Positions 1 to 64,000 of a stretch of DNA of 64,000 nt are shown here, one piece after another. Each line of letters starts with the position of its first letter. Position 1 is the first letter of the stretch. The notes under the pieces are model-generated. The model did no database searches. It was not told where the DNA came from and saw nothing but the letters and a program-made list of their open reading frames with translations. Origin of the DNA: Bradyrhizobium sp. CB82 (GTDB taxonomy: Bacteria > Pseudomonadota > Alphaproteobacteria > Rhizobiales > Xanthobacteraceae); contig NZ_CP121650.1 of assembly GCF_029714405.1 (NCBI RefSeq), forward strand, positions 8,809,001 through 8,873,000, written 5' to 3'. Made by a program: the position numbers and the translations under genes.

Positions 1-370
1 ACAGGCCGATGATGATCGAGGGCGCGCTGAGCAGGATGTCGTTGATGAAGCGGATCACCGAGGTCAGCCTGTCGTTACGGCCGTATTCGGCGAGATAGGT
101 GCCGGCGAACAGGCCGAGCGGCGCGCCAATGCCGACGCCGATCACGGTCATGATGATCGAACCGATGATCGCGTTGCGCAGGCCGCCTTCGGTCGAGCCT
201 GGAGGCGGAGTGTCCGCGACGAAGATCTGCAGGTTCAGACCGGCGAGGCCGTTGTAGAGCAGCGTGATCAGGATCAGTGCGAGCCAGGTGACGCCGAAGG
301 CGGCGGCGGCGATGCAGAGTCCGCGAACGACGATGTCCTTGCGGCGGCGGCGTACATAGATCGGGTTCAT
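1..370 (-). CDS. pstA: Phosphate ABC transporter permease PstA (5' part only)
   Basis: Inner-membrane permease of the PstSCAB high-affinity phosphate importer. Only about the first 123 codons are present; the gene runs off the left edge. The N-terminus is basic ([12 protein letters not shown]), then comes a hydrophobic segment at about residues 17-37, and a transporter permease core begins with a run rich in I, G and V. The ATG at 370 lies 4 bases after the stop of pstC, so the two are co-transcribed and probably translationally coupled. Identity rests on sequence character and on the pstS-pstC-pstA order. Confidence 0.9.
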
Positions 371-374
371 GACG

Positions 375-1364
375 TCACTTCCCCGCCTTCTTTTCCAGCC
401 GCAGCAGCATCAGCCGCGCTGCGGCCAGCACGAAGAACGTCAGCACAAACAGCAGGAGGCCGAGCAGGATCAGGCCGGACTGGTGCAGGCCGTCGCTCTC
501 GGCGAACTCGGATGCGATCGCCGCCGAGATCGTGGTGCCCGGCGCGAAGATCGAGGACTGGATGCGGAAGGAGTTGCCGATGATGAAGGTCACCGCCATG
601 GTCTCGCCGAGCGCGCGGCCCAGCGCCAGCATGACGCCGCCGATGATGCCGACGCGGGTGTAGGGGATCACCACGCTGCGCACGACCTCCCAGGTGGTGC
701 AGCCGACGCCGTAGGCGGCCTCTTTCAGCACCGGCGGCACGGTCTTGAATACATCGACCGAGATCGAGGTGATGAAGGGCAGCACCATGATCGCGAGGAT
801 CAGCGAGGCGTTGAACAGGCTGAGATAGGACGGCGGGCCGGCGAAGATCGCGCCCAGCACGGGAACGCCATCGAACAGCTTGATCATGAAGGGCTGAAAG
901 GTGTTGGCCAGGAACGGGCCCAGCACGAAGAATCCCCACATGCCGTAGATGATCGAGGGAATGCCGGCGAGCAGCTCGACCGCCATGCCGATCGGACGGC
1001 GCAGCCATTGCGGGCAGAGCTCGGTGAGGAAGATCGCAATGCCGAGTCCGACGGGGATGGCGATCAGCATCGCAATGAAGGAGGTGACGAGCGTGCCGTA
1101 CATCGGCCCGAGCGCGCCGAGCACCGGCGGATCGGCCGACGGCGCCCAGCGCTGCGTCCACAGGAACGACAGGCCGTATTCTTTCATCGCGGGGAAGGCG
1201 CCGACGATCAGCGACAGGATGATGCCACCGAGGATCAGCAGCACCGAGATCGCGCTGAGCCGTGTGATCCAATAGAAGGTCAAGTCGCCGAGCTTGAACG
1301 CGCTCAAGGCCTTGGCGCGGTCATATGGTCCGGCGTCGTCGACGATATCGCTCTGAACGGCCAT
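375..1364 (-). CDS. pstC: Phosphate ABC transporter permease PstC
   Basis: Permease partner of PstA in the phosphate importer. The protein has about 329 residues with six predicted membrane segments. The binding-protein-dependent permease signature is visible as [20 protein letters not shown] followed by [17 protein letters not shown] prefer the ATG at 1364; an in-frame GTG at 1373 would add three residues, and neither has a strong ribosome-binding site. The gene follows pstS after about 190 bases that hold a hairpin, and it precedes pstA by 4 bases. Confidence 0.93.
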
Positions 1365-1514
1365 CTCTGCCACGCCGATCCCCTATGGTACCTTTACGTC
1401 ATCTGCATGCCGCCGATGAAGGCGATCTTGTCGACGATCCGTCCCGCGTCATTCGGGATGGCCCCGAAGGACCAGACCCGGAATTCCAGGGGATTTCCGG
1501 GATCGATCTTGCCA

Positions 1515-1543
1515 CTCGCGCTCCGGAAGTGACGGAGCGCGAG
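1515..1543 (-). other. Intercistronic hairpin between pstS and pstC
   Basis: A perfect 11-bp inverted repeat (CTCGCGCTCCG / CGGAGCGCGAG) with a 7-base loop sits 15 bases after the pstS stop. No T-run follows on the minus strand, so it is more likely an mRNA-stabilising or partial-attenuation structure than a full terminator. Such structures are often found after binding-protein genes, which need higher expression than the permeases. The functional reading is inference. Confidence 0.6.
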
Positions 1544-1557
1544 CATCAACGTCGCGA

Positions 1558-2568
1558 TCAGCTCTTGATCTCGGCGGCCCAGGTCTTCTCGATCTGCTGG
1601 ACGACGCTGTCCGGCATCGGGATATAGTCGAGTTCCTCGGCCATCTTGCCGCCGTTCTTGAAGGCCCAGCGGAAGAACTTGATGGCTTCCTGCGAGGCCG
1701 CCTTGTCGGTCGCATCCTTGTGCATGAGGATGAAGGTCGCCGCGGTGATCGGCCAGGACTTCTCGCCGGGCTGGTCGGTCAGGATCACGTAGTAGCCGGG
1801 CGCCTTGGACCAGTCGGCGTTGGACGCGGCAGCCTGGAACGCCTCGACGGTCGGCTGCACCGTCTTGCCGGCCTTGTTGACGAGGCCGGCGTAGGTCAGC
1901 TTGTTCTGCTTGGCGTAGGCGTACTCGACATAGCCGATCGAGTTCTTGGTCTGGCTGATGTTGCCGGATACGCCTTCGTTGCCCTTGGCGCCGACGCCGA
2001 CCGGCCATTCGACGGCCGTGCCCTCGCCGACCTTGCTCTTCCAGTCCGCGCTGGCCTTGGAGAGATAGTTCGTGAAGTTGAAGGTGGTGCCTGAACCGTC
2101 CGAGCGGCGCACGACCGTGATCGCCTCGGAGGGCAGTTTCACGTTCGGATTGAGCTTCTTGATGGCCGGATCATCCCACTTGGTGATCTTGCCGAGATAG
2201 ATGCTGGCGAGCGTCTCACCGTCGAACATCATCTCGCCCGCCTTCACACCCTCGAGGTTGACCACGGGGACGATGGCGCCCATGACCATCGGCCACTGCG
2301 CGAGGCCGTCCTTCTCGAGCTGCTCGGCCTTGAGCGGCATGTCGGTAGCACCGAAGGTGACCGTCTTGGCCTGGATCTGCTTGATGCCGCCGCCGGAGCC
2401 GATCGACTGGTAGTTCAGACCGTTGCCAGTCTCCTTCTTGTAGGCGTCAGCCCACTTCGAATAGATCGGGAACGGGAAGGTCGCGCCGGCGCCCGTGATG
2501 TCGGCAGCGAAGGCCGACGTCGATGCGGCCACCAAGCCAGCAGCGACGATGGTTTTGATGAAATTCAT
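1558..2568 (-). CDS. pstS: Periplasmic phosphate-binding protein PstS
   Basis: Captures phosphate in the periplasm and delivers it to PstCAB. A Sec signal peptide ([21 protein letters not shown], then ADITGAG) is followed by the PstS fold with [11 protein letters not shown], the [10 protein letters not shown] anion loop and the [16 protein letters not shown] phosphate-binding loop. The length of about 336 residues is normal. I start at the ATG at 2568, which has GGAG 7 bases upstream; the ATG at 2580 would add METS before the signal peptide. A consensus Pho box lies about 100 bases upstream, so expression should depend on PhoB and rise under phosphate limitation. Confidence 0.96.
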
Positions 2569-2665
2569 GCTGGTCTCCATAGGGGGAGCGAAGCGCCGTG
2601 CGCGCCCGATCGCGCTCCCGCGCCGCCCCTTTAGGAGCGGTCGGTAGTGCTTTTACGAAGGTTTC

Positions 2666-2683
2666 ATGACAGTCGGATGACAG
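2666..2683 (-). promoter_or_regulatory. Pho box upstream of pstS
   Basis: On the minus strand the sequence reads CTGTCAT-CCGA-CTGTCAT, two exact 7-base direct repeats separated by 4 bases. This is the textbook PhoB-binding arrangement. It lies between the phoR stop and the pstS start, giving pstSCA its own phosphate-controlled promoter inside the phoR-pst array. Confidence 0.92.
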
Positions 2684-2710
2684 GCTTAAGCGACTGAAAT
2701 AGCGTGGATT

Positions 2711-4027
2711 TCAGCTCGAAGCCGGGGGCTTGGCCTGGGGAAAACAAGCGGTGAAAGTAGCGCCCTGTTTGAGCACGCTTTCGATCAAAAGCCGGCCGCG
2801 ATGCCGGTTAACAATATGTTTCACCAGCGATAATCCGAGCCCCGTCCCGCCCTGCGATCGGCTGTCGCCGACGTCAACCCGGTAGAAGCGCTCGGTCAGT
2901 CGAGGCAGGTGTTCAGGGGCAATCCCGGGGCCGAAATCGCGCACCATGACGCGGATCTCCGGCGAGCCGTCGGCCGCCGTGACCATGGTGAGCGAGACGA
3001 TCACCCGCCCGCCCGAGGCGCCGTATTTCAGCGCGTTTTCGATCAGGTTCTCGAACAGCCGCAACAGCTCCTCGCGGTCGCCCGCGATCATCACTGCGGT
3101 CTCCGGCAGATCGATCTCGACGTTCACCTGCCGCTCGCGCGCGAGCGGTTCGAGCCCGTCCGCAACCTGGCGGATGATCGGCACGACATCGACGAGCGTG
3201 TCGGGCCGCACATGCGCCGACAATTCGACCCGCGACAGCGACAACAGATCGTCGATCAGCCGCGCCATGCGGGTCGCCTGGGTGTGCATGATGCCGAGGA
3301 AGCGCTCGCGCGCCTTCGGATCGTCCTTGGCCTGGCCCTGGAGCGTGTCGATGAAGCCGGACAGCGCGGCCAGCGGCGTGCGCAGCTCGTGGCTGGCATT
3401 GGCGACGAAATCGGCGCGCATCTCCTCGACCCGGCGCAGCGGCGTCTGGTCGTGGAAGGTCATCAGCATGCATTTGTCGGCGCCGCCGAACGTGGTCGGC
3501 ACCGGAACCGGCGTGATGATCAGCTCCATCCAGCGGTCGACCGGCACGTGATCGAGATAGTCGGCGCGACGCGGCTCGCTGGTCGCGATCGCCTCGCGCA
3601 GCGCGGTGATGATCTCGGGCGAGCGCAGCGCGAACTGCGCAAGCTCGTTCTTGCGCAGCGCCGGCGCAAGCTGGGCTGCCGCGGCATTGAGGTGGATGAC
3701 GCGGCCGGCGCGGTCGAGCAGAACGGCCGGGTCCGGCATGCCCGAGACCACCGCGGCCACCGCCGCGCTTTCGACCGGGTTGATGCGGCGGACGTCGTCG
3801 CGCGAGGCGGCGGTATCGTGCAGCCGCCAGGGGATCAGCGCCGCCGCCGCGATGCAGAGGAAGACCGCCACCGCCCGCGTCACCGACAATTCCCCGAGCG
3901 AGACCACCACCGACAGCGCTAGCGCCGCCACGATCAGGATGATCGCAGAGTGCCGCAGCCGGTCGGACCAGGGCTGGACCGAGGGAGAAGGGTGGGCGTC
4001 GATCGCCATCGGGACGAGCTTCTCCAT
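2711..4027 (-). CDS. phoR: Phosphate regulon sensor histidine kinase PhoR
   Basis: Membrane sensor kinase of the PhoR-PhoB system. There are two N-terminal membrane segments (about residues 27-47 and 52-67), a PAS-like region (about 93-190), a HisKA domain with phospho-acceptor H213 in NASHELRTPLAALSGF, and a HATPase domain with ENLIENALKYG, DFGPGIAP and GGTGLGLSLVKHIV. The length of 438 residues fits PhoR. I use the ATG at 4027; a TTG at 4033 is in frame. It starts 18 bases after the upstream membrane-protein gene and sits just before the Pho box and pstS, which supports PhoR over other kinases. PhoB is not in the window. Confidence 0.92.
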   Translation of the reverse strand: MEKLVPMAIDAHPSPSVQPWSDRLRHSAIILIVAALALSVVVSLGELSVTRAVAVFLCIAAAALIPWRLHDTAASRDDVRRINPVESAAVAAVVSGMPDPAVLLDRAGRVIHLNAAAAQLAPALRKNELAQFALRSPEIITALREAIATSEPRRADYLDHVPVDRWMELIITPVPVPTTFGGADKCMLMTFHDQTPLRRVEEMRADFVANASHELRTPLAALSGFIDTLQGQAKDDPKARERFLGIMHTQATRMARLIDDLLSLSRVELSAHVRPDTLVDVVPIIRQVADGLEPLARERQVNVEIDLPETAVMIAGDREELLRLFENLIENALKYGASGGRVIVSLTMVTAADGSPEIRVMVRDFGPGIAPEHLPRLTERFYRVDVGDSRSQGGTGLGLSLVKHIVNRHRGRLLIESVLKQGATFTACFPQAKPPASS

Positions 4028-4045
4028 GAACAATCTGTCGGCCGG

Positions 4046-5101
4046 TCAGGCGCTCTTGTCGCTGCGCTCTCTCACATAAGCGGCTTCGCGCGCAGGGCCG
4101 GGATCGAGCTTGAGGGCCGCCTGCTGCAGGCGTTTCGATCGGGTGCCAATAATAACCTCGCGAAACGTCAGCAAGATTACAGATATGACAAAGGGCGAAA
4201 GATAATAGAGGACGCGAAACAGCAGCATTCCGCCGAGGAGTTCCTCGCGGTCCATCTGCCACAGCCCGACCAGCATCGCGGCGTCGAACACGCCGAGCCC
4301 GCCGGGGGAGTGGCTGGCGAAGCCAAGCAGCGTGGCGGAGACGAAGATCACCGCGACCACGACGAAGCCGAGATTGGGCTCATCCGGGACCAGCACGTAC
4401 ATCGCGAGCGCGCAGAAGCCGAGATCGACGATGCCGATCGCGATCTGGAGCAACGTCAGCGGGCCGCCCGGCAGCACCACCGTCCAGGGACCGCGACCGA
4501 CCACGCGCGGCTGGGTCCAGACCCAGACGACATAGGCGACCAGCGCGACGATGATGCCCATGGCGACCAGCCGGTTGAGCCAGGGCGGCAGCTGGTCGAT
4601 CGCGGCCGCAGCTTCGGGGTGATAGCTGATGCCGAGGCCGAGCACAGCGGCGTTGCCGAGCCAGAAGGTCAGGCCGGCGAGGAAACAGATCTTGGCAACG
4701 TCGATCGCATTGAGGCCCCAGGCCGAATAGATGCGATAGCGCACCGCGCCGCCGGTGAAGACGCTGGCGCCGACATTGTGGCCGATCGAGTAGCTGGTGA
4801 AGGCGGCGAGCGCGTTGATGCGGTAGGGCACATGGGCGTGGCCGATCGCGCGCGTCGCAAACAGATCGTAAAAGGTCAGGGTGAAATAGCCGGCGGCCAC
4901 GAACAGCGCCGCCATCGCAATCTGCCTCGGCTCGGTGCTCTTGATCGCCTCGACCACCTCGTTGAAGTCGATGCCGCGCAGCATGTGGTAGAGCACGTAG
5001 CAAGCGATGCCGATGACCGTCACGCTGATCACGACGCCAAGCTTATGCAGGATTTGCTTCTGGCGCAGAAACGTCATGGCCCTGCGTATGGCTTCCAGCA
5101 T
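4046..5101 (-). CDS. LPG-synthase-like integral membrane protein (UPF0104 family)
   Basis: A 351-residue polytopic protein with about eight hydrophobic segments, resembling the membrane domain of lysylphosphatidylglycerol synthase (MprF/YbhN type). The conserved stretch SYSIGHNVGASVFTGGAVRYR and the later SHSPGGLGVFDAAML are typical of that family. There is no C-terminal aminoacyl-transferase domain, so it is a flippase-like or uncharacterised membrane protein and not a full MprF. GAGG lies 5 bases before the ATG. The stop is 18 bases before phoR, so the two may be co-transcribed. Confidence 0.85.
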   Translation of the reverse strand: MLEAIRRAMTFLRQKQILHKLGVVISVTVIGIACYVLYHMLRGIDFNEVVEAIKSTEPRQIAMAALFVAAGYFTLTFYDLFATRAIGHAHVPYRINALAAFTSYSIGHNVGASVFTGGAVRYRIYSAWGLNAIDVAKICFLAGLTFWLGNAAVLGLGISYHPEAAAAIDQLPPWLNRLVAMGIIVALVAYVVWVWTQPRVVGRGPWTVVLPGGPLTLLQIAIGIVDLGFCALAMYVLVPDEPNLGFVVVAVIFVSATLLGFASHSPGGLGVFDAAMLVGLWQMDREELLGGMLLFRVLYYLSPFVISVILLTFREVIIGTRSKRLQQAALKLDPGPAREAAYVRERSDKSA

Positions 5102-5544
5102 CTAGACCTCGAACAACGCTTCCTCGGCCGGCGAACTGGCGGACGTGGCGCCGGCTCCAGCTTCGCGCATGCCCCCCGCCCCTCCAGTAGCGCGTTTTGG
5201 GCCGGAGTGGAATTCGCCAATACGCACAAAAACGCGTTTCTTCAATATTTTAGACGGGTATCCGCGCTTGTCCTGCATCGTTTGGCTCTTTCCCGCCACG
5301 GCCCTCTGCCGAATCTCTATCGCGATGCTGCGTATGGGCCATGAAATTTTGATGATTTCAGCCCGGCACTGTTCCACCGCGGCTTAAGCCGGCGTCAATC
5401 CTTGGGCCCGCGATCGGCGGTGGGAAGGCAGGCCAGGACGCGGTTTTGGTCTGCGCCGGAGCGTCGCGGCCGTGCGCGGCGCCCAGGGCGCAGTACCAGG
5501 GCAGTCAGCGCGCCCTTGGGATAGGCAGGGTGCAAGCGCTGGCC
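5102..5544. other. Intergenic region without a convincing gene
   Basis: About 440 bases between two minus-strand genes. The part around 5220-5260 is relatively AT-rich and may hold the promoter for the membrane protein downstream. A 91-codon minus-strand reading frame (5102-5377) ends exactly at the next start codon, but its composition is mixed and no motif is visible, so I do not call it. Confidence 0.5.
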
Positions 5545-5841
5545 TCAGGCCACTGGCGCGCTGCGCGAGACCACCCAGTCGCGCAGGCATGCGCCAATGG
5601 TGCAGCCGACGAGATAGCAGCCGAACATGGTCAGGCCGAGGTCGAGCCAATAGCCAAATCGGCCGGGGATCACACGGGCGAGCGAGGCCGCGACCAGTGC
5701 GGCCGCGAGGACCGCGAGCCAGCGCGCCAGCACCTTCGAGGTGCCGTTGCCGCGCTGGACCACCGATATCCATCCCATCGCCAGGCCGAGCAGCAGCGAT
5801 CCGACCAGCCAACCCCAATGGAACGACAGCAGAAAGGACAT
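5545..5841 (-). CDS. Small membrane protein, unknown function
   Basis: A 98-residue protein with three hydrophobic segments (about 7-27, 38-58 and 66-86) and a short charged C-terminus. The ATG directly follows the TGA of the upstream BON/OmpA gene (TGA-ATG junction), so translation is almost certainly coupled and the two products may act together in the envelope. I do not recognise the family. Confidence 0.75.
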   Translation of the reverse strand: MSFLLSFHWGWLVGSLLLGLAMGWISVVQRGNGTSKVLARWLAVLAAALVAASLARVIPGRFGYWLDLGLTMFGCYLVGCTIGACLRDWVVSRSAPVA

Positions 5842-7236
5842 TCATCTCACCAGAAATTCGATGCGGCGGTTTTGCGCCCTGCCTTCGTCGGTCTCGTTCC
5901 CGGCCACCGGCTGGGTGCTGCCATAGCCGACCGCTGTAAAGCGATCGGCCGGAAGGCCCGCCTTGACGAGATAGTCGATCACGGCCTGGGCGCGCTTCTC
6001 CGACAGCGCCTGGTTGAAGGCGTCCTCGCCGTCGGAATCGGTGTGGCCGGCAACCTCGATGGTGGCATTCGGGCAGCGCAGCGCCGTTTCGATGAGGTGA
6101 TCGAGCAGTCCTGCGGAGTCCGGGTCGATCGTGGCACGCTTCGGCTCGAAGCGGATCTTGCCCTTGGTCAGGAGCTCGGAGAACAGCTGCTGACAGACGG
6201 TGCCATCGACCGGACCTGCCGCGGGCTTCACGGTGATTTCCGGCTTGTACTGCCAGGTCTTGGGAAAATCCTTGCCGAGGCCGGCGCGGATATCGGCGGC
6301 CGCGCCCTCATAGAGCGCATCGCCCGACAGCTTCACATCGCGATCCGTCACCACCAGCGTGCCGGTCGAGAGCCGTGACAGAGCCCCAAGCGCGGCGACC
6401 ACCGAATTGCCGAACGAAGCAGGCGCGCCGATGCTGGCCTTGAGATTGTCGACGACCTTCTCGCCGAAGAATTTTCGCCCCGCCGCCGTTGCGATGGCCG
6501 CGTGGATAGTGTTGTCGGGGACGTAGCCGGTCAGCGTCACGGTCGCGGCGACCGGATCCTTGTAGGCCTGGAAGATGTAAGGCGGCGCCTTGATGTCGTT
6601 GGTCGCAACCGAAAAACCTTCGGGCAGGTTCTTCAGCGCCGCCGCAATGGCTTCGCGGCCGCCGAGCTCGCGCGCCATGCCGGACAGGCTGACATTGGCG
6701 TCGGAGATCGTGATCTTGCCATCCTTGAGCTTGCCGACCTGGTCGAGCAGAAGCATCGCGGCATTCTCGAAGCGCGGCGGCGCGCCGCGTGCCAATCCCA
6801 TCTGATCGGCGACCTCGATGCCACCAAGGTCCTTGCGGGCGGCCTCCACCAGCCGGCCCTTGACCGCCGGGAGCGGCGCGCTACCGGACAGGGTGACCCG
6901 GACGACATCCCGTTCCGCGTTCCAGACGAAAGGCTTGGCCTCGGGAACCAGCCGGGTCTGATCGTCGACCAGGCGCACGCCCGGCACGGTTTCCACCGCC
7001 ATGACGGCGTCGCGCCGCCCCTCCTCGGAGAACGCTTCGGCCGCAAAAGTGACGTCGCGGCCGGCCACCGCGATCCGGGTCTTGTCCAGAACGGTATTCT
7101 TGAGCGCTGCGAGGGAGCGGGCAGACAAATCGGCTTCCAGCGGCAAGGTGTTATTCCAGCCCGCAATTCCCCACATGACGGCCAAGGGGATCAGCCCCGG
7201 CCACCATTTGCTGGCCCACCTGAAAAGCTTCTGCAT
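5842..7236 (-). CDS. BON-domain and OmpA-family envelope protein
   Basis: A peptidoglycan-associated envelope protein of about 464 residues. A membrane segment near the N-terminus (PGLIPLAVMWGIAGW) is followed by several repeats resembling BON domains (pattern V-x-L-x-G-x-V/A-P), and the last 120 residues are an OmpA C-terminal domain with TIEVAGHTDSDGEDAFNQAL, LSEKRAQAVIDYL and a final RAQNRRIEF motif that binds peptidoglycan. I choose the ATG at 7236 (MQKLFRWASKWW), because the 12 residues of the longer frame look non-native. It is followed immediately by the small membrane protein. Confidence 0.88.
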   Translation of the reverse strand: MQKLFRWASKWWPGLIPLAVMWGIAGWNNTLPLEADLSARSLAALKNTVLDKTRIAVAGRDVTFAAEAFSEEGRRDAVMAVETVPGVRLVDDQTRLVPEAKPFVWNAERDVVRVTLSGSAPLPAVKGRLVEAARKDLGGIEVADQMGLARGAPPRFENAAMLLLDQVGKLKDGKITISDANVSLSGMARELGGREAIAAALKNLPEGFSVATNDIKAPPYIFQAYKDPVAATVTLTGYVPDNTIHAAIATAAGRKFFGEKVVDNLKASIGAPASFGNSVVAALGALSRLSTGTLVVTDRDVKLSGDALYEGAAADIRAGLGKDFPKTWQYKPEITVKPAAGPVDGTVCQQLFSELLTKGKIRFEPKRATIDPDSAGLLDHLIETALRCPNATIEVAGHTDSDGEDAFNQALSEKRAQAVIDYLVKAGLPADRFTAVGYGSTQPVAGNETDEGRAQNRRIEFLVR

Positions 7237-7400
7237 TCGACGACCCGAACTCTGGAACCGGAGACAAAACAAACCCTTGGCGGGCTGTCAAACCGGAAAT
7301 GACGGCCTTGTGAAGGCTCGAAGCGAGCAACCGGACTAACTTTTTCTTCAAGGGTTCCCCCCTAGGTTGACCATGGAATGCCGGGGTCAACCAGCCTTCG

Positions 7401-8459
7401 ATGAAACAACTGCGCAACAACGTCATCCGCGTCGGGCTGGAAGCACTCTATTTCAGCGGGGCGCACCATCTGCTGCGGCCGCTGCTCGCCGGCGTCGGCG
7501 CCATTTTCATGCTGCACCATGTGCGGCCGCCCCGGGAGGATGCGTTCCAGCCCAACCGGCATCTCGAAGTCACGCCGGACTTCCTGCGCGCCACGCTGTG
7601 CCATTTGCGCTCGCATGACATCGACATCGTCTCGATGGACGAGTTGCATGAGCGGCTCGCGCAGGGCCGGTTCACCCCCCGCTTCGCTGCCTTCACGCTG
7701 GACGACGGCTACCGCGACAACCGGGATTTTGCGCTCCCCCTGCTATGCGAATTCGGCGCGCCGGCGACCATTTATGTCGCGAGCGATTTCGCCGAGGGCA
7801 CCGGATGTCTCTGGTGGATCGCGCTCGAGGCCATCGTCGCCAAGGCGGGCCACATCGACGTGCAGATCGGCCACGCCGCGCTCCGTCTCGACACCACGAC
7901 CGCGCATGCGAAACAGGCGGCGTTCGAGCGCCTGCATGACTGGCTACGCGCATTGCCGGGCGAGGACGACCTCGAGCGCGAGATCACGGCGCTCTGCACC
8001 AAATACGACGTCGACATGGCCGCATTGTGCCGCGAGCTCTGCCTGTCCTGGAACGAGCTGAAGGCTCTGGCTGCCGATCCGCTGGTGACGGTCGGCGCCC
8101 ACACCATCACCCATTGCAACCTCGCCAAGCAGAGCGAGGAGATCGCCACGCAGGAGATGGCCTTGAGCCGCGCGCGGATCGAGCATGCGCTCGGGCGCCC
8201 CGTGCAGCACTTCGCCTACCCCTATGGCGACCGCCATGCCGCGGGCGAACGCGAATTCGCGCTGGCCGGGGCCAGCGGCTTCAAGACTGCGGTGACGACG
8301 CGCCCCGGCATGCTGTTCGCCGAGAATGCCGGCCATTCGACCGCGCTGCCGCGCGTCTCGCTCAACGGCAACTACCAGGACGCCCGCATCCTGCCAGTGC
8401 TGACCTCGGGTGCCGCCACCGCAATGTGGAACGGCTTTCGCCGGTTTGCCGCGGCCTGA
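7401..8459 (+). CDS. Polysaccharide deacetylase family protein (NodB-like fold)
   Basis: Probably removes acetyl groups from a surface or extracellular polysaccharide. The metal-dependent deacetylase motifs are present: FTLDDGYRDN with D101/D102, and GAHTITHCNL with metal ligands H234 and H238, followed by FAYPYGDRHA. At 352 residues it is longer than NodB, with an insert between the two motifs. There is no clear signal peptide, so the location is uncertain. It is convergent with boxB and divergent from the OmpA-type gene. Confidence 0.85.
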   Translation: MKQLRNNVIRVGLEALYFSGAHHLLRPLLAGVGAIFMLHHVRPPREDAFQPNRHLEVTPDFLRATLCHLRSHDIDIVSMDELHERLAQGRFTPRFAAFTLDDGYRDNRDFALPLLCEFGAPATIYVASDFAEGTGCLWWIALEAIVAKAGHIDVQIGHAALRLDTTTAHAKQAAFERLHDWLRALPGEDDLEREITALCTKYDVDMAALCRELCLSWNELKALAADPLVTVGAHTITHCNLAKQSEEIATQEMALSRARIEHALGRPVQHFAYPYGDRHAAGEREFALAGASGFKTAVTTRPGMLFAENAGHSTALPRVSLNGNYQDARILPVLTSGAATAMWNGFRRFAAA

Positions 8460-8557
8460 GTTTCAATCCTGGCCTGGTGCGCAATTGCGCAGGGGCCGGG
8501 ACGACACCGAGTAAGTTGGACTGCGGTCCTTAACCCTGCACTCACGCCAAACCGGGC

Positions 8558-8672
8558 ATCATGCCCCCGCGAAAGCGGGGCATCGCCGCGGCTTCTCCGT
8601 ATCCACGCGTCCGCATCCAGGCGCTGGCTCTGGAAGACTGTCATCACGCGCTTTCGCGACCGACGACGGTCT
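8558..8672. repeat. Palindromic intergenic repeat, degenerate copy
   Basis: Starts with a GC hairpin (CCCCGCGAAAGCGGGG), contains CGCCGCGGC and TCTGGAA, and ends with a second hairpin around CGCTTTCGCG. The same order of parts is seen at 19870-19969, so both are copies of one element. It lies between convergent genes. Confidence 0.55.
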
Positions 8673-8711
8673 TCGATACGGTAACGGGCGACGAGCGTCG
8701 GGCGCCGGTCA

Positions 8712-10163
8712 TTACGACTCGATCTTCACGTATTCGAAATCGCCGGGCTTGTTGTCGATGCCGACTTTCGGCGGCGAGATCCAGGAGGCGAACTGGCCGA
8801 TCTCGGTGACGGGCTTCATCAGGGAGGCGATGAAGTCGCCGTCGTTTGTTGACGGCAGCCAGTCGTCCCTGCGCTTGGCCCAGGTGGCGTCGTCGATCAG
8901 GATACCCTCGGGCGTGGCGTGCAAGTCCTTGAACTCGCCGATGTGGCGGTGGAAGGCGACGTGCGGCACCGTCAGCTTGAAGTCGTAGCCGGCCGTCGAG
9001 ATCACCTTGTTCCAGCGCAGCATGCCCTTGACGCAGTCCTGGGTGTAATCGTCGCGCAGCCGCATGTTGAGCGCGGTCAGCGCCGGCTCGTCGACCATCT
9101 TGATCTGGCCGTCGACGAACTTCATGACCGGATAGGTCGCGCTCTTGAGCTGGTGATCGTCCTCGATCGACGTCTCCTTGTAGCGGCCCTTGATGCCGGC
9201 GTTGAAGGCGTTCGCAGCGTTGGTCGACACTTCCGAGCCGAACAGGTCGAGCGACAGCGAATAGTGCAGGTTCAGTTTCTTCTGGATGGTCGGCAGGTCG
9301 ATGACGCCGAGCGCACGAACCTTGGCGATGTCCGTGGGATCGGAGATGCCCGCCTCGCTCATGGCCTCGCAGGTCCGTTGCACCACGCGGGTGATGCCGG
9401 TCTCGCCGACGAACATGTGATGGGCTTCTTCGGTCAGCATGAAACGGCAGGTGCGCGACAGCGGATCGAAGCCCGACTGCGCGAGGCTGTGCAGCTGCAT
9501 CTTGCCGTCGCGGTCGGTGAAATAGGTGAACATGAAGAATGACAGCCAGTCCGGCGTCGCCTCATTGAAGGCGCCCAGCATGCGCGGCGCATCCGCATCC
9601 CCCGAGCGGCGGCGCAACAATTCGTCCGCCTCCTCGCGGCCGTCGCGGCCGAAATATTTCTGCAGCAGATACACCATCGCCCAGAGGTGACGGCCTTCCT
9701 CGACATTGACTTGGAACAGGTTGCGCATGTCGTAGAGCGAGGGCGCGGTCTTGCCGAGATGACGCTGCTGCTCGACCGACGCCGGCTCGGTGTCGCCCTG
9801 GATCACGATCAGACGGCGCAGCATTGCGCGATGCTCGCCCGGCACTTCCTGCCAGGCCGGCTCGCCATAATGCTCGCCGAACGGCACGACGCGATTTTCC
9901 TCCTGCGGCGCAAGCAGGATGCCCCAGCGATAGTCGGGCATGCGCACATAGTCGAACTTGGCCCAGCCGCGCGGGTCGACCGAATAGGCGGTGCGCAGAT
10001 ACACGAGCGATTCCTGGAAACCGTCTGGGCCCATGTCGCTCCACCAGTCCATATAGCCGGGATGCCAGCCTTCCAACGCCTTCAGCACCTGGCGGTCTTC
10101 GGCGAGATTCACGTTGTTCGGAATCTTGGTCGAGTAGTCGACGTTCATGATGTTCATGTTCAT
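8712..10163 (-). CDS. boxB: Benzoyl-CoA 2,3-epoxidase, oxygenase subunit BoxB
   Basis: Diiron oxygenase that epoxidises benzoyl-CoA in the aerobic box pathway, normally with electrons from BoxA. The protein has 483 residues. The two diiron-type helices are visible as QVNVEEGRHLWAM (E156, H159) and MLTEEAHHMFVGETG (E246, H249). The start at 10163 has TAAGGAGG 9 bases upstream, and this site overlaps the boxC stop codon, which gives a tight boxC-boxB operon. No boxA gene follows within the window. Confidence 0.96.
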   Translation of the reverse strand: MNMNIMNVDYSTKIPNNVNLAEDRQVLKALEGWHPGYMDWWSDMGPDGFQESLVYLRTAYSVDPRGWAKFDYVRMPDYRWGILLAPQEENRVVPFGEHYGEPAWQEVPGEHRAMLRRLIVIQGDTEPASVEQQRHLGKTAPSLYDMRNLFQVNVEEGRHLWAMVYLLQKYFGRDGREEADELLRRRSGDADAPRMLGAFNEATPDWLSFFMFTYFTDRDGKMQLHSLAQSGFDPLSRTCRFMLTEEAHHMFVGETGITRVVQRTCEAMSEAGISDPTDIAKVRALGVIDLPTIQKKLNLHYSLSLDLFGSEVSTNAANAFNAGIKGRYKETSIEDDHQLKSATYPVMKFVDGQIKMVDEPALTALNMRLRDDYTQDCVKGMLRWNKVISTAGYDFKLTVPHVAFHRHIGEFKDLHATPEGILIDDATWAKRRDDWLPSTNDGDFIASLMKPVTEIGQFASWISPPKVGIDNKPGDFEYVKIES

Positions 10164-10177
10164 GGCCGTGCGCCTCC

Positions 10178-11866
10178 TTAAACTCGTGTCATATCGAATT
10201 TCGGCTTCTGGCCGCTGCCGTAGCGGCGCAGCGCGCCCTCCTCGCCGACCGCATTCGGGCGCTGGAAGATCCAGTTCTGCCACGCGGTCAGGCGGGCGAA
10301 GATTTTCGACTCCATCGTCTCCGGACCGACGAAGCGCAGGCTGGCTTCCATGCCGGTGAGGCTGTCGGGCGAGAAGCTCGCGCGCTCCTCCAGGAACACG
10401 CGGACTTCGTCGTCCCAGTCGATGTCGTCGAGCGCGAAGGTGACGAGGCCGAGCTCCTCAGCCTCCTCGGCCTCGAGACTGGTGCCGACGGTGGCTTCCG
10501 CGCGCTCCACGTCGGACGGGTCTGCCTGGAAGCGCGATTGCAGGCGGGTCAACCCATGGCTCATCGGATAGGGGCCGAAATTCATCGCGGAGAGTTCGAT
10601 CGACGGCGGCGGACGATTGTCGCCCTGGCGCGTGCCGATCAGCATGTAGGAGCGGTCGGCGGCGAAGACGAGCTCGGCGAGCGTGCCGGCAAAGCAGGAG
10701 CCGGGCTCGACCAGCGTCACCAGCGTGCGCGAGGTGACGTCGATGCGCTTGAGCACGCGCTTCCAGTAGTGCCTGATCTCGTTGACCAGCCAGTGCGCCT
10801 TGTTGGCCTCGAGGAAAGCGTCGCAGGCGAGCACATGGGCGCGCTCGCCATGGCTCTTGAACACGAGCATGGCGATCTCGAGCTCGTTGATGCGCAGGTG
10901 CAGGATCGCATCGTCGAGCTCGCGCGCGACCTGGAGCGGCCAGAAGGAGGCGCCCTGTGCCAGCATGCCGTCGATATCGGGGGGAGGCGCAGCCTCCGGC
11001 GCCTTGATCGAGATGGTGGCGATGCGCGCCGCGCGATCGATGTCGACGCTGACGAAGCCGTAACGGATGCTGGTCTCGTCGATGACGCGCTTGAGCGGCG
11101 AGAGCGCAATGCCCCTGCCGCTGCCCTTGCGCTTGGATGACGCTGCAAATTCCTTGGCGCGCTCGGCGATCTTCGCCTCGAGCTTGGAGTTGGGCGCGAT
11201 CTCGTCGACCAGGCGCCAGGCGACGGCGCGCTTGCCCTTCACGCCTTCCTCGATGGTGCAGAAGAAGTCGGCGTGGTCGCGGCGCACCTTGCGCTTGTCA
11301 ACGACGCGCGTGAGCCCGCCGGTGCCGGGCAGCACCGCCAGCAGCGGCACTTCGGGCAGCGCCACGGCGGAGGAGCCGTCGTCGGCAAGAATGATGTGAT
11401 CGGTTGCGAGCGCCAGCTCATAGCCGCCGCCGGCGGCCGAGCCGTTCACGACCGTGATGAAGCGCTGACCGGAATTCTCCGAAGAGTCCTCCATGCCGTT
11501 GCGGGTTTCGTTGGTGAACTTGCAGAAGTTGACCTTGTGGGCGTGGGTCGAGCCGGCGAGCATGCGGATGTTGGCGCCGGCGCAGAACACGCGGTTCTTG
11601 GCAGAGCGCATCAGCACGACCTTCACGTCCGGGTACTCGAAGCGCAGCCGCTGGATCGCGTCGGCAAGCTCGATGTCGACGCCGAGGTCGTAGGAATTGA
11701 GCTTGAGCAGATAGCCCTCGAACAGGCCGCCGTTCTCGTCCACGTCCATGGTCAGCGTGGCGACTTCGCCGTCGATCGCAAGCTTCCAGTGCCGGTAGCG
11801 CGACGGATCGGTCTGGAAATCGATGAATTTCGCACCGCCTGCGAGGCGACGATCTTCCCCGGCCAT
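10178..11866 (-). CDS. boxC: 2,3-epoxybenzoyl-CoA dihydrolase (ring-opening lyase) BoxC
   Basis: Hydrolytic ring-cleaving enzyme of the box pathway: converts 2,3-epoxybenzoyl-CoA to 3,4-dehydroadipyl-CoA semialdehyde and formate. The 562-residue protein has two crotonase-like halves; the first holds RSAKNRVFCAGANIRML and NGSAAGGGYELALATDHI, the oxyanion-hole and substrate-pocket segments. The ATG at 11866 is chosen because upstream codons run into the promoter region. It is the first gene of boxCB, with two paired TGCA sites 46-115 bases upstream. Confidence 0.95.
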   Translation of the reverse strand: MAGEDRRLAGGAKFIDFQTDPSRYRHWKLAIDGEVATLTMDVDENGGLFEGYLLKLNSYDLGVDIELADAIQRLRFEYPDVKVVLMRSAKNRVFCAGANIRMLAGSTHAHKVNFCKFTNETRNGMEDSSENSGQRFITVVNGSAAGGGYELALATDHIILADDGSSAVALPEVPLLAVLPGTGGLTRVVDKRKVRRDHADFFCTIEEGVKGKRAVAWRLVDEIAPNSKLEAKIAERAKEFAASSKRKGSGRGIALSPLKRVIDETSIRYGFVSVDIDRAARIATISIKAPEAAPPPDIDGMLAQGASFWPLQVARELDDAILHLRINELEIAMLVFKSHGERAHVLACDAFLEANKAHWLVNEIRHYWKRVLKRIDVTSRTLVTLVEPGSCFAGTLAELVFAADRSYMLIGTRQGDNRPPPSIELSAMNFGPYPMSHGLTRLQSRFQADPSDVERAEATVGTSLEAEEAEELGLVTFALDDIDWDDEVRVFLEERASFSPDSLTGMEASLRFVGPETMESKIFARLTAWQNWIFQRPNAVGEEGALRRYGSGQKPKFDMTRV

Positions 11867-11911
11867 GGGCCACCCTTGAGCTTGATTGCGCGGCTGGTTT
11901 TTACCAATACA

Positions 11912-11925
11912 TGCACAATAGTGCA
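11912..11925 (-). promoter_or_regulatory. Putative BoxR operator 1 at the boxC promoter
   Basis: TGCA-CAATAG-TGCA, with spacing of exactly 6 bases, inside the larger palindrome ATGCAC-AATA-GTGCAT. Direct TGCA repeats are the known operator type of the BzdR/BoxR family. It lies 46 bases upstream of the boxC start. The same spacing recurs before the liv operon at 25349. Confidence 0.65.
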
Positions 11926-11962
11926 TCTTTTGGGGCACGTCTAGGTCCCATCTCGCGATACA

Positions 11963-11980
11963 TGCATTTTGTTTCATGCA
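11963..11980 (-). promoter_or_regulatory. Putative BoxR operator 2 at the boxC promoter
   Basis: A second TGCA pair, spaced by 10 bases (TGCA-N10-TGCA), 38 bases upstream of the first pair. Ten bases is one helical turn and differs from the 6-base spacing, so this may be an auxiliary site. Confidence 0.45.
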
Positions 11981-12030
11981 TACGATCAGGCAGCTTGCCG
12001 GCAGCCGGGCGGAGCGGCGCCTGCAATGCC

Positions 12031-12849
12031 TTACGCGGCGTGTCCCTCAAGACCTTGATCCACGCGCAGCGCCGCCTTGGCAAATTCTGCAATAGCATCA
12101 AGCGTCGCTCGGGGCGCTTCACGATGCGGGGAATGTCCCGCGCCTGAAATGACCTTCAAATCTACCGGGCAATAACACTCTTCCTTGGCAATCTCGACCT
12201 GGCGCATCGTCCCATATTGATCATCCCCACCTTGCACGATCAGGACGGGGACGCGGATGTAGGCGAGGTACTCGGAAATATCCCAGTCGCGGAATTTTGG
12301 GGCGAGCCAGGCGCCGTTCCAACCACGGAAGGCGCTGTCGACGTCCTTGTGCCAGCGCGCCAGCCTGGCCTTGAGATCCGTGGTCTCATAGGCCTTCTTG
12401 ATCTCGGCGATCGACTTCAACGAGATGTCCTCGACGATGAAATGCGGCGCGATCAGCGCGATGCCTTGCAGACGATGGTCCTGATGTGAGCCCGCATAGA
12501 TCGTCGCGATCGAGGCGCCGTCGGAATGGCCGAGCAACAAGCCGCGCTTGAAGGAAATGGCGTCGAGCAGCTTCGGCAGCACGTCGAGCGCCTCGCGATG
12601 CATGTAGTCCAGCGGCCGCGGCAGCGTCACGGGACTCGACTGGCCGTAGCCAGCGCGCGAATAGAGGAAGATCCCGGCGCCGGTCGCCGCTTGCAGTTTT
12701 TCCGGAAAGTCACCCCACAAGCCGACCGAGCCGAGCCCCTCATGCAGCATGACGATGGTGGGCGCATCCGCGGCACGCGGCGCGAGCCATTTGTATTCGA
12801 GGCTCGCGCCGCCGATGGAGAGGAAGCCTGTGGGGGTGAGTCTGGTCAT
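12031..12849 (-). CDS. Alpha/beta hydrolase of the benzoate cluster
   Basis: A 272-residue serine hydrolase. The likely triad is Ser in the nucleophile elbow GHSDGAS, Asp in VQGGDDQYG and His in GAGHSPHRE, with the oxyanion segment LHEGLGSVG near the N-terminus. Its position after benzoate-CoA ligase suggests a role in the box pathway, such as a thioesterase that releases CoA or a lactone or ester hydrolase; the substrate cannot be read from sequence. It is separated from the ligase by a 130-base gap with a palindromic repeat. Confidence 0.85.
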   Translation of the reverse strand: MTRLTPTGFLSIGGASLEYKWLAPRAADAPTIVMLHEGLGSVGLWGDFPEKLQAATGAGIFLYSRAGYGQSSPVTLPRPLDYMHREALDVLPKLLDAISFKRGLLLGHSDGASIATIYAGSHQDHRLQGIALIAPHFIVEDISLKSIAEIKKAYETTDLKARLARWHKDVDSAFRGWNGAWLAPKFRDWDISEYLAYIRVPVLIVQGGDDQYGTMRQVEIAKEECYCPVDLKVISGAGHSPHREAPRATLDAIAEFAKAALRVDQGLEGHAA

Positions 12850-12870
12850 GCTGCTATGTCCATTTACTCG

Positions 12871-12972
12871 GTCATTCCGGACAGCTCGCAGCGCGAGCTG
12901 ATCCGGAATCTCGAGATTGATGTTCGCGGCTCGAAATTCCGGGTTCGATGCTTCGCATCGCCCCGGAATGAC
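12871..12972. repeat. Palindromic repeat between bclA and the hydrolase
   Basis: Outer arms GTCATTCCGG and CCGGAATGAC are exact inverted repeats. Inside are smaller hairpins (AGCTCG-CAGCG-CGAGCT and GATGCTTCGCATC). On the transcript this would fold into a branched structure between two genes of the same operon. Confidence 0.75.
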
Positions 12973-12982
12973 GAGAAAAAAA

Positions 12983-14524
12983 TCAATGCGCGCCTTCGCG
13001 CAGCTTGTAGCGCTGGATCTTGCCGGTTGCCGTCTTCGGCAAGGACTCCACCACGTCGATCCAGCGCGGATATTTCCAGGGGCCGATCTTCTGCTTGACG
13101 TGCTCCTTCAACATCTCCTGAAGATCGCTCGTCCTGGCTCCGGGACGCAGCACGACGAAGGCTTTCGGCTTCAACAGGCCTTCGGGATCGGCTTCGGGCA
13201 CGACGGCTGCTTCCAGCACGGCCGGGTGTGTGATCAAGGCGCTCTCGACCTCGAAGGGCGAGACCCAGATGCCGGAGACCTTGAACATGTCGTCGGAGCG
13301 TCCGCAGAAGGTGTAGCGGCCCTCGGCGTCGCGGACATATTTGTCGCCGGTGCGCGTCCACGGCCCCTCGAACGTGCGGCGGCTCTTGTGGCGCTGATTC
13401 CAGTAGCCCTCGCCCGCGGAGGGCGCATCGACCAGGAGCTCGCCCACCTCGCCGTCAGGCACGTCCTGGCCGGCCTCGTTCACGAGCCGCACCGCATAGC
13501 CCGGCACCGGTTTGCCGGACGAGCCGTATTTGATGTCGCCGGGCGCGTTCGACAGGAAAATGTGCAACAGCTCGGTCGAGCCCACACCGTCGAGGATGTC
13601 GACGCCGAAGCGCGTCTTCCAGGCGTTCCCCACCGATTCCGGCAACGCCTCGCCGGCGGAGGTGCAGATGCGAAGTTTGTTGCCGCCGCGCTCCTGCTTG
13701 CAGGCTTCGTCGTTCAGCATGGCCGCGAACAGCGTCGGCACGCCGTAGAAGATGGTCGGGTTGTATCGGTTCATCAGCTCGAACATGCGCGCCGGCGTCG
13801 GCCGCTCGGTGTTCAGCACGGTGGTGGCGCCGACCGACATGGGGAAGGTCAGCGCATTGCCGAGGCCATAGGCGAAGAACAGTTTTGCGGCCGACAGACA
13901 CACATCGTCCTCGCGAATGCCGAGCACCCGTTTGGCATAGGTATCGGCGGTCGCCTGCAAGTTCGCGTGCAGGTGGCGCACGCCCTTGGGCATGCCGGTC
14001 GAGCCGGACGAATAGAGCCAGAACGCGGGCTCGTCCGGATGCGTCGCCACAGTTGCGAAATCATCGGTCTCTTGCGCAAGCTCTTCCGCGAGCTGCTTGT
14101 GGCCGTTCTGCTTCGCGCCGGAAACGACGACATGCTCGAGATCCGGCATGCGGCCGACGACATCCCTGATGACCGGATAGAGCGCCTCGGAGACGAACAG
14201 CACGCGCGCGCGGCAGTCGGCGAGGATGTAGGCGTACTGCTCCGCGGTCAGCAGCGTGTTCAGCGGCACCGGAACGATGCCGGCGCGGATCGCACCCAGA
14301 AACACGATCGGGAAATCGACCGTGTCGAGCATGATCATCGCAACGCGCTCCTCGCGGCGGACGCCGAGACGGCGCAGCATGTTGGCGGCTCTGCAGGTCT
14401 GTTGCTGGAGCTCGCCATAGGTCAGGCGGGAGACGGTGTCGTCGAAGACGAGCTTGTTACCCCTGCCCTCCGCGACGTTGCGGTCGAGCAGCCAGGTCAC
14501 CGCGTTATAGGATGCCTCGCTCAC
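12983..14524 (-). CDS. bclA: Benzoate-CoA ligase
   Basis: Activates benzoate (and perhaps related aryl acids) to benzoyl-CoA with ATP, the entry step of the box pathway. The 513-residue AMP-forming ligase shows the P-loop YSSGSTGMPKG (171-181), the adenylate motif STELLHIF, TGDKY and the C-terminal lysine motif PKTATGKIQRYKL. It starts with GTG at 14524, preceded by GGGGAGAAG at 3-5 bases. A TATAAT-like -10 lies at 14547-14552 inside the palindrome GAATTATAATTC. It is divergent from boxR. Confidence 0.93.
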   Translation of the reverse strand: MSEASYNAVTWLLDRNVAEGRGNKLVFDDTVSRLTYGELQQQTCRAANMLRRLGVRREERVAMIMLDTVDFPIVFLGAIRAGIVPVPLNTLLTAEQYAYILADCRARVLFVSEALYPVIRDVVGRMPDLEHVVVSGAKQNGHKQLAEELAQETDDFATVATHPDEPAFWLYSSGSTGMPKGVRHLHANLQATADTYAKRVLGIREDDVCLSAAKLFFAYGLGNALTFPMSVGATTVLNTERPTPARMFELMNRYNPTIFYGVPTLFAAMLNDEACKQERGGNKLRICTSAGEALPESVGNAWKTRFGVDILDGVGSTELLHIFLSNAPGDIKYGSSGKPVPGYAVRLVNEAGQDVPDGEVGELLVDAPSAGEGYWNQRHKSRRTFEGPWTRTGDKYVRDAEGRYTFCGRSDDMFKVSGIWVSPFEVESALITHPAVLEAAVVPEADPEGLLKPKAFVVLRPGARTSDLQEMLKEHVKQKIGPWKYPRWIDVVESLPKTATGKIQRYKLREGAH

Positions 14525-14646
14525 GGACTTCTCCCCCGATTTTTGAATTATAATTCATAGAAAGACACTCTGTTGGCTTGCTGTCAATGCCACCAGGCAT
14601 TATGTTTCCGATAAATGCGCCGCCGGACATCCGCTAAAGAAAGCAA

Positions 14647-15555
14647 ATGACCGAAAGTCCCGACGCCGAATCCCAATTCCTCGAACAGCTTGGCCAGCGC
14701 GTGCGCACCATGCGCGCCCTGCGCGGCATGTCGCGCAAGGTACTCGCCAAGGTGTCCGGCATTTCCGAGCGCTACATCGCGCAACTCGAGAGCGGCAAAG
14801 GCAATGTCTCGATCGTGCTGCTCAGGCGCGTGTCGAACGCGATGGGCGCGCATCTGGAAGACCTGCTGCCGACGATAGAGCCTGCGCCGGACTGGCAGAT
14901 GTTCCGCGACCTTCTGCGCAAGGCGACGCCTGGCCAGATCGCACAGGCCAAGGACCTGCTCGCCGGCGGCAGCCCATCCGCTCCGCGGCGCGCGCCGTTC
15001 TGCGGGATCGCACTGATCGGCCTGCGCGGCGCCGGCAAATCGACGCTCGGCAGGATGCTGGCGAAGAAGATCGGCTGGAGCTTCGTCGAGCTCAACAAGG
15101 CGATCGAGGAGCAGAACGGGCTGTCGGTCGCCGAAATCATCGCGCTCTACGGCCAGGAAGGCTTTCGCCGCATGGAGCAGGCGGCGCTGCAACAGCTTCT
15201 CGCGCGCAATGAGCTGATGGTGCTCGCAACCGGCGGCGGCATCGTCTCGGAGCCGCTGACCTTCGATCAGATCCTGTCCTCGTTCTATACGATCTGGCTG
15301 AAGGCCGAGCCGGAAGAGCACATGGCCCGCGTACGCCGCCAGGGCGACCTGCGCCCGATGGCCGACGACCGCTCTGCGATGACGGAGCTGCGCAACATTC
15401 TGCTCAGCCGCGAACCGCTCTATTCCCGCGCGACGGCGGTGGTGGATACGGCGGGGCTGAGTGTCGACGCCGCGGCAGCACGGCTGATCGATGCGGTGCG
15501 GCCGGTGCTGCAAAACGAGGCACGGAGCTTCGGCCTGCGTAGCGTGGCGTTGTAG
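14647..15555 (+). CDS. boxR: Transcriptional regulator BoxR (XRE HTH fused to a shikimate-kinase-like domain)
   Basis: Controls the box genes; in characterised BzdR/BoxR proteins benzoyl-CoA binding to the C-terminal domain relieves repression. The 302-residue protein has an XRE helix-turn-helix at about residues 12-75 (MSRKVLAKVSGISERYIAQLE), a linker, and a shikimate-kinase-like domain from about 118 with a Walker A GLRGAGKST (125-133) and the LATGGGIV segment. The divergent bclA-boxR layout is typical. No TGCA pair is visible in the bclA-boxR gap. Confidence 0.95.
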   Translation: MTESPDAESQFLEQLGQRVRTMRALRGMSRKVLAKVSGISERYIAQLESGKGNVSIVLLRRVSNAMGAHLEDLLPTIEPAPDWQMFRDLLRKATPGQIAQAKDLLAGGSPSAPRRAPFCGIALIGLRGAGKSTLGRMLAKKIGWSFVELNKAIEEQNGLSVAEIIALYGQEGFRRMEQAALQQLLARNELMVLATGGGIVSEPLTFDQILSSFYTIWLKAEPEEHMARVRRQGDLRPMADDRSAMTELRNILLSREPLYSRATAVVDTAGLSVDAAAARLIDAVRPVLQNEARSFGLRSVAL

Positions 15556-15608
15556 GCGCGGACCAGCGGCGGCATTGACAACGGGTATCCCGCTTCTCCC
15601 ACAATCTC

Positions 15609-15692
15609 GTCATTGCGAGGAGCGAAGCGACGAAGCAATCCAGAGTCTAAACGCGGAAGGATTCTGGATTGCTTCGCTGCGCTCGCAATGAC
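15609..15692. repeat. Palindromic intergenic repeat (GTCATTGCGAG type)
   Basis: Long imperfect inverted repeat: GTCATTGCGAGGAGCGAAGC... against GCTTCGCTGCGCTCGCAATGAC, with CAATCCAG / CTGGATTG inside. It lies between convergent boxR and the GH172-type gene, where it could stop transcription from both sides. Confidence 0.8.
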
Positions 15693-15748
15693 CGAGAGGA
15701 GGAGACGGCGCTCGTATCTAGGCGGCCGCTATCCGTTGCGGCACGCGC

Positions 15749-16879
15749 TCAATCCACCTCGAGATGATCCGCACTCGGCAGCTCCGGAAACGGCGCCGTC
15801 GGCAGTGTCTGATACCAGAACGCAACTGACGCGACGTCGTCCTGCAAGGGCAGATATTTCGGCTCCTTGACGCCGGAGCGCCAGCCGAGCGCCTGCATCG
15901 TGACGCGCAGATCGCGTCGGAAACGCACGGGGTCGGGAATGTGCCAGCGGTACATGCCGAAGCGCTGCTGCGACTTGTAGACGCCGTCGGGGCGGATCAC
16001 CTGCGGCAGGCCGGCATAGGCCGTGGTGAATTCGAGATAACGCGACGCTGGCCCGCCGGTCGCGCCGGGATTGGCGAGCTGCCACGGCACGCGCGGATCG
16101 AAATTGTAGGCGCCGCCAAAATAATCCTCGGTGCCGGTGCCGCAGATGGTTGGGAATTCACCGTCGCCGTCGATGAAGAATTTGATCTCGCCCTCGCCCC
16201 ACCAGCCATTGTTGTTCGAGCCCCAGGCCATGTAGGTGCCGATATAGTGGCCGTGTCCGGTGACGCCATCGAGCAGCGTGTGGACCTCCTTGTACGGCAC
16301 CGGATTGGTGCGCCGGAACTGCGCGTGAAAATAGGCGCAATCGGCCGGCACGTCCGTCAGCGAGTAGTTGATCTGGTAGTAGATGGTCTGCGCCTCCTCA
16401 TTGCGGTTCTCCAGCGTGACCCGCGCGCGCTTGCGGAACGGCATTTCCCAATAGCAGTTGAAGCCGCGGCCCGGATTGACGCAGACCGCGAGCGAGGAGA
16501 CCTGCGCAAATTCCTCCCAGCCGCAGGCAAAGAAATCCCCGATCGGACATTCGACGCTGGGTAACGTTTGGTCATCCCAATAGATGCGCAGGATGGAACG
16601 GCGCAGACGGCCACGTGAAATCGTCATCCAGATCTGTTGGATCGCGCCAGCGCCTTCGATGTCGGCAAGCGTAAAGGTCGCGCCGGGCTCGATGACGACG
16701 TAAGGTGAGATCTTCCAGCCTCGTCCGAGGTCACGCGCCTGAGGTGCCGCCGGGCCATCGACGGCCATGCCGCCCTTGCCTTTTTCGCCGGTGAAATTTT
16801 CCGGACTGATCGAGCGCGACTGCGCATTCGACAGGCGCGAGAGGTTGCCGAGATGAAGGCCTAGTCCGGAGAATGTCAT
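15749..16879 (-). CDS. GH172-type glycoside hydrolase (DUF2961 family)
   Basis: A 376-residue protein of the DUF2961 family, whose studied members (family GH172) act on difructose anhydrides and arabinofuranosides. The hallmark GTGTEDYFGGAYNF is present, with E251 as the likely catalytic glutamate, together with WWGEGEIKFFIDGDG and NPGRGFNCYWEMPF. There is no signal peptide, so a cytoplasmic sugar substrate is likely. It stands alone between repeats, with no sugar transporter beside it. Family assignment is good; substrate is unknown. Confidence 0.82.
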   Translation of the reverse strand: MTFSGLGLHLGNLSRLSNAQSRSISPENFTGEKGKGGMAVDGPAAPQARDLGRGWKISPYVVIEPGATFTLADIEGAGAIQQIWMTISRGRLRRSILRIYWDDQTLPSVECPIGDFFACGWEEFAQVSSLAVCVNPGRGFNCYWEMPFRKRARVTLENRNEEAQTIYYQINYSLTDVPADCAYFHAQFRRTNPVPYKEVHTLLDGVTGHGHYIGTYMAWGSNNNGWWGEGEIKFFIDGDGEFPTICGTGTEDYFGGAYNFDPRVPWQLANPGATGGPASRYLEFTTAYAGLPQVIRPDGVYKSQQRFGMYRWHIPDPVRFRRDLRVTMQALGWRSGVKEPKYLPLQDDVASVAFWYQTLPTAPFPELPSADHLEVD

Positions 16880-16967
16880 TGTATGTGTGTCTTACCTTGC
16901 TGCGCGTCGGCCGCGATGGAGCCTGAAGCTAGCCTAGACCGCGCGGGGCCGCGCAAACAGGTTGTAG

Positions 16968-16993
16968 GGTGGGTTAGCGAAGCGTAACCCACC
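16968..16993. repeat. Short hairpin repeat GGTGGGTTA / TAACCCACC, copy 1
   Basis: Perfect 9-bp arms with an 8-base loop, within the longer motif GTAGGGTGGGTTAGCGAAG. Six T residues follow on the plus strand, which makes it look like a terminator, but no plus-strand gene precedes it. A second copy at 17485-17511 lies on the other side of the PRC-barrel gene. Confidence 0.8.
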
Positions 16994-17095
16994 TTTTTTC
17001 TTCCCGTGCGTTGAGAGATGCGTTGGTTATGCCTTTCACCGTCGCACGCGGAGACACCGAGACCGTCCCCGGCCAACCCACCCTGCGTGGCCTCG

Positions 17096-17425
17096 CTACA
17101 CCGACCAGTAGTTCGGATGCTGGTAGCTTCGCGAGCGGTCGCCCCAGTCGAACTCCTCGCCGTCGAACTCGCACGGGCCGGCGCTCAGCTCATCCAGCGT
17201 CACCTCGACCTGGAAGGCCTGGCGGCGCGGATCGTATTTCAGCGCACTCCACTGGAGAGGATAATGGTGATGCGTGCCGAGCAGTCCGCCGGTCTTGATC
17301 ACGGCATAGGCGACCGTTCCGCTCAGCTTGTCGAGCATCAGCCGCTCGATCGTGCCGAGCTTTGTGCCGTCGCGCCCGAAGACGGCGACATGCTCCACGC
17401 GATCACTGGGAACCATGGTATGCAT
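17096..17425 (-). CDS. PRC-barrel domain protein
   Basis: A 109-residue protein with a PRC-barrel fold: VEHVAVFGRDGTKLGTIERLMLDKLSG followed by VAYAVIKTGGLLGTHHHYPLQW. Such domains occur in RNA-processing factors and in small stress or photosynthesis-related proteins; here it stands alone and no specific function can be given. GGGAG lies 6 bases before the ATG. It is flanked on both sides by the GTAGGGTGGGTTA hairpin repeat. Confidence 0.82.
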   Translation of the reverse strand: MHTMVPSDRVEHVAVFGRDGTKLGTIERLMLDKLSGTVAYAVIKTGGLLGTHHHYPLQWSALKYDPRRQAFQVEVTLDELSAGPCEFDGEEFDWGDRSRSYQHPNYWSV

Positions 17426-17484
17426 GGCGTGCTCCCTGGGTTCTTGCGTTTGCCCGCATTATAGCACAAGCGACGGAGATGTAG

Positions 17485-17511
17485 GGTGGGTTAGCGTCAG
17501 CGTAACCCACC
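17485..17511. repeat. Short hairpin repeat GGTGGGTTA / TAACCCACC, copy 2
   Basis: Same arms as the copy at 16968-16993, here with a 9-base loop (GCGTCAGCG). The leading GTAGGGTGGGTTAGCG is identical in both copies. A single arm resembling the element is also visible near 17075-17095. Confidence 0.8.
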
Positions 17512-17572
17512 GCATTACGTCGCACGGAGAGAGGAGCGGTCGGTTACGCGTTCGCTGACCCGGCCTACAAAC

Positions 17573-18358
17573 CTACAACAACCGCGAGCGTACCGACTCC
17601 GCTCCCTCGCGCAGCAGCGGCAGGAAGCGGTCGATCAGCTCCTGCGCCGGCACGCGGTCGACATGGGCACCCATGTTGATGGCGGCAACGATGGCGTCGT
17701 CGTAGCGGCGGGCGGGAACGGAGATCGAGCGGAAATGCGGCTCCGCTTCGCGGTCGACCAGCGAAAAACCCTGCGCCCGATCGGCCGCGATCTGTGCCAG
17801 GAGCAGCTTCGGATCGGTTACGGTCTGCGGCGTCAGTGCCTCGCGCTTCATCCTCTCCAGGCGTGCGGCGAGCGCGGCATCGTCGAACTGGCCGAGCATG
17901 GCGCGGCCGACCGAGGTGCAAAAGGCCGGCAGGCGGTAGCCGATCTCGAGCCCACCGGAGAACACCCGCATCGGACTGCCGCGCGCGATGAATACGACGT
18001 CATCGCCGTCGAGCACCGCGAGCGAGGAAATCTCCTGCGCTGCGGTCGCGACGCGGTCGAGTACCGGTTGCAGCACGGCGACGAGCTGGTTTGAGCGCAA
18101 ATACGACGCCGCCAGCGTCAGCACATGCGGCGTCAGCGAGAACAGCTTGCCGTCGGTCGCGACGAAACCGCCGCGCTGGAGCGTGAACAGGATGCGCCGT
18201 GCGGTGGCGCGCGGCAGCTCGGCGGCACGGGCAAGATCGCTCAGCGTCATCGGGCCGGCGGTCGTGCCGAACAGCTGCAACAGCCGCAGGCCGCGATCCA
18301 GGCTCTCAACGAAATCCGTCGCGCGCTCCTCCGTCTCGTTCCGCTTCAGCTTCGGCAT
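17573..18358 (-). CDS. IclR-family transcriptional regulator (PcaR/PobR-like)
   Basis: A 261-residue regulator with an N-terminal winged helix (VESLDRGLRLLQLFGTTAGPMTLSDLARAAELPRATARRIL, quoted in parts here as residues about 15-55) and the IclR effector domain ending in INMGAHVDRVPAQELIDRFLPLL. I use the ATG at 18358; an ATG at 18403 would add 15 residues. It is divergent from the Rieske oxygenase, and a GTTC-N7-GAAC palindrome lies between them, so it very likely controls that oxygenase in response to an aromatic effector. Confidence 0.88.
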   Translation of the reverse strand: MPKLKRNETEERATDFVESLDRGLRLLQLFGTTAGPMTLSDLARAAELPRATARRILFTLQRGGFVATDGKLFSLTPHVLTLAASYLRSNQLVAVLQPVLDRVATAAQEISSLAVLDGDDVVFIARGSPMRVFSGGLEIGYRLPAFCTSVGRAMLGQFDDAALAARLERMKREALTPQTVTDPKLLLAQIAADRAQGFSLVDREAEPHFRSISVPARRYDDAIVAAINMGAHVDRVPAQELIDRFLPLLREGAESVRSRLL

Positions 18359-18421
18359 CCGCTCCGCGCCTGCAAAATATTGCTTGCCGCCAAACCAAGG
18401 CATGGCATAATTCGCCCATTC

Positions 18422-18436
18422 GTTCAATAGGCGAAC
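18422..18436. promoter_or_regulatory. Putative IclR-family operator
   Basis: GTTCAATAGGCGAAC has exact outer arms GTTC and GAAC and overlaps a wider TTCGCC-N13-GGCGAA inverted repeat (18411-18435). The form resembles PobR/PcaU-type operators. It lies in the 66-111 base gap between the divergent IclR and Rieske genes, where it could control both. Confidence 0.5.
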
Positions 18437-18469
18437 AACGCCCCTCCGAGCAAAAAGGATGCGACCGCC

Positions 18470-19825
18470 ATGATGAGCCAGGAGCAGAACGACCTGATCA
18501 CCCGCACCGGGCCGAAAGATCCATGCGGCAAGCTGATGCGGAGCTACTGGCAGCCGGCGGCGCTGCTGGACGAGCTGGAGAGCGCGCGGCCAATCCGCCC
18601 GGTCAAGCTGCTCGGCGAGAACCTTGTCCTGTTCCGCGACGAGAGTGGACGCTATGGCCTGATCGACCGGCACTGCGCGCATCGTGGCGCCGACCTCGCG
18701 TTCGGACGGCTCGAGAATGGCGGCCTGCGCTGCGCCTTCCATGGCTGGCTGTTCGACGCGACGGGGCAGTGCATCGAGACGCCGGCCGAGCCGAAGGATT
18801 CAAAGCTCTGCCAGAACATCCGCCAGCGCTCCTATCCCGTGGTGGAGAAGAGCGGCATCCTCTGGGCCTGGCTCGGCGAGGATGCCCCGCCCGCTTTTCC
18901 GGAGATCGACTGCTTCGTCGCACCCGGTACGCATATTTTTGCGTTCAAGGGCCACATGGCCTGTAACTGGCTCCAGGCGCTGGAAGTCGGTATCGATCCC
19001 GCGCACGCGTCCTACCTGCATCGCTTCTTCGAGGACGAGGATACCTCGACCGCATACGGCAAGCAGTTCCGCGGCGCCTCCGCCGGCAGCGACTTGCCGA
19101 TGACCAAGATCCTGCGCGAATACGATCGCCCGATCATCAACGTCGAGCACACCGAATACGGCCTGCGGCTGATCGCGCTGCGCGAGATCGACGACGAGCG
19201 CATCCATGTGCGGGTGACCAACCAGCTCTTCCCGCACGGCTTCGTCATTCCCATGAGCACGGAGATGACGATCACACAGTGGCACGTGCCGGTCGATGAC
19301 GAGAGCTGCTACTGGTACGCGATCTTCACCAGCTATACCAACCCGGTCGACAAGAAGAAGATGCGCGACCAGCGGCTCGAGCTCTATGAGCTACCCGATT
19401 ACGTCTCGCGCAAGAACAAGGCCAACGATTACGGCTTTGATCCGCACGAGCAGCAGACTGCGACTTACACCGGCATGGGCACCGACATCAACGTCCACGA
19501 CCAGTGGGCGGTGGAATCCATGGGCGCGATCCAGGATCGCACCAAGGAGCATCTCGGCCAGAGCGACAAGGCGATCGTGCAGTATCGCCGCCTGCTGCGG
19601 CAGGAGATCGAGAAGGTTGTGGGCGGCGACAAGCCGATGCTGCATCTGGAGAAGGGCAACGCGCGCAGCATCCAGGGGCCCGCGACCATGGACGGCATCG
19701 GCCCGACCCAGGGCTGGGAGACCTACTGGATGGAAGTCGACGTCAAGCGGAGGCGCGGCGCGCCCTGGATGGCGCCGGTGCCGAAGGATATTGCCGACGT
19801 GCACCGGCTGACGGCGGCCGAGTGA
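18470..19825 (+). CDS. Rieske-type aromatic ring-hydroxylating oxygenase, alpha subunit
   Basis: A 451-residue oxygenase component of the phthalate 4,5-dioxygenase type. The Rieske [2Fe-2S] ligands are in HCAHRGADL and RCAFHGW (C-x-H...C-x2-H, about residues 68-90). The mononuclear iron site is in NWLQALEVGIDPAHASYLH with the D-x2-H-x4-H pattern. No ferredoxin or reductase gene is adjacent, so electrons must come from elsewhere. AAGGA lies 10 bases before the ATG. The glutamine-synthetase-like gene follows after a repeat. Substrate unknown. Confidence 0.9.
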   Translation: MMSQEQNDLITRTGPKDPCGKLMRSYWQPAALLDELESARPIRPVKLLGENLVLFRDESGRYGLIDRHCAHRGADLAFGRLENGGLRCAFHGWLFDATGQCIETPAEPKDSKLCQNIRQRSYPVVEKSGILWAWLGEDAPPAFPEIDCFVAPGTHIFAFKGHMACNWLQALEVGIDPAHASYLHRFFEDEDTSTAYGKQFRGASAGSDLPMTKILREYDRPIINVEHTEYGLRLIALREIDDERIHVRVTNQLFPHGFVIPMSTEMTITQWHVPVDDESCYWYAIFTSYTNPVDKKKMRDQRLELYELPDYVSRKNKANDYGFDPHEQQTATYTGMGTDINVHDQWAVESMGAIQDRTKEHLGQSDKAIVQYRRLLRQEIEKVVGGDKPMLHLEKGNARSIQGPATMDGIGPTQGWETYWMEVDVKRRRGAPWMAPVPKDIADVHRLTAAE

Positions 19826-19869
19826 TCATGCCGTTTCCGCAAGCAACGGCGGGCGCCACGTGCTCCACT

Positions 19870-19969
19870 GTCATGCCCCGCGAAGGCGGGGCATCCAGTA
19901 CGCCGCGGCCTCTCGTGGACACGTCACCGTCTCTGGAATACTGGATCGTCCGCCTTCGCGGACGATGAC
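19870..19969. repeat. Palindromic intergenic repeat, well-preserved copy
   Basis: Two hairpins (CCCCGCGAAGGCGGGG and CGTCCGCCTTCGCGGACG) joined by CATCCAGTACGCCGCGG and TCTCTGGAATACTGGAT, where CCAGTA and TACTGG also pair. It fills the gap between the Rieske gene and the glutamine-synthetase-like gene. A degenerate copy is at 8558-8672. Confidence 0.8.
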
Positions 19970-20012
19970 CAGCGTGGGCCACGCTCTCACCGAGCAAGAA
20001 GGAGCCATCAAA

Positions 20013-21449
20013 GTGAGTTTCGTCACGCGTCACGGGCTTTGGTCGGCTGAGCAGAAGGACGCGGCACTGCGCGTGCGGCGGATCGTCGAGGAGAGGAACC
20101 TCGAAGTCATCCGTCTCGCCTTCCCCGACCAGCACGGTCTTTTGCGCGGCAAGACCATCATTGCGGCCGAGGCGATCGCCTCGCTGGAGAGCGGCTGCTC
20201 CATCACCACGACCATGCTCGCCAAGGATTCTTCGCATCGAACAGTATTCCCGGTGTTCACCGCCGGCGGCGGCTTCGGGATGAAGCAGATGGAGGGCGCG
20301 GCCGACGTGCTGATGGTCGCCGATCCCACCACGTTCCGCGTGCTGCCATGGGCGCCCACCACCGGCTGGCTGCTGTGCGATCTCTACTTCGATGACGGAC
20401 GGCCGGTGCCGTTCGCGACGCGTGGGCTTTACAAGCGCGTGCTCGATGAGCTCGGCGCGCGCGGCTGCGACTTCGTCGCGGGCCTCGAGGTGGAATTCCA
20501 CATCTTCAGGCTCGATGACGCGCATATGCGCCCAGAGGATGCCGGCCAGCCCGGCACGCCGCCGTCAGTGAGCCTGCTCAACCACGGCTACCAGTACCTC
20601 ACCGAACAGCGCTTCGATCAGATGGAGCCGGTGTTGGAGATCCTGCGCCGCGACATCGTCGCGCTCGGGCTTCCCTTGCGCTCCGTCGAGGTCGAGTTCG
20701 GGCCGAGCCAGTGCGAATTTACGTTCCAGCCGCGGAAGGGCATCGAGCCCGCCGACAACATGGTGCTGTTCCGCTCTGCCGTGAAGCAGATCGCGCGCCG
20801 TCACGGCTATCACGCCACCTTCATGTGCCGGCCAAAACTGCCGAACGTGTTCGCGAGCGGCTGGCATCTGCACCAGTCGGTCACCTCGCGCGCTACGGAT
20901 GAGAATCTGTTCATGGCGAAAGAGGCCAGTCAGCCGCTGAGCGAATTCGGCCGCGCCTGGCTCGCGGGTCTGCTCGATCACGCCCGCGCTTCCACCGTGT
21001 TCACGACACCGACCGTCAACGGCTACAAGCGCTACCGCTCCTATTCGCTGGCGCCGGACCGCGCGATCTGGGGTAGCGACAATCGCGGCGTGATGATCCG
21101 CGTGCTCGGCGGAGCGAACGATCCAGCAACGCGTCTGGAGAACCGCATCGGCGAGCCCGCCGCCAATCCTTATCTCTACATGGCTTCGCAGATCCTCTCG
21201 GGGCTGGACGGCGTCGATCGGAAGCTCGATCCCGGCCCGTCGGCGGATACGCCCTACGAGGCCAAGGCGCCGCTATTGCCAAAATCCTTGCGCGATGCCG
21301 TCGGCGCGCTGAAGGACGATCCGTTCTTCCGCGAAAAGCTGGGGGCAGAATTCGTCGACTACTACACCCACATCAAAAATGCCGAGATCGACCGCTTCCT
21401 GGCCGAGGTGACTGACTGGGAGCATCGCGAATATTTCGAGATGTTCTGA
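20013..21449 (+). CDS. Glutamine-synthetase-like enzyme (gamma-glutamyl-amine ligase type)
   Basis: A 478-residue member of the glutamine synthetase superfamily. It keeps the catalytic segments GLEVEFHIF, FGPSQCEFTF, GWHLHQSV and NRIGEPAANPYLYMA, but differs from true GlnA in its N-terminal part. Related enzymes couple glutamate to amines, as in polyamine use (PuuA) and aniline degradation (AtdA1/TdnQ). The start is the GTG at 20013 with AAGGAG 8 bases upstream; the longer frame would translate the palindromic repeat. Pairing with a Rieske oxygenase suggests gamma-glutamylation of an aromatic amine before ring attack; this is inference. Confidence 0.85.
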   Translation: MSFVTRHGLWSAEQKDAALRVRRIVEERNLEVIRLAFPDQHGLLRGKTIIAAEAIASLESGCSITTTMLAKDSSHRTVFPVFTAGGGFGMKQMEGAADVLMVADPTTFRVLPWAPTTGWLLCDLYFDDGRPVPFATRGLYKRVLDELGARGCDFVAGLEVEFHIFRLDDAHMRPEDAGQPGTPPSVSLLNHGYQYLTEQRFDQMEPVLEILRRDIVALGLPLRSVEVEFGPSQCEFTFQPRKGIEPADNMVLFRSAVKQIARRHGYHATFMCRPKLPNVFASGWHLHQSVTSRATDENLFMAKEASQPLSEFGRAWLAGLLDHARASTVFTTPTVNGYKRYRSYSLAPDRAIWGSDNRGVMIRVLGGANDPATRLENRIGEPAANPYLYMASQILSGLDGVDRKLDPGPSADTPYEAKAPLLPKSLRDAVGALKDDPFFREKLGAEFVDYYTHIKNAEIDRFLAEVTDWEHREYFEMF

Positions 21450-21513
21450 TAGGGGTAGTCACGGCGGCGCCATACCGCGCCACCCGCTCACATCTCACAC
21501 CGCTGTGAGGCGA

Positions 21514-21559
21514 CTTCGTCCCGCCTGTTCCGACGACATCACATCGTCGCCGGACGAAG
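21514..21559 (+). terminator. Nested stem-loop after the glutamine-synthetase-like gene
   Basis: Outer arms CTTCGTCC / GGACGAAG and inner arms CGACGA / TCGTCG form a nested hairpin about 65 bases after the stop. The following bases are pyrimidine-rich (CCATCTTCCCC) but not a T-run, so termination is only suggested. Confidence 0.35.
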
Positions 21560-21641
21560 CCATCTTCCCCATCCCTCGAAAACCGCCGGAAAAACTGCCG
21601 CGCTACTCTGCAGGCATATGATCAGACAATGGAGTTCGGTC

Positions 21642-21728
21642 ATGTGGAGTCAATTATTCAGCCTGATTTACCGCCTGTCTTGCCGTGCCACATTGATCGA
21701 GATCGGCGCGCATCGCCTGTCGCGCTGA
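21642..21728 (+). CDS. Possible 28-residue small protein
   Basis: Short frame MWSQLFSLIYRLSCRATLIE..., with GGAG 7 bases before the ATG. It sits in a 420-base gap between the glutamine-synthetase-like gene and the liv operon. The peptide has a hydrophobic first half and a basic second half. Nothing else supports it, and conservation would have to be checked. Confidence 0.25.
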   Translation: MWSQLFSLIYRLSCRATLIEIGAHRLSR

Positions 21729-21870
21729 GCGCGACTGATGCGTTTAGGTAAGACGGATTGACCAAATAGCGGGCTTTCCCATGCGCAAACTGGCCTGCGC
21801 CAGGACGAAACCGCGGGATTGAGGCGAGCATTCCCTCATTGCCGGTGACGCGGCAAGGGCCGCGGAAAAT

Positions 21871-22584
21871 CTAAATCCCCAGAAACCGGTGTTGCAATTC
21901 CGGCTCGGCCGTCAGCTCGTCCGAGGTGCCGCTCCACACCGTCTTGCCGCGCTCGATGATGTAGTGGCGGTCGCAGATGCGGGCGAGGTGGTCGACGTTC
22001 TTGTCGACGACCAGGATCGACTGACCGCGCTTCTTGAGCAGCGACAGGCAATTCCAGATTTCCTCGCGGATCAGCGGAGCGAGGCCTTCGGTCGCTTCAT
22101 CGAGGATCAGGAGCTTTGGATTGGTCATCAGCGCGCGGCCGATCGCAAGCATCTGCTGCTCACCGCCGGAGAGCTGATTGCCCATGTTGGACGCGCGCTC
22201 GGCAAGGCGCGGGAACAGGACGTAGATCGCAGCGAGCGTCCAGGGTTTGTCACTGTCAAAGCGGTCGGCGGCGGCCGCGACGAGATTTTCGCGCACGGTG
22301 AGGTTTGGAAAGATCTGGCGTCCCTCGGGGACGAGGCCGACGCCGAGCTTTGCGATCCGGTAGGACGGAAGCTGCCGCACCTCCGAGCCTGCAAAGCGGA
22401 TCGCGCCCGCGCGTGCTGGTGTCAGGCCCATGATGGAGCGGATGGTGGTGGTCTTGCCCATGCCGTTGCGGCCCATCAACGAGACCATCTCGCCCGCCTT
22501 GATCGATAGCGACAGGCCGAACAGCACCTGGGAGAGCCCGTAGCAGGTCTCGATGCCGTCGACGTCGAGCAGCGTGTCAGCCAT
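21871..22584 (-). CDS. LivF-type ABC transporter ATPase
   Basis: Second ATPase of a branched-chain-amino-acid-type (HAAT) importer. 237 residues with Walker A GRNGMGKTT, signature LSGGEQQMLAIGRAL, Walker B LLILDEATEGLAP and the switch region near VVDKNVDHL, where the usual VEQN is replaced by VDKN. I use the ATG at 22584, 4 bases after the LivG-like stop; the ATG at 22596 would overlap it. It is the last gene of the four-gene operon; the putative BoxR site upstream of the first gene suggests aromatic acid uptake. Confidence 0.92.
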   Translation of the reverse strand: MADTLLDVDGIETCYGLSQVLFGLSLSIKAGEMVSLMGRNGMGKTTTIRSIMGLTPARAGAIRFAGSEVRQLPSYRIAKLGVGLVPEGRQIFPNLTVRENLVAAAADRFDSDKPWTLAAIYVLFPRLAERASNMGNQLSGGEQQMLAIGRALMTNPKLLILDEATEGLAPLIREEIWNCLSLLKKRGQSILVVDKNVDHLARICDRHYIIERGKTVWSGTSDELTAEPELQHRFLGI

Positions 22585-22588
22585 CCGG

Positions 22589-23356
22589 TCAACCATGGCG
22601 CGTCACCACATGCTGATCGCCGAGATAGGCGCGCTTGACCTCGTCGTTCCCTCGGATTGCGGCCGGATCACCGGAGGCAATGACGCGGCCATAGACCAGC
22701 ACCGAGATGCGATCGGCGAGCGCGAACACCGCTGGCATGTCATGCTCGACCAGCACGATCGAGACTTCTTTCCGCAGATCCTGAAGCAGCTTCACCATCC
22801 GCTGGGATTCGGTGACGCCGAGTCCGGCCATCGGCTCGTCCAGCAGCAGGATCTTCGGCTTGCTCGCCAGCGCAACCGCAAGCTCGAGTTCGCGCCGCTC
22901 GCCATGGCTGAGCCGGGACACCAGGACATCCGCGCGATGCGACAGGCCGACACGATCGAGCGCGGCATGGGCAGCATCGCGCAGGCCCTTCTCCTTCCGC
23001 GCATTGGCAAAGAAGCGGAACGAGGTGCCGGCGTGCGCCTGCGCTGCGAGCGCGACATTGTCGGCAGCGGTGAAGTCGAGCAGCAGCGAGGTGATCTGGA
23101 ACGAGCGCGCGAGCCCCAGCGCGCAGCGACGAAAGGCCGGCAGATAGGTGATATCGCGCCCGCCCAGCGAGACGCTGCCCGCATGCGGCGAGAGGTGCCC
23201 GGTGAGCTGGCTGATCAGCGTGGTCTTGCCGGCGCCGTTCGGGCCGATGATGGCGTGCAGCTCGCCGGCCGCGACATCAAGCGAGACGCGGTCGGTTGCG
23301 GTGATGCCGCCGAAGCGGCGCACCAGATTTTCGACGCGAAGTAGCGGTTCAGCCAC
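22589..23356 (-). CDS. LivG-type ABC transporter ATPase
   Basis: First ATPase of the same importer. 255 residues with Walker A GPNGAGKTT, signature LSHGERRELELAVAL, Walker B ILLLDEPMAGLG and switch histidine in VLVEHDMPAVF. It begins with GTG at 23356, overlapping the permease stop by 8 bases. The longer insert between Walker A and the signature motif is typical of LivG. Confidence 0.92.
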   Translation of the reverse strand: MAEPLLRVENLVRRFGGITATDRVSLDVAAGELHAIIGPNGAGKTTLISQLTGHLSPHAGSVSLGGRDITYLPAFRRCALGLARSFQITSLLLDFTAADNVALAAQAHAGTSFRFFANARKEKGLRDAAHAALDRVGLSHRADVLVSRLSHGERRELELAVALASKPKILLLDEPMAGLGVTESQRMVKLLQDLRKEVSIVLVEHDMPAVFALADRISVLVYGRVIASGDPAAIRGNDEVKRAYLGDQHVVTRHG

Positions 23357-24293
23357 GACCGGCCCTCCCGAGCAGGCCCATGATGCCGCCGCGGCCGAAC
23401 AGCACGATCAGCAGCAAGAGCGGGCCCATGATCAGCGCCCAATATTCGGTGATCTGCGACAGGAATTCTTCCAGCAGCAGATATACCACCGCACCCATGA
23501 CCGGGCCGAACAGCGTACCCATGCCGCCGAGGATCACCATCACCATGAGGTCGCCGGAGCGGGTCCAGTACATCACGGCCGGGCTGACGAAATCGGTGTT
23601 GTTGGCGAGCAGCGCCCCCGCAAGGCCGCACATCGTGCCCGCGATGACGAAGCAGACGAGCTGGTAACGTTTTGCCGGAAAGCCGATCGCCTGCATCCGC
23701 TGCTCGTTGGAGCGCAGCCCCTGCACGACGAGACCAAAGCGTGAATTGACGATGCGCCAGATCAGGAAGATGACGCCGAACAGGCAGGCGAGGCAGAGAT
23801 AGTAGAACTGCACACGGCTGGAGAGATTGACCAGCCCGGAAAAGTCGCTGCGCTTGTAGACGGTGAGACCGTCGTCGCCGCCATAGCGCGCGAGGCCCGA
23901 GGCGACGTAGTAGGCCATCTGCGCGAAGGCGAGCGTGATCATGATGAAATAGACGCCGCGCGTGCGCAAGGACAGCGCGCCGATCACGAGCGCGTAAGTC
24001 GCAGAGGCAGCGAGCGCGACCGGAAACTGGACGAAGCCGGAGCCGACGCCCTCCTGCGCCAGGATGCCGACGGCGTAGCCGCCGATGCCGAGATAGGCGG
24101 CGTGGCCAAAGCTCATCATGCCGCCATAGCCCATGATGAGGTTGAGGCTTGCGGCCGCCAGCGCCAGGATGACGATGCGGGTGAACAGCGTCAGGATGAA
24201 GATGTTGCCAGACAGCTGCGAATAGAGCGGCAGCAGCACGAGGCCTGCCAGCACCAGGGCCGTGACGACCTTGCTCACGCCCAGGGTCTTCAT
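23349..24293 (-). CDS. LivM-type ABC transporter permease
   Basis: A 314-residue permease with about eight to ten membrane segments and the LivM hallmark AAASLNLIMGYGGMMSFGHAAYLGIGGY, here given as residues about 47-73. Its ATG overlaps the stop of the LivH-like gene (ATGA), so synthesis is coupled. Confidence 0.92.
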   Translation of the reverse strand: MKTLGVSKVVTALVLAGLVLLPLYSQLSGNIFILTLFTRIVILALAAASLNLIMGYGGMMSFGHAAYLGIGGYAVGILAQEGVGSGFVQFPVALAASATYALVIGALSLRTRGVYFIMITLAFAQMAYYVASGLARYGGDDGLTVYKRSDFSGLVNLSSRVQFYYLCLACLFGVIFLIWRIVNSRFGLVVQGLRSNEQRMQAIGFPAKRYQLVCFVIAGTMCGLAGALLANNTDFVSPAVMYWTRSGDLMVMVILGGMGTLFGPVMGAVVYLLLEEFLSQITEYWALIMGPLLLLIVLFGRGGIMGLLGRAGRG

Positions 24294-25207
24294 CGGCGAC
24301 TGGCCGGAAACAGCCCCTCCGGCCGCACCACCAGCACGATCGCCATCAGGAGATAGATCAGCATCGAAGACAGCGCTGGCGCTGCTGTGGACGCTGCAGT
24401 CGAACTCAGGATCTGGCGCAGCAGATTCGGCAGGAAGGCGCGGCCGAGCGTGTCGATCATTCCGACGAAGATCGCCGCGAGGAACGCGCCGCGGATCGAG
24501 CCGATGCCGCCGATCACGATGATGACGAAAGCAAGGATCAGGATGTTCTCGCCCATGCCGATCTGCACGGTGAGGATCGGCGCCTGCATCAAGCCGGCGA
24601 GGCCCGCGAGTGCAGCCCCTAAGCCGAACACCAGCGTGTAGAGCAGCTTGATGTTGATGCCGAGCGCGCCGATCATCTCGCGGTTGGAGGCGCCGGCGCG
24701 GATCAGCATGCCGATGCGGGTGCGCATGACGCCGAGATAGAGCAGCAGCGCGACCAGCAGGGCGACCACGATGATGGCGAGCCGATAGGCCGGATAATAG
24801 ACGCCGGGCAGGATCGGCACCGGCACGGTGAGCCAGGGCGGCAGAGGGAGTGCCAGGCCCGCCGGACCCCAGATCAGCCGCACCGCTTCATTGAAGAACA
24901 GGATGAGCCCGAAGGTCGCGAGCACGTGGTCGAGATGATCGCGGCCATAGAGATGCCTGAGCGCCACGACTTCGAGCACGATGCCGAGCACGAGCGTCGC
25001 CCCGAGCGCAAGCAGCGCGCCCAGCAGGAAATTGCCGGTCCAGGCCACGAAGGTCGCGGCGAAATAGGCGCCCATCATGTAGAGCGAGCCATGCGCGAGA
25101 TTGACGAGATCCATGATCCCGAACACCAGCGTCAGCCCGGCGGCCAGCAGGAAGAGAAGCAGCCCGAACTGCAATCCGTTGAGGAATTGTTCGACGACGA
25201 GCAGCAT
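24290..25207 (-). CDS. LivH-type ABC transporter permease
   Basis: First gene of the importer operon. The 305-residue permease shows the LivH motif LTLVFGIMDLVNLAHGSLYMMGAY and the later GASNREMIGALGIN and GGIGSIRGAF segments. I use the ATG at 25207; a GTG at 25225 is also in frame. No binding-protein gene is attached to this operon; one of the same class lies at 41491-42663. The upstream region carries a TGCA-N6-TGCA site like that at boxC. Confidence 0.92.
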   Translation of the reverse strand: MLLVVEQFLNGLQFGLLLFLLAAGLTLVFGIMDLVNLAHGSLYMMGAYFAATFVAWTGNFLLGALLALGATLVLGIVLEVVALRHLYGRDHLDHVLATFGLILFFNEAVRLIWGPAGLALPLPPWLTVPVPILPGVYYPAYRLAIIVVALLVALLLYLGVMRTRIGMLIRAGASNREMIGALGINIKLLYTLVFGLGAALAGLAGLMQAPILTVQIGMGENILILAFVIIVIGGIGSIRGAFLAAIFVGMIDTLGRAFLPNLLRQILSSTAASTAAPALSSMLIYLLMAIVLVVRPEGLFPASRR

Positions 25208-25348
25208 CGATGCTCTTTCAGCCACGCATCACGTTGCGCCGATGTTCGAACACGGCCGCCATCAGTGAAAGAGCTCCCCCTGCCTCTTCAAGGCAAAAAT
25301 CGGTAACGGCAGTATCGTTCCGACGCAAGAGCGATTCTGCGCCCGACA

Positions 25349-25362
25349 TGCACTTTGTTGCA
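25349..25362 (-). promoter_or_regulatory. Putative BoxR operator upstream of the liv-type operon
   Basis: TGCA-CTTTGT-TGCA, with the same 6-base spacing as the site at 11912-11925. It is 142 bases upstream of the first transporter gene. Farther upstream, ACTTGCAA occurs twice (about 25389-25406), giving TGCA-N8-TGCA. The rest of the 400-base gap to the quorum-sensing genes holds no convincing gene. Confidence 0.55.
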
Positions 25363-25623
25363 TCTCGGCGCTTTCGATCCGACCCGGACTTGCAAACTGA
25401 CTTGCAAGAAGGCTGCCGTTTGCGGATGAGACAACCTGCCGCACCTGCCGTCTGCTCGGAGAGGACGCAGGGTAAAAATTGAACGGTCAGGTTACCGGCG
25501 GCAGGCGCATCGCGCCATCGCAGGATGCGAGGCGGTACGCACGTCGCCGACGACGATCACCCCACCCCGGGGGCGTTCGTTGGGAGAGGGCGAAAGCCTT
25601 CGTTGAAATGAAGAGGGATGCGT

Positions 25624-25842
25624 CTAGTGCGACGTCATCTGGCGGGGAAGATCGGCCGGCTCGGCACGCTCGATGTTGACCGTCGCGGCCTCCAGCGCAG
25701 CCATCCGGAACAGATAGGCAAGCGTAGCCAGTCCGGAGTCTTCCGCCATCTGCGCGAGCTCGAGCGCCATGTCGGACATGTAGCAGAGGTTCTCGTCCTT
25801 GGTTCGCGCAATGATCTGGTTGTCCCGCATCATGTTCGACAT
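25624..25842 (-). CDS. Small protein translationally coupled to the AHL synthase
   Basis: A 72-residue protein (MSNMMRDNQIIARTKDENLC...) with a helical middle part, SDMALELAQMAEDSGLATLAYLFRMAALEAA, here spanning about residues 23-53. Its ATG lies one base after the stop of the AHL synthase gene, so it should be made with it. No known domain is visible; the helix pattern suggests a small protein-binding or regulatory factor. A longer frame upstream would overlap the synthase and is not credible. Confidence 0.7.
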   Translation of the reverse strand: MSNMMRDNQIIARTKDENLCYMSDMALELAQMAEDSGLATLAYLFRMAALEAATVNIERAEPADLPRQMTSH

Positions 25843-25843
25843 C

Positions 25844-26503
25844 TCAGGCGCTCTTTCGTTGCGCAGCAGCGAAGCCGCAGAGGTTGGCACGGGCGACGGC
25901 GTCCAGACGGGGACCGTCCTGTCGCACGATCGAAGCCACGCCGATGCGACCATGCAGTGCATCGAGCGTCTGCCGGCGAATGTCGATCGTGGCCGCCAAG
26001 GTCCACGCGTTTTCCACCAGCGCCGGCAAGCCGAGCGGAGTCACGACGAAGCCGGCCTCCTGAAAGCGCGGCAACCACCAGGTTTCCATGATTGCGCTGA
26101 CCTGCGCAATTCCCTGGCCGAGACAAAACTCCTGCACCGCCGCCATCAGTTGCAGGTTGAGAGCTCCGTCGCGGCGATCACGCACGATGAAGTAGCGCGA
26201 CCACTCCCAGATCAGTGGATCGGCAGGGCAGCCGCGAACCGCAGCCAGATGCGGGAAGACCTCGCTCATCATCGAGGGCTTGGTCGTCGGGTAGAGCCGG
26301 TGACCGCCAATGACGCGGCGCCCCTCCAGCGCAAGCAGATAGACAGTGTCCTCGTTGTCGTAGGAATCGATCTCGCGGCGATCCGGCTTGCGCAGCGTCT
26401 CCCAGCGCCGCTCCTCGACGAAGATGTCGTGGCGCAGTCGGAAATGCTGCTCGATCACGTCTTCATAAAGGTGACGATTTACCGCGGAAATTGCGTGAAT
26501 CAT
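25844..26503 (-). CDS. bjaI: Acyl-homoserine lactone synthase, BjaI type
   Basis: LuxI-family enzyme that makes an N-acyl-homoserine lactone from S-adenosylmethionine and an acyl donor. The 219-residue protein has all invariant residues: R24, F28, W34, D46, D49, R69, E100, S102 and R103. In Bradyrhizobium the characterised BjaI uses isovaleryl-CoA, and the related BraI uses cinnamoyl-CoA, so an acyl-CoA-derived signal is likely; sequence alone does not fix the acyl group. It lies after bjaR, with a perfect lux-type palindrome and two hairpins in the 83-base gap. Confidence 0.93.
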   Translation of the reverse strand: MIHAISAVNRHLYEDVIEQHFRLRHDIFVEERRWETLRKPDRREIDSYDNEDTVYLLALEGRRVIGGHRLYPTTKPSMMSEVFPHLAAVRGCPADPLIWEWSRYFIVRDRRDGALNLQLMAAVQEFCLGQGIAQVSAIMETWWLPRFQEAGFVVTPLGLPALVENAWTLAATIDIRRQTLDALHGRIGVASIVRQDGPRLDAVARANLCGFAAAQRKSA

Positions 26504-26509
26504 GAAAAA

Positions 26510-26532
26510 CCCCCATTCAGCCTCAATGGGGG
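26510..26532 (-). other. Terminator-like hairpin directly before the bjaI start
   Basis: On the minus strand CCCCCATT-GAGGCTG-AATGGGGG is followed by TTTTTC and then the bjaI ATG. The perfect 8-bp stem plus T-run is an intrinsic-terminator form, but it sits 6 bases before the start codon where the ribosome must bind. A second hairpin (GCCTCT-N6-AGAGGC) lies at 26535-26552. Together they may limit read-through from bjaR or control translation. Confidence 0.6.
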
Positions 26533-26560
26533 CAGCCTCTGCGAAAAGAGGCAGGTTCGA

Positions 26561-26580
26561 TACTGGGAAATTTCCCAGTA
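26561..26580 (-). promoter_or_regulatory. lux-type box upstream of bjaI
   Basis: TACTGGGAAATTTCCCAGTA is a perfect 20-bp palindrome, 58 bases upstream of the bjaI start and 7 bases after the bjaR stop. Size, symmetry and position fit a LuxR-family operator bound by BjaR with its signal, giving positive autoregulation. Confidence 0.88.
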
Positions 26581-26586
26581 TGTCGC

Positions 26587-27327
26587 TTAAGGATTGATGA
26601 TCTTGTTGCGAATTGCCAGCACAACCGCATGCGTGCGGTTGACGGCGCCGAGCTTGCGCGCCGCAGTAGCAAGATGTTCTTCGGCAGTGCGCTGCGTGAT
26701 GTGCAGGATCTGGCCGATTTCCCAGGCCGACTTGCCCTGCGAGGCCCAGACCATCACCTCACGCTCGCGCGGGGTGAGGCGCGCCGAGGGATGCGGCGCC
26801 GGTTCGAGCAAGCGGCGAATATGGTCGAAGCCGTAAATCGCCATCAGGTGCAGCGCCGGCTTGCTGCGGGGATTGAGGTCGAGATGGACGCCACCGAGCG
26901 ACACCGCGGCCTCGTAGCCGGTGAGCCCGTGGATCGGCACGATGAAGCCGCGCGACATGCGAAAATCGGTGGCGCGATTCATCACCTCGGCCGCATCCGG
27001 CTCGAGGTCGGCATCATAGGGCGCTTCCGACCATTCAAACGGATTGACCGATTGCCGGCACAGCCGCACCACCGGGTCGACACGGTCATAGTTGTTCTGA
27101 GTGTAGAGACTGAACCATCCCGGCGGCCAGCACTTGGCGAGCACCATCTGTGCAAACCGCTGGTCGGGATTCGGCAATCCCGTCACGATGATGGTTTCGA
27201 AGCCGAAGCGACCGAACGCCGCTTCGAGCGCATTCATGGCGTCCGGTACCTTGCGGTAGGTCCCCAGGCCTTCAATGAAGTCGAGCGCTTCCCGGCCATA
27301 ATCTACGGCAGAGTCTACGGCGGACAT
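26587..27327 (-). CDS. bjaR: LuxR-family AHL-responsive regulator, BjaR type
   Basis: A 246-residue quorum-sensing regulator. The N-terminal autoinducer-binding domain holds the conserved WPPGWFSLYTQNNYDRVDPVV segment (about residues 69-89, with W, Y and D ligand contacts) and the C-terminal part is a LuxR helix-turn-helix: LTPREREVMVWASQGKSAWEIGQIL and TAEEHLATAARKLGA. I begin at the ATG at 27327. It precedes bjaI in the same direction and probably acts on the palindrome between them. Confidence 0.92.
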   Translation of the reverse strand: MSAVDSAVDYGREALDFIEGLGTYRKVPDAMNALEAAFGRFGFETIIVTGLPNPDQRFAQMVLAKCWPPGWFSLYTQNNYDRVDPVVRLCRQSVNPFEWSEAPYDADLEPDAAEVMNRATDFRMSRGFIVPIHGLTGYEAAVSLGGVHLDLNPRSKPALHLMAIYGFDHIRRLLEPAPHPSARLTPREREVMVWASQGKSAWEIGQILHITQRTAEEHLATAARKLGAVNRTHAVVLAIRNKIINP

Positions 27328-27493
27328 CGGCGCGTTTCCTGACCCACGCCCTCCCGTATAGCATGTATTTGGAGGTTGACTCAACTTGTCGCTCCCGTAG
27401 TTTTGCGGTGGCGACCCGCACTGAAGATTTAATCTACTTGTGGAAGAATGGGCGTCAAGTTACACCTGTGGCGTCTGGAGCGGGAAAGCCACG

Positions 27494-27670
27494 ATGGAAG
27501 ACGAGAACATCGCCCTCAACAGCGTGCTCGGCCTGGAACTCAACCGCGTGTTCTTCGCTGTCCGCGAGATAGCGAACAAGCAGAAGATCATCGAGTTCGC
27601 GCGCGAGGTGCTGGAAAGCGAACGCGCCGATCTGCCCGACAGCGCCTCGCCCGAGGGACCGGCGAGCTAG
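27494..27670 (+). CDS. Hypothetical small protein
   Basis: A 58-residue frame (MEDENIALNSVLGLELNRVF...) with a helical, charged middle (FAVREIANKQKIIEFAREVL) and an acidic, proline-rich end. It is divergent from bjaR. There is only a weak ribosome-binding site (GGGAAAG) and no recognised family, so the call rests on protein-like composition. Confidence 0.4.
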   Translation: MEDENIALNSVLGLELNRVFFAVREIANKQKIIEFAREVLESERADLPDSASPEGPAS

Positions 27671-27905
27671 AACGCAGTTGCAGCAATGGCGCCGATGAGA
27701 CGGATCATGCCACGGCGCCGACATTCCATTATAACGGGCTGATTTTGGTCGAAACAACCTTGCCAACGTCGTTGGACCGGCGTCCCCCCCCTGCACGGGA
27801 AAACCACACAGCCGTTCATTTGACGGACATTTGCGGCTGGATGACATGACGTCTGTCGTGAGATGATCGTCGCTCACGATCGTCCATCGGGGATTGTCCA
27901 AGAGC

Positions 27906-28844
27906 ATGATGACGCTGCGCCAGGTCGAAGTGATCCGTGCCGTGATGGTGACGGGGACCATCGGCGGCGCGGCGAAGCTGTTGAACGTCTCGGCGCCCGG
28001 CATCAGCCGTCTCGTCAAGTACACCGAACGCTCGCTTGGTATCCGCTTCTTCCAGCGCCAGAATGGACGCTACTTCCCGACGCCCGAGGCCGAGAACATT
28101 TTCGAGCAGATCAACGGCGTCTACAAGAAGGTCGACGACCTCTCCGAAATCATCTCCAAGATCGGCCGCGGCGGATTGTCGGAGCTGCGCATCGGCTCGG
28201 TGCCGAGCATCGCGCAGGTGATGGTACCGCGCGCGATCGAGCGCGTGCGGCGGCGCTATCCGGACCTCGGCATCGACATCAACATCTTGAAACTCGAGGA
28301 AGCGATCGACTATCTCATGCTCGGCCGCGGCGAGTGTGTCGCGATGAGCTATCGCCTCGAACATTCCGGCCTCGACTTCATGCCGCTCGCCTCGGGCGAG
28401 CTCTATTGCATCGTGCCGCCCGGCCATGAGCTCGCTGGCCGCAAGCAGGTCTCGGCGGCCGAGATCACGCGCTATCCGCTGATTGGCATCGATCCGAACG
28501 ATCCTTACGGGCGGATCATGGCCGCGATCTTTGCCCGTCACCGGCTCGACTACAACATCACCATCCGCGCCCGCTTCGGCACCACCGTATGCGCGCTGGT
28601 GAAGGCGGGACTCGGGATCGCGATCATCGACCAGTTCACGGTCGCTCATGGCGGCTATCCCGGCATCGAGCTGTTGAAGATCACCGAGCCGACGCGGTTC
28701 GACACCTATGTCGCGGTCAAGCGCGGCGCGCCGCTCTCGCTCCATGTCGAATATTTCATCGAGCAGCTACGCGCCGAGATGCGCGCGATCGAGCCCTCGC
28801 ACAGCAGCCAGAAGGGCGCCGCGGCACGCGGGCGCAAGAAATAA
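27906..28844 (+). CDS. LysR-family transcriptional regulator
   Basis: A 312-residue LysR regulator with an N-terminal HTH (LRQVEVIRAVMVTGTIGGAAKLLNVSAPGISRLV, residues about 4-37) and a periplasmic-binding-protein-like effector domain. I use the ATG at 27906; an upstream in-frame TTG exists at 27894. It sits in the same direction as the shikimate dehydrogenase gene 128 bases later and probably controls the shikimate/quinate genes. Confidence 0.88.
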   Translation: MMTLRQVEVIRAVMVTGTIGGAAKLLNVSAPGISRLVKYTERSLGIRFFQRQNGRYFPTPEAENIFEQINGVYKKVDDLSEIISKIGRGGLSELRIGSVPSIAQVMVPRAIERVRRRYPDLGIDINILKLEEAIDYLMLGRGECVAMSYRLEHSGLDFMPLASGELYCIVPPGHELAGRKQVSAAEITRYPLIGIDPNDPYGRIMAAIFARHRLDYNITIRARFGTTVCALVKAGLGIAIIDQFTVAHGGYPGIELLKITEPTRFDTYVAVKRGAPLSLHVEYFIEQLRAEMRAIEPSHSSQKGAAARGRKK

Positions 28845-28972
28845 CATTATGTTAGGTTCGTAGGATAAATGAGTAATTGTGTTAGACAGGGGTCAGGCTA
28901 TCGTCGGGCTTGAGCTTTGCCAATTTCCGCGCAACACCGCGTGGCGAAACACACACCGAGACCAATCCGGAT

Positions 28973-29851
28973 ATGTCAACCCGCCGACCTCAGAAAATCC
29001 TCACCGGCCTGATCGGCGCGCCGATTGCGCATTCCGCCTCGCCTTCCATGCACGAGCGCGCCGCCGAGGCGCTGGGGCTGCGCGGCCACTACCAGCTCAT
29101 CGAGGTCGCCGGCGCGGATGCCGCCGGCCTCAGCACAATGCTCGAGGGGGTGCGGCGCCTCGGCTTCGCCGGCGTCAACGTCACCTATCCCTACAAGGAA
29201 AAAGTGGTGCCGCTGCTCGATGAGCTTGCGCCGGGCGCTGCCGCCTTGGGCGCAGTCAATACCGTCGTCGTCCGGGATGGCCGGCTGATCGGCCACAACA
29301 CCGACACCACGGGATTTGCCCGCGCGGTGGCGCCGCTGCTGGCGCCTGCGGACAACGCGGTCGCCCTGATCGGCGCTGGTGGCGTCGGCAAGGCGATCGC
29401 CTTTGCGCTGGCGAGCCGGAAGGTCTCCGACATTCGCATCGTCGACAGCGAGCCGGCGCGGGCGGAGAAGCTCGCCTCGCTCCTGAACACGAACGACGCA
29501 AAGGTCGGCGCGAGGGTCGCCTCGAGCGTCGAGGATGCGCTCGAGGGCGCAACCGGCCTGGTCAACGGCACGCCGGTCGGCATGCTGCCGAACCGGGACA
29601 CCCCGGTGCAGCCGGCGCTGCTGCGTGCAAACCTCTGGGTCGCCGACGCCGTCTACTCACCGCTGATCACCCCGCTGCTCGCGGCCGCGAAGGCCACGGG
29701 CGCACGGATCATGACCGGGCGCGAGCTCGCGATCTACCAAGCCGCGGACGCGTTCGAACTGTTCACTGGCCTTGCCCCGTCGACCGAGGTCATGGGAGAG
29801 GCTTTTGACGCCGTGATGGCGGCACGCAGCGGCGCCTATCAGGCAGCTTGA
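28973..29851 (+). CDS. Shikimate/quinate dehydrogenase family protein
   Basis: NAD(P)-dependent dehydrogenase acting between shikimate (or quinate) and the 3-dehydro acid. 292 residues with the substrate motif GLIGAPIAHSASPSMH, catalytic lysine in NVTYPYKEKV, GHNTDTTGF and the nucleotide-binding GAGGVGKAIAFAL. The gene context, with a 3-dehydroshikimate dehydratase downstream, points to a catabolic YdiB/QuiB-like role and not to AroE biosynthesis. The ATG at 28973 is chosen over an earlier TTG at 28910. Confidence 0.88.
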   Translation: MSTRRPQKILTGLIGAPIAHSASPSMHERAAEALGLRGHYQLIEVAGADAAGLSTMLEGVRRLGFAGVNVTYPYKEKVVPLLDELAPGAAALGAVNTVVVRDGRLIGHNTDTTGFARAVAPLLAPADNAVALIGAGGVGKAIAFALASRKVSDIRIVDSEPARAEKLASLLNTNDAKVGARVASSVEDALEGATGLVNGTPVGMLPNRDTPVQPALLRANLWVADAVYSPLITPLLAAAKATGARIMTGRELAIYQAADAFELFTGLAPSTEVMGEAFDAVMAARSGAYQAA

Positions 29852-29886
29852 CGGAAAGCGGCCGGAAACAAGGCCGCTTGCAAAAC

Positions 29887-30111
29887 TGACCCGGCGGCGT
29901 GAACCGACGATGCTGGCGGACCTCAAGGAGCGCCTGATCGCAATCAACCGCGAGAAGAACGCAACTTTCGTGGCGATCGAGCACAACATGGAATTCGTGG
30001 TCTCGCTGTGCTCGCGCGTGATGGTGATGTCAGAGCAAGGGCCTGGCGATGCGGCGACCGGACGAGGTGCACAGGAACCCAGCCGTAATCGAAGCCCATC
30101 TCGGACATTAA
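29887..30111 (+). pseudogene. Remnant of a LivG-type ABC ATPase
   Basis: Translating in pieces gives the C-terminal part of LivG: P-G-G-V-N-R-R, then MLADLKERLIAINREKN, then FVAIEHNMEFVVSLCSRVMVMSE, then KGLAMRRPDEVHRNPAVIEA and a stop. The pieces lie in different frames, with one frameshift near 29909 and another near 30033. The whole N-terminal half (Walker A, signature) is gone. It is a decayed gene. Confidence 0.82.
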
Positions 30112-30208
30112 AGCGCGTTGGAGAATGAGATGAATCGTCATCGCACTTTAGATTGTTGTGTGCGTATGATCTTTTCGGAAAATTGCTGCGCACTTTTCCG
30201 AATCATGC
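30110..30208. repeat. Composite palindromic repeat, copy 1
   Basis: Two modules: AAAGCGCG... with ATCGTCATCGCACTTT, then GTTGTGTGCGTATGATCTTTTCGGAAAA and GCGCACTTTTCCGAATCATGC. The second module folds as a hairpin (ATGATCTTTTCGGAAAA / TTTTCCGAATCAT). It overlaps the stop of the livG remnant. Other copies: 39640-39739, 44468-44532 and 54581-54637. Confidence 0.8.
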
Positions 30209-30223
30209 GGTAGGAGGCGAGTG

Positions 30224-30436
30224 ATGAGCGCCCCGATTCTCTCGGTTCACAATCCCGTCGGCGGCTACGGCAAGACGACGATTCCGAACGGCACGAGTTT
30301 CACCGTGCCGCAGGCCACCATCACCACCATCATCGGCGCAAACGGCGCCGGCGTCGACAAGGCAGAGCATATCCTCGGCGATCCCCGCATCGGGCAACTC
30401 TTCCTCGGCGGCGCAATGGAGGAGAGTGCGGCATGA
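30224..30436 (+). pseudogene. Remnant of a LivF-type ABC ATPase with an internal deletion
   Basis: An open frame of about 70 codons joins the N-terminus of LivF (MSAPILSVHNPVGGYGKTTI..., ...ATITTIIGANGAG) directly to its C-terminus (KAEHILGDPRIGQLFLGGAME). The Walker A lysine-serine, the signature motif and Walker B are all missing, so it cannot bind ATP. It still has GGAGG before the ATG, and its TGA overlaps the next ATG (ATGA), so it may persist as a translated leader for the oxidoreductase gene. Confidence 0.85.
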
Positions 30437-31491
30437 CCGCGCAGATGCGCATCGCCGTTGCCGGCGCCGGCCTGATCGGCCGCCGCCACATCGAGCTGAT
30501 CGACGCCTCGCCGGACTGCGTGCTTGCGGGGATTGCCGATCCGTCGCCGGCGGCCAAGGAGTTTGCCGAAGCGCGCAACACACCCTGGCACGCCGATCAC
30601 CGCGCGCTGCTGGTGCAGGAAAAGCCGGACGGGCTGATCATCGCCTCGCCGAATGCGCTGCATCTCCAGATGGCGCTCGATTGCGCGGCCGCAGAAACGC
30701 CGGCGCTGATCGAGAAGCCGGTGACCGACACGGTCGCCGCCGCCCAGCGACTCTGTACCGCGATCAAACGCACCGGCGTGCCGATGCTGGTCGGTCATCA
30801 CCGCCGGCATAATCCGATCATCAAAGCGGCGCGCGAGACGGTGGCGAACGGCAGGCTCGGCCAGCTCACCGCCGTGGCCGGGTTATGGCTGCTGAGGAAG
30901 CCCGACGAATATTTCGAGACCGCCTGGCGGCGCGAAGTGGGCGGCGGACCTCTCCTGATCAATCTCATTCACGACATCGATAATCTCCGCTTCATCTGCG
31001 GCGAGATCGTCGAGGTGCAGGCGCTGACCTCGAACAAGGTCCGCGGCTTCGCGGTCGAGGACACCGCCGCGCTGCTGCTGCGATTCGCCAATGGCGCGTT
31101 GGGCACGGTGACGGTGTCCGATGCAACGCCCGCACCGTGGAGCTGGGAGCTGACCTCGGGCGAGAACGCGGTCTATCCCAGGCAAGACCAGCCTTGCTAC
31201 ATCTTTGCCGGCACCAGCTGCTCGCTGTCGGTGCCGTATATGGAACTGTGGTCCTATCCGCAAAATCCCACCTGGCATGCGCCGCTCCTTCGCGAGGCCG
31301 TCGCACTTTCCGCCTACGATCCGCTCGCCGAGCAGCTCCGGCATTTCCTTAGCCTGATCGCGGGCCGCGAGAAGCCGCTGATTTCGGTTGACGATGCGAT
31401 GGGCACGCTCGCGGTCGTCGAGGCCGTCAGCGAGGCCGCGCGCACGGGACACAAAATATCGCCGGGCCGGATCATGGAGCAGACAGTATGA
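30433..31491 (+). CDS. Gfo/Idh/MocA-family oxidoreductase
   Basis: NAD(P)-dependent dehydrogenase of 352 residues. The Rossmann motif AVAGAGLIGRRH is near the N-terminus, the family lysine is in ALIEKPVTD, and GGGPLLINLIHDIDNLRF holds the conserved histidine and aspartate. It is coupled to the dehydratase gene by an ATGA overlap, so it probably oxidises a shikimate- or quinate-like cyclic polyol; the substrate is inferred from context only. Confidence 0.87.
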   Translation: MTAQMRIAVAGAGLIGRRHIELIDASPDCVLAGIADPSPAAKEFAEARNTPWHADHRALLVQEKPDGLIIASPNALHLQMALDCAAAETPALIEKPVTDTVAAAQRLCTAIKRTGVPMLVGHHRRHNPIIKAARETVANGRLGQLTAVAGLWLLRKPDEYFETAWRREVGGGPLLINLIHDIDNLRFICGEIVEVQALTSNKVRGFAVEDTAALLLRFANGALGTVTVSDATPAPWSWELTSGENAVYPRQDQPCYIFAGTSCSLSVPYMELWSYPQNPTWHAPLLREAVALSAYDPLAEQLRHFLSLIAGREKPLISVDDAMGTLAVVEAVSEAARTGHKISPGRIMEQTV

Positions 31492-33359
31492 ACCAACGCT
31501 CGATCGCAACGGTCTCTCTCTCAGGTGCGCTGGATGAAAAGCTCCGCGCTATCGCGTCGGCCGGCTTCGATGCCGTCGAGATCTTCGAGAACGACCTGTT
31601 GTCGTTCGGCGCAAGCCCGCGCGAGGTGGCGCGCCTCTGCAAGGATCTCAACCTCGAAATCTGCGCCTTCCAGCCGTTCCGCGATTTCGAGGGCATGCCG
31701 GAGCCGCAGCGCACGCGCAACTTTGCCCGCGCCGAGCGCAAGTTCGATTTGATGCAGGAGCTCGGCACCGACCTCCTCCTGATATGCAGCAACGTCTCGC
31801 CGGCTTCGCTGGGCGGCATCGACCGCGCCGCCGACGATTTCCGCGCGCTCGGCGATCGCGCTGCAAAACGTTCTCTACGCGTCGGCTACGAGGCGCTGGC
31901 CTGGGGACGCCACGTCAACGACTACCGCGATGCCTGGGAGATCGTGCGCCGCGCCGACCATCCGGCGATCGGCGTCATCCTCGACAGCTTTCACGCGCTG
32001 GCGCCGGGCTTTCCAACGCGCGCGATGGCCTCGATCCCCGGCGACAAGATCTTTCTGGTGCAGCTTGCCGATGCGCCGAGACTCGAGCTCGACATCCTCT
32101 CCTGGAGCCGGCACTTCCGCTCCTTCCCCGGCCAGGGCGATCTGCCGGTCGGCGAATTCATGGAAGCGATCGCGGCGACCGGCTATGCCGGGCCACTGTC
32201 ACTCGAAATCTTCAACGACCAGTTCCGCGCCGGCTCCGCTGCACAGACGGCGACCGACGGCCTGCGCTCGCTCATTCTGTTGCAGGACCAGCTCGCGGCA
32301 GAATGGCCGAAGCTCGCAGACAAGCGGCTCGCCCCTAAGGCGAAGAGCCGTGGCACCGGTTTCGTCGAGTTCGCCGTCAACGAGACCAAGGCGGCCGAGC
32401 TTGCCGGCTTATTCTCGCAGCTCGGCTTCCGCAAGACCGGCAAGCACCGCAGCAAGGCAGTGGAGCGCTGGACGCAAGGCAAGGTGGAGCTCGTGATCAA
32501 CTGCGAGACCGGCGGCTTTGCGCATTCCCACTATGTCACGCACGGCCCCGGCGTCTGCGCCATCGCGCTCGACGTCGACGATTCCAGCCGCGCCATGGCG
32601 CGCGCTGAAGCCCTGAAGGCTCGCACCTTCTATCAGCCCGTCGGCCCGGGCGAGCTGGAGATCCCCGCCATTCACGGCGTCGGCGGCAGCCTGCTCTATT
32701 TCCTCGACCAGGCCGGCAAGAACTGGGACACCGATTTCGAGCTGGTCGCAAGCAACGCCGGCGCCGATCAGCTTCTCGCGGTCGACCACATCGCGCAGTC
32801 GATGCCCTATGACGAGATGCTGTCGTGGCTGTTGTTCTATACCGGCATCCTCGATCTGACCCGCCTGCCGCAGATGGAGATCGCGGACCCCCGCGGCCTC
32901 GTGCAGAGCCAGGCGATCATCAATGGCGACCAGAGCCTGCGCTTCGTGCTCAACGGCTCCTCAGCCAACCGCACGTTGCCGGCGCGCTTCATCTCGGAGT
33001 TCTTTGGCTCGGGCGTGCAGCATATCGCCTTCTCCTGCCGGGACATCTTTGCGACGGTGGCCGCCATGCGCAAGCGCGGCGCGGAGTTTCTGGCAATCCC
33101 CGACAATTATTACGACGACATCGAAGCCAAATACGATCTCGCGCCCGAGGTGATGGCGCAACTTCGCGAGAACCAGATCCTCTACGACCGCGAGGACGAT
33201 AGCGAGTTCTTCCAGGTCTATACGCACATCTTCGACGAACGCTTCTTCTTCGAGATCGTCGAGCGCCGCAACTATCAGGGTTTTGGCGCAGCGAATGCGG
33301 CGATCCGCCTCGCCGCCCAGGCCCGCGAGGTGCGCCCGGCAAGCATGCCACGGATCTGA
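31488..33359 (+). CDS. quiC: Two-domain 3-dehydroshikimate dehydratase (QuiC1 type)
   Basis: Converts 3-dehydroshikimate to protocatechuate. Residues about 1-285 form a sugar-isomerase-like metal-dependent TIM barrel (IATVSLSGALDEKLRAIASAGFDAVEIFENDLL, split here as start region; then GVILDSFHALAPGF). Residues about 290-623 form a 4-hydroxyphenylpyruvate-dioxygenase-like domain that retains the metal triad H434 (AVDHIAQS), H512 (VQHIAFSC) and E589 (FFFEIVERRNYQGFG). The 623-residue length matches fused QuiC1 proteins. It is coupled to the preceding oxidoreductase. Confidence 0.88.
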   Translation: MNQRSIATVSLSGALDEKLRAIASAGFDAVEIFENDLLSFGASPREVARLCKDLNLEICAFQPFRDFEGMPEPQRTRNFARAERKFDLMQELGTDLLLICSNVSPASLGGIDRAADDFRALGDRAAKRSLRVGYEALAWGRHVNDYRDAWEIVRRADHPAIGVILDSFHALAPGFPTRAMASIPGDKIFLVQLADAPRLELDILSWSRHFRSFPGQGDLPVGEFMEAIAATGYAGPLSLEIFNDQFRAGSAAQTATDGLRSLILLQDQLAAEWPKLADKRLAPKAKSRGTGFVEFAVNETKAAELAGLFSQLGFRKTGKHRSKAVERWTQGKVELVINCETGGFAHSHYVTHGPGVCAIALDVDDSSRAMARAEALKARTFYQPVGPGELEIPAIHGVGGSLLYFLDQAGKNWDTDFELVASNAGADQLLAVDHIAQSMPYDEMLSWLLFYTGILDLTRLPQMEIADPRGLVQSQAIINGDQSLRFVLNGSSANRTLPARFISEFFGSGVQHIAFSCRDIFATVAAMRKRGAEFLAIPDNYYDDIEAKYDLAPEVMAQLRENQILYDREDDSEFFQVYTHIFDERFFFEIVERRNYQGFGAANAAIRLAAQAREVRPASMPRI

Positions 33360-33444
33360 GCGGATGCAACACGTTTGGCGGCGTCTGATGGGACAGCGGC
33401 CAAGCGCTGACTCGTACCGGGCTGCCGACGATCTTCAGCAGGCC

Positions 33445-33612
33445 TCAGCGCGGCATTCCACTCTCGATCAGATAGATTTCCTGGAGGTTCGATAGCTCGA
33501 CCGAACGAAGCCGCGCATTCTCCTCAAGAACCCGCAGAACTTCATCTGGCGGCGATTCATCGTCGTCAAACTCTTCCCGAAGCAGTGGCGACAAGAATCC
33601 GAGGCGCATCAT
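33445..33612 (-). CDS. Hypothetical small acidic protein
   Basis: A 55-residue frame MMRLGFLSPLLREEFDDDE... with a leucine-rich helix (DEVLRVLEENARLRSVELSN). It lies in the 590-base gap after the dehydratase gene. A second frame upstream (33566-33682, MTSDYLPRSEKRE...) overlaps its start in another phase, so the two may be parts of one frameshifted gene. No family recognised. The rest of the gap shows nothing else. Confidence 0.35.
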   Translation of the reverse strand: MMRLGFLSPLLREEFDDDESPPDEVLRVLEENARLRSVELSNLQEIYLIESGMPR

Positions 33613-33950
33613 TGGACATGGCATTGTCTGCGGTTGAAATGATCTCCCGCTTCTCGCTGCGCGGCAAATAGTCGCTAGTCATGGCAAATCCCCACAACAC
33701 GCCCCCAACCGGATTCGAAGGAATTCCACCAAGGCGCCAGCGGATTTGAGTCCGAACTCGCACCAGCGCAAGGTCTTGCGAAACGCCGATTGAATCAATC
33801 TTCGCGTGATCTGATGGATGATGCGCAACCTCTGATCTGAAAAACGCTTAATGAGCGCTTAATGCTTTTGCGCAACTAATGGATCACCAGCGCGAAAGTA
33901 CGTTTTAGTCAGAGTGCAAGCCGAGCTCCGCCCCCAAGGAGGCGAATCGG

Positions 33951-34535
33951 ATGGGACTGCTTTTCATTGGCGTGCTGGCCGGAATCTTGATCGGCTTTGG
34001 CTTCTTTGCTCCCTCCCAGGGTTACTTCCTGGGCTGCGGCTCGCAACCCTGTTTTGACAGAGTCGCAATGGCTCACCCGCCCGCAGCGAAGCCTGCTGCC
34101 CTCGGGCCGGAGCCCTTGATTGCAAAAGCGAGTCCTTCGATCGCGGCAAGATCGGCCGAAAGACCATCGGAGAAGAAGCGCGGCAACATCAATCTGGCCA
34201 AGGCATCGCCTCCGGCAACACGGATCCACGTCCCGCCATCCAATTCCGCCGCGGAAGTTTCTGACTCCATATTGAATAAGGCAAAGGCTTCGATCGCAGC
34301 AAAGATGGAGGATCCCAACTCTGTCGAATTCAGCGATATGAAGCGGGCCATCAGGAAGAATACATTGGGACGTTCCGTGGATACCATTTGCGGGCGCGTC
34401 AAAGGGAAAAATGCCTCGGGCGAGGAGACCGGAGAAAGGCCCTTTCTCTATCTCGTGAAGGAGAACGATGCCTACGTTGTCAACGGACCGGCAAGCTCGG
34501 CAGCGGCGATCGCTTATCGCAACATCTGCAACTAA
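33951..34535 (+). CDS. Exported or membrane-anchored protein of unknown function
   Basis: A 194-residue protein. The N-terminus is a membrane or signal segment (MGLLFIGVLAGILIGFGFF), followed by a proline/alanine-rich linker (about 40-100) and a compact C-terminal domain with SIAAKMEDPNSVEFSDMKRA, CGRVKGKNASGE and PFLYLVKENDAYVV. AAGGAGG lies 8 bases before the ATG. The C-terminal domain looks like a small conserved rhizobial domain of unknown function. Confidence 0.78.
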   Translation: MGLLFIGVLAGILIGFGFFAPSQGYFLGCGSQPCFDRVAMAHPPAAKPAALGPEPLIAKASPSIAARSAERPSEKKRGNINLAKASPPATRIHVPPSNSAAEVSDSILNKAKASIAAKMEDPNSVEFSDMKRAIRKNTLGRSVDTICGRVKGKNASGEETGERPFLYLVKENDAYVVNGPASSAAAIAYRNICN

Positions 34536-34801
34536 AACGGAGGTGGATGCGAACCAAAGGTCGCAGAGACATGCGCGCGATCGAAGACCGGAGTGCGATC
34601 GCGACATCGGGTACGCGATCGTGCGATGAATTGCGTGGAAAGAATTTCCTGGCAACTGAACTGACAGCTGCGCCCCCGGCCCAGGGATGCGCAGACGGGA
34701 CCGCAAGATGGAATTGAAGCATCGGTTTTCCGATGCGCAATGCGCTGCGGTCGCGGAATTGGTGAGGTGGACTTACAGAGTTCTTTGCATTCGAGGATAA
34801 T

Positions 34802-35578
34802 ATGCACGATCAGGTTCATTCCGCTGAACGGCTCAACGAATCCCTGCAATTGCCCGTTCTGCTGCTCATCGAGCCGCTCACGCTCACACGCACGAGCATT
34901 CTGAGCATTCTCAGGCGCGAACTGGCGTCACTCGAGATCGTCGACATGGCGACCACCCAAGGACTGGATAGCGTGTCCGCACGCGACGTTCGTCTGGTCG
35001 CGCTGAGCATCGGGGACAAGCCGCCCGACGATGGCATCGTCGAGGACGATCTTGCGCTGATCGCGGAGTGCTGCCTGAATGCCTCCATCGCCCTCATCTC
35101 CAATCGTGATGACGAGGCTACCGCACTGGCCGCAATGCAGCGAGGTGTGCGTGGTTTCTTCCCCACCTCGCTTCCCATCGAAGTCGCTGTTGCCGGTCTG
35201 CGCCTTGTTCTGGCCGGAGGGGTTTACCGGCCACTGCCGGTCATCGAGTTGAGCAAGGCACCCGGGCTCGACCAGCCATATCCTCGCGCACTTGGATCAG
35301 CGTACTCGAATGGCGACAGAAGCGCGACCGACAGGACTACGACCGATTTCACACCTCGCGAGCAGCAAGTGCTGACGGAACTGGAGCTTGGTCTGCCAAA
35401 CAAATTAATTGCCGCCAAGCTGAACCTTTCCGAAAACACCGTCAAAATGCACATTCAGCACATCATGCGAAAATGCGACGCACGCAACCGGACCGAGGCG
35501 GTTCTGCGCTGGAGCGGTCGATTGTCGGCACACGGTCGCGACACCGACACGAACGCGTCTTCGATTCCCGAGGCATAG
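34802..35578 (+). CDS. LuxR/NarL-type regulator with a degenerate receiver domain
   Basis: A 258-residue two-domain regulator. The C-terminus is a clear LuxR HTH (FTPREQQVLTELELGLPNKLIAAKLNLSENTVKMHIQHI, residues about 184-222). The N-terminal part has the receiver fold, but the acidic pair is replaced by LIEPL, the phospho-acceptor position reads RLVALSIGD, and the conserved lysine region reads GFFPTS. It is therefore probably not controlled by phosphorylation. It converges with the type I secretion cluster and is a candidate regulator of it. Confidence 0.85.
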   Translation: MHDQVHSAERLNESLQLPVLLLIEPLTLTRTSILSILRRELASLEIVDMATTQGLDSVSARDVRLVALSIGDKPPDDGIVEDDLALIAECCLNASIALISNRDDEATALAAMQRGVRGFFPTSLPIEVAVAGLRLVLAGGVYRPLPVIELSKAPGLDQPYPRALGSAYSNGDRSATDRTTTDFTPREQQVLTELELGLPNKLIAAKLNLSENTVKMHIQHIMRKCDARNRTEAVLRWSGRLSAHGRDTDTNASSIPEA

Positions 35579-35595
35579 AAGCAACCACGCGACAC

Positions 35596-37017
35596 TCAAT
35601 CTTCGCGGAACGCGCCATGGAAACTGTCGAGCAGCGGCCTTAGCGCGTAAAGCGCGACGGTGCCGCGCCCTGTCGTGATGAAAACCTGAACCGGCATCCC
35701 CGGAATGATCTGGATATCGTTTGCGGCAATCTGCGCGTCGTCGACGCGAATTTTCGTCGCGTAGTATGGCTGGTCGGTGCGCTTGTCGAGAAGCCGGTCG
35801 GCCGACACGTGTGTCACGATACCCTTCAGCCGCGGCACACGACGCTGATTGTACGGGAGGAGATGGACCTCAGCATTCAAGCCGGGATGAACCACGTCGA
35901 TGTCCTCTGGCCTCAGGCGCGCGGTGACAATCAGGCGATCCTGCCGAGGCACCAGATCCATGAGTGGAGCAGCCGCTCCGATCACGCCTCCCGGCGTGTG
36001 AACCCGAAGGTCGGTCACTACGCCGTCCTCGGGCGCTTTGATCTCTGTTCGCGACAATTGATCCTGGGCCGCCGGCAACCGCTCGCGGAGCTGGAATATC
36101 TGGTTCTGCGCTTCACGCAACGCCTGTGCGATCTCGTTTTGCCTGTCGCTCTCCAGCTTGATCAAGTTCGCCTGCGATTCACCGATCACTTGCCCGGCAC
36201 GTGAGATTTGCGCGGCGATCTCGCCCCGACGCCCCTCAATGTCGGCCAGTTCCCGTTGAAGGTTCAATAGGCGCGGTCGCCGCTCGAGACCCTTGCTGAC
36301 GAGGGTGGCGACCATGTCGAGTTCCTCCCGGGCGATGTCGATGCGCTGCGCGACGGCGGCCTCTTGGGCCTTGAGGCCCTCGATCTCCTTCTCGACCTGC
36401 CCCCTCCTCTCTCGAAGGACCGTCACCTGCGATTGAAACACCTTCCGCCTCGACAAAAAGACGGTCTGCTGCGTCGACAGAATGGTGGCGGCGGCCAGGT
36501 TCGCGCTGGCCGCCCGCTCCAGCGTCTCCGAAAACGAGAGCTTCTCATATCCCCGCTGCTCGGCATCAAGCCGAGCTTCACGTGCCATTGCATCCCACAA
36601 CTGGCCTTGAAGGCTTTGCACCTCGGCGCGAGCCCTGGTGTCGTCCAGCGCGATCAAGGTCTGGCCACTGCGTACGAGGTCACCGTCCGAAACCAGAATC
36701 CTCCCAACGATGCCACCCTCCAGATGTTGAATCGTCTTGCGGCTCGACTCCGATTCCACGACGCCGGAAGCGATCGCCGCGCTCTCCAGAGGCGCAAGGC
36801 TCGACCACGTGCCCAGCCCCAGCATGAAGCAGAGCACGAGCAGATTGCCTGCGAGCGTCACACCGCGGAGTCTCGTGCGTGGCGAGATCGGCGTCGGAGC
36901 CGTGCACCATGGAAACTCGAGGGGTTCGTAATCGTCGATTGCGGTAATCTCGATACCGAGCCGTCGCCCGGTGGGTGGGGTGCTCAGCGGCGCGCGCGTT
37001 TCCTGTTTCCAGATCAT
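35596..37017 (-). CDS. HlyD-family membrane fusion protein of a type I secretion system
   Basis: Periplasmic adaptor linking the ABC exporter to an outer-membrane channel. 473 residues: cytoplasmic N-terminus, one membrane segment (about 53-75), biotinyl-lipoyl-like domain (ESSRKTIQHLEGGIVGRILVSDGD in the range 89-112), a long coiled coil (about 125-315), then the second lipoyl half (TEIKAPEDGVVTDLRVHTPGGVI) and a beta-barrel domain. Its ATG overlaps the stop of the exporter gene by 4 bases. No TolC-type gene is present in the window. Confidence 0.92.
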   Translation of the reverse strand: MIWKQETRAPLSTPPTGRRLGIEITAIDDYEPLEFPWCTAPTPISPRTRLRGVTLAGNLLVLCFMLGLGTWSSLAPLESAAIASGVVESESSRKTIQHLEGGIVGRILVSDGDLVRSGQTLIALDDTRARAEVQSLQGQLWDAMAREARLDAEQRGYEKLSFSETLERAASANLAAATILSTQQTVFLSRRKVFQSQVTVLRERRGQVEKEIEGLKAQEAAVAQRIDIAREELDMVATLVSKGLERRPRLLNLQRELADIEGRRGEIAAQISRAGQVIGESQANLIKLESDRQNEIAQALREAQNQIFQLRERLPAAQDQLSRTEIKAPEDGVVTDLRVHTPGGVIGAAAPLMDLVPRQDRLIVTARLRPEDIDVVHPGLNAEVHLLPYNQRRVPRLKGIVTHVSADRLLDKRTDQPYYATKIRVDDAQIAANDIQIIPGMPVQVFITTGRGTVALYALRPLLDSFHGAFRED

Positions 37018-38801
37018 GGGCGAACCGGCTGTCCCGGCACCTTGGCGGTTGAGGGCGCGATCTCGGCTGGCGCGGATTGCGATATCACCTGGGGCCTGCT
37101 CAGATGCCGCTCGAACATTTCCTCGCTTTCGCCGAACGCGACGACCGCGCCGCCATCCATGATGGCGATCTTGTCCGTGGCTCCGAGAATACCCATTCGG
37201 TGAGTGACGACGACCACCATGACATTGGCGATCTTCAATTGCTCGATGGCGTCCAGCAGCATCCGCTCCCCAGCGTAGTCGAGGCTGGCGTTCGGCTCGT
37301 CGAGAACGACGAGGCGTGGGTTGCGGAAAAAGGCCCGAGCAAGTCCGAGGCGCTGGCGATATCCCCGAGAAAAGGCCACGCCCCCACTTGGAACCACGGT
37401 GTGGTAAGCTTGCGGCAGCCGCATGATCGCGTCATGTATGCCGACGAGCTTGGCGGTCTCGACGATCTCCCGTGGATCGGCATCATCAAGCCGCGCAATG
37501 ATCTCGTTTATCGTTTCGCCAAAGAGATTGATGTCTTGCGGCAGGTATCCGAGGTGGCGAGCGCCTCGCCCCTCGCGGAGCAGCGATACGTCTGCATTGT
37601 CGAGCAGGACGCGACCGTGCGTCGGAATCGTAAGTCCGGCGATGACCTGGCCAAGCAGCGACTTGCCCGAGCCGGACGGACCGATGATGCCAAGGCATTC
37701 GCCGGGCGCGAGACTGAAGGCGAGGCCCTTCAACAGAAAGTTGTTGGACCCGGGCAGCTTCAGGCTGACGTTATCGACGACGAGGCCGCTCCGCGGCCGC
37801 TGGGATGAGAATTCTGTAATCACTTCCGCGGCGGGAATTGCGACGAGCACGGCGTCGAGTCGCCGATAGGCTTTCATGGCCGCCGCGAGTGATTTCCAGC
37901 TTGCAATCGCACCCTCGACCGGTGCGATGGCACGGCCAGACATCAGTGTCGCCACAAAAATGATAGCGGGGCTCTTGCCGTAGTCGAGCACGAGCCACGC
38001 TGCCGCTCCCATGATCACGACCTGCGACAGCGCACGTAACGGCTTGGTCGCAAACATGACGAGCGCGTACCGCGACAGGGCAACGTCGTGCTCTCTGCGC
38101 GCTTCTTGCGCGTCGTTGTATATCAGGCGCGCCGTGCCATTCACCATTCCCATTGCGCGGATCAAGTGAATATTGCCGATCGCAGCGGCAAGCCGCCCGT
38201 AGCTCTTGGACAACGCGGCGCCGGCCTTGACCGTAGCATCGTCCGTGAGCAGGTCGCCTGCAAGCGTGAGGCCGAACATCAGAGCCACGCTGCAGGCCGC
38301 CACGACCCCAAGCAACGGATGAACAAGAAAAAGGACACAGAGAAAGAGGGGCGTCCAGAGCGCATCGAACAGCAGCGGGCATGCGCTGGATTCGACGAAC
38401 TGGCGCAGAGCCGTGAGATCCCGATATGTGTCCGGCGACTGAGGCCAATCGCTGCGGAAGGCGGATTCGAGGCACGCCGAAAGCACGGAAGGACGAAGTC
38501 GGTCTTCAACCCATGCGCCAAGGCGGCCCAATAGGACGCGGCGCAGTGCGTCAAGCACTCCACCGACGACGACCGTGACCGCGACGATGAGGGTGAGCAT
38601 CAGAAGCGTGTCGCCACTCCGGCTCGACAAGACCCGATCGTAGATCTGAAGAAGGTAGATGGAAGGCGCAAATAGCAGCAGATTGTAGCTGCAGCTATAC
38701 GCGAACACGAGACCAAGCGGGCCCGCGCAGGCCCAAAGCGCGGCCTCCAGCGGAGTCCGGGCAGGTGCCAGAAGCGGTGTTCGGAGGGACGGCATCAGCA
38801 T
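37014..38801 (-). CDS. Type I secretion ABC exporter (PrtD/AprD family)
   Basis: Inner-membrane ATPase-permease that exports unfolded substrate. 595 residues: a membrane domain (about 22-320) with LFAPSIYLLQIYDRVLSSRSGDTL, typical of PrtD, and an ATPase domain with Walker A GPSGSGKS, Walker B LVVLDEPNASLD and switch histidine VVTHR. The signature motif reads FSRGYRQRLGLARA instead of the usual SGGQRQ. The gene follows the small repeat-protein gene after a hairpin and precedes HlyD. Probable substrates are the two upstream glycine-rich proteins. Confidence 0.92.
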   Translation of the reverse strand: MLMPSLRTPLLAPARTPLEAALWACAGPLGLVFAYSCSYNLLLFAPSIYLLQIYDRVLSSRSGDTLLMLTLIVAVTVVVGGVLDALRRVLLGRLGAWVEDRLRPSVLSACLESAFRSDWPQSPDTYRDLTALRQFVESSACPLLFDALWTPLFLCVLFLVHPLLGVVAACSVALMFGLTLAGDLLTDDATVKAGAALSKSYGRLAAAIGNIHLIRAMGMVNGTARLIYNDAQEARREHDVALSRYALVMFATKPLRALSQVVIMGAAAWLVLDYGKSPAIIFVATLMSGRAIAPVEGAIASWKSLAAAMKAYRRLDAVLVAIPAAEVITEFSSQRPRSGLVVDNVSLKLPGSNNFLLKGLAFSLAPGECLGIIGPSGSGKSLLGQVIAGLTIPTHGRVLLDNADVSLLREGRGARHLGYLPQDINLFGETINEIIARLDDADPREIVETAKLVGIHDAIMRLPQAYHTVVPSGGVAFSRGYRQRLGLARAFFRNPRLVVLDEPNASLDYAGERMLLDAIEQLKIANVMVVVVTHRMGILGATDKIAIMDGGAVVAFGESEEMFERHLSRPQVISQSAPAEIAPSTAKVPGQPVRP

Positions 38802-38884
38802 TTCTCGTCACCGCCGGAGATTGGGTTTGGCCCTTACGGCTGCCCGTCGATCGAACGTGACGACGAACCATTGGCTGCAAATCC

Positions 38885-38912
38885 GGGACCGGCGGCACGC
38901 GCCGCCGGTCCC
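38885..38912 (-). other. Strong hairpin between secreted-protein gene and exporter gene
   Basis: Perfect 12-bp stem (GGGACCGGCGGC / GCCGCCGGTCCC) with a 4-base loop, 22 bases after the stop of the small repeat protein. No T-run follows. It could lower read-through so that the substrate is made in excess over the exporter, or protect the upstream mRNA. Confidence 0.65.
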
Positions 38913-38933
38913 CGCCACGCGACGAGCAGCTGG

Positions 38934-39392
38934 TCAGAGCACGTCGAAGTGGAAGTCCACCTCTCCGCCCAAAGCGGCATTGCCGCTTCCGCCGTTGCCA
39001 CCGATACCGGCCGCCACGTCCTGGTGCTGGTCCACCCAGAGTTTGTTGATCTGAGTGGCATCCGTATTCGCGTAGACCTTGGAGGTATCGTAGCCGCTGT
39101 CCGAACTCTGGCTTCCGTTCGACGTTGCGGTTCCGCCATGGGCTTTTGCAAACCATGAAGCGGTTGCGTTCGCGCCGCCGGCGTCCCAGTCCGCAGTTTG
39201 CTTGACGTGATCACCGGTGTTGACGTGCACGTCGGCACCTTCCGCCTTGTTGGTTGGGTCGAAGGTGAGCGTCGGCTTGTTGATGATGGCTCCCTTGAAA
39301 GTACCGTCACCGCCGTTGCCTACGCTTTGACCGCCGGTGTCGATCGATTTGAATCCGATCGAATCTGAAATGTGGATCGCTTTGGGCAACAT
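38934..39392 (-). CDS. Small glycine-rich repeat protein, likely type I secreted
   Basis: A 152-residue protein without a Sec signal peptide. It contains one degenerate copy of the repeat found four times in the larger neighbour: NGGDGTFKGAIINKP...TFDPTN near the start and INKLWVDQHQDVAAGIGGNGGSGNAALGG near the end. The C-terminus is VDFHFDVL, an acidic-hydrophobic tail of the kind seen in PrtD-type substrates. GGGAGG is 5 bases before the ATG. It is directly upstream of the exporter. Function unknown; surface or biofilm role is a guess. Confidence 0.82.
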   Translation of the reverse strand: MLPKAIHISDSIGFKSIDTGGQSVGNGGDGTFKGAIINKPTLTFDPTNKAEGADVHVNTGDHVKQTADWDAGGANATASWFAKAHGGTATSNGSQSSDSGYDTSKVYANTDATQINKLWVDQHQDVAAGIGGNGGSGNAALGGEVDFHFDVL

Positions 39393-39639
39393 TTGAGCCT
39401 CCCTGCGTTTGTTGACTTACACGCATCATCCATCCCGATCAGACGGACACGCTCGGCAACTCTGATCCCCGCAGCCTTGACGGCGATAGATGTCAAATTG
39501 GACACCATCCGCTTTGGTGGGCCTACGCACGAAAGTATGGCCTCCGTGATGACGTCTTGACGTTGCAGACATCGGGGTGCGTCAAAATGCTGGCCTGCGC
39601 GGCGCATCGAGAGGGCCGGCCTCGTTGCGATCGGCTAAA

Positions 39640-39739
39640 GCATGATCCGGAAAAGTGCGACGCGGTTTTCCGGAAAGATCATGCGCAAACAAGAACCTAA
39701 AGCGCGATGACGTTTCGTCCTAATCTCATCGCGCTTTAG
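39640..39739. repeat. Composite palindromic repeat, copy 2
   Basis: Most complete copy: GCATGATCCGGAAAAGTGCG...TTTTCCGGAAAGATCATGC (hairpin 1), linker GCAAACAAGAACCT, then AAAGCGCGATGA...TCTCATCGCGCTTT (hairpin 2). It fills the gap between the two repeat-protein genes. The remaining 240 bases of this gap (39393-39639) show no gene. Confidence 0.88.
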
Positions 39740-39744
39740 TCTCG

Positions 39745-41133
39745 CTACGCCATCAAGTGGAGATCTGACAAAAAATGCGTGGCAAGATCGCCGCCCAGCG
39801 CGAGATTGCCATGACCGCCGTCGCCGCCCACTCCGGCGATCTGGACCGCGCTCTGGTCGATGTGCACGTCGTTGGTCTGACCTGCCACCGCCGTCGAATG
39901 CGGGCCGGCGATTGCGATATTGATGGGAGCATAGATCGCGACGCTGACATCGATCAGGCTCCCCGAAACGTGGCCGCTCCCGCCGTTGCCCGTTCCATTT
40001 GCTCCGGTCGCGATCGCGTCGGAGCCGCCCCACAGGCCATGGGAGATAAGGCTTCCGCTGCCGCCCGCCGCAATGTTGCCGTTGCCGCCATATCCTCCGA
40101 TGCCGGCTATCTGTAGGGCGGATTGATCCACATACACGCTGTTGGTCTGAATCGCGTAAGCACTGGAATTGTAACCCGCGACCGCGATGTTGATCGGGTC
40201 GTACAGCACGAAGGACGTATGTACGAGTTCTCCATGAAAGGAGCCGTCTCCGCCATTGGCGGCCTGGCTGCCACCCGTCTCGACCAGATGCCAGGCACTT
40301 GCGCCGTTGCTTGATCCCCAGGCGGGATCGAGCGTGATGACGCTGCCGCCACTGGCGACGTTGCCGCTTCCTCCGTTCCCGCCAACACCTGCGACCTGGA
40401 CGACCGACTGATTGAGATCGACCGCATTCGACTGACCTGCGTACGCGTTGCCGCCTTGGCCCGCCAGCGCAATATTGACCGGATGGTAGATCACGACGGG
40501 AGCGTCCACCAACGCGCCGGAGAAATAGCCCGCGCCCCCATTGCCGCCACCGCTGCCGCCAGTCGCGACCACAGCGGAGCCGGCGGAGGCTCCGCCGACG
40601 CTGCCTCCCGACGCGAGATTGCCGTTGCCGCCATCTCCCCCGACGCCCGCTATCTGAAAGGCGGATTGATCGACATTCACGTCGTTGGTTTGCTGGGCCA
40701 GGGCAACGGAGCCGTATCCGACGGACACCGATATGTTGATCGGCTCATAGATCAGCATGGAGGCATGAACGATGCCTCCATAGAAATGGCCGTCTCCGCC
40801 ATTGCCGGCCGCGCTGTCTCCGCTCTGGATCGAACCCGGCCCTGGATTGCCCGATCCGGTTCCGATTCCAGCCGATGGAGTGGCGTGGCGGACACTATCG
40901 GGCTCGGAAGACACGGCGTCGTGCCGACTCGTGTTTCCAATGGGAGAGTGCGTCTCCTGACCCGCAAACCACAGCCGGCCATGGGCGCCAGCTCCATCAT
41001 CTCCAGAAATCGGCCTGGAGGAAGGTGCAGAGTCCCTCGAGGCGAAAGCGAACCTGTCATTGCCATCATCGTCAACGTGATGGTGGTCTCGATGAAGCGG
41101 CACGATCGCGTCCGACGGGTACCGGAAATTCAT
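39745..41133 (-). CDS. Large glycine-rich protein with four 85-95-residue repeats, likely type I secreted
   Basis: A 462-residue protein. Residues 1-108 are polar and histidine/aspartate-rich (HRDHHHVDDDGND). Four repeats begin near residues 110, 197, 292 and 382. Each reads about NGGxGxFxGxLV, then IYxPINIAVAG, then AxAxQTNxVxVDQSAxQIAG, then VGGxGGNGNxAxGGS. There is no Sec signal and no classical RTX nonapeptide. GGGAGG is 4 bases before the ATG. The pattern suggests a beta-solenoid-like surface protein. Same strand and order as the exporter genes, so probably a substrate. Confidence 0.85.
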   Translation of the reverse strand: MNFRYPSDAIVPLHRDHHHVDDDGNDRFAFASRDSAPSSRPISGDDGAGAHGRLWFAGQETHSPIGNTSRHDAVSSEPDSVRHATPSAGIGTGSGNPGPGSIQSGDSAAGNGGDGHFYGGIVHASMLIYEPINISVSVGYGSVALAQQTNDVNVDQSAFQIAGVGGDGGNGNLASGGSVGGASAGSAVVATGGSGGGNGGAGYFSGALVDAPVVIYHPVNIALAGQGGNAYAGQSNAVDLNQSVVQVAGVGGNGGSGNVASGGSVITLDPAWGSSNGASAWHLVETGGSQAANGGDGSFHGELVHTSFVLYDPINIAVAGYNSSAYAIQTNSVYVDQSALQIAGIGGYGGNGNIAAGGSGSLISHGLWGGSDAIATGANGTGNGGSGHVSGSLIDVSVAIYAPINIAIAGPHSTAVAGQTNDVHIDQSAVQIAGVGGDGGHGNLALGGDLATHFLSDLHLMA

Positions 41134-41490
41134 GTCGCCTCCCTCGCCGCAATTGGACGGGCCCCTCTCCCCGACGTCGAGGAGTGTCAGCCGCGGAAGG
41201 TCAAAAGCCGAGTCGTCAATTCGAGTGCAGCGTTTCGAATGGAGGGCGTCAGATCGTCTACGCCCGTTTGTAGCGGACAGCCTTCACGAGAGGCCGTATC
41301 GACCACGCGATGCGGGTGTAACTCGTCACCTCGCCCCGCTTACGGCGAGAGGTCGCAATTCGCGCGCGGCGGGCATTGCGGGTGAGAGGACTCTCCGCGA
41401 ATCCGTCTCTTAATCTTTATCGTGGAGACACCCCCTCACGCCGCCCCTCACCCCGTAGGAACGGGGAGAGGGAGAGGAGAGAGCCGGATA
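41134..41490. other. Intergenic region upstream of the large repeat-protein gene
   Basis: About 357 bases with no convincing gene; it must hold the promoter of the repeat-protein gene. Near 41450-41470 the short hairpin CCCCGT-AGGA-ACGGGG lies after the stop of the solute-binding-protein gene and may act as its 3' end. Confidence 0.5.
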
Positions 41491-42663
41491 TCACTTCATC
41501 GGGCACTTGTCGTGGAAGCGGTCCTGGTCGTCCTTGAGGATGGTGGCGACCGTCTTCAGCGCAAGCTGGCCGTCCGCGTCCTTCACCACGTCCTGGAGAT
41601 AGAAGTTCTGGATCGGGATGTGGTTGTTGCCGTACTTGAACGAGCCGCGCAGCGACTTGAAGTTGGCCTTCTCCATCTCGGCCTTCATCGCGTCCTTCTT
41701 GCTGGTGTCGCCCTTCACCGCAACGACCGCGCTGTTGATGAGCTGGGCCGCATCGTAGGCTTGCGCGCCGTAATAGGTCGGTCGCAGGTTGGTGTACTTC
41801 TTGCGGTAGTCGGTGACGAAGCGCTTGTTCTCGTCGTTGGGGAGGTCGTTGACCCATTCCTGCGCGCCGGGAATGCCCAGCGCATTCTCCTTCTGGAGCG
41901 GCAGCGACAGCTCGTCAACGGTGAACACCGTATAGAGCGGGATCTGGGTTTTCATGCCCGCCTGGACGTATTGATTGAGGAACTGCACGCCGGCAGCACC
42001 CGGATAGAATACGAAGATCGACTCGGCGCCTGACGCGCGGGCCTTCGACAGCTCGGCGGAGAAATCGAGCTGGCTCGGCCAGACGGTATATTCCTCGCCC
42101 TTGATCTCGCCCTTGAAGGTGCTCTTGACGCCCGCGAGCATGTCCTTGCCCGCGGCGTAGTTCGGCCCGATCAGAAAGACGCTCTTGACGCCCTTCTGAT
42201 TCATGTACTGACCCATCGCCTGCGGCGTCTGGTCGTTCTGCCAGGAGGTCGAGAACACGTAAGGCGAGCAGAGCTCGCCGGCGAGCTGCGACGGGCCGGC
42301 ATTGGCCGAGATCAGGAAGGTCTGCGAATCCACCGCGGTCTTGAGCGAGGCGAGCAGCACGTTCGACCAGATGTAGCCGACGATGAAATCGACCCTGTCG
42401 GACTGCACCAGCTTCTCGGTCTTCTGTTTGCCGACGTCGGGCTTCTGCTGGTCATCCTCGTAGATCACCTCGACCGGCTTGCCGGCCATCTTGCGGCCGA
42501 GATGGTCGAGCGCGAGCTCGAAAGAGTTGCGCATGTCGTTGCCGATGACAGCGGTCGGGCCGCTGAAGGTCGAGACGAAGCCGATCTTGATGGTGTCGCC
42601 AGCCGATGCCGGGCTTGCCAGCACCAGCGCAGCCGCGCCCGCCAGCCAGAATGCCGTCCTCAT
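41491..42663 (-). CDS. Branched-chain-amino-acid-type ABC substrate-binding protein
   Basis: Periplasmic binding protein of the HAAT class, 390 residues. A Sec signal (MRTAFWLAGAAALVLASPASA) precedes DTIKIGFVSTFSGPTAVIGNDMRNSF, the usual start of the family, and the fold continues to the end. The start at 42663 has GAGGAGGGGAG upstream. No permease or ATPase is adjacent, so it is an orphan; it could serve the liv-type operon at 21871-25207, which lacks a binding protein, or another system. Relatives often bind aromatic acids. Confidence 0.88.
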   Translation of the reverse strand: MRTAFWLAGAAALVLASPASAGDTIKIGFVSTFSGPTAVIGNDMRNSFELALDHLGRKMAGKPVEVIYEDDQQKPDVGKQKTEKLVQSDRVDFIVGYIWSNVLLASLKTAVDSQTFLISANAGPSQLAGELCSPYVFSTSWQNDQTPQAMGQYMNQKGVKSVFLIGPNYAAGKDMLAGVKSTFKGEIKGEEYTVWPSQLDFSAELSKARASGAESIFVFYPGAAGVQFLNQYVQAGMKTQIPLYTVFTVDELSLPLQKENALGIPGAQEWVNDLPNDENKRFVTDYRKKYTNLRPTYYGAQAYDAAQLINSAVVAVKGDTSKKDAMKAEMEKANFKSLRGSFKYGNNHIPIQNFYLQDVVKDADGQLALKTVATILKDDQDRFHDKCPMK

Positions 42664-42965
42664 AACCACTCCCCTCCTCATTTTCCTTGCCCCGAAATGG
42701 CGGATGGCCCGCTTCCGGATCATTCTGTTTAGGACGCAAAATCGTGTGAACCGTCAATGGCTCAGCGCACTCCTGCACCATAATTCTCCCCTATCCCCGA
42801 TGGCAAGAAATATAGTTCTACGCACTTTGGCGAGGGCCGCGGCGGATGTTCGCGCCTCCTGCGATATGCCGTCGCTATTTCATCAATTGATGACGGCTAT
42901 TGGACCAACACCCCGTCTTCGCTCTTAAATGAGTGGCGCACACCCAGCGAATCGAGGCCGCATTC
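42664..42965. other. Divergent intergenic region
   Basis: About 300 bases between the binding-protein gene (minus) and the NDH-2-type gene (plus); must hold both promoters. I see no clear operator, no paired TGCA site and no small gene. Confidence 0.5.
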
Positions 42966-44231
42966 ATGACTGCGAAACCCCACCACGTCGTCATCGTCGG
43001 AGCCGGCTTTGGCGGGCTTGAGACGACCTATCGGCTCGCAGGCAGCCCGGTCGAGATCACGCTGATCGACCGCCGCAACCATCATCTGTTTCAGCCGCTG
43101 CTCTATCAGGTTGCGACCGCTTCGCTTGCGACCAGCGATATCGCCTGGCCGGTCCGCCACCTCATGCGGGCGCGGCGGGAAGTGACGACGCTGTTTGCGA
43201 CCGTGAGCGGCGTCGATGCCGAGCGGCGCGCCGTGCTGCTCGATGATGGCAGCGAAGTTCCTTACGACACGCTGGTGCTCGCAACCGGCGTCCGCCACGC
43301 CTATTTCGGCCACGACGAATGGGAGCAGTTCGCGCCGGGCCTGAAGACGCTGGAGGACGCGACCACATTGCGCCGTCATATCCTGGTAGCCTTCGAGCGC
43401 GCCGAGCGTGAGACCGATCCGGCGCGCCGCGCAGCGCGGCTGACCTTCGTCATCATCGGCGCCGGTCCGACCGGCGTCGAACTTGCCGGCACCATCGCCG
43501 AGATGGCGCATCACACGCTGCCGGGCGATTTTCGCAACATCGACACGCGCAAGGCGCGCGTCGTGCTGATCGAGGCGGGACCGCGGGTGCTCGCCGGCTT
43601 TGCCGACGATCTCTCGGCCTATGCGCGGGCTTCGCTGGAGAAGATCGGCGTCGAGGTCGTGCTGGGCCAGCCCGTCACCGAGGTCGACCGCGACGGCGTC
43701 GTCTATGGCGGGAAGCGGCTCAACGCGAAAACCAAGATCTGGGCCGCGGGCGTGCGTGCCTCGCCAGCTGCCGAATGGCTGAATGCGCCGGCCGATCGCG
43801 CCGGCCGCGTCGAGGTCGCGGATGATCTGACCGTGCCCGGCCACCCGGATGTCTTCGCCATCGGCGACACCGTCACGATTCCCGCGTGGGACGGCAAGCC
43901 CGTGCCAGGCATCGCGCCGGCGGCCAAGCAGCAGGGGCGCTACGTTGCGAACCTCATCAAGGCACGGCTGCGCGGCGAGAAGCTCGGCCCGTTCCGCTAC
44001 ACGCACGCCGGCAGCCTCGCACAGATCGGCAAGCGCCTCGCGGTGATCGATTTTGGTCGCGTAAAACTGCGCGGCGCGATCGCGTGGTGGATCTGGGGCA
44101 TCGCCCACATCTACTTCCTGATCGGCCTGCGCCACCGCCTCGCCGTGGCGCTCACTTGGCTCTGGATCTACGTCCGCGACCAGCGCGCCGCACGGCTGAT
44201 CACGCAAGGCAGCAGCAAGGTGGTGGGGTAG
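42966..44231 (+). CDS. NDH-2 type NADH dehydrogenase / FAD-dependent oxidoreductase
   Basis: Single-subunit, non-proton-pumping NADH:quinone oxidoreductase, 421 residues. FAD-binding motif VVIVGAGFGGLETTYRLA at the start, NHHLFQPLLYQVATASL typical of NDH-2, a second Rossmann motif VIIGAGPTGVELAGTIAEM for NADH, and VFAIGDT near the FAD. The C-terminus has a hydrophobic membrane-associating stretch (WWIWGIAHIYFLIGLRHRL). The ATG at 42966 is preferred to an upstream in-frame start. Confidence 0.9.
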   Translation: MTAKPHHVVIVGAGFGGLETTYRLAGSPVEITLIDRRNHHLFQPLLYQVATASLATSDIAWPVRHLMRARREVTTLFATVSGVDAERRAVLLDDGSEVPYDTLVLATGVRHAYFGHDEWEQFAPGLKTLEDATTLRRHILVAFERAERETDPARRAARLTFVIIGAGPTGVELAGTIAEMAHHTLPGDFRNIDTRKARVVLIEAGPRVLAGFADDLSAYARASLEKIGVEVVLGQPVTEVDRDGVVYGGKRLNAKTKIWAAGVRASPAAEWLNAPADRAGRVEVADDLTVPGHPDVFAIGDTVTIPAWDGKPVPGIAPAAKQQGRYVANLIKARLRGEKLGPFRYTHAGSLAQIGKRLAVIDFGRVKLRGAIAWWIWGIAHIYFLIGLRHRLAVALTWLWIYVRDQRAARLITQGSSKVVG

Positions 44232-44239
44232 AATGCCTA

Positions 44240-44400
44240 GTACTTTAGGACTGTCACTGTTCCGTCGCCGATGACTTACGGTGTCGGTCGAACGGTTTTT
44301 CCTCTTGGCCGTTCTGAGTACGAGGTTCTGGATCTTTTCTTCCGGCTTCTCCCTGCCGGGACCTCGAGCCTTCTTGGCCGCCCCGGTTGGGCGGCCTCTT
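44240..44400 (+). ncRNA. Possible small RNA or long structured 3' UTR ending in a strong terminator
   Basis: The terminator lies about 145 bases after the preceding stop codon, with no convincing coding frame between. The stretch has several potential hairpins (for example GGCTTCTCCCTGCCGGGACC) and a relatively pyrimidine-rich plus strand. This could be a 3' UTR-derived or independent small RNA. No promoter could be fixed. Confidence 0.25.
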
Positions 44401-44404
44401 TATG
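44376..44404 (+). terminator. Rho-independent terminator
   Basis: Perfect 8-bp stem GGCCGCCC / GGGCGGCC with loop CGGTT, followed by TCTTTATGT. The best intrinsic terminator in the window; acts on the plus strand, after the NDH-2-type gene or a small RNA. Confidence 0.8.
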
Positions 44405-44467
44405 TCCTGTCTAAAGCACAAGTGCGAAGCGGCTTTGCCTCGCGACAAACGCGGAACGCGCTTGCTC

Positions 44468-44532
44468 GGAGATCATGCGCAAACAACAACCTAAAGCGCG
44501 ATGACGATTCATCCTGATCTCATCGCGCTTTA
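44468..44532. repeat. Composite palindromic repeat, copy 3 (partial)
   Basis: GATCATGCGCAAACAACAACCTAAAGCGCGATGACG... ending in TCATCGCGCTTTA. It keeps the linker and the second hairpin of copy 2 but lacks most of the first hairpin. Confidence 0.8.
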
Positions 44533-44769
44533 TGCCCTGCCTTTGATCTCATAGTGACCCGGCACGCATTTATAGCGCTCGATCTGCCAGTTTGAATGGT
44601 AGATCGGATGCTCACCCATCCACTTCGCAAGTGGTGCTTGCGCACCCTTCATGCATTCTTGAAACGTGATCTCCGGCGTCATGTTGCTGTCGGTAACGAT
44701 TTCCTCGACGCAACTGCCCGCAGCGACGCCCCCGAGGTGGCAGAGAACGGCAACGACCGTCACGAACAT
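44530..44769 (-). CDS. Small secreted protein of unknown function
   Basis: A 79-residue protein with a signal peptide (MFVTVVAVLCHLGGVAAG) and a mature part with three cysteines (SCVEEIVTD, FQECMKG, RYKCVPG). The C-terminal half contains WQIERYKCVPG. The ATG at 44769 has AAGGGGG 6 bases upstream. The repeat at 44468-44532 touches its 3' end. Family not recognised. Confidence 0.7.
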   Translation of the reverse strand: MFVTVVAVLCHLGGVAAGSCVEEIVTDSNMTPEITFQECMKGAQAPLAKWMGEHPIYHSNWQIERYKCVPGHYEIKGRA

Positions 44770-45106
44770 GCGTCGCCCCCTTCCCTATGGCAGCTTCGCG
44801 GCAGCGAACTCCGCAATTGGGCGCCGACCACCGATACGATGCGGGTTGCGACGCCGTTCTCGAACACGATGAATTCTCTATGCATGTCTCAGCCTCTGTC
44901 CTCACCGAGGAGATCCATCGTACAGAGGGTCGTCGATCTGTCATCTTACTTTGGTCCTATTGCGCCCATCACGTTGGCGCCCTGCGTGCGACCGACGCGA
45001 TCGCGTCGACCTCTCCCACCAAGCTAGAGGTGAGGAGATCGCGCTCGCGGCAACGCCGCGTTGCCGGCGGAATGAATGAAGGTGATCGCGGGCATCAATC
45101 TCCTTG

Positions 45107-45306
45107 TCAGGCCGGAGTGATGGTGACCGGCAGGCTGTCGAGCCCGCGCCGCGTGTTGTTGACGGTTCGGCTCGCCCGCGATCTCGATCATCGCGATGCG
45201 CCGCGCCAGCGCCGACAGCATCACCCCGCCTTCGCTGCGTGCGACGAGTTGGCCGACGCACATGTGCGGTCGCCGAAGCAGTTGCGCCAGGAGGCGGTCG
45301 CCGCGT
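45107..45306 (-). pseudogene. Remnant of a cytochrome P450 (C-terminal part)
   Basis: The minus strand encodes PHMCVGQLVARSEGGVMLSAL and then RRIAMIEIAGEPNR, followed after a frameshift by VNNTRRGLDSLPVTITPA and a stop. This is the haem-ligand region (H-x-C-x-G) and the C-terminal beta sheet of a bacterial P450. The rest of the gene is absent, and it abuts the tannase-family gene. Upstream of it toward 44770 I see no gene. Confidence 0.78.
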
Positions 45307-46989
45307 CTACGGCGTCTTGCAGACGAAGTTCGCGGCGTCCTCGACGTCACCCGTGCCGGAGTAAGCAGCAAACGACGGATACGGGCAGAGCGGCCGGGTG
45401 CGGTTCGCGCTCCACGCCGCCGGGACTTCCTTGTTCGCCGGATTGATCGAGGCGACGATCCGCTCGGGCGCCTTGCCCTGCTCCACCCAGTCCGTGAGCG
45501 CGGTCAGCGCATCGAACTTGTCGAGCGTGACGCCACCGCCGCAATGCGTGCCGCCGGGCATGGTGAAGAGCCGAGCAAAATTGTTGGCGTTGCCTAGCGC
45601 ATTTTTGTTCAGCCGATCGTACCAGCGGATGGTGTCGTTGACCGAGAACACCGGATCGGCCTGGCCGTGATAGATCAGCATCTTGTGCCCTGCCTTCTGC
45701 AGGTCGGCGAGCTTGGGATCGTCGACGTCGGGCGGCGTCATGAAATCCATCGCCGACTCCGTGAACATACCGTCTTTCGCAAATATCTTTGGCGCGTCCT
45801 TGTCGAAGTCGTAGGCTTTCAGCGCGTCGATCAGCTTGTCGCTGCTGCCTTCCACCGCGACGGGGGGAGTCGAGAAGATGTAGTTGAGCGACGCCGCGCC
45901 CATGGTCGCGATGATCGGAAAATTGTTCCAGGGTGCGACGGGACTCTCGACCTTCCAGGCGCGCCAATTGCCGGTACCGATGCCGCCATCGAGCGGCCAG
46001 TCCGAATAGAGCGCCTCGCCTTTCGAGTTCTTCGGCCCGGCAAGGCTGGTCTTCAGCGCGTCAACCTTGGCTTCCGAAAGGCAAGACTTGGTCTGACCGG
46101 GCGCGCAGACAAGACTCTTGAGGTCGAACGCCTTCTGGCAGGCGGCGAGATTGGAGGTGAGGCTATCCTTGGCGCCATCGAGCGCATCACAGGCCTCGGT
46201 GATGCGCGAGGCGACGAGTTGCGCGTCCTCTTTCGTGATCGACTTGCGGAGATCCTGATCGGCCTTCAGGAAGGCCTGCACGTCCCAGGCGTGCTGGACC
46301 GCGGCGCGCGGCAGATCGAAGCCGGGATTGCCGACGAGGAAGCCATCATAGTTTTCCGGCATGCGCGAGGCAGCCACCATCGCATGACGTCCGCCGTTCG
46401 AGCAGCCTGCCATGTAGGAACGATCCGGCTGGCGGCCGTAATGCAGCGCGATGATCTTCTTCGCAACCGGCGAGAGCGTCATGTCAGCGGCGTAGCCGTA
46501 ATCGCGCCGCGCCTGCGGATCGAGCCCGAAGGCCGCACCGGCGGCGAGCCCAAGCGGCTTGTTCGCGGGATCGGAGCCGGAATGCCCACTGTCGGATGAC
46601 AGCACTGCAAAACCACGAGCGAGCGGCACCGTGCCGCCGGAGGTCCAGCCGTCCGGTTTGTCGCCGAGCGCGGGGATGACGACGCCGTCATTGCCGCCGT
46701 TCACCTGATGCAGGAAACGGCCGTTCCACTCCGCTGGCAGCCGCAGCTCGAACTGGATGGCGTAGGACTTTCCGTCCGCGCCGGTGCGCTGGTTGGCAAG
46801 GCCGGTCACGATGCAATGCTTGGGCAGGCCGTTGTCGGCCTCCTGAAGCTTGGAAGCCACGATCTCGACACCGGAGACGGACAGCGACGCCGTGGTGACG
46901 GGCGAGCAGCCCGCACCTTCGGCGCGAACGAGCGCGGTGGATCCAAGGAGGGCAGCCAGCGCGACTGCCGATAGCAAGCCAGGCCTCAC
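45307..46989 (-). CDS. Tannase / feruloyl esterase family protein
   Basis: Secreted esterase that likely frees hydroxycinnamates such as ferulate from plant esters, or hydrolyses gallate esters. 560 residues with a signal peptide (to about residue 23). The family CS-D-HC motif is present: C196-S197 in GCSNGGR, the aspartate in YHGQADPVFS, and H482-C483 in GGTHCGGG; the two cysteines should pair. It starts with GTG at 46989, preceded by GGGAGG at 5 bases. The feruloyl-CoA synthase gene lies upstream on the same strand. Confidence 0.9.
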   Translation of the reverse strand: MRPGLLSAVALAALLGSTALVRAEGAGCSPVTTASLSVSGVEIVASKLQEADNGLPKHCIVTGLANQRTGADGKSYAIQFELRLPAEWNGRFLHQVNGGNDGVVIPALGDKPDGWTSGGTVPLARGFAVLSSDSGHSGSDPANKPLGLAAGAAFGLDPQARRDYGYAADMTLSPVAKKIIALHYGRQPDRSYMAGCSNGGRHAMVAASRMPENYDGFLVGNPGFDLPRAAVQHAWDVQAFLKADQDLRKSITKEDAQLVASRITEACDALDGAKDSLTSNLAACQKAFDLKSLVCAPGQTKSCLSEAKVDALKTSLAGPKNSKGEALYSDWPLDGGIGTGNWRAWKVESPVAPWNNFPIIATMGAASLNYIFSTPPVAVEGSSDKLIDALKAYDFDKDAPKIFAKDGMFTESAMDFMTPPDVDDPKLADLQKAGHKMLIYHGQADPVFSVNDTIRWYDRLNKNALGNANNFARLFTMPGGTHCGGGVTLDKFDALTALTDWVEQGKAPERIVASINPANKEVPAAWSANRTRPLCPYPSFAAYSGTGDVEDAANFVCKTP

Positions 46990-47060
46990 GGCGGCCTCCC
47001 TATTTGATTATGTTTTATAATTATTACGCAAAATCGATATCTTGGCAAGCGGGGCTCATG

Positions 47061-47191
47061 TCGTGTCCCGGACGCGGCGCGGCATGAAATGACGCGCCGC
47101 TGAGCCGGAACCCATGGAGCCGCTCACAAAAGAAATGGGCCCCGGCTCTGCAATGCAGCGCTACGCGCCGCACTGCGTCCGGGGCACGAGA
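47061..47191. repeat. Long palindromic intergenic repeat (GTGTCCCGGAC type)
   Basis: Imperfect outer arms TCGTGTCCCGGAC and GCGTCCGGGGCACGAG, with internal pairs GGCGCGGCAT...GACGCGCCGC and GGAGCCG / CCGGCTC. It lies between the feruloyl-CoA synthase gene and the tannase gene. Confidence 0.7.
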
Positions 47192-47210
47192 TTGTCCGGT
47201 GCGGTTCAGT

Positions 47211-49070
47211 TCACCCGGCCCAGCCAATCCATTCGGCCGACGCATCATCGTTCAGCCGCGCCATTGCGGCGGCGCGGCGGGTCAGCACGGCGCGCTGGTT
47301 GATGTAGCCCTTGTCGGTGATCTCACCGCCATCCACCGACGGCGGCTCGGCCAGCAGCAGCGCGCGCGTGGCGTGGCCGGAGGAATTCGCGCCTTGCGCT
47401 TTCAGCTTTGCGAGCCCCTGCGCGATCGCGCTTCGCACCTTGTCGTGGCCGAGCACCTCGCTCACGGCGGCCGTATCCGGCAGCCCCGCCTGCGCGCGGC
47501 AGCCTGCAACATTGGGGAACACCAGGAAGCGCACCTCGTCGCCGCCATGGCCAGTGACGACGATGTCCTGCGCCAGCGGCGCGAGCGCCGCGATGCCGGC
47601 GACGCGCAGCGTGCCGACACTGACCCAGGTGCCGGAGTTCAGCTTGAAGTCCTCCGCAACGCGGCCGTCGAAGAACAGGCCGCGCTCGGGACGCGCGCTG
47701 TCGGCCAATTTCACGGCGTCGCCGATGAGATAGAAGCCTTCTTCGTCGAAGGCCTGCTTCGTCAGATCCGGCGCCTTCCAGTAGCCGGGCGTCACGTTCG
47801 GCCCGCGCACGCGTACCTCCAGCTTGTCGCCGGAGGTGACGAGTTTCAGCTCGGTGCCGGGGACCGGCACGCCGATATTGCCGGAACGCTCGGCGAGGAA
47901 GTGGCAATCGGTCGCGAGCGGCGAGGTTTCCGTCGAGCCCCAGGCCGACACCATCGGCAACGCGCGACCGACCGTCTTGATCGAGAGCTCCTCGAGCGCA
48001 TCCCAGAGATTCTGCGGGAGCGCAGCGCCGGCATAGAAGGCGAATTTGACCCCGCCGAAGAAGCGGCGTCGCAGTTCCTCATCGCTGCGCAGCGCCGCGA
48101 TCAGCATGTCGAAGCCGCGCGGCACGTTGAAATAGACCGTCGGCGTCACGCTCTTGAGGTTCGCGAGCGAGGTCGCAAACAGACCCGGCGCCGGCTTGCC
48201 GCTGTCGATATAAAGCGAGCCACCGTTACGCAGGACCATGTTGAAGTTGTGATTGGCACCGAAGGTGTGACTCCAGGGCAGCCAGTCGAGAATCACGAAA
48301 TCATCGCGGCTATGTTCGAGGAAGGTCCAGGTCTGTGCCTTGGCCTGCTGGTTGGACGTCAGCATGCGCTGGGTGTTGATCACCGCCTTCGGCGAGCCGG
48401 TTGACCCGGAGGTGAACAGAAATTTCGCGATCGTGTCCGGCGTGACCGCAGCGAAGGCAGTTGCGACGTCGGCAGATTCCGGCGTCGCGGCGAGCGCACG
48501 GAAGGACAACGCATTGCTGTCATCGGCGTTAGCGCTCACGATCTCCGCCTGGTGCAGTGGCCTGATGGCCGCGAGCGCCGCGGCAAACGGTTTTATGTCG
48601 CTGACATAGATCGCGCCGGGCTGAAGCAGGCCGATCATGCTCCTGAGCTTGTCGAAATCCCTGGACATCAGCGAGTAGGCCGGCGAGATCGCGGCGGAGG
48701 GCACGCCGACATGCTGCGCGGCCAGCGCGAGCAGCGCGTGATCGATGCTGTTGTCGGAGAGGATGACGAGCGGACGCTCGGTGCTCAGGCCTTCCGCGAG
48801 GATCCACGAGGCCAGCGCGCGCACCTGCCGCAAGGCTTGCGTGTAGGTGATGGTGGTCCACGGCGCATCGGCCTCGCCGCGCTCCGCCAGGAAGATCCTG
48901 TCCGGCGTTTGCCGCGCCCATTGCTCCAGCCAGTCACCGATGCAGCGCACGGCCTCGCGCAAGGGCTCGGGCGAGCGCAACAGGATGCTGCCGTCCGCGC
49001 GATGCTCCGCGGTCGTTTTGGGCGTTGCGAACAGGCTGGAGGCCTCCCCGCGTGCGGCGGCCATGCTCAT
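47211..49070 (-). CDS. fcs: Feruloyl-CoA synthase
   Basis: Activates ferulate or p-coumarate with CoA and ATP, the first step of non-oxidative side-chain breakdown. About 619 residues. P-loop FLFTSGSTGSPKAVINTQRML, adenylate motif SAWGSTETSP and the long C-terminal domain typical of Fcs are present. A notable change is at the end, where the usual GK motif reads GGEITDKGYINQRAVL, as in the Fcs subgroup. The ATG at 49070 has GGGAGG 7 bases upstream. No enoyl-CoA hydratase/aldolase (Ech) gene is in the window. Confidence 0.9.
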   Translation of the reverse strand: MSMAAARGEASSLFATPKTTAEHRADGSILLRSPEPLREAVRCIGDWLEQWARQTPDRIFLAERGEADAPWTTITYTQALRQVRALASWILAEGLSTERPLVILSDNSIDHALLALAAQHVGVPSAAISPAYSLMSRDFDKLRSMIGLLQPGAIYVSDIKPFAAALAAIRPLHQAEIVSANADDSNALSFRALAATPESADVATAFAAVTPDTIAKFLFTSGSTGSPKAVINTQRMLTSNQQAKAQTWTFLEHSRDDFVILDWLPWSHTFGANHNFNMVLRNGGSLYIDSGKPAPGLFATSLANLKSVTPTVYFNVPRGFDMLIAALRSDEELRRRFFGGVKFAFYAGAALPQNLWDALEELSIKTVGRALPMVSAWGSTETSPLATDCHFLAERSGNIGVPVPGTELKLVTSGDKLEVRVRGPNVTPGYWKAPDLTKQAFDEEGFYLIGDAVKLADSARPERGLFFDGRVAEDFKLNSGTWVSVGTLRVAGIAALAPLAQDIVVTGHGGDEVRFLVFPNVAGCRAQAGLPDTAAVSEVLGHDKVRSAIAQGLAKLKAQGANSSGHATRALLLAEPPSVDGGEITDKGYINQRAVLTRRAAAMARLNDDASAEWIGWAG

Positions 49071-49133
49071 GGGTCGTCCTCCCGGGCAGCGGCCTCGTCC
49101 GGGCCGCTTTGGCAATAATGTTGGGCATGGCAA

Positions 49134-49149
49134 TTGTTGTCGTCAACAA
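49134..49149. promoter_or_regulatory. Putative MarR operator between fcs and its regulator
   Basis: TTGTTG-TCGT-CAACAA is a perfect palindrome of 6-bp arms, overlapped by a second set of arms (ATTGTTG / CAACAAT, 49133-49153). It sits 64 bases upstream of fcs and 59 bases upstream of the MarR gene, suited to control both. Confidence 0.6.
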
Positions 49150-49207
49150 CAATCTTTGCCAGAGCCCGGCGAGGCGCTACAGTTGCGGCAACGCCGGAGA
49201 AGAGAAC

Positions 49208-49717
49208 GTGACAGCCAGTGCAGGTCGAAATGAACTGCCAGCCCGCGGACCGCGCCAGCGGGCCGGCAATGGCGCGGCGCGTCCTGATGACGCGGACGAG
49301 GCCGGTCTCGATGCGCTGGTCGGCCACGCCGGCTATGCGGTGCGGCGCTTCCAGATCTGGATATTCCAGGATTTCATCCGCACGCTGGCTGCCGTCGACA
49401 TCCGACCGACGCAATATTCGGTGATGACCGTGATCGGCGCCAATCCGGGCCTCTCCCAAATGGCGGTCGCCAAGCGCCTCGGCATCGAGCGGGCACGGCT
49501 GGTGCACCTCCTCGACGGCCTCGAACGGCGCAAGCTCGTCAGGCGGATCAAGTCGAAGACCGACCGCCGCTCCCACGCGCTGCATCTCACCGCGCAGGGC
49601 GAACTGTCGCTGGCGAAGTTCAAGCAACTCGCCGCCGAGCACGAGCGCCATGTCGAGGAGAAGATCGGCAAGGCGAACCGGGAGCGGCTGTTGCATATCC
49701 TCGCAGGCTTCACGTGA
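49208..49717 (+). CDS. MarR-family regulator (FerR/CouR-like)
   Basis: A 169-residue MarR protein. The winged helix is seen in NPGLSQMAVAKRLGIERARLVHLLDGLERRKLV, about residues 79-111, followed by the KTDRRSHALHLTAQG wing. It starts with GTG at 49208 with GGAGAAGAG upstream. Divergent from fcs; related regulators (CouR, FerR) repress such genes until a hydroxycinnamoyl-CoA binds. Confidence 0.87.
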   Translation: MTASAGRNELPARGPRQRAGNGAARPDDADEAGLDALVGHAGYAVRRFQIWIFQDFIRTLAAVDIRPTQYSVMTVIGANPGLSQMAVAKRLGIERARLVHLLDGLERRKLVRRIKSKTDRRSHALHLTAQGELSLAKFKQLAAEHERHVEEKIGKANRERLLHILAGFT

Positions 49718-49848
49718 TTGGCCGTTCCTGCTCAAAAGATGAGCAGATGCACGGATCCGAGCCTTACCACCGCACCGCCGCTGATTGTCACTTATTCTCG
49801 TAAACTCATGATAATTCGATACGATCTGGCGCAGGCGACCTGCCCGGT

Positions 49849-49860
49849 TTGTGTACACAA
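49849..49860 (+). promoter_or_regulatory. Putative GntR (FadR-subfamily) operator before the allophanate hydrolase gene
   Basis: TTGTGTACACAA is a perfect 12-bp palindrome and fits the TNGT-N-ACNA form bound by many FadR-type GntR regulators. It is 56 bases upstream of the start. A GntR regulator gene lies at the end of the neighbouring cluster. Confidence 0.55.
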
Positions 49861-49915
49861 TGGCACATCGCTTGCTTCACGCCGGTGAAGATTCGTTGCC
49901 GGAGTTTTTTGCGCC

Positions 49916-51724
49916 ATGGGGGCCGACCAGCCTGAGACGATAGCCGCGATCGTGGCCGCGCATCGCGCGGGCACGCTGACGCCGGCCCAGACCGTCGCAC
50001 GAACCTATCGGCGCATCCGCGACCATGGCGACGATGCCGTCTTCATCAGCCTGCGCGACGAGAAGGACGCAATCGCGGAGGCCGAGAAGCTCGCGGCGCG
50101 AAAGGATGCGGCGAACCTGCCGCTCTACGGCGTGCCGGTTGCCGTGAAAGACAATATCGACGCGCTGGGCTTTCCGACCACGGCCGCCTGCCCGGCCTTC
50201 TCCTACACGCCGACGCATGACTCGACGGCAGTCGAGCGCCTGCGCGCGGCCGGCGCCATCATCATCGGCAAGACCAATCTCGACCAGTTCGCAACCGGCC
50301 TCGTCGGCGTGCGCTCGCCTTACGGCATTCCCAAAAATCCGATCCGTGAGGATCTCATTCCCGGCGGGTCGAGCTCGGGCTCGGCAACCGCCGTCGGCGC
50401 CGGCCTCGTGCCGCTGTCGCTCGGCACCGACACTGCGGGAAGCGGCCGCGTGCCGGCGATGCTCAACAACATCGTCGGGCTGAAGCCAAGCCTCGGCATG
50501 ATCTCGACCGCAGGACTCGTGCCGGCGTGCCGTACGCTCGATTGCATCTCGGTATTCGCCCTCACGGTGGACGATGCCGCGCTCGCGCTTTCCGTGATGG
50601 CCGGGCCGGATCAGGCCGATCCGTTCTCGCGCGACCGGCCGTTTGGCGCGATGACGCCCTTCCCGGCCAACGTTCGCTTGGGCGTGCCGCGCAACGGGCA
50701 GCTGATCTTCTTCGGCGACAAGAAATCGGAGGCCGCCTATGGCGAGGCGTTGAAGCGCTGGACGGCGCTCGGCGCGACGCTCGTCGAGTTCGACCTCGAG
50801 CCGTTCTACGAGACCGCGCGGCTGCTCTATGAGGGCCCCTGGGTCGCCGAGCGCTATCTCGTGATCCGCAATCTCCTGGCCTCCACGCCCGATGCGATCC
50901 ACCCGGTGACGCGCGAGATCACCGCCGCCGGCGCGCGGCTTACCGCCGCCGAAACCTTCTCCGCACTCTACCGGCTACAAGGCCTGCGCAAGATCGCTGA
51001 GCGCGCGTTTGCGCATATGGATGCGCTGGTGGTGCCGACGGCGCCCACGGTGTATTCGACCGCGCAGGTGCTCGCCAACCCGATCGAGCTCAACAGTCGG
51101 CTCGGCACCTACACCAACTTCGTCAACCTGCTCGATCTCTGTGGCCTCGCGCTGCCGGCTTCGATGCGCGCCGACGGCGTGCCCTTCGGCATCACGCTGC
51201 TCGCACCCGCCGGCCGCGATGGGTTCCTTGCGAGCATCGGCCGCGTATTTCACGCCGACACCAAGCTCAGCGTTGGCGCGAAGGGCGTGGCGCGAGCACC
51301 GCTCGCTCCGCTGCCGGCCAGCGGCGCCGACGAGATTCCGATTGCGGTCGTCGGCGCGCATCTGTCGGGCATGGCGCTGAACGGCGAATTGAAGGCGCTG
51401 AACGCACGCCTGATCGAAGCAACGAACACGGCGCCCGACTACAGGCTCTATGCGCTCGACACGACCCCGCCAAAGCCCGGCATGCTGCGCGTCGAGGCCG
51501 GCAAGGGATCGGCGATCGAGCTGGAGATCTGGTCCCTGTCGGCGTCCGCCTTCGGCAAGTTCGTCAACGCAATTCCCGCGCCGCTGTCGGTCGGCACCAT
51601 CAAGCTCGCCGACGGTCGCAGCGTGAAGGGGTTTATCGTCGAGCCCGAAGTGCTCGGCGCAGCGCGCGACATCACAGCTTATGGCGGCTGGCGTGCCTAT
51701 ATGGCGGAAGCGGCGATGGCGTAA
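49916..51724 (+). CDS. atzF: Allophanate hydrolase (AtzF type)
   Basis: Hydrolyses allophanate to ammonia and CO2. 602 residues: an amidase-signature domain with the triad K78 (VAVKDN), S152 (PGGSSSGS) and S176 (TDTAGSGRVP), and a C-terminal domain of about 130 residues (PIAVVGAHLSGMALNGEL...) that is specific to allophanate hydrolases. Full length for AtzF. It is convergent with the gntR-atzHEG-opp group and probably completes its pathway. Confidence 0.93.
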   Translation: MGADQPETIAAIVAAHRAGTLTPAQTVARTYRRIRDHGDDAVFISLRDEKDAIAEAEKLAARKDAANLPLYGVPVAVKDNIDALGFPTTAACPAFSYTPTHDSTAVERLRAAGAIIIGKTNLDQFATGLVGVRSPYGIPKNPIREDLIPGGSSSGSATAVGAGLVPLSLGTDTAGSGRVPAMLNNIVGLKPSLGMISTAGLVPACRTLDCISVFALTVDDAALALSVMAGPDQADPFSRDRPFGAMTPFPANVRLGVPRNGQLIFFGDKKSEAAYGEALKRWTALGATLVEFDLEPFYETARLLYEGPWVAERYLVIRNLLASTPDAIHPVTREITAAGARLTAAETFSALYRLQGLRKIAERAFAHMDALVVPTAPTVYSTAQVLANPIELNSRLGTYTNFVNLLDLCGLALPASMRADGVPFGITLLAPAGRDGFLASIGRVFHADTKLSVGAKGVARAPLAPLPASGADEIPIAVVGAHLSGMALNGELKALNARLIEATNTAPDYRLYALDTTPPKPGMLRVEAGKGSAIELEIWSLSASAFGKFVNAIPAPLSVGTIKLADGRSVKGFIVEPEVLGAARDITAYGGWRAYMAEAAMA

Positions 51725-51727
51725 CTT

Positions 51728-51815
51728 GCGTAGGGTGGTCCGCCGTAGCTCGAAGAGCGAAGGCGGAAGCGTGCCCACCATCGTGCCTCGGGTAAGATGG
51801 TGGGCACGGCGCTGC
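51728..51815. repeat. Palindromic repeat between convergent genes
   Basis: Core hairpin GTGCCCACCATC (51771-51782) / GATGGTGGGCAC (51796-51807) with a 13-base loop, preceded by GTAGGGTGG and CCGCC...GGCGG. Related in form to the GTAGGGTGGGTTA element. Its place between convergent atzF and gntR fits a two-way terminator. Confidence 0.7.
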
Positions 51816-51849
51816 GCGCGTTTGGCTCCGACAACGCCACGCTACGGCG

Positions 51850-52572
51850 TCAAACCGACACCGCGTAGATCTCATACTCCCCGCGCACCAGTTCGATATG
51901 CGCGCGCATGGCGGCGGCGGCGCCTTGCTTGTCGCCGCGCATGATGGCGACGACGACGCGGTCATGTTCGGCTTGCGACTTGGCGAGCCGACCGAGATTG
52001 CGGAACTGGGCGCGGCGGAACGGCTGCACGCGCACGCGCGTGGCAAGCGTGATCTCGGCGATGTAGCCGTTGTGCGAGCCGGCATAAATCGCGTTGTGGA
52101 AGCGCTCGTTGACCTCGTGGAACCGCTCCGGATTGCCGGTGTAGCTCAGCACCCGCAGCTCCTCGTGAACGGCCTCCAGACCGTGGCGCTCGGCCGCCGA
52201 CATCCGCTCGGCGGCAAGGCCGGCGCACAGGGCTTCCAACTCCGCCATCGCCTCGAACATGCTCGTCAGCCGCTCGATCGAAGGCTGCGCCACCACCGCT
52301 CCGCGATGGGCGCGCGCCTCGACGAGACCGCTTGCCACGAGCTGACGCAGCGCCTCGCGCACCGGCGTGCGCGAGACGTTGAAGCGCCGCGCGATGTCGG
52401 TCTCATCCAGCGGCGAGCCGGGCGGCAGGGTTCCGCGCACGATCTCGTCCGCGAGCTGAAGCCGCAGCTCCTCGGCGCGCGTGACCTTCTGCACCGAAGG
52501 CAGCGGCCGGTCGACGCGCGGCACTACCGTCTCAGTCGGCAGGGCTCCAGGCGTAAGATCGTCAAGCGTCAT
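51850..52572 (-). CDS. GntR-family regulator (FCD/FadR subfamily)
   Basis: A 240-residue regulator: winged helix with LADEIVRGTLPPGSPLDETDIARRFNVSRTPVREALRQL (about residues 37-75), then an all-helical FCD effector domain with ERFHNAIYAGSHNGYI and a metal-binding set of histidines (FHEVNERFH, SQAEHDR, MRAHIE). I use the ATG at 52572, 4 bases after the atzH-like stop; an ATG at 52611 overlaps that gene. Likely controls the nitrogen cluster. Confidence 0.88.
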   Translation of the reverse strand: MTLDDLTPGALPTETVVPRVDRPLPSVQKVTRAEELRLQLADEIVRGTLPPGSPLDETDIARRFNVSRTPVREALRQLVASGLVEARAHRGAVVAQPSIERLTSMFEAMAELEALCAGLAAERMSAAERHGLEAVHEELRVLSYTGNPERFHEVNERFHNAIYAGSHNGYIAEITLATRVRVQPFRRAQFRNLGRLAKSQAEHDRVVVAIMRGDKQGAAAAMRAHIELVRGEYEIYAVSV

Positions 52573-52576
52573 GCGA

Positions 52577-52969
52577 TCAGGTCTCTTTCGGCTCGTCGAT
52601 GATGCTGACATGGGCGGCGACGATGCGCCAGCCCTCGGGGAAACGGACCCAGGTCTGCATCTGCCGGCCGACCTTACCCTGCATGGTGTCGCGATAGAAC
52701 AGCGTGGACGCGACCGCGGTGTCGCGGCCGTAACTGCTGATCACGGTTTTCGCGGTGCGGCGGTTCAGCCCGACCGGCGAGCGCGCGGCGCGAAAGCCGG
52801 AGATCGCCTCATAGCCGTAGAGGTTCTCGCCTATGCCGTAGCGCAAGGTGCGCGGGTCGTTGCGGAAGAGCTCGCCGAGCACGGCGACGTCGTTGGTGAC
52901 CAGAGCCGTCTCGTAGCGCTCGAAAGCGGCTTTGACCTCCGCAATCACGTCGGGAAGATCGATCTCCAT
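52577..52969 (-). CDS. AtzH/HpxZ-like protein (NTF2-like fold)
   Basis: A 130-residue protein of the AtzH-like (DUF3225) family: [44 protein letters not shown] and a closing [11 protein letters not shown]. In the cyanuric acid pathway AtzH acts on 1,3-dicarboxyurea to give allophanate; in Klebsiella the relative HpxZ sits with oxalurate genes. Its ATG follows the AtzE-like stop after one base. Confidence 0.85.
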
Positions 52970-52970
52970 C

Positions 52971-54365
52971 TCAAAACCCTCTGGGCGACGGCACGGTTAC
53001 CACGCCCATCCGTTCCAATGCGTACGCAACACGCAGCGCGATATCCTCGCGCCAGGGCGCCGTGATGATCTGCACGCCGATCGGCAGCGGCTCGAGCGGC
53101 ACGGGCACCGCAACCACGGGCAGACCGATGAACGAGATCGGCTGGGTATGGATGCCGATATTGGCGCGCACCGGCAATTCGACGCCGTCGAGCGTGAACG
53201 TCGCCTGCCCGAGCTTTGGCGCCGTGCAGGGCGTCGCGGGCGCGAGCAGCACGTCGACCGATTTGAAGATTTCCGCGAGCTGCGCGCGATACCAGCGGCG
53301 GAATTTCTGCGCGCGGTCGACCAGCGCCGCCGGCACCATGGCGCCCGCGATCAGCCGGTCCCGCACCGCGGGGTCGAAGTCATCGGGACGCGCGCGCAGG
53401 CGATCGAGATGCAGCGAAGCGCCTTCGGTCGTCGTGATGACATAGGCCGCCGCGCGGGCGCGCGCGGCTTCGGGAATGTCGACCACGCGCGTTGCATCGA
53501 GCGCCTTGGCGACGCGGCTCACGGCTTCGACCGCTTCGGGGAAGACGTTCTTCCGAAAATGGCCGCCGGCAATTGCGACGCGCAGACCCGAGATGGATTC
53601 GCCGAGCAATGGCGTCACCGGCTCGATACCACGCGTGGTGCAGGCGGCATCGTCGGCATCCGGGCCCTGCATCGCGTCGTAAGCAAGCGCGAGGTCGGTG
53701 ACGGAGCGCGCGAACGGACCGAGATGGTCGAGGCTCGCCACGAACGGAAACGAGCGCGCGCGCGACAGCCGGCCGTAGGTCGGCTTCAGGCCAAAGATGC
53801 CGCAGAACGACGAGGGCACGCGGATCGAGCCATTGGTATCCGAGCCCAGCGCGATCGGCACCAGCGCGCCGCCGACGGCGCTGCCCGAGCCGCCGGAAGA
53901 GCCGCCGCTCATCCGTGTCGTATCATGCGGATTGCGCGAGGGGCCGTCATGAACGTTTTCGCCGGTGAAGTCGTAGGCGTATTCGCCCATGTTGAGCGCG
54001 CCGACCAGCACGGCGCCTGCGGCTTCCATCCGTTCGATCAGCGTGGCATCGCGCGTGGCAGGCGTGCGGTCGCGGTTGATCTTCGAGCCGGCGCGCGTCG
54101 GCAGGCCCGCAACGTCGAACAGGTTCTTCACCGCAAACGGGACACCTGCGAGCGGGCCGACCTTTTTGCCGGCCGCGATGTCGGCATCGATCGCGCGCGC
54201 TTTGGCGCGAGCGCGATCGGCGGTGACGTCGGTGAAGGAATTGAGAATCGTGTCGTGCCGCTTGATGCGGGCGAGCGCTGCGTCGGTCGCATCGATCGCG
54301 GACAGCTTGCCGCCCGCCACTGCCCTGGCAATCTCCGCAGCCGTCGCTTCGGGAGCTGTCGTCAT
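52971..54365 (-). CDS. AtzE-family amidohydrolase
   Basis: A 464-residue amidase-signature enzyme with triad K80 (FAVKNLFD), S156 (MSGGSSGGS) and S180 ([15 protein letters not shown]). AtzE-type enzymes deaminate 1-carboxybiuret to 1,3-dicarboxyurea and need the small subunit AtzG. Here an AtzG-like gene lies 7 bases upstream and an AtzH-like gene one base downstream, which supports this identity over generic amidase or GatA. Confidence 0.9.
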
Positions 54366-54372
54366 GGCAACA

Positions 54373-54555
54373 TCAGGCGCTGAACACGGGCGCCGGCTCG
54401 GTCTCGTCCGGCAGCGCGAATTCGTCGACGAGGCGGGCGAGCCGCAGCGAGACTTCGAGGTTGGCGCGAATGGCCGGCCTCCAGGCCTCCTCGATCGGCA
54501 ATGCCAGCGCTTTCGCGACGGCGTCGATATAATCGTCCAGTGGTTCGGCGGCCAT
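54373..54555 (-). CDS. AtzG-like small subunit (DUF4089 family)
   Basis: A 60-residue protein (MAAEPLDDYIDAVAKALAL...) predicted as three helices, ending in DETEPAPVFSA. AtzG-like proteins are structural partners of AtzE, similar to GatC. I begin at the ATG at 54555; the longer frame runs into the palindromic repeat. Its stop is 7 bases before the AtzE-like start. Confidence 0.85.
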   Translation of the reverse strand: MAAEPLDDYIDAVAKALALPIEEAWRPAIRANLEVSLRLARLVDEFALPDETEPAPVFSA

Positions 54556-54580
54556 CACGCTCCCAAAGCAGGCTCTCCAG

Positions 54581-54637
54581 GTTGTTATTTGAGCATGATC
54601 TTTTCGGAAAAGTCTTCGCACTTTTCCGGATCACGCC
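54581..54637. repeat. Composite palindromic repeat, copy 4 (partial)
   Basis: GTTGTTATTTGAGCATGATCTTTTCGGAAAAG...CGCACTTTTCCGGATCACGC: the first hairpin of the family plus the GTTGTT linker. It fills the gap between the OppF-like stop and the AtzG-like start within one operon. Confidence 0.82.
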
Positions 54638-55552
54638 CTAGTGCACCGGCAACGGCGGATGCGGAATCGCCGTCAGCAGCTCCTTCGTGTAGTCGTCCTG
54701 CGGATCGCTGAGGACCTTTTCGGAAGTCCCCTCTTCCACGATTCGACCCGTCCGCATCACAATGACACGATCGCACAACAAGCGCACTACATTCAAATCA
54801 TGCGAGACGAACAGGTAGCTCATACCCAGCGATGCCTTGAGGTCCTGGAGCAGATTCAGCACCACAGCCTGGACCGAGACGTCGAGCGCCGCAGTCGGCT
54901 CGTCCAGGATGACGAGCTTCGGATGCAGCGCAATCGCCCGGGCGATGCCGACGCGGGCCTTCTGTCCCCCCGACAATTGGTGCGGGAAGCGGTCGAGCAG
55001 ATTGTGCGGCAGGCCGACCATGGTCGCGAGCTCCTCGCAGCGCGCCCGCAACGCATCGCGTTCCCTGATGTTGCCGAGCCGCAGAAGCGGGTCGGCGATG
55101 GCGCGCGCCGCGGTGAAGCGCGGATTGAGGCTGTCGGTCGGGTCCTGGAACACCATCTGGATGCGGCTGCGCAGCGGCAGGCGCGCAAAGGCGCTCGGCA
55201 TGATGCTGCCGATCTCCTCGCCGTCGAACTGGATCCGGCCCGAGGTCTGGTCCAATAGCCGCATCACCATCATCGACGTCGTCGACTTGCCGCAGCCGGA
55301 TTCGCCGACGAGGCCAACGCTCTCGCCATGGCCGATGGAGAAGCTGATGCCGTCGACCGCGCGGAACACCTGCGGGTCCACTGGCGGCTTGCGGCCGAAC
55401 AGCTTGCCGAGCACGGCGGTCGCGCCCTGGCGCGGGTATTCCTTGACGAGCTTATCAATGAGGAGGAGGGGCTTTTCCTTCTCTCTCTTCCCGCTTGCGG
55501 AGTCGCGACGAGCTTCGCTCGCGCTGAGAGCGTCGGGGTGAGGAGGGCTCAC
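54638..55552 (-). CDS. Opp/Dpp-type ABC transporter ATPase (OppF-like)
   Basis: Second ATPase of a peptide/nickel-type importer, about 304 residues: Walker A GESGCGKS, signature LSGGQKARVGIARAI, Walker B LVILDEPTAALD and switch VSHD. The C-terminus lacks the long OppF extension. The start is unusual: GTG at 55552 overlaps the OppD stop (GTGA), and the first 30 residues are encoded by a palindromic repeat, so the native N-terminus may have been altered by its insertion. Confidence 0.88.
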   Translation of the reverse strand: MSPPHPDALSASEARRDSASGKREKEKPLLLIDKLVKEYPRQGATAVLGKLFGRKPPVDPQVFRAVDGISFSIGHGESVGLVGESGCGKSTTSMMVMRLLDQTSGRIQFDGEEIGSIMPSAFARLPLRSRIQMVFQDPTDSLNPRFTAARAIADPLLRLGNIRERDALRARCEELATMVGLPHNLLDRFPHQLSGGQKARVGIARAIALHPKLVILDEPTAALDVSVQAVVLNLLQDLKASLGMSYLFVSHDLNVVRLLCDRVIVMRTGRIVEEGTSEKVLSDPQDDYTKELLTAIPHPPLPVH

Positions 55553-55630
55553 CGCGAGCACGGTGCTTGGAGAGCCCCCTCACCCGCCGCGCTGCTCGCG
55601 TCGGCCTCTCCCCGCAGGCGGGGAGAGGCG
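55480..55630. repeat. Palindromic repeat inserted at the oppD-oppF junction
   Basis: Arms CTCTTCCCGCTTGCGG... and CCTCTCCCCGCAGGCGGGGAGAGG with an internal GCGACGAGCTTCGCTCGC and GGCTCACCGCGAGCACGGTGC. The element is read through by both genes: it encodes the last 25 or so residues of the OppD-like protein and the first 30 of the OppF-like protein. Confidence 0.7.
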
Positions 55631-56478
55631 AAGGAAGCCGTCGCACCTCCTTCCTCCTCCGGCAGCAAATCCCGCAGCGACACGCCGATCCGCGGCGTCG
55701 CGCGCATCAGTTTGCGGGTATACGGATGTTGCGGGTTGGCGAAGATGTCGGCGGCCTTCGCCGTCTCCACCACCCTGCCCTTCTCCATCACCACCACACG
55801 ATCGCAATAGGCCGCCGCAAGGCCGAGATCGTGCGTGATCAGGATCGTCGACATCGCCCGCCGCCTGGTCAGTTCGACGATCAGGTCCATCACCGCCTTC
55901 TGGGTGGTGACGTCGAGACCGGTGGTCGGCTCGTCCGCGATCAGGAGCTGTGGATTGCAGGCGAGCGCCAGTGCAATGACGACGCGCTGGCACATGCCGC
56001 CCGACAGCTCGAACGGATAGGCGTGGTAACGCTCGCGCGGGCGGGCGATCTTGACCTGCTCCAGCGCCAGAAGCGCCTTCTCGCCGTGATCGGCGACCTG
56101 CGCCTGCTGCACATGGGTGCGCAAGACATCCTCGATCTGATCGCCGACTTTGCGGATCGGGTTGAGTGCCGCGCGCGGGTTCTGGAAGATCATCGAGACT
56201 TCGCGGCCGCGCAGGTCGCGCATCTGGTGTTCGCTCGCGGCCTTCACGTCGATGCCGGAGAACATCACCGAGCCCTCGGCGATACGGCCGGCGCGGTCGA
56301 GGATGCGCATCACCGCATATGACGTCACCGACTTGCCCGAGCCGGACTCGCCAACGATCGCCAGCGTCTCGCCCTTGGCGACGGAGATGTTGACGTGCTG
56401 CACCGCCTTCACGATGCCGCGGCGGGTCGTGAATTCGACCGTGAGATCCTGGACGTCGAGCAGCGGCGGGGCTGTCAT
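55549..56478 (-). CDS. Opp/Dpp-type ABC transporter ATPase (OppD-like)
   Basis: First ATPase of the importer, 309 residues: Walker A GESGSGKS, signature [15 protein letters not shown], Walker [13 protein letters not shown] and switch ITHD. The OppD hallmark [16 protein letters not shown] and the C-terminal [14 protein letters not shown] are present. The final residues ([19 protein letters not shown]...) are repeat-derived and unlikely to be ancestral. The ATG at 56478 is used. Confidence 0.9.
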
Positions 56479-56596
56479 GTCGGCATCCGAGCTGGGGCGC
56501 CAACCAAAAATCGCGAAAACAACCCCATGCAAAGGGGAAAGGGGTTGGATTCATTGGACAATTTCTGCGAGGAAATTGCCTGTGAGGTGAGCTCGA

Positions 56597-56709
56597 CTCC
56601 CTCATTCCCTTCCCCCTTGCGGGGGAGGGGCAGGGAGGGGGTAGCCACGAACTCAGATCTCTCCCGGGGCTACCCCCTCCCCAACCCTCCCCCGCAAGGG
56701 GGGAGGGAG
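56597..56709. repeat. Palindromic repeat between oppC and oppD
   Basis: CTCCCTC...TTCCCCCTTGCGGGGGAGGGG and CCCTCCCCCGCAAGGGGGGAGGGAG are two hairpins whose outer halves also pair; GGGGGTAGCC / GGCTACCCCC forms the inner stem. It fills most of the 257-base gap inside the operon. Confidence 0.8.
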
Positions 56710-56735
56710 CGATACAGCGGAATGCGAAATCAACA

Positions 56736-57635
56736 TCACGTCCTTCGCTGCGGGTCGACGATGTCGCGCAGGCCGTCGCCGAGGAGGTTGAAGCAGAACA
56801 CGGCGAGCATCAGCGCAAGGCCGGGGAACAGTGCAATCCACCACTCCCCCGACACCATGAAGCCCGCGCCCTCGGCGACCATGATGCCCCATTCCGCCGT
56901 CGGCGGGCGCACGCCGAGACCGATGAAGGACAGGCCCGCGGCGTTGAGGATGGCGTAGCCCATGGTCAGCGACATCTGCACGATCATGATCGGCATGATG
57001 TTCGGCAGGATGTGCACCAGGAGGATACGGAATTCGCCATTGCCGGAGAGACGCGCCGCCTGCACGAAGCCGGCATTGCGGCGGACGTTGGCCTCGGCGC
57101 GGGCGACGCGCGCATAGAGCGGGAAGTTCACGATGGCGGTGGCCAGGATGATGTTCTGCACGGTGTTGCCGAGCGCGGCGACGATGCCCATCGCCAGCAC
57201 GAACAGCGGGAAGGCCAAGATTGTGTCGGCGATGCGGCCGACGATGCGATCGGTCCAGCCACCGAAATAGCCGGCTGCGATGCCGGCGAGGCCGCCCATC
57301 AGGAACACCAGCACGACGGAGGCGACCGCGATGAACGTGTCGAGCCGGGTTGCCACGATGACGCGGCTGAAAATGTCGCGGCCGAGCTGATCGGTGCCGA
57401 ACCAGTGCGCCATCGACGGCGGCTTCAGCGTTGCAGCGGTGTCGGAGGCGAGCGGATCGTACGGCACCACGTAGGGACCGAGGATTGCGGCAACGAGGAT
57501 CAGGATCAGGAGCGCGAAGGCAAAGCTCGTGACCTTGTTCTCGCCGAGCACGTAGCGGGTTTGTTCGAGGATCGCGACGAGTCCCGACGTGCGGGCGGGA
57601 CCGGCGGGGTCAACAGCAGGCGCAACGGTGCTCAT
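56736..57635 (-). CDS. Opp/Dpp-type ABC transporter permease (OppC-like)
   Basis: A 299-residue permease with five to six membrane segments, the N-terminal cytoplasmic extension of OppC/DppC, HWFGTDQLGRDIFSRVI, and the ATPase-contact loop EANVRRNAGFVQAARLSGNG. Its start is 9 bases after the OppB-like stop. The C-terminus NLLGDGLRDIVDPQ is typical. Confidence 0.92.
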   Translation of the reverse strand: MSTVAPAVDPAGPARTSGLVAILEQTRYVLGENKVTSFAFALLILILVAAILGPYVVPYDPLASDTAATLKPPSMAHWFGTDQLGRDIFSRVIVATRLDTFIAVASVVLVFLMGGLAGIAAGYFGGWTDRIVGRIADTILAFPLFVLAMGIVAALGNTVQNIILATAIVNFPLYARVARAEANVRRNAGFVQAARLSGNGEFRILLVHILPNIMPIMIVQMSLTMGYAILNAAGLSFIGLGVRPPTAEWGIMVAEGAGFMVSGEWWIALFPGLALMLAVFCFNLLGDGLRDIVDPQRRT

Positions 57636-57644
57636 AGCTCCACC

Positions 57645-58658
57645 CTACCCCTCCAAACGTACGCGTGGATCGATCACGCCGTAGAGAATGTCGATCACGA
57701 GATTCAAAAGCACGTACATCACAGCCATGGTCAGCACGAAACCCTGCACCGGTGCGAAGTCCGACGATATCAGCGCCTCCACCGCGTAGGAACCGATGCC
57801 GGGCCAGGCGAACACTTTTTCCACCAGCACGTTGGCGCCCAGCAGGAACGAGAACACCATGCTGAGCGTGGTGATGACCGGCAGCATCGCGTTGCGGAAG
57901 GCGTAGGTGACGATGACGGTGGCGGGCGACAATCCGCTGGCGCGCGCGGTGCGGACGAAGTCGGAGGCGAGCACCGCGAGCATCGAGGCGCGCGTCATGC
58001 GCGCGATCGGCGCCAGCGAGAAGATCGCAAGCGTCGTCGCGGGCAGGATGAGCTGGCTGAACGCGGAGCGGAACGCCTCGAAATCGCGCGCGATCAGCGT
58101 GTCGATCAAATAGAAGCCGGTGATCGTGGGCGGCGCACTGTAGAACACATCCAAGCGGCCGAGCGGCGCCGGCGACCAGCCGAGCTGGAAGTAGAAGACA
58201 TAGACCAACACGAGGCCGGTGAAGAACACCGGCAGCGACACGCCGGCCGTCGTCGTGACGCGACAGAGATGATCGATCCAGGAGCCCGGCCTTGTTGCCG
58301 CGAGAACGCCGAGTGGAATCGCGATGGCGATCGACACGATGAGCCCGAGCAGCGTCAGCTCGGCAGAGGCCGGCAGGCGGTTGCGGATTTCGGTCGCGAC
58401 CGGCTGGCCGGTCGTCAGCGAGGTACCGAAATCGCCATGCGCGAGATCGCCCGCGTAGCGGAAGAACTGCTCGATCAGCGGCTTGTCGAAGCCGAGCTTC
58501 TTGCGGATCTGCTCGACGGCCTCTTTCGTTGCGGCGGGACCGGCGAAATAAGCGGCGGGATCACCGGGCAGAGCGCGCGTCAGCAGAAAGGTGACGATGA
58601 CGACGCCGATCAGCGAGGGAATCGCGAACATCAGGCGCTTGCCGATCATGGTCAGCAT
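57645..58658 (-). CDS. Opp/Dpp-type ABC transporter permease (OppB-like)
   Basis: A 337-residue permease: GKRLMFAIPSLIGVVIVTFLLTR at the start, the family motif LPGDPA, then six segments and the EAA-type loop TRASMLAVLASDFVRTARASG. The C-terminus DILYGVIDPRVRL is the usual end of the family. It follows the binding-protein gene after about 100 bases. Confidence 0.92.
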   Translation of the reverse strand: MLTMIGKRLMFAIPSLIGVVIVTFLLTRALPGDPAAYFAGPAATKEAVEQIRKKLGFDKPLIEQFFRYAGDLAHGDFGTSLTTGQPVATEIRNRLPASAELTLLGLIVSIAIAIPLGVLAATRPGSWIDHLCRVTTTAGVSLPVFFTGLVLVYVFYFQLGWSPAPLGRLDVFYSAPPTITGFYLIDTLIARDFEAFRSAFSQLILPATTLAIFSLAPIARMTRASMLAVLASDFVRTARASGLSPATVIVTYAFRNAMLPVITTLSMVFSFLLGANVLVEKVFAWPGIGSYAVEALISSDFAPVQGFVLTMAVMYVLLNLVIDILYGVIDPRVRLEG

Positions 58659-58759
58659 GGCGAAGCGTTCCCCTGCCTCACGCGCACAAACGCACTGGCG
58701 CTCGCCACTTGCTCCGCTGCGCTCCCTCCCCCCTGCGTGCTCACCTCACCCATGACAGC

Positions 58760-60382
58760 TCACCCCTTCGCCATGGCGCGGTAGTCGAGGCGGCGGTGGA
58801 ACCAGTATTGATAGCCCGAGACGTTCTTCTGCATCGCGACGTTGACGAAGGGCTGGTAGAGCGGGATGCGCGGCACCTCGGCGAAGGCGAGATCGACGAA
58901 GCCCTTCACGTCGGCATCATAGGTTGACTTGTCACCGATGGCGGCCGCCGTGCGCGCGCCGTCGATGAGCTTGTCCATCTCGGGCGATTTGTAGCTCATG
59001 GTGTTGAAGACGGAATTGTTGCCGTGATAGCACCAGTAGAAGAAGTACTCGGGGTAATCGAGCCAGCCCGAGAACACGTTGGTGAACAGCGGCATCTCCT
59101 TCTTGTTCAGCTCGGTGCGCCAGTTGGCGCCGGGCACTTTGTTGATCGTGGTCTTGATGCCGAGCTGCGCGAGGCTCTCCTGCACCAGCACGCAGAGCGG
59201 CTCGTTGACCCCTGCGAAATTGAGGTCGAACGAGATCGTCGTCTCGAAGCCGTTGGCGTAGCCGGCCTCGGCGAGCAACGCCTTCGCCTTCTCCATGTCG
59301 GTGCTGTATTTGTGCGGCTGTGGCCAGGCGACCTCCGTCGCCTTGTCGGCGGCCGCGCCGAACATGGGATTGCCGAGCCCGAACAGCACGGCATCCATGA
59401 TCTTCTGGTACGGCATCGCATAGGCCATCGCCTGCCGGACCTTGGGATTGTCGAACGGCGGCTTGGTCACGTTCATGCCGATGTACTGGATGCCGTTGGA
59501 GAACGGCAGCGACACCACGTTGAGCTTGCCGTTCGCCTTCATCTCCTGAAAGTCCTTGAACGGCAGCTCGTAGGAGATGTCGGCGTCGCCGCGCTCGAGC
59601 AGCGCACGGCGGTTGCCGGCCTGCGGCACCATGCGCCAGATCACGCGCCTGATCTTCGGCAAAGGGCCGCCGACCCAATCCTCATTGCGCTCCATCACGA
59701 CTTCAGTGCCGGCGGTCCACTTCGTTACCTTGTAGGCGCCGGAGCCCGCGGTCTGCTGCTTGGTGTATTCAAGGCCCCAGGGATCCTTCTCGCTCGCGTT
59801 CTTCTTCACGAGCTCCGAATTGACGACGCAGGGCACGATGACGGCGAGATCGGGAATCGTCAGGCGATCCTTCTTGAGGAAATCGACTCGCACCGTGTCA
59901 TCGTCGACCACGACGAACTGCTCGGGCTTGGTCAGCGAGCCCGCGCTCATCTGGAAGGTCGGGAAGCCGCCAACGCTGACTGCGCGATCGAGCGACCACT
60001 TCACGTCCTTCGCGGTGACCGGCGTGCCGTCGTGGAATTTGGCGCTCTTCTTCAGCTTGAAAGTGACCGACATGTCGGAGATCTTCATGTCGTCGGCGAG
60101 CTCGCCCTTGAACTTGTCGCGGTCGTAGTAAGGTACGCCGCCGGGACCGCTCTTCATCTCGTGGCTGATCAGGCGGTCGTAACAATTCCAGGACACTTCA
60201 TAGCCGGGCACGTTGGTGCCGACGCCGTGGATGTCGAGATTGTTGGGACCGCCCTCGGAGACGATCAGCAGCGTCTCCGAGCGCGCATCGGCCTTGGCCG
60301 CGGAGATCACGTGCGGCGCGGCCGGGAGCACTGCGCCGGCTGCCAATCCAGAAACGGATTTGAGGAAATCGCGGCGCTTCAT
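58760..60382 (-). CDS. Opp/Dpp-type ABC substrate-binding protein (Tat signal)
   Basis: Periplasmic binding protein of family 5, about 540 residues. The N-terminus MKRRDFLKSVSGLAAGAVLPA is a twin-arginine signal (RRDFLK), so it is probably exported folded. The family signature KFHDGTPVTAKDVKWSLDRA is clear. First gene of the opp-type operon that continues into atzG-atzE-atzH-gntR, so its ligand may be a biuret-, urea- or oxalurate-like compound; this is inference. Confidence 0.92.
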   Translation of the reverse strand: MKRRDFLKSVSGLAAGAVLPAAPHVISAAKADARSETLLIVSEGGPNNLDIHGVGTNVPGYEVSWNCYDRLISHEMKSGPGGVPYYDRDKFKGELADDMKISDMSVTFKLKKSAKFHDGTPVTAKDVKWSLDRAVSVGGFPTFQMSAGSLTKPEQFVVVDDDTVRVDFLKKDRLTIPDLAVIVPCVVNSELVKKNASEKDPWGLEYTKQQTAGSGAYKVTKWTAGTEVVMERNEDWVGGPLPKIRRVIWRMVPQAGNRRALLERGDADISYELPFKDFQEMKANGKLNVVSLPFSNGIQYIGMNVTKPPFDNPKVRQAMAYAMPYQKIMDAVLFGLGNPMFGAAADKATEVAWPQPHKYSTDMEKAKALLAEAGYANGFETTISFDLNFAGVNEPLCVLVQESLAQLGIKTTINKVPGANWRTELNKKEMPLFTNVFSGWLDYPEYFFYWCYHGNNSVFNTMSYKSPEMDKLIDGARTAAAIGDKSTYDADVKGFVDLAFAEVPRIPLYQPFVNVAMQKNVSGYQYWFHRRLDYRAMAKG

Positions 60383-60608
60383 GGCAATGCTCCAACGCAA
60401 AAGGCTTTTGGTTGGAACAGGCTTCGCAAGGTTCGTGCCAAAGCTTAACGAGATGCTAAGGCGCGACTAACCGACTGACATAGCGATAGAAAATTCTAAA
60501 ACGCCGCAGCAATGAGGCAGGTTTCGCGGCTGCGAATTGCATACAGAGAACCTATTCTGCTCATCAAATAGGCCAATTTGGCGAACGCATTCAGATTGGG
60601 CAGCTCAG

Positions 60609-61949
60609 CTACCGCTCAGGGCTGGCGCGTTCGAACTGGCGGAGCAGCTTGTTGCCTCGCTCGGCTGCGGAATCCATCGCCGTCTGGGCCTCCTTCTTGC
60701 CGGCAAAGGCCTGCTCCAGCTCATCCTCGATGACGCCGCGGATCAGCACGAAGGAGCCGAGCCGGATGCCCTTCGAGTTCTCGGTCGGCGGATGCAGCGT
60801 GATCTCCTCGAAGGAGATCGCGGTGCCGGGGTTGCGCTCGTAAAAGCCCTGTGCGCGCGTCAGCTCGAAGGCGGCTCGGGTGATCGGCAGGTAGCCGGTG
60901 TTCTGGTGCCAGGCTGCCTGCACGCCCGGCTGCGACAGATAAGCGAAGAATCTTGCGACGCCCTTGTACTCGTCGCGCGGACGGTCGCGCAGCACCCACA
61001 GCGTGGCGCCGCCGATGATCGAGTTCTGCGGCGCACCCTTCACATCCGGCCAGTACGGCATCATGCCATAGCCGACCTCGAACTTCGAATTGGCCTTGAT
61101 GTCGGCGCGCGTCGCCGAGGAGCCGATGAAGATGCCGCATTCGCCCTTCTGGAAGCGTGGCTCGGCCGACTGGCCGCGGCCGCTATAGTCGAACACCTTG
61201 TCCTTCTGCCACTCGCTGAGCTGCGCGACGTGATGCACGACGACCGGATTATTGATCCGCAATTCCGCATCCAGTCCGCCAAAGCCGTTCGCCTTGGTCG
61301 CCAGCGGCAGATCGTGAAACGCCGAGAGATTCTCGACGTGAATCCAGGACGGCCAGGACGTGGTGAAGCCACACGGCGCCCCACCCTCGCGCAGACGCTT
61401 AGCGGCAGCCCCAAGCTCCGGCCAGGTCTTTGGCGGCGTCTGCGGATCGAGGCCGGCGTCACGGAACATGGCCTTGTTGTAGTAGAGGATCGGCGTCGAG
61501 GCGTTGAACGGAAACGACAGCAGATTGCCGGCCGCGTCCGAGTAATAGCCATATACGGCCGGCAGATAGGCGCCGGGCGAGAACGGCTCGTTCTGATCCT
61601 TCATCAGGCTGAACACCGGATAGATCGCGCCCTTGGCCGCGGTCATGGTGGCGGTCGCCACCTCGTTGACCTGGACGATCGCCGGCTGGCCGCGCGAGCG
61701 AAAGGCGAAGATCGCCGCCGTCACCGTCTCGGTGTAGTTGCCCTTGTAACTCGGCACGATCCGGTAGTCGGATTGCGAGGCGTTGAAATCGGAAGCGAGC
61801 TTCTCCAACTGACGGCCAAGCTCGCCGGACATCGCGTGCCAAAGCTGGATGTCGGTCGCGGCGCGGGCCGGCGAGGCCGGGACGATCGACACCAAGGCGA
61901 GGGCCGCTGAGACGGCGATGATCTGCAAAAGACGCAAGGCTGCAACCAC
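60609..61949 (-). CDS. UgpB-like glycerol-3-phosphate/sugar binding protein, orphan
   Basis: A 446-residue ABC binding protein of the UgpB/family 1 type with a signal peptide (to about residue 30, ...VPASPARA). IQLWHAMSGELGRQLEKLASDFN, PAIVQVNEVATATM and WPSWIHVENLSAFHD are shared with UgpB. It starts with GTG at 61949. No ugpAEC genes are nearby. Under phosphate limitation a UgpB would supply phosphate, but I see no Pho box here. Confidence 0.85.
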   Translation of the reverse strand: MVAALRLLQIIAVSAALALVSIVPASPARAATDIQLWHAMSGELGRQLEKLASDFNASQSDYRIVPSYKGNYTETVTAAIFAFRSRGQPAIVQVNEVATATMTAAKGAIYPVFSLMKDQNEPFSPGAYLPAVYGYYSDAAGNLLSFPFNASTPILYYNKAMFRDAGLDPQTPPKTWPELGAAAKRLREGGAPCGFTTSWPSWIHVENLSAFHDLPLATKANGFGGLDAELRINNPVVVHHVAQLSEWQKDKVFDYSGRGQSAEPRFQKGECGIFIGSSATRADIKANSKFEVGYGMMPYWPDVKGAPQNSIIGGATLWVLRDRPRDEYKGVARFFAYLSQPGVQAAWHQNTGYLPITRAAFELTRAQGFYERNPGTAISFEEITLHPPTENSKGIRLGSFVLIRGVIEDELEQAFAGKKEAQTAMDSAAERGNKLLRQFERASPER

Positions 61950-62164
61950 GATCGTTCATCCCGTCTCGCGCCGACAAAGGCGGCTTTTGCCCCGCACCTG
62001 CTTAAGACGCAGCATTGCTGGTTTCAATCAGGAAAAGAATTGGCCGCGCTGCACAATCGACCCGCTTCGATGCTCGAGGAGCAGGATGGCCTTCCCCCGC
62101 CCTTCTGCTAGATTGCATTGAACCTTTTCATCCCGCCATAGACTCCATCACTGAGGGATTAAGT

Positions 62165-63160
62165 GTGCCAGTGTTGAGCCGTGCCGAACTCTCGCGGACC
62201 GGAGTGGTTTTCGTCGTGCTCTTGTTCGCGATGTGCGCGACGGGAGCGTTTGCGCGCGAATTTCGCGCCGCCGACACCCAGACCGAGAATTACCCAACCG
62301 TCCAGGCGCTGCGTTACATGGGCGCCCTGATCGCGGAACGCACCGGCGGCCGGCATGAGGTCAAGGTGTTTCACTCCCGCCAGCTCGGCGAGGAGAAGGA
62401 GACGATCGAGCAGACCCGGGTTGGCGCGATCGACCTCAACCGGACCAACGTGGCGCTGATCGGCAACTTCGTCCCGGCGATGAATGTGCTGGCCATGCCG
62501 TTCCTGTTCCGCTCCATCGAACACATGCAGAAAGTGCTGGATGGACCGATCGGCAGCGAAATCCTCGGCAGCTTCGAACCTTTCGGCTTCGTGGGCCTTG
62601 CCTTCTACGATTCCGGCGCTCGGTCGATCTACAACGGCGTCCGGCCGGTGAAGAGCGTGGCCGACCTCAGGGGCCTGCGGATCCGCGTGCAGCAATCGGA
62701 GTTGATGTCGGCGATGATCCGCTCGCTCGGCGCCGAGCCGGTCGAACTACCCTACGGGCAGGTGCTCACGGGCCTCGCGACCCGTCTGATCGACGGTGCT
62801 GAAAACAACTGGCCGTCCTTCGTGACCACGGACCATTACAAATATGCAGGTTACTACACGCTCACCGAACACACGATGAGCCCGGAGGTGCTGGTGATGT
62901 CGCTGAAGGCGTGGCGGAGCCTGTCGGAGGAGGACCAGCAGATTTTCCGCGAGGCCGCGCGACGCTCCAGCCACTTCATGCGCGAGAAGTGGCGCGATCT
63001 GGAGGGGCAGTCGCTGCGCAAGGCGGAAGCTGCCGGCGTCGCCGTCGTCAGGGATATCGACCGCAAGCCGTTCGAGGATGCGATGGCCCCCATCTACGCC
63101 AAGGCCGCGCAGGACCCCGCCGCGGCCGCGCTGATCGGACGCATTCGCAAGGTGGAGTGA
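62165..63160 (+). CDS. DctP-type TRAP transporter solute-binding protein
   Basis: A 331-residue periplasmic binding protein of the DctP family with a signal peptide (VVFVVLLFAMCATGAFA). Family features: VKVFHSRQLGEEKETIEQTRVGAID, MPFLFRS, GLRIRVQQSELM (conserved arginine for the carboxylate) and DGAENNWPSF. The start is the GTG at 62165 with GAGGG upstream. No TRAP membrane subunits follow; instead a membrane sensor begins 6 bases later, so it likely acts as a ligand-sensing partner. Confidence 0.88.
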   Translation: MPVLSRAELSRTGVVFVVLLFAMCATGAFAREFRAADTQTENYPTVQALRYMGALIAERTGGRHEVKVFHSRQLGEEKETIEQTRVGAIDLNRTNVALIGNFVPAMNVLAMPFLFRSIEHMQKVLDGPIGSEILGSFEPFGFVGLAFYDSGARSIYNGVRPVKSVADLRGLRIRVQQSELMSAMIRSLGAEPVELPYGQVLTGLATRLIDGAENNWPSFVTTDHYKYAGYYTLTEHTMSPEVLVMSLKAWRSLSEEDQQIFREAARRSSHFMREKWRDLEGQSLRKAEAAGVAVVRDIDRKPFEDAMAPIYAKAAQDPAAAALIGRIRKVE

Positions 63161-63166
63161 GGCCTC

Positions 63167-64000
63167 TTGGCAGCGCTTGGACACAGCGAGCAGAAGGAAA
63201 GGCCGCCCGGCCCGGTCGGACGCGTGCGCGCCCGCCTCGTCGGCCTGCTGCGCGCCGTCCCGATCCGCTGGCGCATCCTGTCGATCGCCGCGCTGAACTC
63301 CGCCGTGGTCGTCGTGCTGGTGGCGATGATCTGGAACGGAGCGCAGGTGCTGGCCTCCGCCTGGGACGATGTCCGCCAGGTGCGCGAGTCCGACAAGATC
63401 CTGGCGCTGCTCGAAAGCGAGACCGGGCGCCTGCAAAACCTTATCCATCGCTACATCAACCAGCCGAGCCCGGACCTGTTCGCCGAGATCCTGCTGCTCC
63501 GCGAGGCCGTGCTGGGTACGCTGACCAACCGCGCCGCCAAGGACCCGATGCTGTCGGGCTCGGTCGAGGAGCTCGAGCGCACCACCGAACGCTTCCTCAA
63601 CGGTTTTGGCGAATTGCGCAGCGTGCAGGCGACCATCGCCAAGACCTATGAGGAGCAGGTGCAGGGCCCCGCCAAGGACATGGCGGGTCTTTATTCCATT
63701 ATCGAAGGCGCCACAGGCCATCGCGATGCGCTGATCTGGCCCTCGCTCGGCAAGTCCCGCGAAGCCTTCACCGCCATGCTGGTCGCGGCCAACTCCTATT
63801 ATCTCTCGCTCTCGCCGGCCGCGGCCGAGGACGCCCGCCGCAACACCGAGACGATCGAGAAGACGATCCCGGTGATGCGGGATCTCGCCGACAACGATCT
63901 TCAGCGCATGGCGCTGGAAAAGCTCGCCACTCGCACCGCCGCGCTGCGCGAGGGCTTTGCAAACCTCTCCGAGCAGCTCACCAGCCGCACCGAGCTCCTG
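63167..64000 (+). CDS. Membrane sensor protein, probably histidine kinase (N-terminal part only)
   Basis: 278 codons are present before the right edge. It begins with TTG at 63167 (AALGHSEQKERPPG...), then a basic stretch, a membrane segment (about residues 40-58, IAALNSAVVVVLVAMIW), and a long helical periplasmic sensor region with many E, R and L residues. The kinase part lies outside the window. It directly follows a DctP-type gene, the arrangement seen in sensor kinases that read a TRAP binding protein. Confidence 0.7.
   Translation, partial: MAALGHSEQKERPPGPVGRVRARLVGLLRAVPIRWRILSIAALNSAVVVVLVAMIWNGAQVLASAWDDVRQVRESDKILALLESETGRLQNLIHRYINQPSPDLFAEILLLREAVLGTLTNRAAKDPMLSGSVEELERTTERFLNGFGELRSVQATIAKTYEEQVQGPAKDMAGLYSIIEGATGHRDALIWPSLGKSREAFTAMLVAANSYYLSLSPAAAEDARRNTETIEKTIPVMRDLADNDLQRMALEKLATRTAALREGFANLSEQLTSRTELL

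Follow-up and report, generated by a model that had tools for sequence, protein, structure and literature searches.

Curli and Fap subunits are exported through CsgG and FapF, respectively. The curlin repeat has an N-x5-Q spacing, ladders of Gln, Asn and Ala occur in curlin and FapC repeats, and CsgD is a receiver-like LuxR regulator acting without phosphorylation. Among type I secretion systems (T1SS), PrsDE of R. leguminosarum is described as exporting attachment and nodulation proteins (PMC2275737). For RTX proteins, a C-terminal secretion signal of about 60 residues (PMC3034196) and the end rule [FLI][VAI] (PMC8861453) have been published. In the DNA analysed here, a stretch of 64,000 nucleotides from Bradyrhizobium sp. 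CB82 (the window), a type I exporter is encoded beside two glycine-rich repeat proteins. Judging from the sequence comparisons below, we consider it likely that the locus is a self-contained mobile cassette whose dedicated T1SS exports both proteins as surface or matrix beta-repeat proteins.

The original prediction had read the locus as genes for a large repeat protein, a small repeat protein, an ABC exporter and HlyD in that order, and all four open reading frames (ORFs) were found on the minus strand. The first (BIG, 39745-41133) encodes a glycine-rich protein of 462 amino acids with repeat units at residues 109, 196, 291 and 381 and the conserved tail GGDLATHFLSDLHLMA. The second (SMALL, 38934-39392) encodes 152 amino acids with one diverged unit containing an insertion, and ends in the tail GGEVDFHFDVL. 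They are followed by genes for a PrtD-like type I secretion ABC permease/ATPase (37014-38801; 595 amino acids) and an HlyD-family membrane fusion protein (35596-37017; 473 amino acids), which overlap by 4 bases. The four-gene cluster was as described, but two plus-strand genes that had been overlooked also belong to the unit. One, convergent with the operon, encodes a LuxR-family regulator with a GerE domain (PF00196, E 3.7e-18) and a receiver-like N-terminus (34802-35578), and the other a 194-amino acid protein without an assigned family and with an apparent N-terminal membrane segment, as judged by eye (33951-34535). The gap between BIG and SMALL contains two inverted repeats (39640-39739), one of which is a dispersed palindromic repeat of the same genome. 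In scans for promoters and terminators, counts were at the level of shuffled sequence. Pfam and NCBIfam revealed no gene for a TolC-type channel among the six cassette genes.

Reading the cluster as T1SS genes was borne out, while the mobility of the unit and the divergence of the exporter itself had been overlooked. HlyD scored 385.2 bits with TIGR01843, above the cut-off of 208.65. PrtD is a T1SS-type ABC permease/ATPase, for which TIGR01842 was the best of 189 NCBIfam matches (residues 30-564) and 5l22 the best PDB match (E 1.7e-95). Its score of 499.5 bits lies below the curated TIGR01842 cut-off of 510.15 and places it outside the PrtD subfamily as defined by score. Walker A, Walker B, Q-loop and H-loop of the cassette PrtD look normal; its ABC signature is the degenerate FSRGY. 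Signatures of the form [FL][SP]RG[YF] were present in all 45 Bradyrhizobium cassette PrtDs read, and LLLG[HQ] in two from Microvirga cassettes. Two other, stronger PrtDs of the CB82 genome (732 and 693 bits) have the signatures LSAGQ and LSGGY, and seven further ABC proteins of this genome have LSGGQ-like motifs. As these two stronger PrtDs are encoded elsewhere, one of them beside a large ORF of at least 2331 codons, the cassette exporter is additional to them. The cassette type of PrtD occurs once per genome. As a separate observation, many of the 67 PrtD matches from the genome survey described below had one stop codon counted within the matched stretch.

The distribution of the cassette genes was surveyed in 195 sampled Bradyrhizobium genomes for BIG, SMALL, PrtD and LuxR (E cut-offs 1e-5, 1e-6, 1e-135 and 1e-40, respectively), the counts not being phylogenetically independent. 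SMALL, the divergent PrtD and LuxR were found in an identical set of 67 genomes, and BIG in the same 67 and in a 68th (G471), in which its frame is disturbed, its last unit is missing, and SMALL, PrtD and LuxR were not found. Across the 67 genomes, gaps measured 160-1,381 bases between BIG and SMALL and 1,434-3,089 bases between PrtD and LuxR, the latter being space enough for HlyD. The gap between SMALL and PrtD was 91-362 bases in 66 of the 67 genomes, the remaining one (G366) being split by a contig break. As to whether the repeats might sit mainly away from T1SS genes, a point raised with the original prediction, the opposite was thus found.

Such linkage could in principle reflect mere hitch-hiking on a mobile element, with BIG and SMALL staying inside the cell and the exporter serving another protein. 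The shortness of their C-terminal tails would agree with this, but co-occurrence and adjacency were strict: they extended over 67 genomes, in one of which the genes are divided between two contigs, and were also seen on two plasmids and in Microvirga as a second genus. Within the cassette, the 194-amino acid protein is the sole alternative substrate candidate, and it was not found at the Microvirga loci; BIG is broken in G471, the one BIG genome without a found exporter. We therefore regard hitch-hiking as highly unlikely; export of BIG and SMALL by the cassette exporter, taken alone, is very probable.

Scanning genome contigs of a second collection returned 48 loci, 46 from Bradyrhizobium and two from Microvirga. 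The order BIG, SMALL, PrtD, HlyD, convergent LuxR and 194-amino acid gene held in 45 of the 46 Bradyrhizobium loci; at the exception (L007), the contig stops after SMALL. In another locus (L024), the HlyD match is in two pieces. Both Microvirga loci have the genes together in a rearranged form, with BIG divergent from the SMALL-PrtD-HlyD row and a nearby LuxR gene at 27-31% identity, and in one of them (L050) the PrtD frame is apparently split in two. For the 194-amino acid gene, synteny was seen at 45 of the 46 Bradyrhizobium loci as well as on both plasmids, and neither Microvirga locus gave a match. Matches were few in a sample of the order (4/297 genomes, three of the genus and one from another family) and in a sample of the class (1/385, the CB82 genome only), so the family looks narrow, comprising Bradyrhizobium and Microvirga-like genomes.

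Newly recognised here is that the unit constitutes a movable cassette of 8.1 kb, which probably spreads horizontally. Its flanks are a gene for a substrate-binding protein (41491-42723) and one for a protein of 623 amino acids (31488-33359). The latter had matches in 126 genomes, of which the 90 closest (at least 88% identity) were used; eight of these were dropped because the partner flank gene was not on the same contig or within 20 kb. Among the 82 genomes with close copies of both flanking genes on one contig, the two were 48-1,444 bases apart in 80, namely in 52 cassette-free genomes, among them G471, whose remnant is at another place, and in 28 genomes that carry the cassette at another site. 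The cassette separates the flanks, by 8.1 kb, only in the genome of the window and in one other. In the 36 genomes with a flank copy of 65-85% identity, the adjacent pair occurred in none of the 19 with the partner listed, the flanks being far apart on one contig in 11 and on different contigs in eight; in the other 17, the partner was not among the matches listed or was below the cut-off. The empty-site argument is therefore valid for part of the genus. When six cassette-free sites were aligned, homology stopped at 33349-33353 and resumed at 41421-41491, which gives the inserted cassette an approximate extent of 33354-41420.

Flanking sequences were grouped by two shared ORFs at 60% identity in 51 loci, leaving out the two from Microvirga, with L007 lacking a downstream part. 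This yielded 27 groups in 49 loci upstream and 37 groups in 48 loci downstream, numbers that are inflated by rearrangements and short contig ends. Two cassette copies were on plasmids typed as conjugative, from Acmispon root-nodule isolates. GC3 was 0.65-0.75 in the six cassette genes vs. 0.84-0.89 in the two right-hand neighbours. The cassette borders had no terminal repeats beyond 8-9-base matches, no tRNA was present within the window, and none of the six cassette genes matched a transposase or integrase in Pfam or NCBIfam.

Being patchy, movable, linked to an exporter and present on conjugative-typed plasmids, with an extra small conserved gene, the cassette also has features of a mobile antibacterial element, in which BIG, SMALL or both would act on competitors in a bacteriocin-like manner and the 194-amino acid membrane protein could provide immunity. 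Rhizobia, B. elkanii among them, are described as having RTX bacteriocins (PMC3034196). However, the window proteins have no toxin or enzyme domain in Pfam or NCBIfam, one strand face is conserved throughout the family rather than diversified as expected of toxin/immunity pairs, and the putative immunity gene was not found at the Microvirga loci, which makes this explanation quite unlikely. A role in host or root interaction, for attachment or nodulation instead of a general matrix and comparable to NodO, Rap adhesins or glycanases, is unlikely as well. The genus consists of legume symbionts, both plasmid copies came from root nodules of Acmispon, and PrsDE of R. leguminosarum, as described, provides a precedent (PMC2275737). 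Nevertheless, the cassette is present in just 67 of the 195 genus genomes, the two plasmid stretches examined contained zero annotated symbiosis genes, and Pfam and NCBIfam gave no cadherin-like, RTX or enzyme domain.

In the preferred reading, BIG and SMALL are probable exported beta-repeat proteins. The four repeats proposed for BIG were recovered as units of 82-95 residues, every pair of which aligned with z 23-29 (300 shuffles each). Their spacing is 87, 95 and 90 residues, the last unit comprises the 82 residues up to the C-terminus, and their 76-residue cores share 55-66% identity over the aligned part; the N-terminal 104 residues contain no unit (z at most 1.9). Similarly, the one diverged unit proposed for SMALL gave z of approximately 11 against each BIG unit. 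A hidden Markov model (HMM) of the unit produced two separate matches in 112 of the 120 SMALL homologs listed, indicating that the single unit of SMALL is interrupted. Tandem Repeats Finder detected no DNA-level array for the BIG units, which are therefore old and diverged.

Two absences stated in the original prediction also held: BIG and SMALL have zero GGxGxD motifs and thus no RTX nonapeptides, and neither has a hydrophobic N-terminus, the top 11-residue Kyte-Doolittle mean within the first 45 residues being 0.35 and 0.60, respectively. BIG and SMALL are devoid of Cys, and BIG of Lys. Among the best-listed matches, 183 of the 199 homologs from the BIG searches and 118 of the 120 for SMALL had no Cys, and 86 of the 199 BIG relatives had no Lys; this set of 199 proteins pools the listed matches of two BIG searches. 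The full-length start of BIG is backed by a conserved N-terminus in 20 aligned relatives, bar two shorter gene calls; the public call of the gene (P0007) is truncated, its start being placed at residue 126.

The description of the repeats as a new-looking family was right in that no curated Pfam or NCBIfam family matched BIG or SMALL of the window, the one Pfam match of SMALL (E 0.86) being below the cut-off, but hundreds of database homologs exist. At least 780 proteins matched BIG and at least 618 matched SMALL; the best 120 of 780, 618 and 614 matches were listed in three protein searches, in two of which only the 7,993 candidates with the most shared words were scored. All organisms named among the matches listed for the first BIG and SMALL searches were Bradyrhizobium. 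A Pfam search with 70 BIG relatives gave matches to five families (in 14, 11, 9, 4 and 1 of the proteins), the best E being 2.7e-5 for DUF4774 (PF15999). This family was matched by 11 of the 70 but not by the BIG of the window at E up to 1, and the matches to all five families were treated as composition matches. No published description of the cassette's BIG and SMALL genes was recognised in titles and abstract starts, subscription papers being outside the scope of the search.

Conservation in the 70 BIG relatives alternates residue by residue, with two 19-residue strands per unit. Strand B (e.g., residues 144-162) has variable residues between the conserved positions A-A-Q-N-V-V-Q-A-Q-A. With the four units pooled and the regions picked with the motif in view, mean entropy was 0.44 vs. 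1.37 bits in strand B (0/20,000 permutations as extreme) and 0.42 vs. 0.93 in strand A (e.g., residues 117-135; 1/20,000). For single units, p was 0.0006-0.039 for strand B in all four, and 0.006, 0.047, 0.065 and 0.078 for strand A. When all 19-residue segments from residue 105 were compared, the 12 top parity differences started at 140-144, 216, 227-230, 295 and 297; unit 1 contributes its strand B, unit 2 both strand B and the stretch from strand A to B, and unit 3 its strand A, with none of the 12 in unit 4. Such a pattern points to two long beta strands per unit, one face of which would be buried, and a GGxGGxGN loop after them.

AlphaFold models, built from alignments of 70 BIG and 53 SMALL sequences, placed strands in roughly the same positions at low confidence (mean pLDDT 43.9 and 43.6), so no fold is claimed. 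A PDB fold search with BIG returned no match at E <=0.001, and a profile search of ten BIG relatives against the PDB gave 0 matches at E up to 1. FapC and CsgA held the top ranks as candidate folds for BIG, at E 1.3 and 2.3 and with TM-scores of 0.04-0.14, and were set aside as evidence. That BIG is an amyloid in the strict sense is doubtful, the one feature in favour of cross-beta fibrils being the alternating-strand pattern.

The C-termini of both proteins share a further feature. Counting only proteins with the pattern GGxGGxxN, the motif [LMFWI]GG[DEN] closing the last unit, with residue classes chosen after inspection, was present at 162/181 BIG ends and in 102/116 SMALL matches, compared to 108/624 internal BIG positions. 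Among the best-listed matches, 13-16 residues followed this motif in 176 of 199 BIG proteins and 8-10 in 102 of 120 SMALL proteins. Of the 120 listed SMALL homologs, 106 terminate in I, L, F or V. BIG ended in A in 101 and in G in 66 of the 199 best-listed matches (167 together), and its ends depart from the [FLI][VAI] rule. The short C-termini fit a T1SS signal in kind and are likely the recognition signal.

In the mechanism that we propose, PrtD as the ABC pump and HlyD as the periplasmic adaptor would constitute a dedicated type I exporter, the TolC-type channel probably being encoded elsewhere. BIG and SMALL would be its own non-RTX substrates, synthesised in the cytosol without a Sec signal, recognised by a short C-terminal end of [L/M/F]GG[D/E/N] plus about 8-16 residues, and passed through the channel unfolded. 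Outside the cell, each unit would form two strands of about 19 residues with a conserved Ala/Gln/Asn/Val face, and stacking of the units would give a beta-sheet protein with a structural or adhesive function, located in the matrix or at the cell surface, with SMALL as a possible minor component or nucleator. Such a function outside the cell is somewhat more likely than not. The LuxR protein would control the cassette. Its N-terminal half is receiver-like, yet it had no Pfam receiver match, and inspection by eye of the consensus from 49 tblastn matches showed the phospho-acceptor Asp missing from its usual place; the regulator may therefore act without phosphorylation.

A more specific version, in which the cassette would be a transferable biofilm-fibre kit with the diverged exporter pumping amyloid-like BIG as the main subunit and SMALL as the nucleator under its own LuxR switch, is speculative and rather improbable. 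If true, it would constitute a further functional-amyloid route beside the curli and Fap channels, spread horizontally among soil and nodule bacteria. Irrespective of this version, one in three of the sampled genomes of this agriculturally central genus carries the secretion cassette, which is found at varied sites as well as on plasmids, and natural empty-site strains can serve as controls. With a single-copy T1SS that appears dedicated to two defined non-RTX substrates, non-RTX recognition becomes testable with a protein of only 152 amino acids. Should the repeats form fibres, this would represent a new secretion route for functional amyloids.

Compared to the PrtD/PrtE (PrsD/PrsE) T1SS of rhizobia and Erwinia, the cassette has in common an ABC permease/ATPase and an HlyD adaptor encoded beside the candidate substrates, which likewise lack Sec signals. 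It differs in that PrtD falls short of the TIGR01842 cut-off, FSRGY replaces LSGGQ, and the partners are non-RTX repeat proteins. BIG and SMALL resemble RTX proteins as glycine-rich, acidic and cysteine-poor repeat proteins encoded near T1SS genes, but they lack the calcium nonapeptide GGxGxDxUx, their unit is 82-95 residues long with alternating strands, and their tails are shorter than the RTX signal, described as about 60 residues (PMC3034196). Some BIG homologs were automatically named PE-PGRS; like the PE-PGRS proteins of mycobacteria they are Gly-rich in composition, whereas the unit and the secretion genes differ, and neither PE nor PGRS was matched in Pfam or NCBIfam. The name looks like a composition artefact. 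The likeness to curli (CsgA) and Fap (FapC) lies in imperfect repeats with Gln, Asn, Ala and Gly conserved at alternating positions. The curlin profile of Pfam gave no match at E up to 1 to BIG or SMALL of the window or to the 70 BIG-family members, and the BIG unit is about four times longer than the curlin repeat. The N-x5-Q spacing of curlin also occurs in the BIG units, the receiver-like LuxR is reminiscent of CsgD, and export is proposed to proceed through a T1SS instead of CsgG or FapF.

The public gene call for BIG, the glycine-rich protein with four repeat units, is P0007, a protein of 337 residues (39745–40758) that begins at residue 126, within the first unit. This call is truncated, as the conservation of the N-terminus of BIG demonstrates. 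A remnant of BIG with a disturbed frame and without the last unit was found in genome G471 (L094, 7933–9140), and a search of the same genome for SMALL, the one-unit relative of BIG, and for PrtD and LuxR of the cassette type found none of them. The remnant reads as a substrate gene that has decayed in a genome lacking the exporter.

In SMALL proteins of Microvirga (L050, 8576–9373; L051, 8637–9428), a long low-complexity insert of the Gly-Tyr-Gly-Gly type is located inside the interrupted repeat unit. The gap between BIG and SMALL in the window holds a palindromic repeat of a dispersed type (39640–39739). When up to one mismatch was allowed, its 20-base core matched 66 sites across the genome, vs. 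0 for the reversed control. The neighboring inverted repeat (39681–39739) was matched at L004 (17678–17736), where it sits at the opposite end of the cassette.

The gene for the 194-residue protein (33951–34535, plus strand), with an apparent N-terminal membrane segment, was present in the cassette at 45 of the 46 Bradyrhizobium loci and on both plasmids, and was not found at either of the two Microvirga loci examined. A family search with this protein returned no family match. At the insertion point used in the window, the two flank genes were still adjacent in 28 cassette-bearing genomes (L099, L100, L102, L103, and 24 more), which could serve as natural controls.

At L091 (8887–15882) of the window's genome, a further PrtD/HlyD pair adjoins an ORF of at least 2331 codons, perhaps a giant adhesin secreted by a type I system. 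The cassette exporter is a single-gene one. In its ABC permease/ATPase PrtD (37014–38801) and at 47 related loci, a degenerate ABC signature (FSRGY, LPRGF, or LLLGQ-like) replaces LSGGQ; if PrtD functions as a homodimer, both of its ATP sites would bear the degenerate signature.
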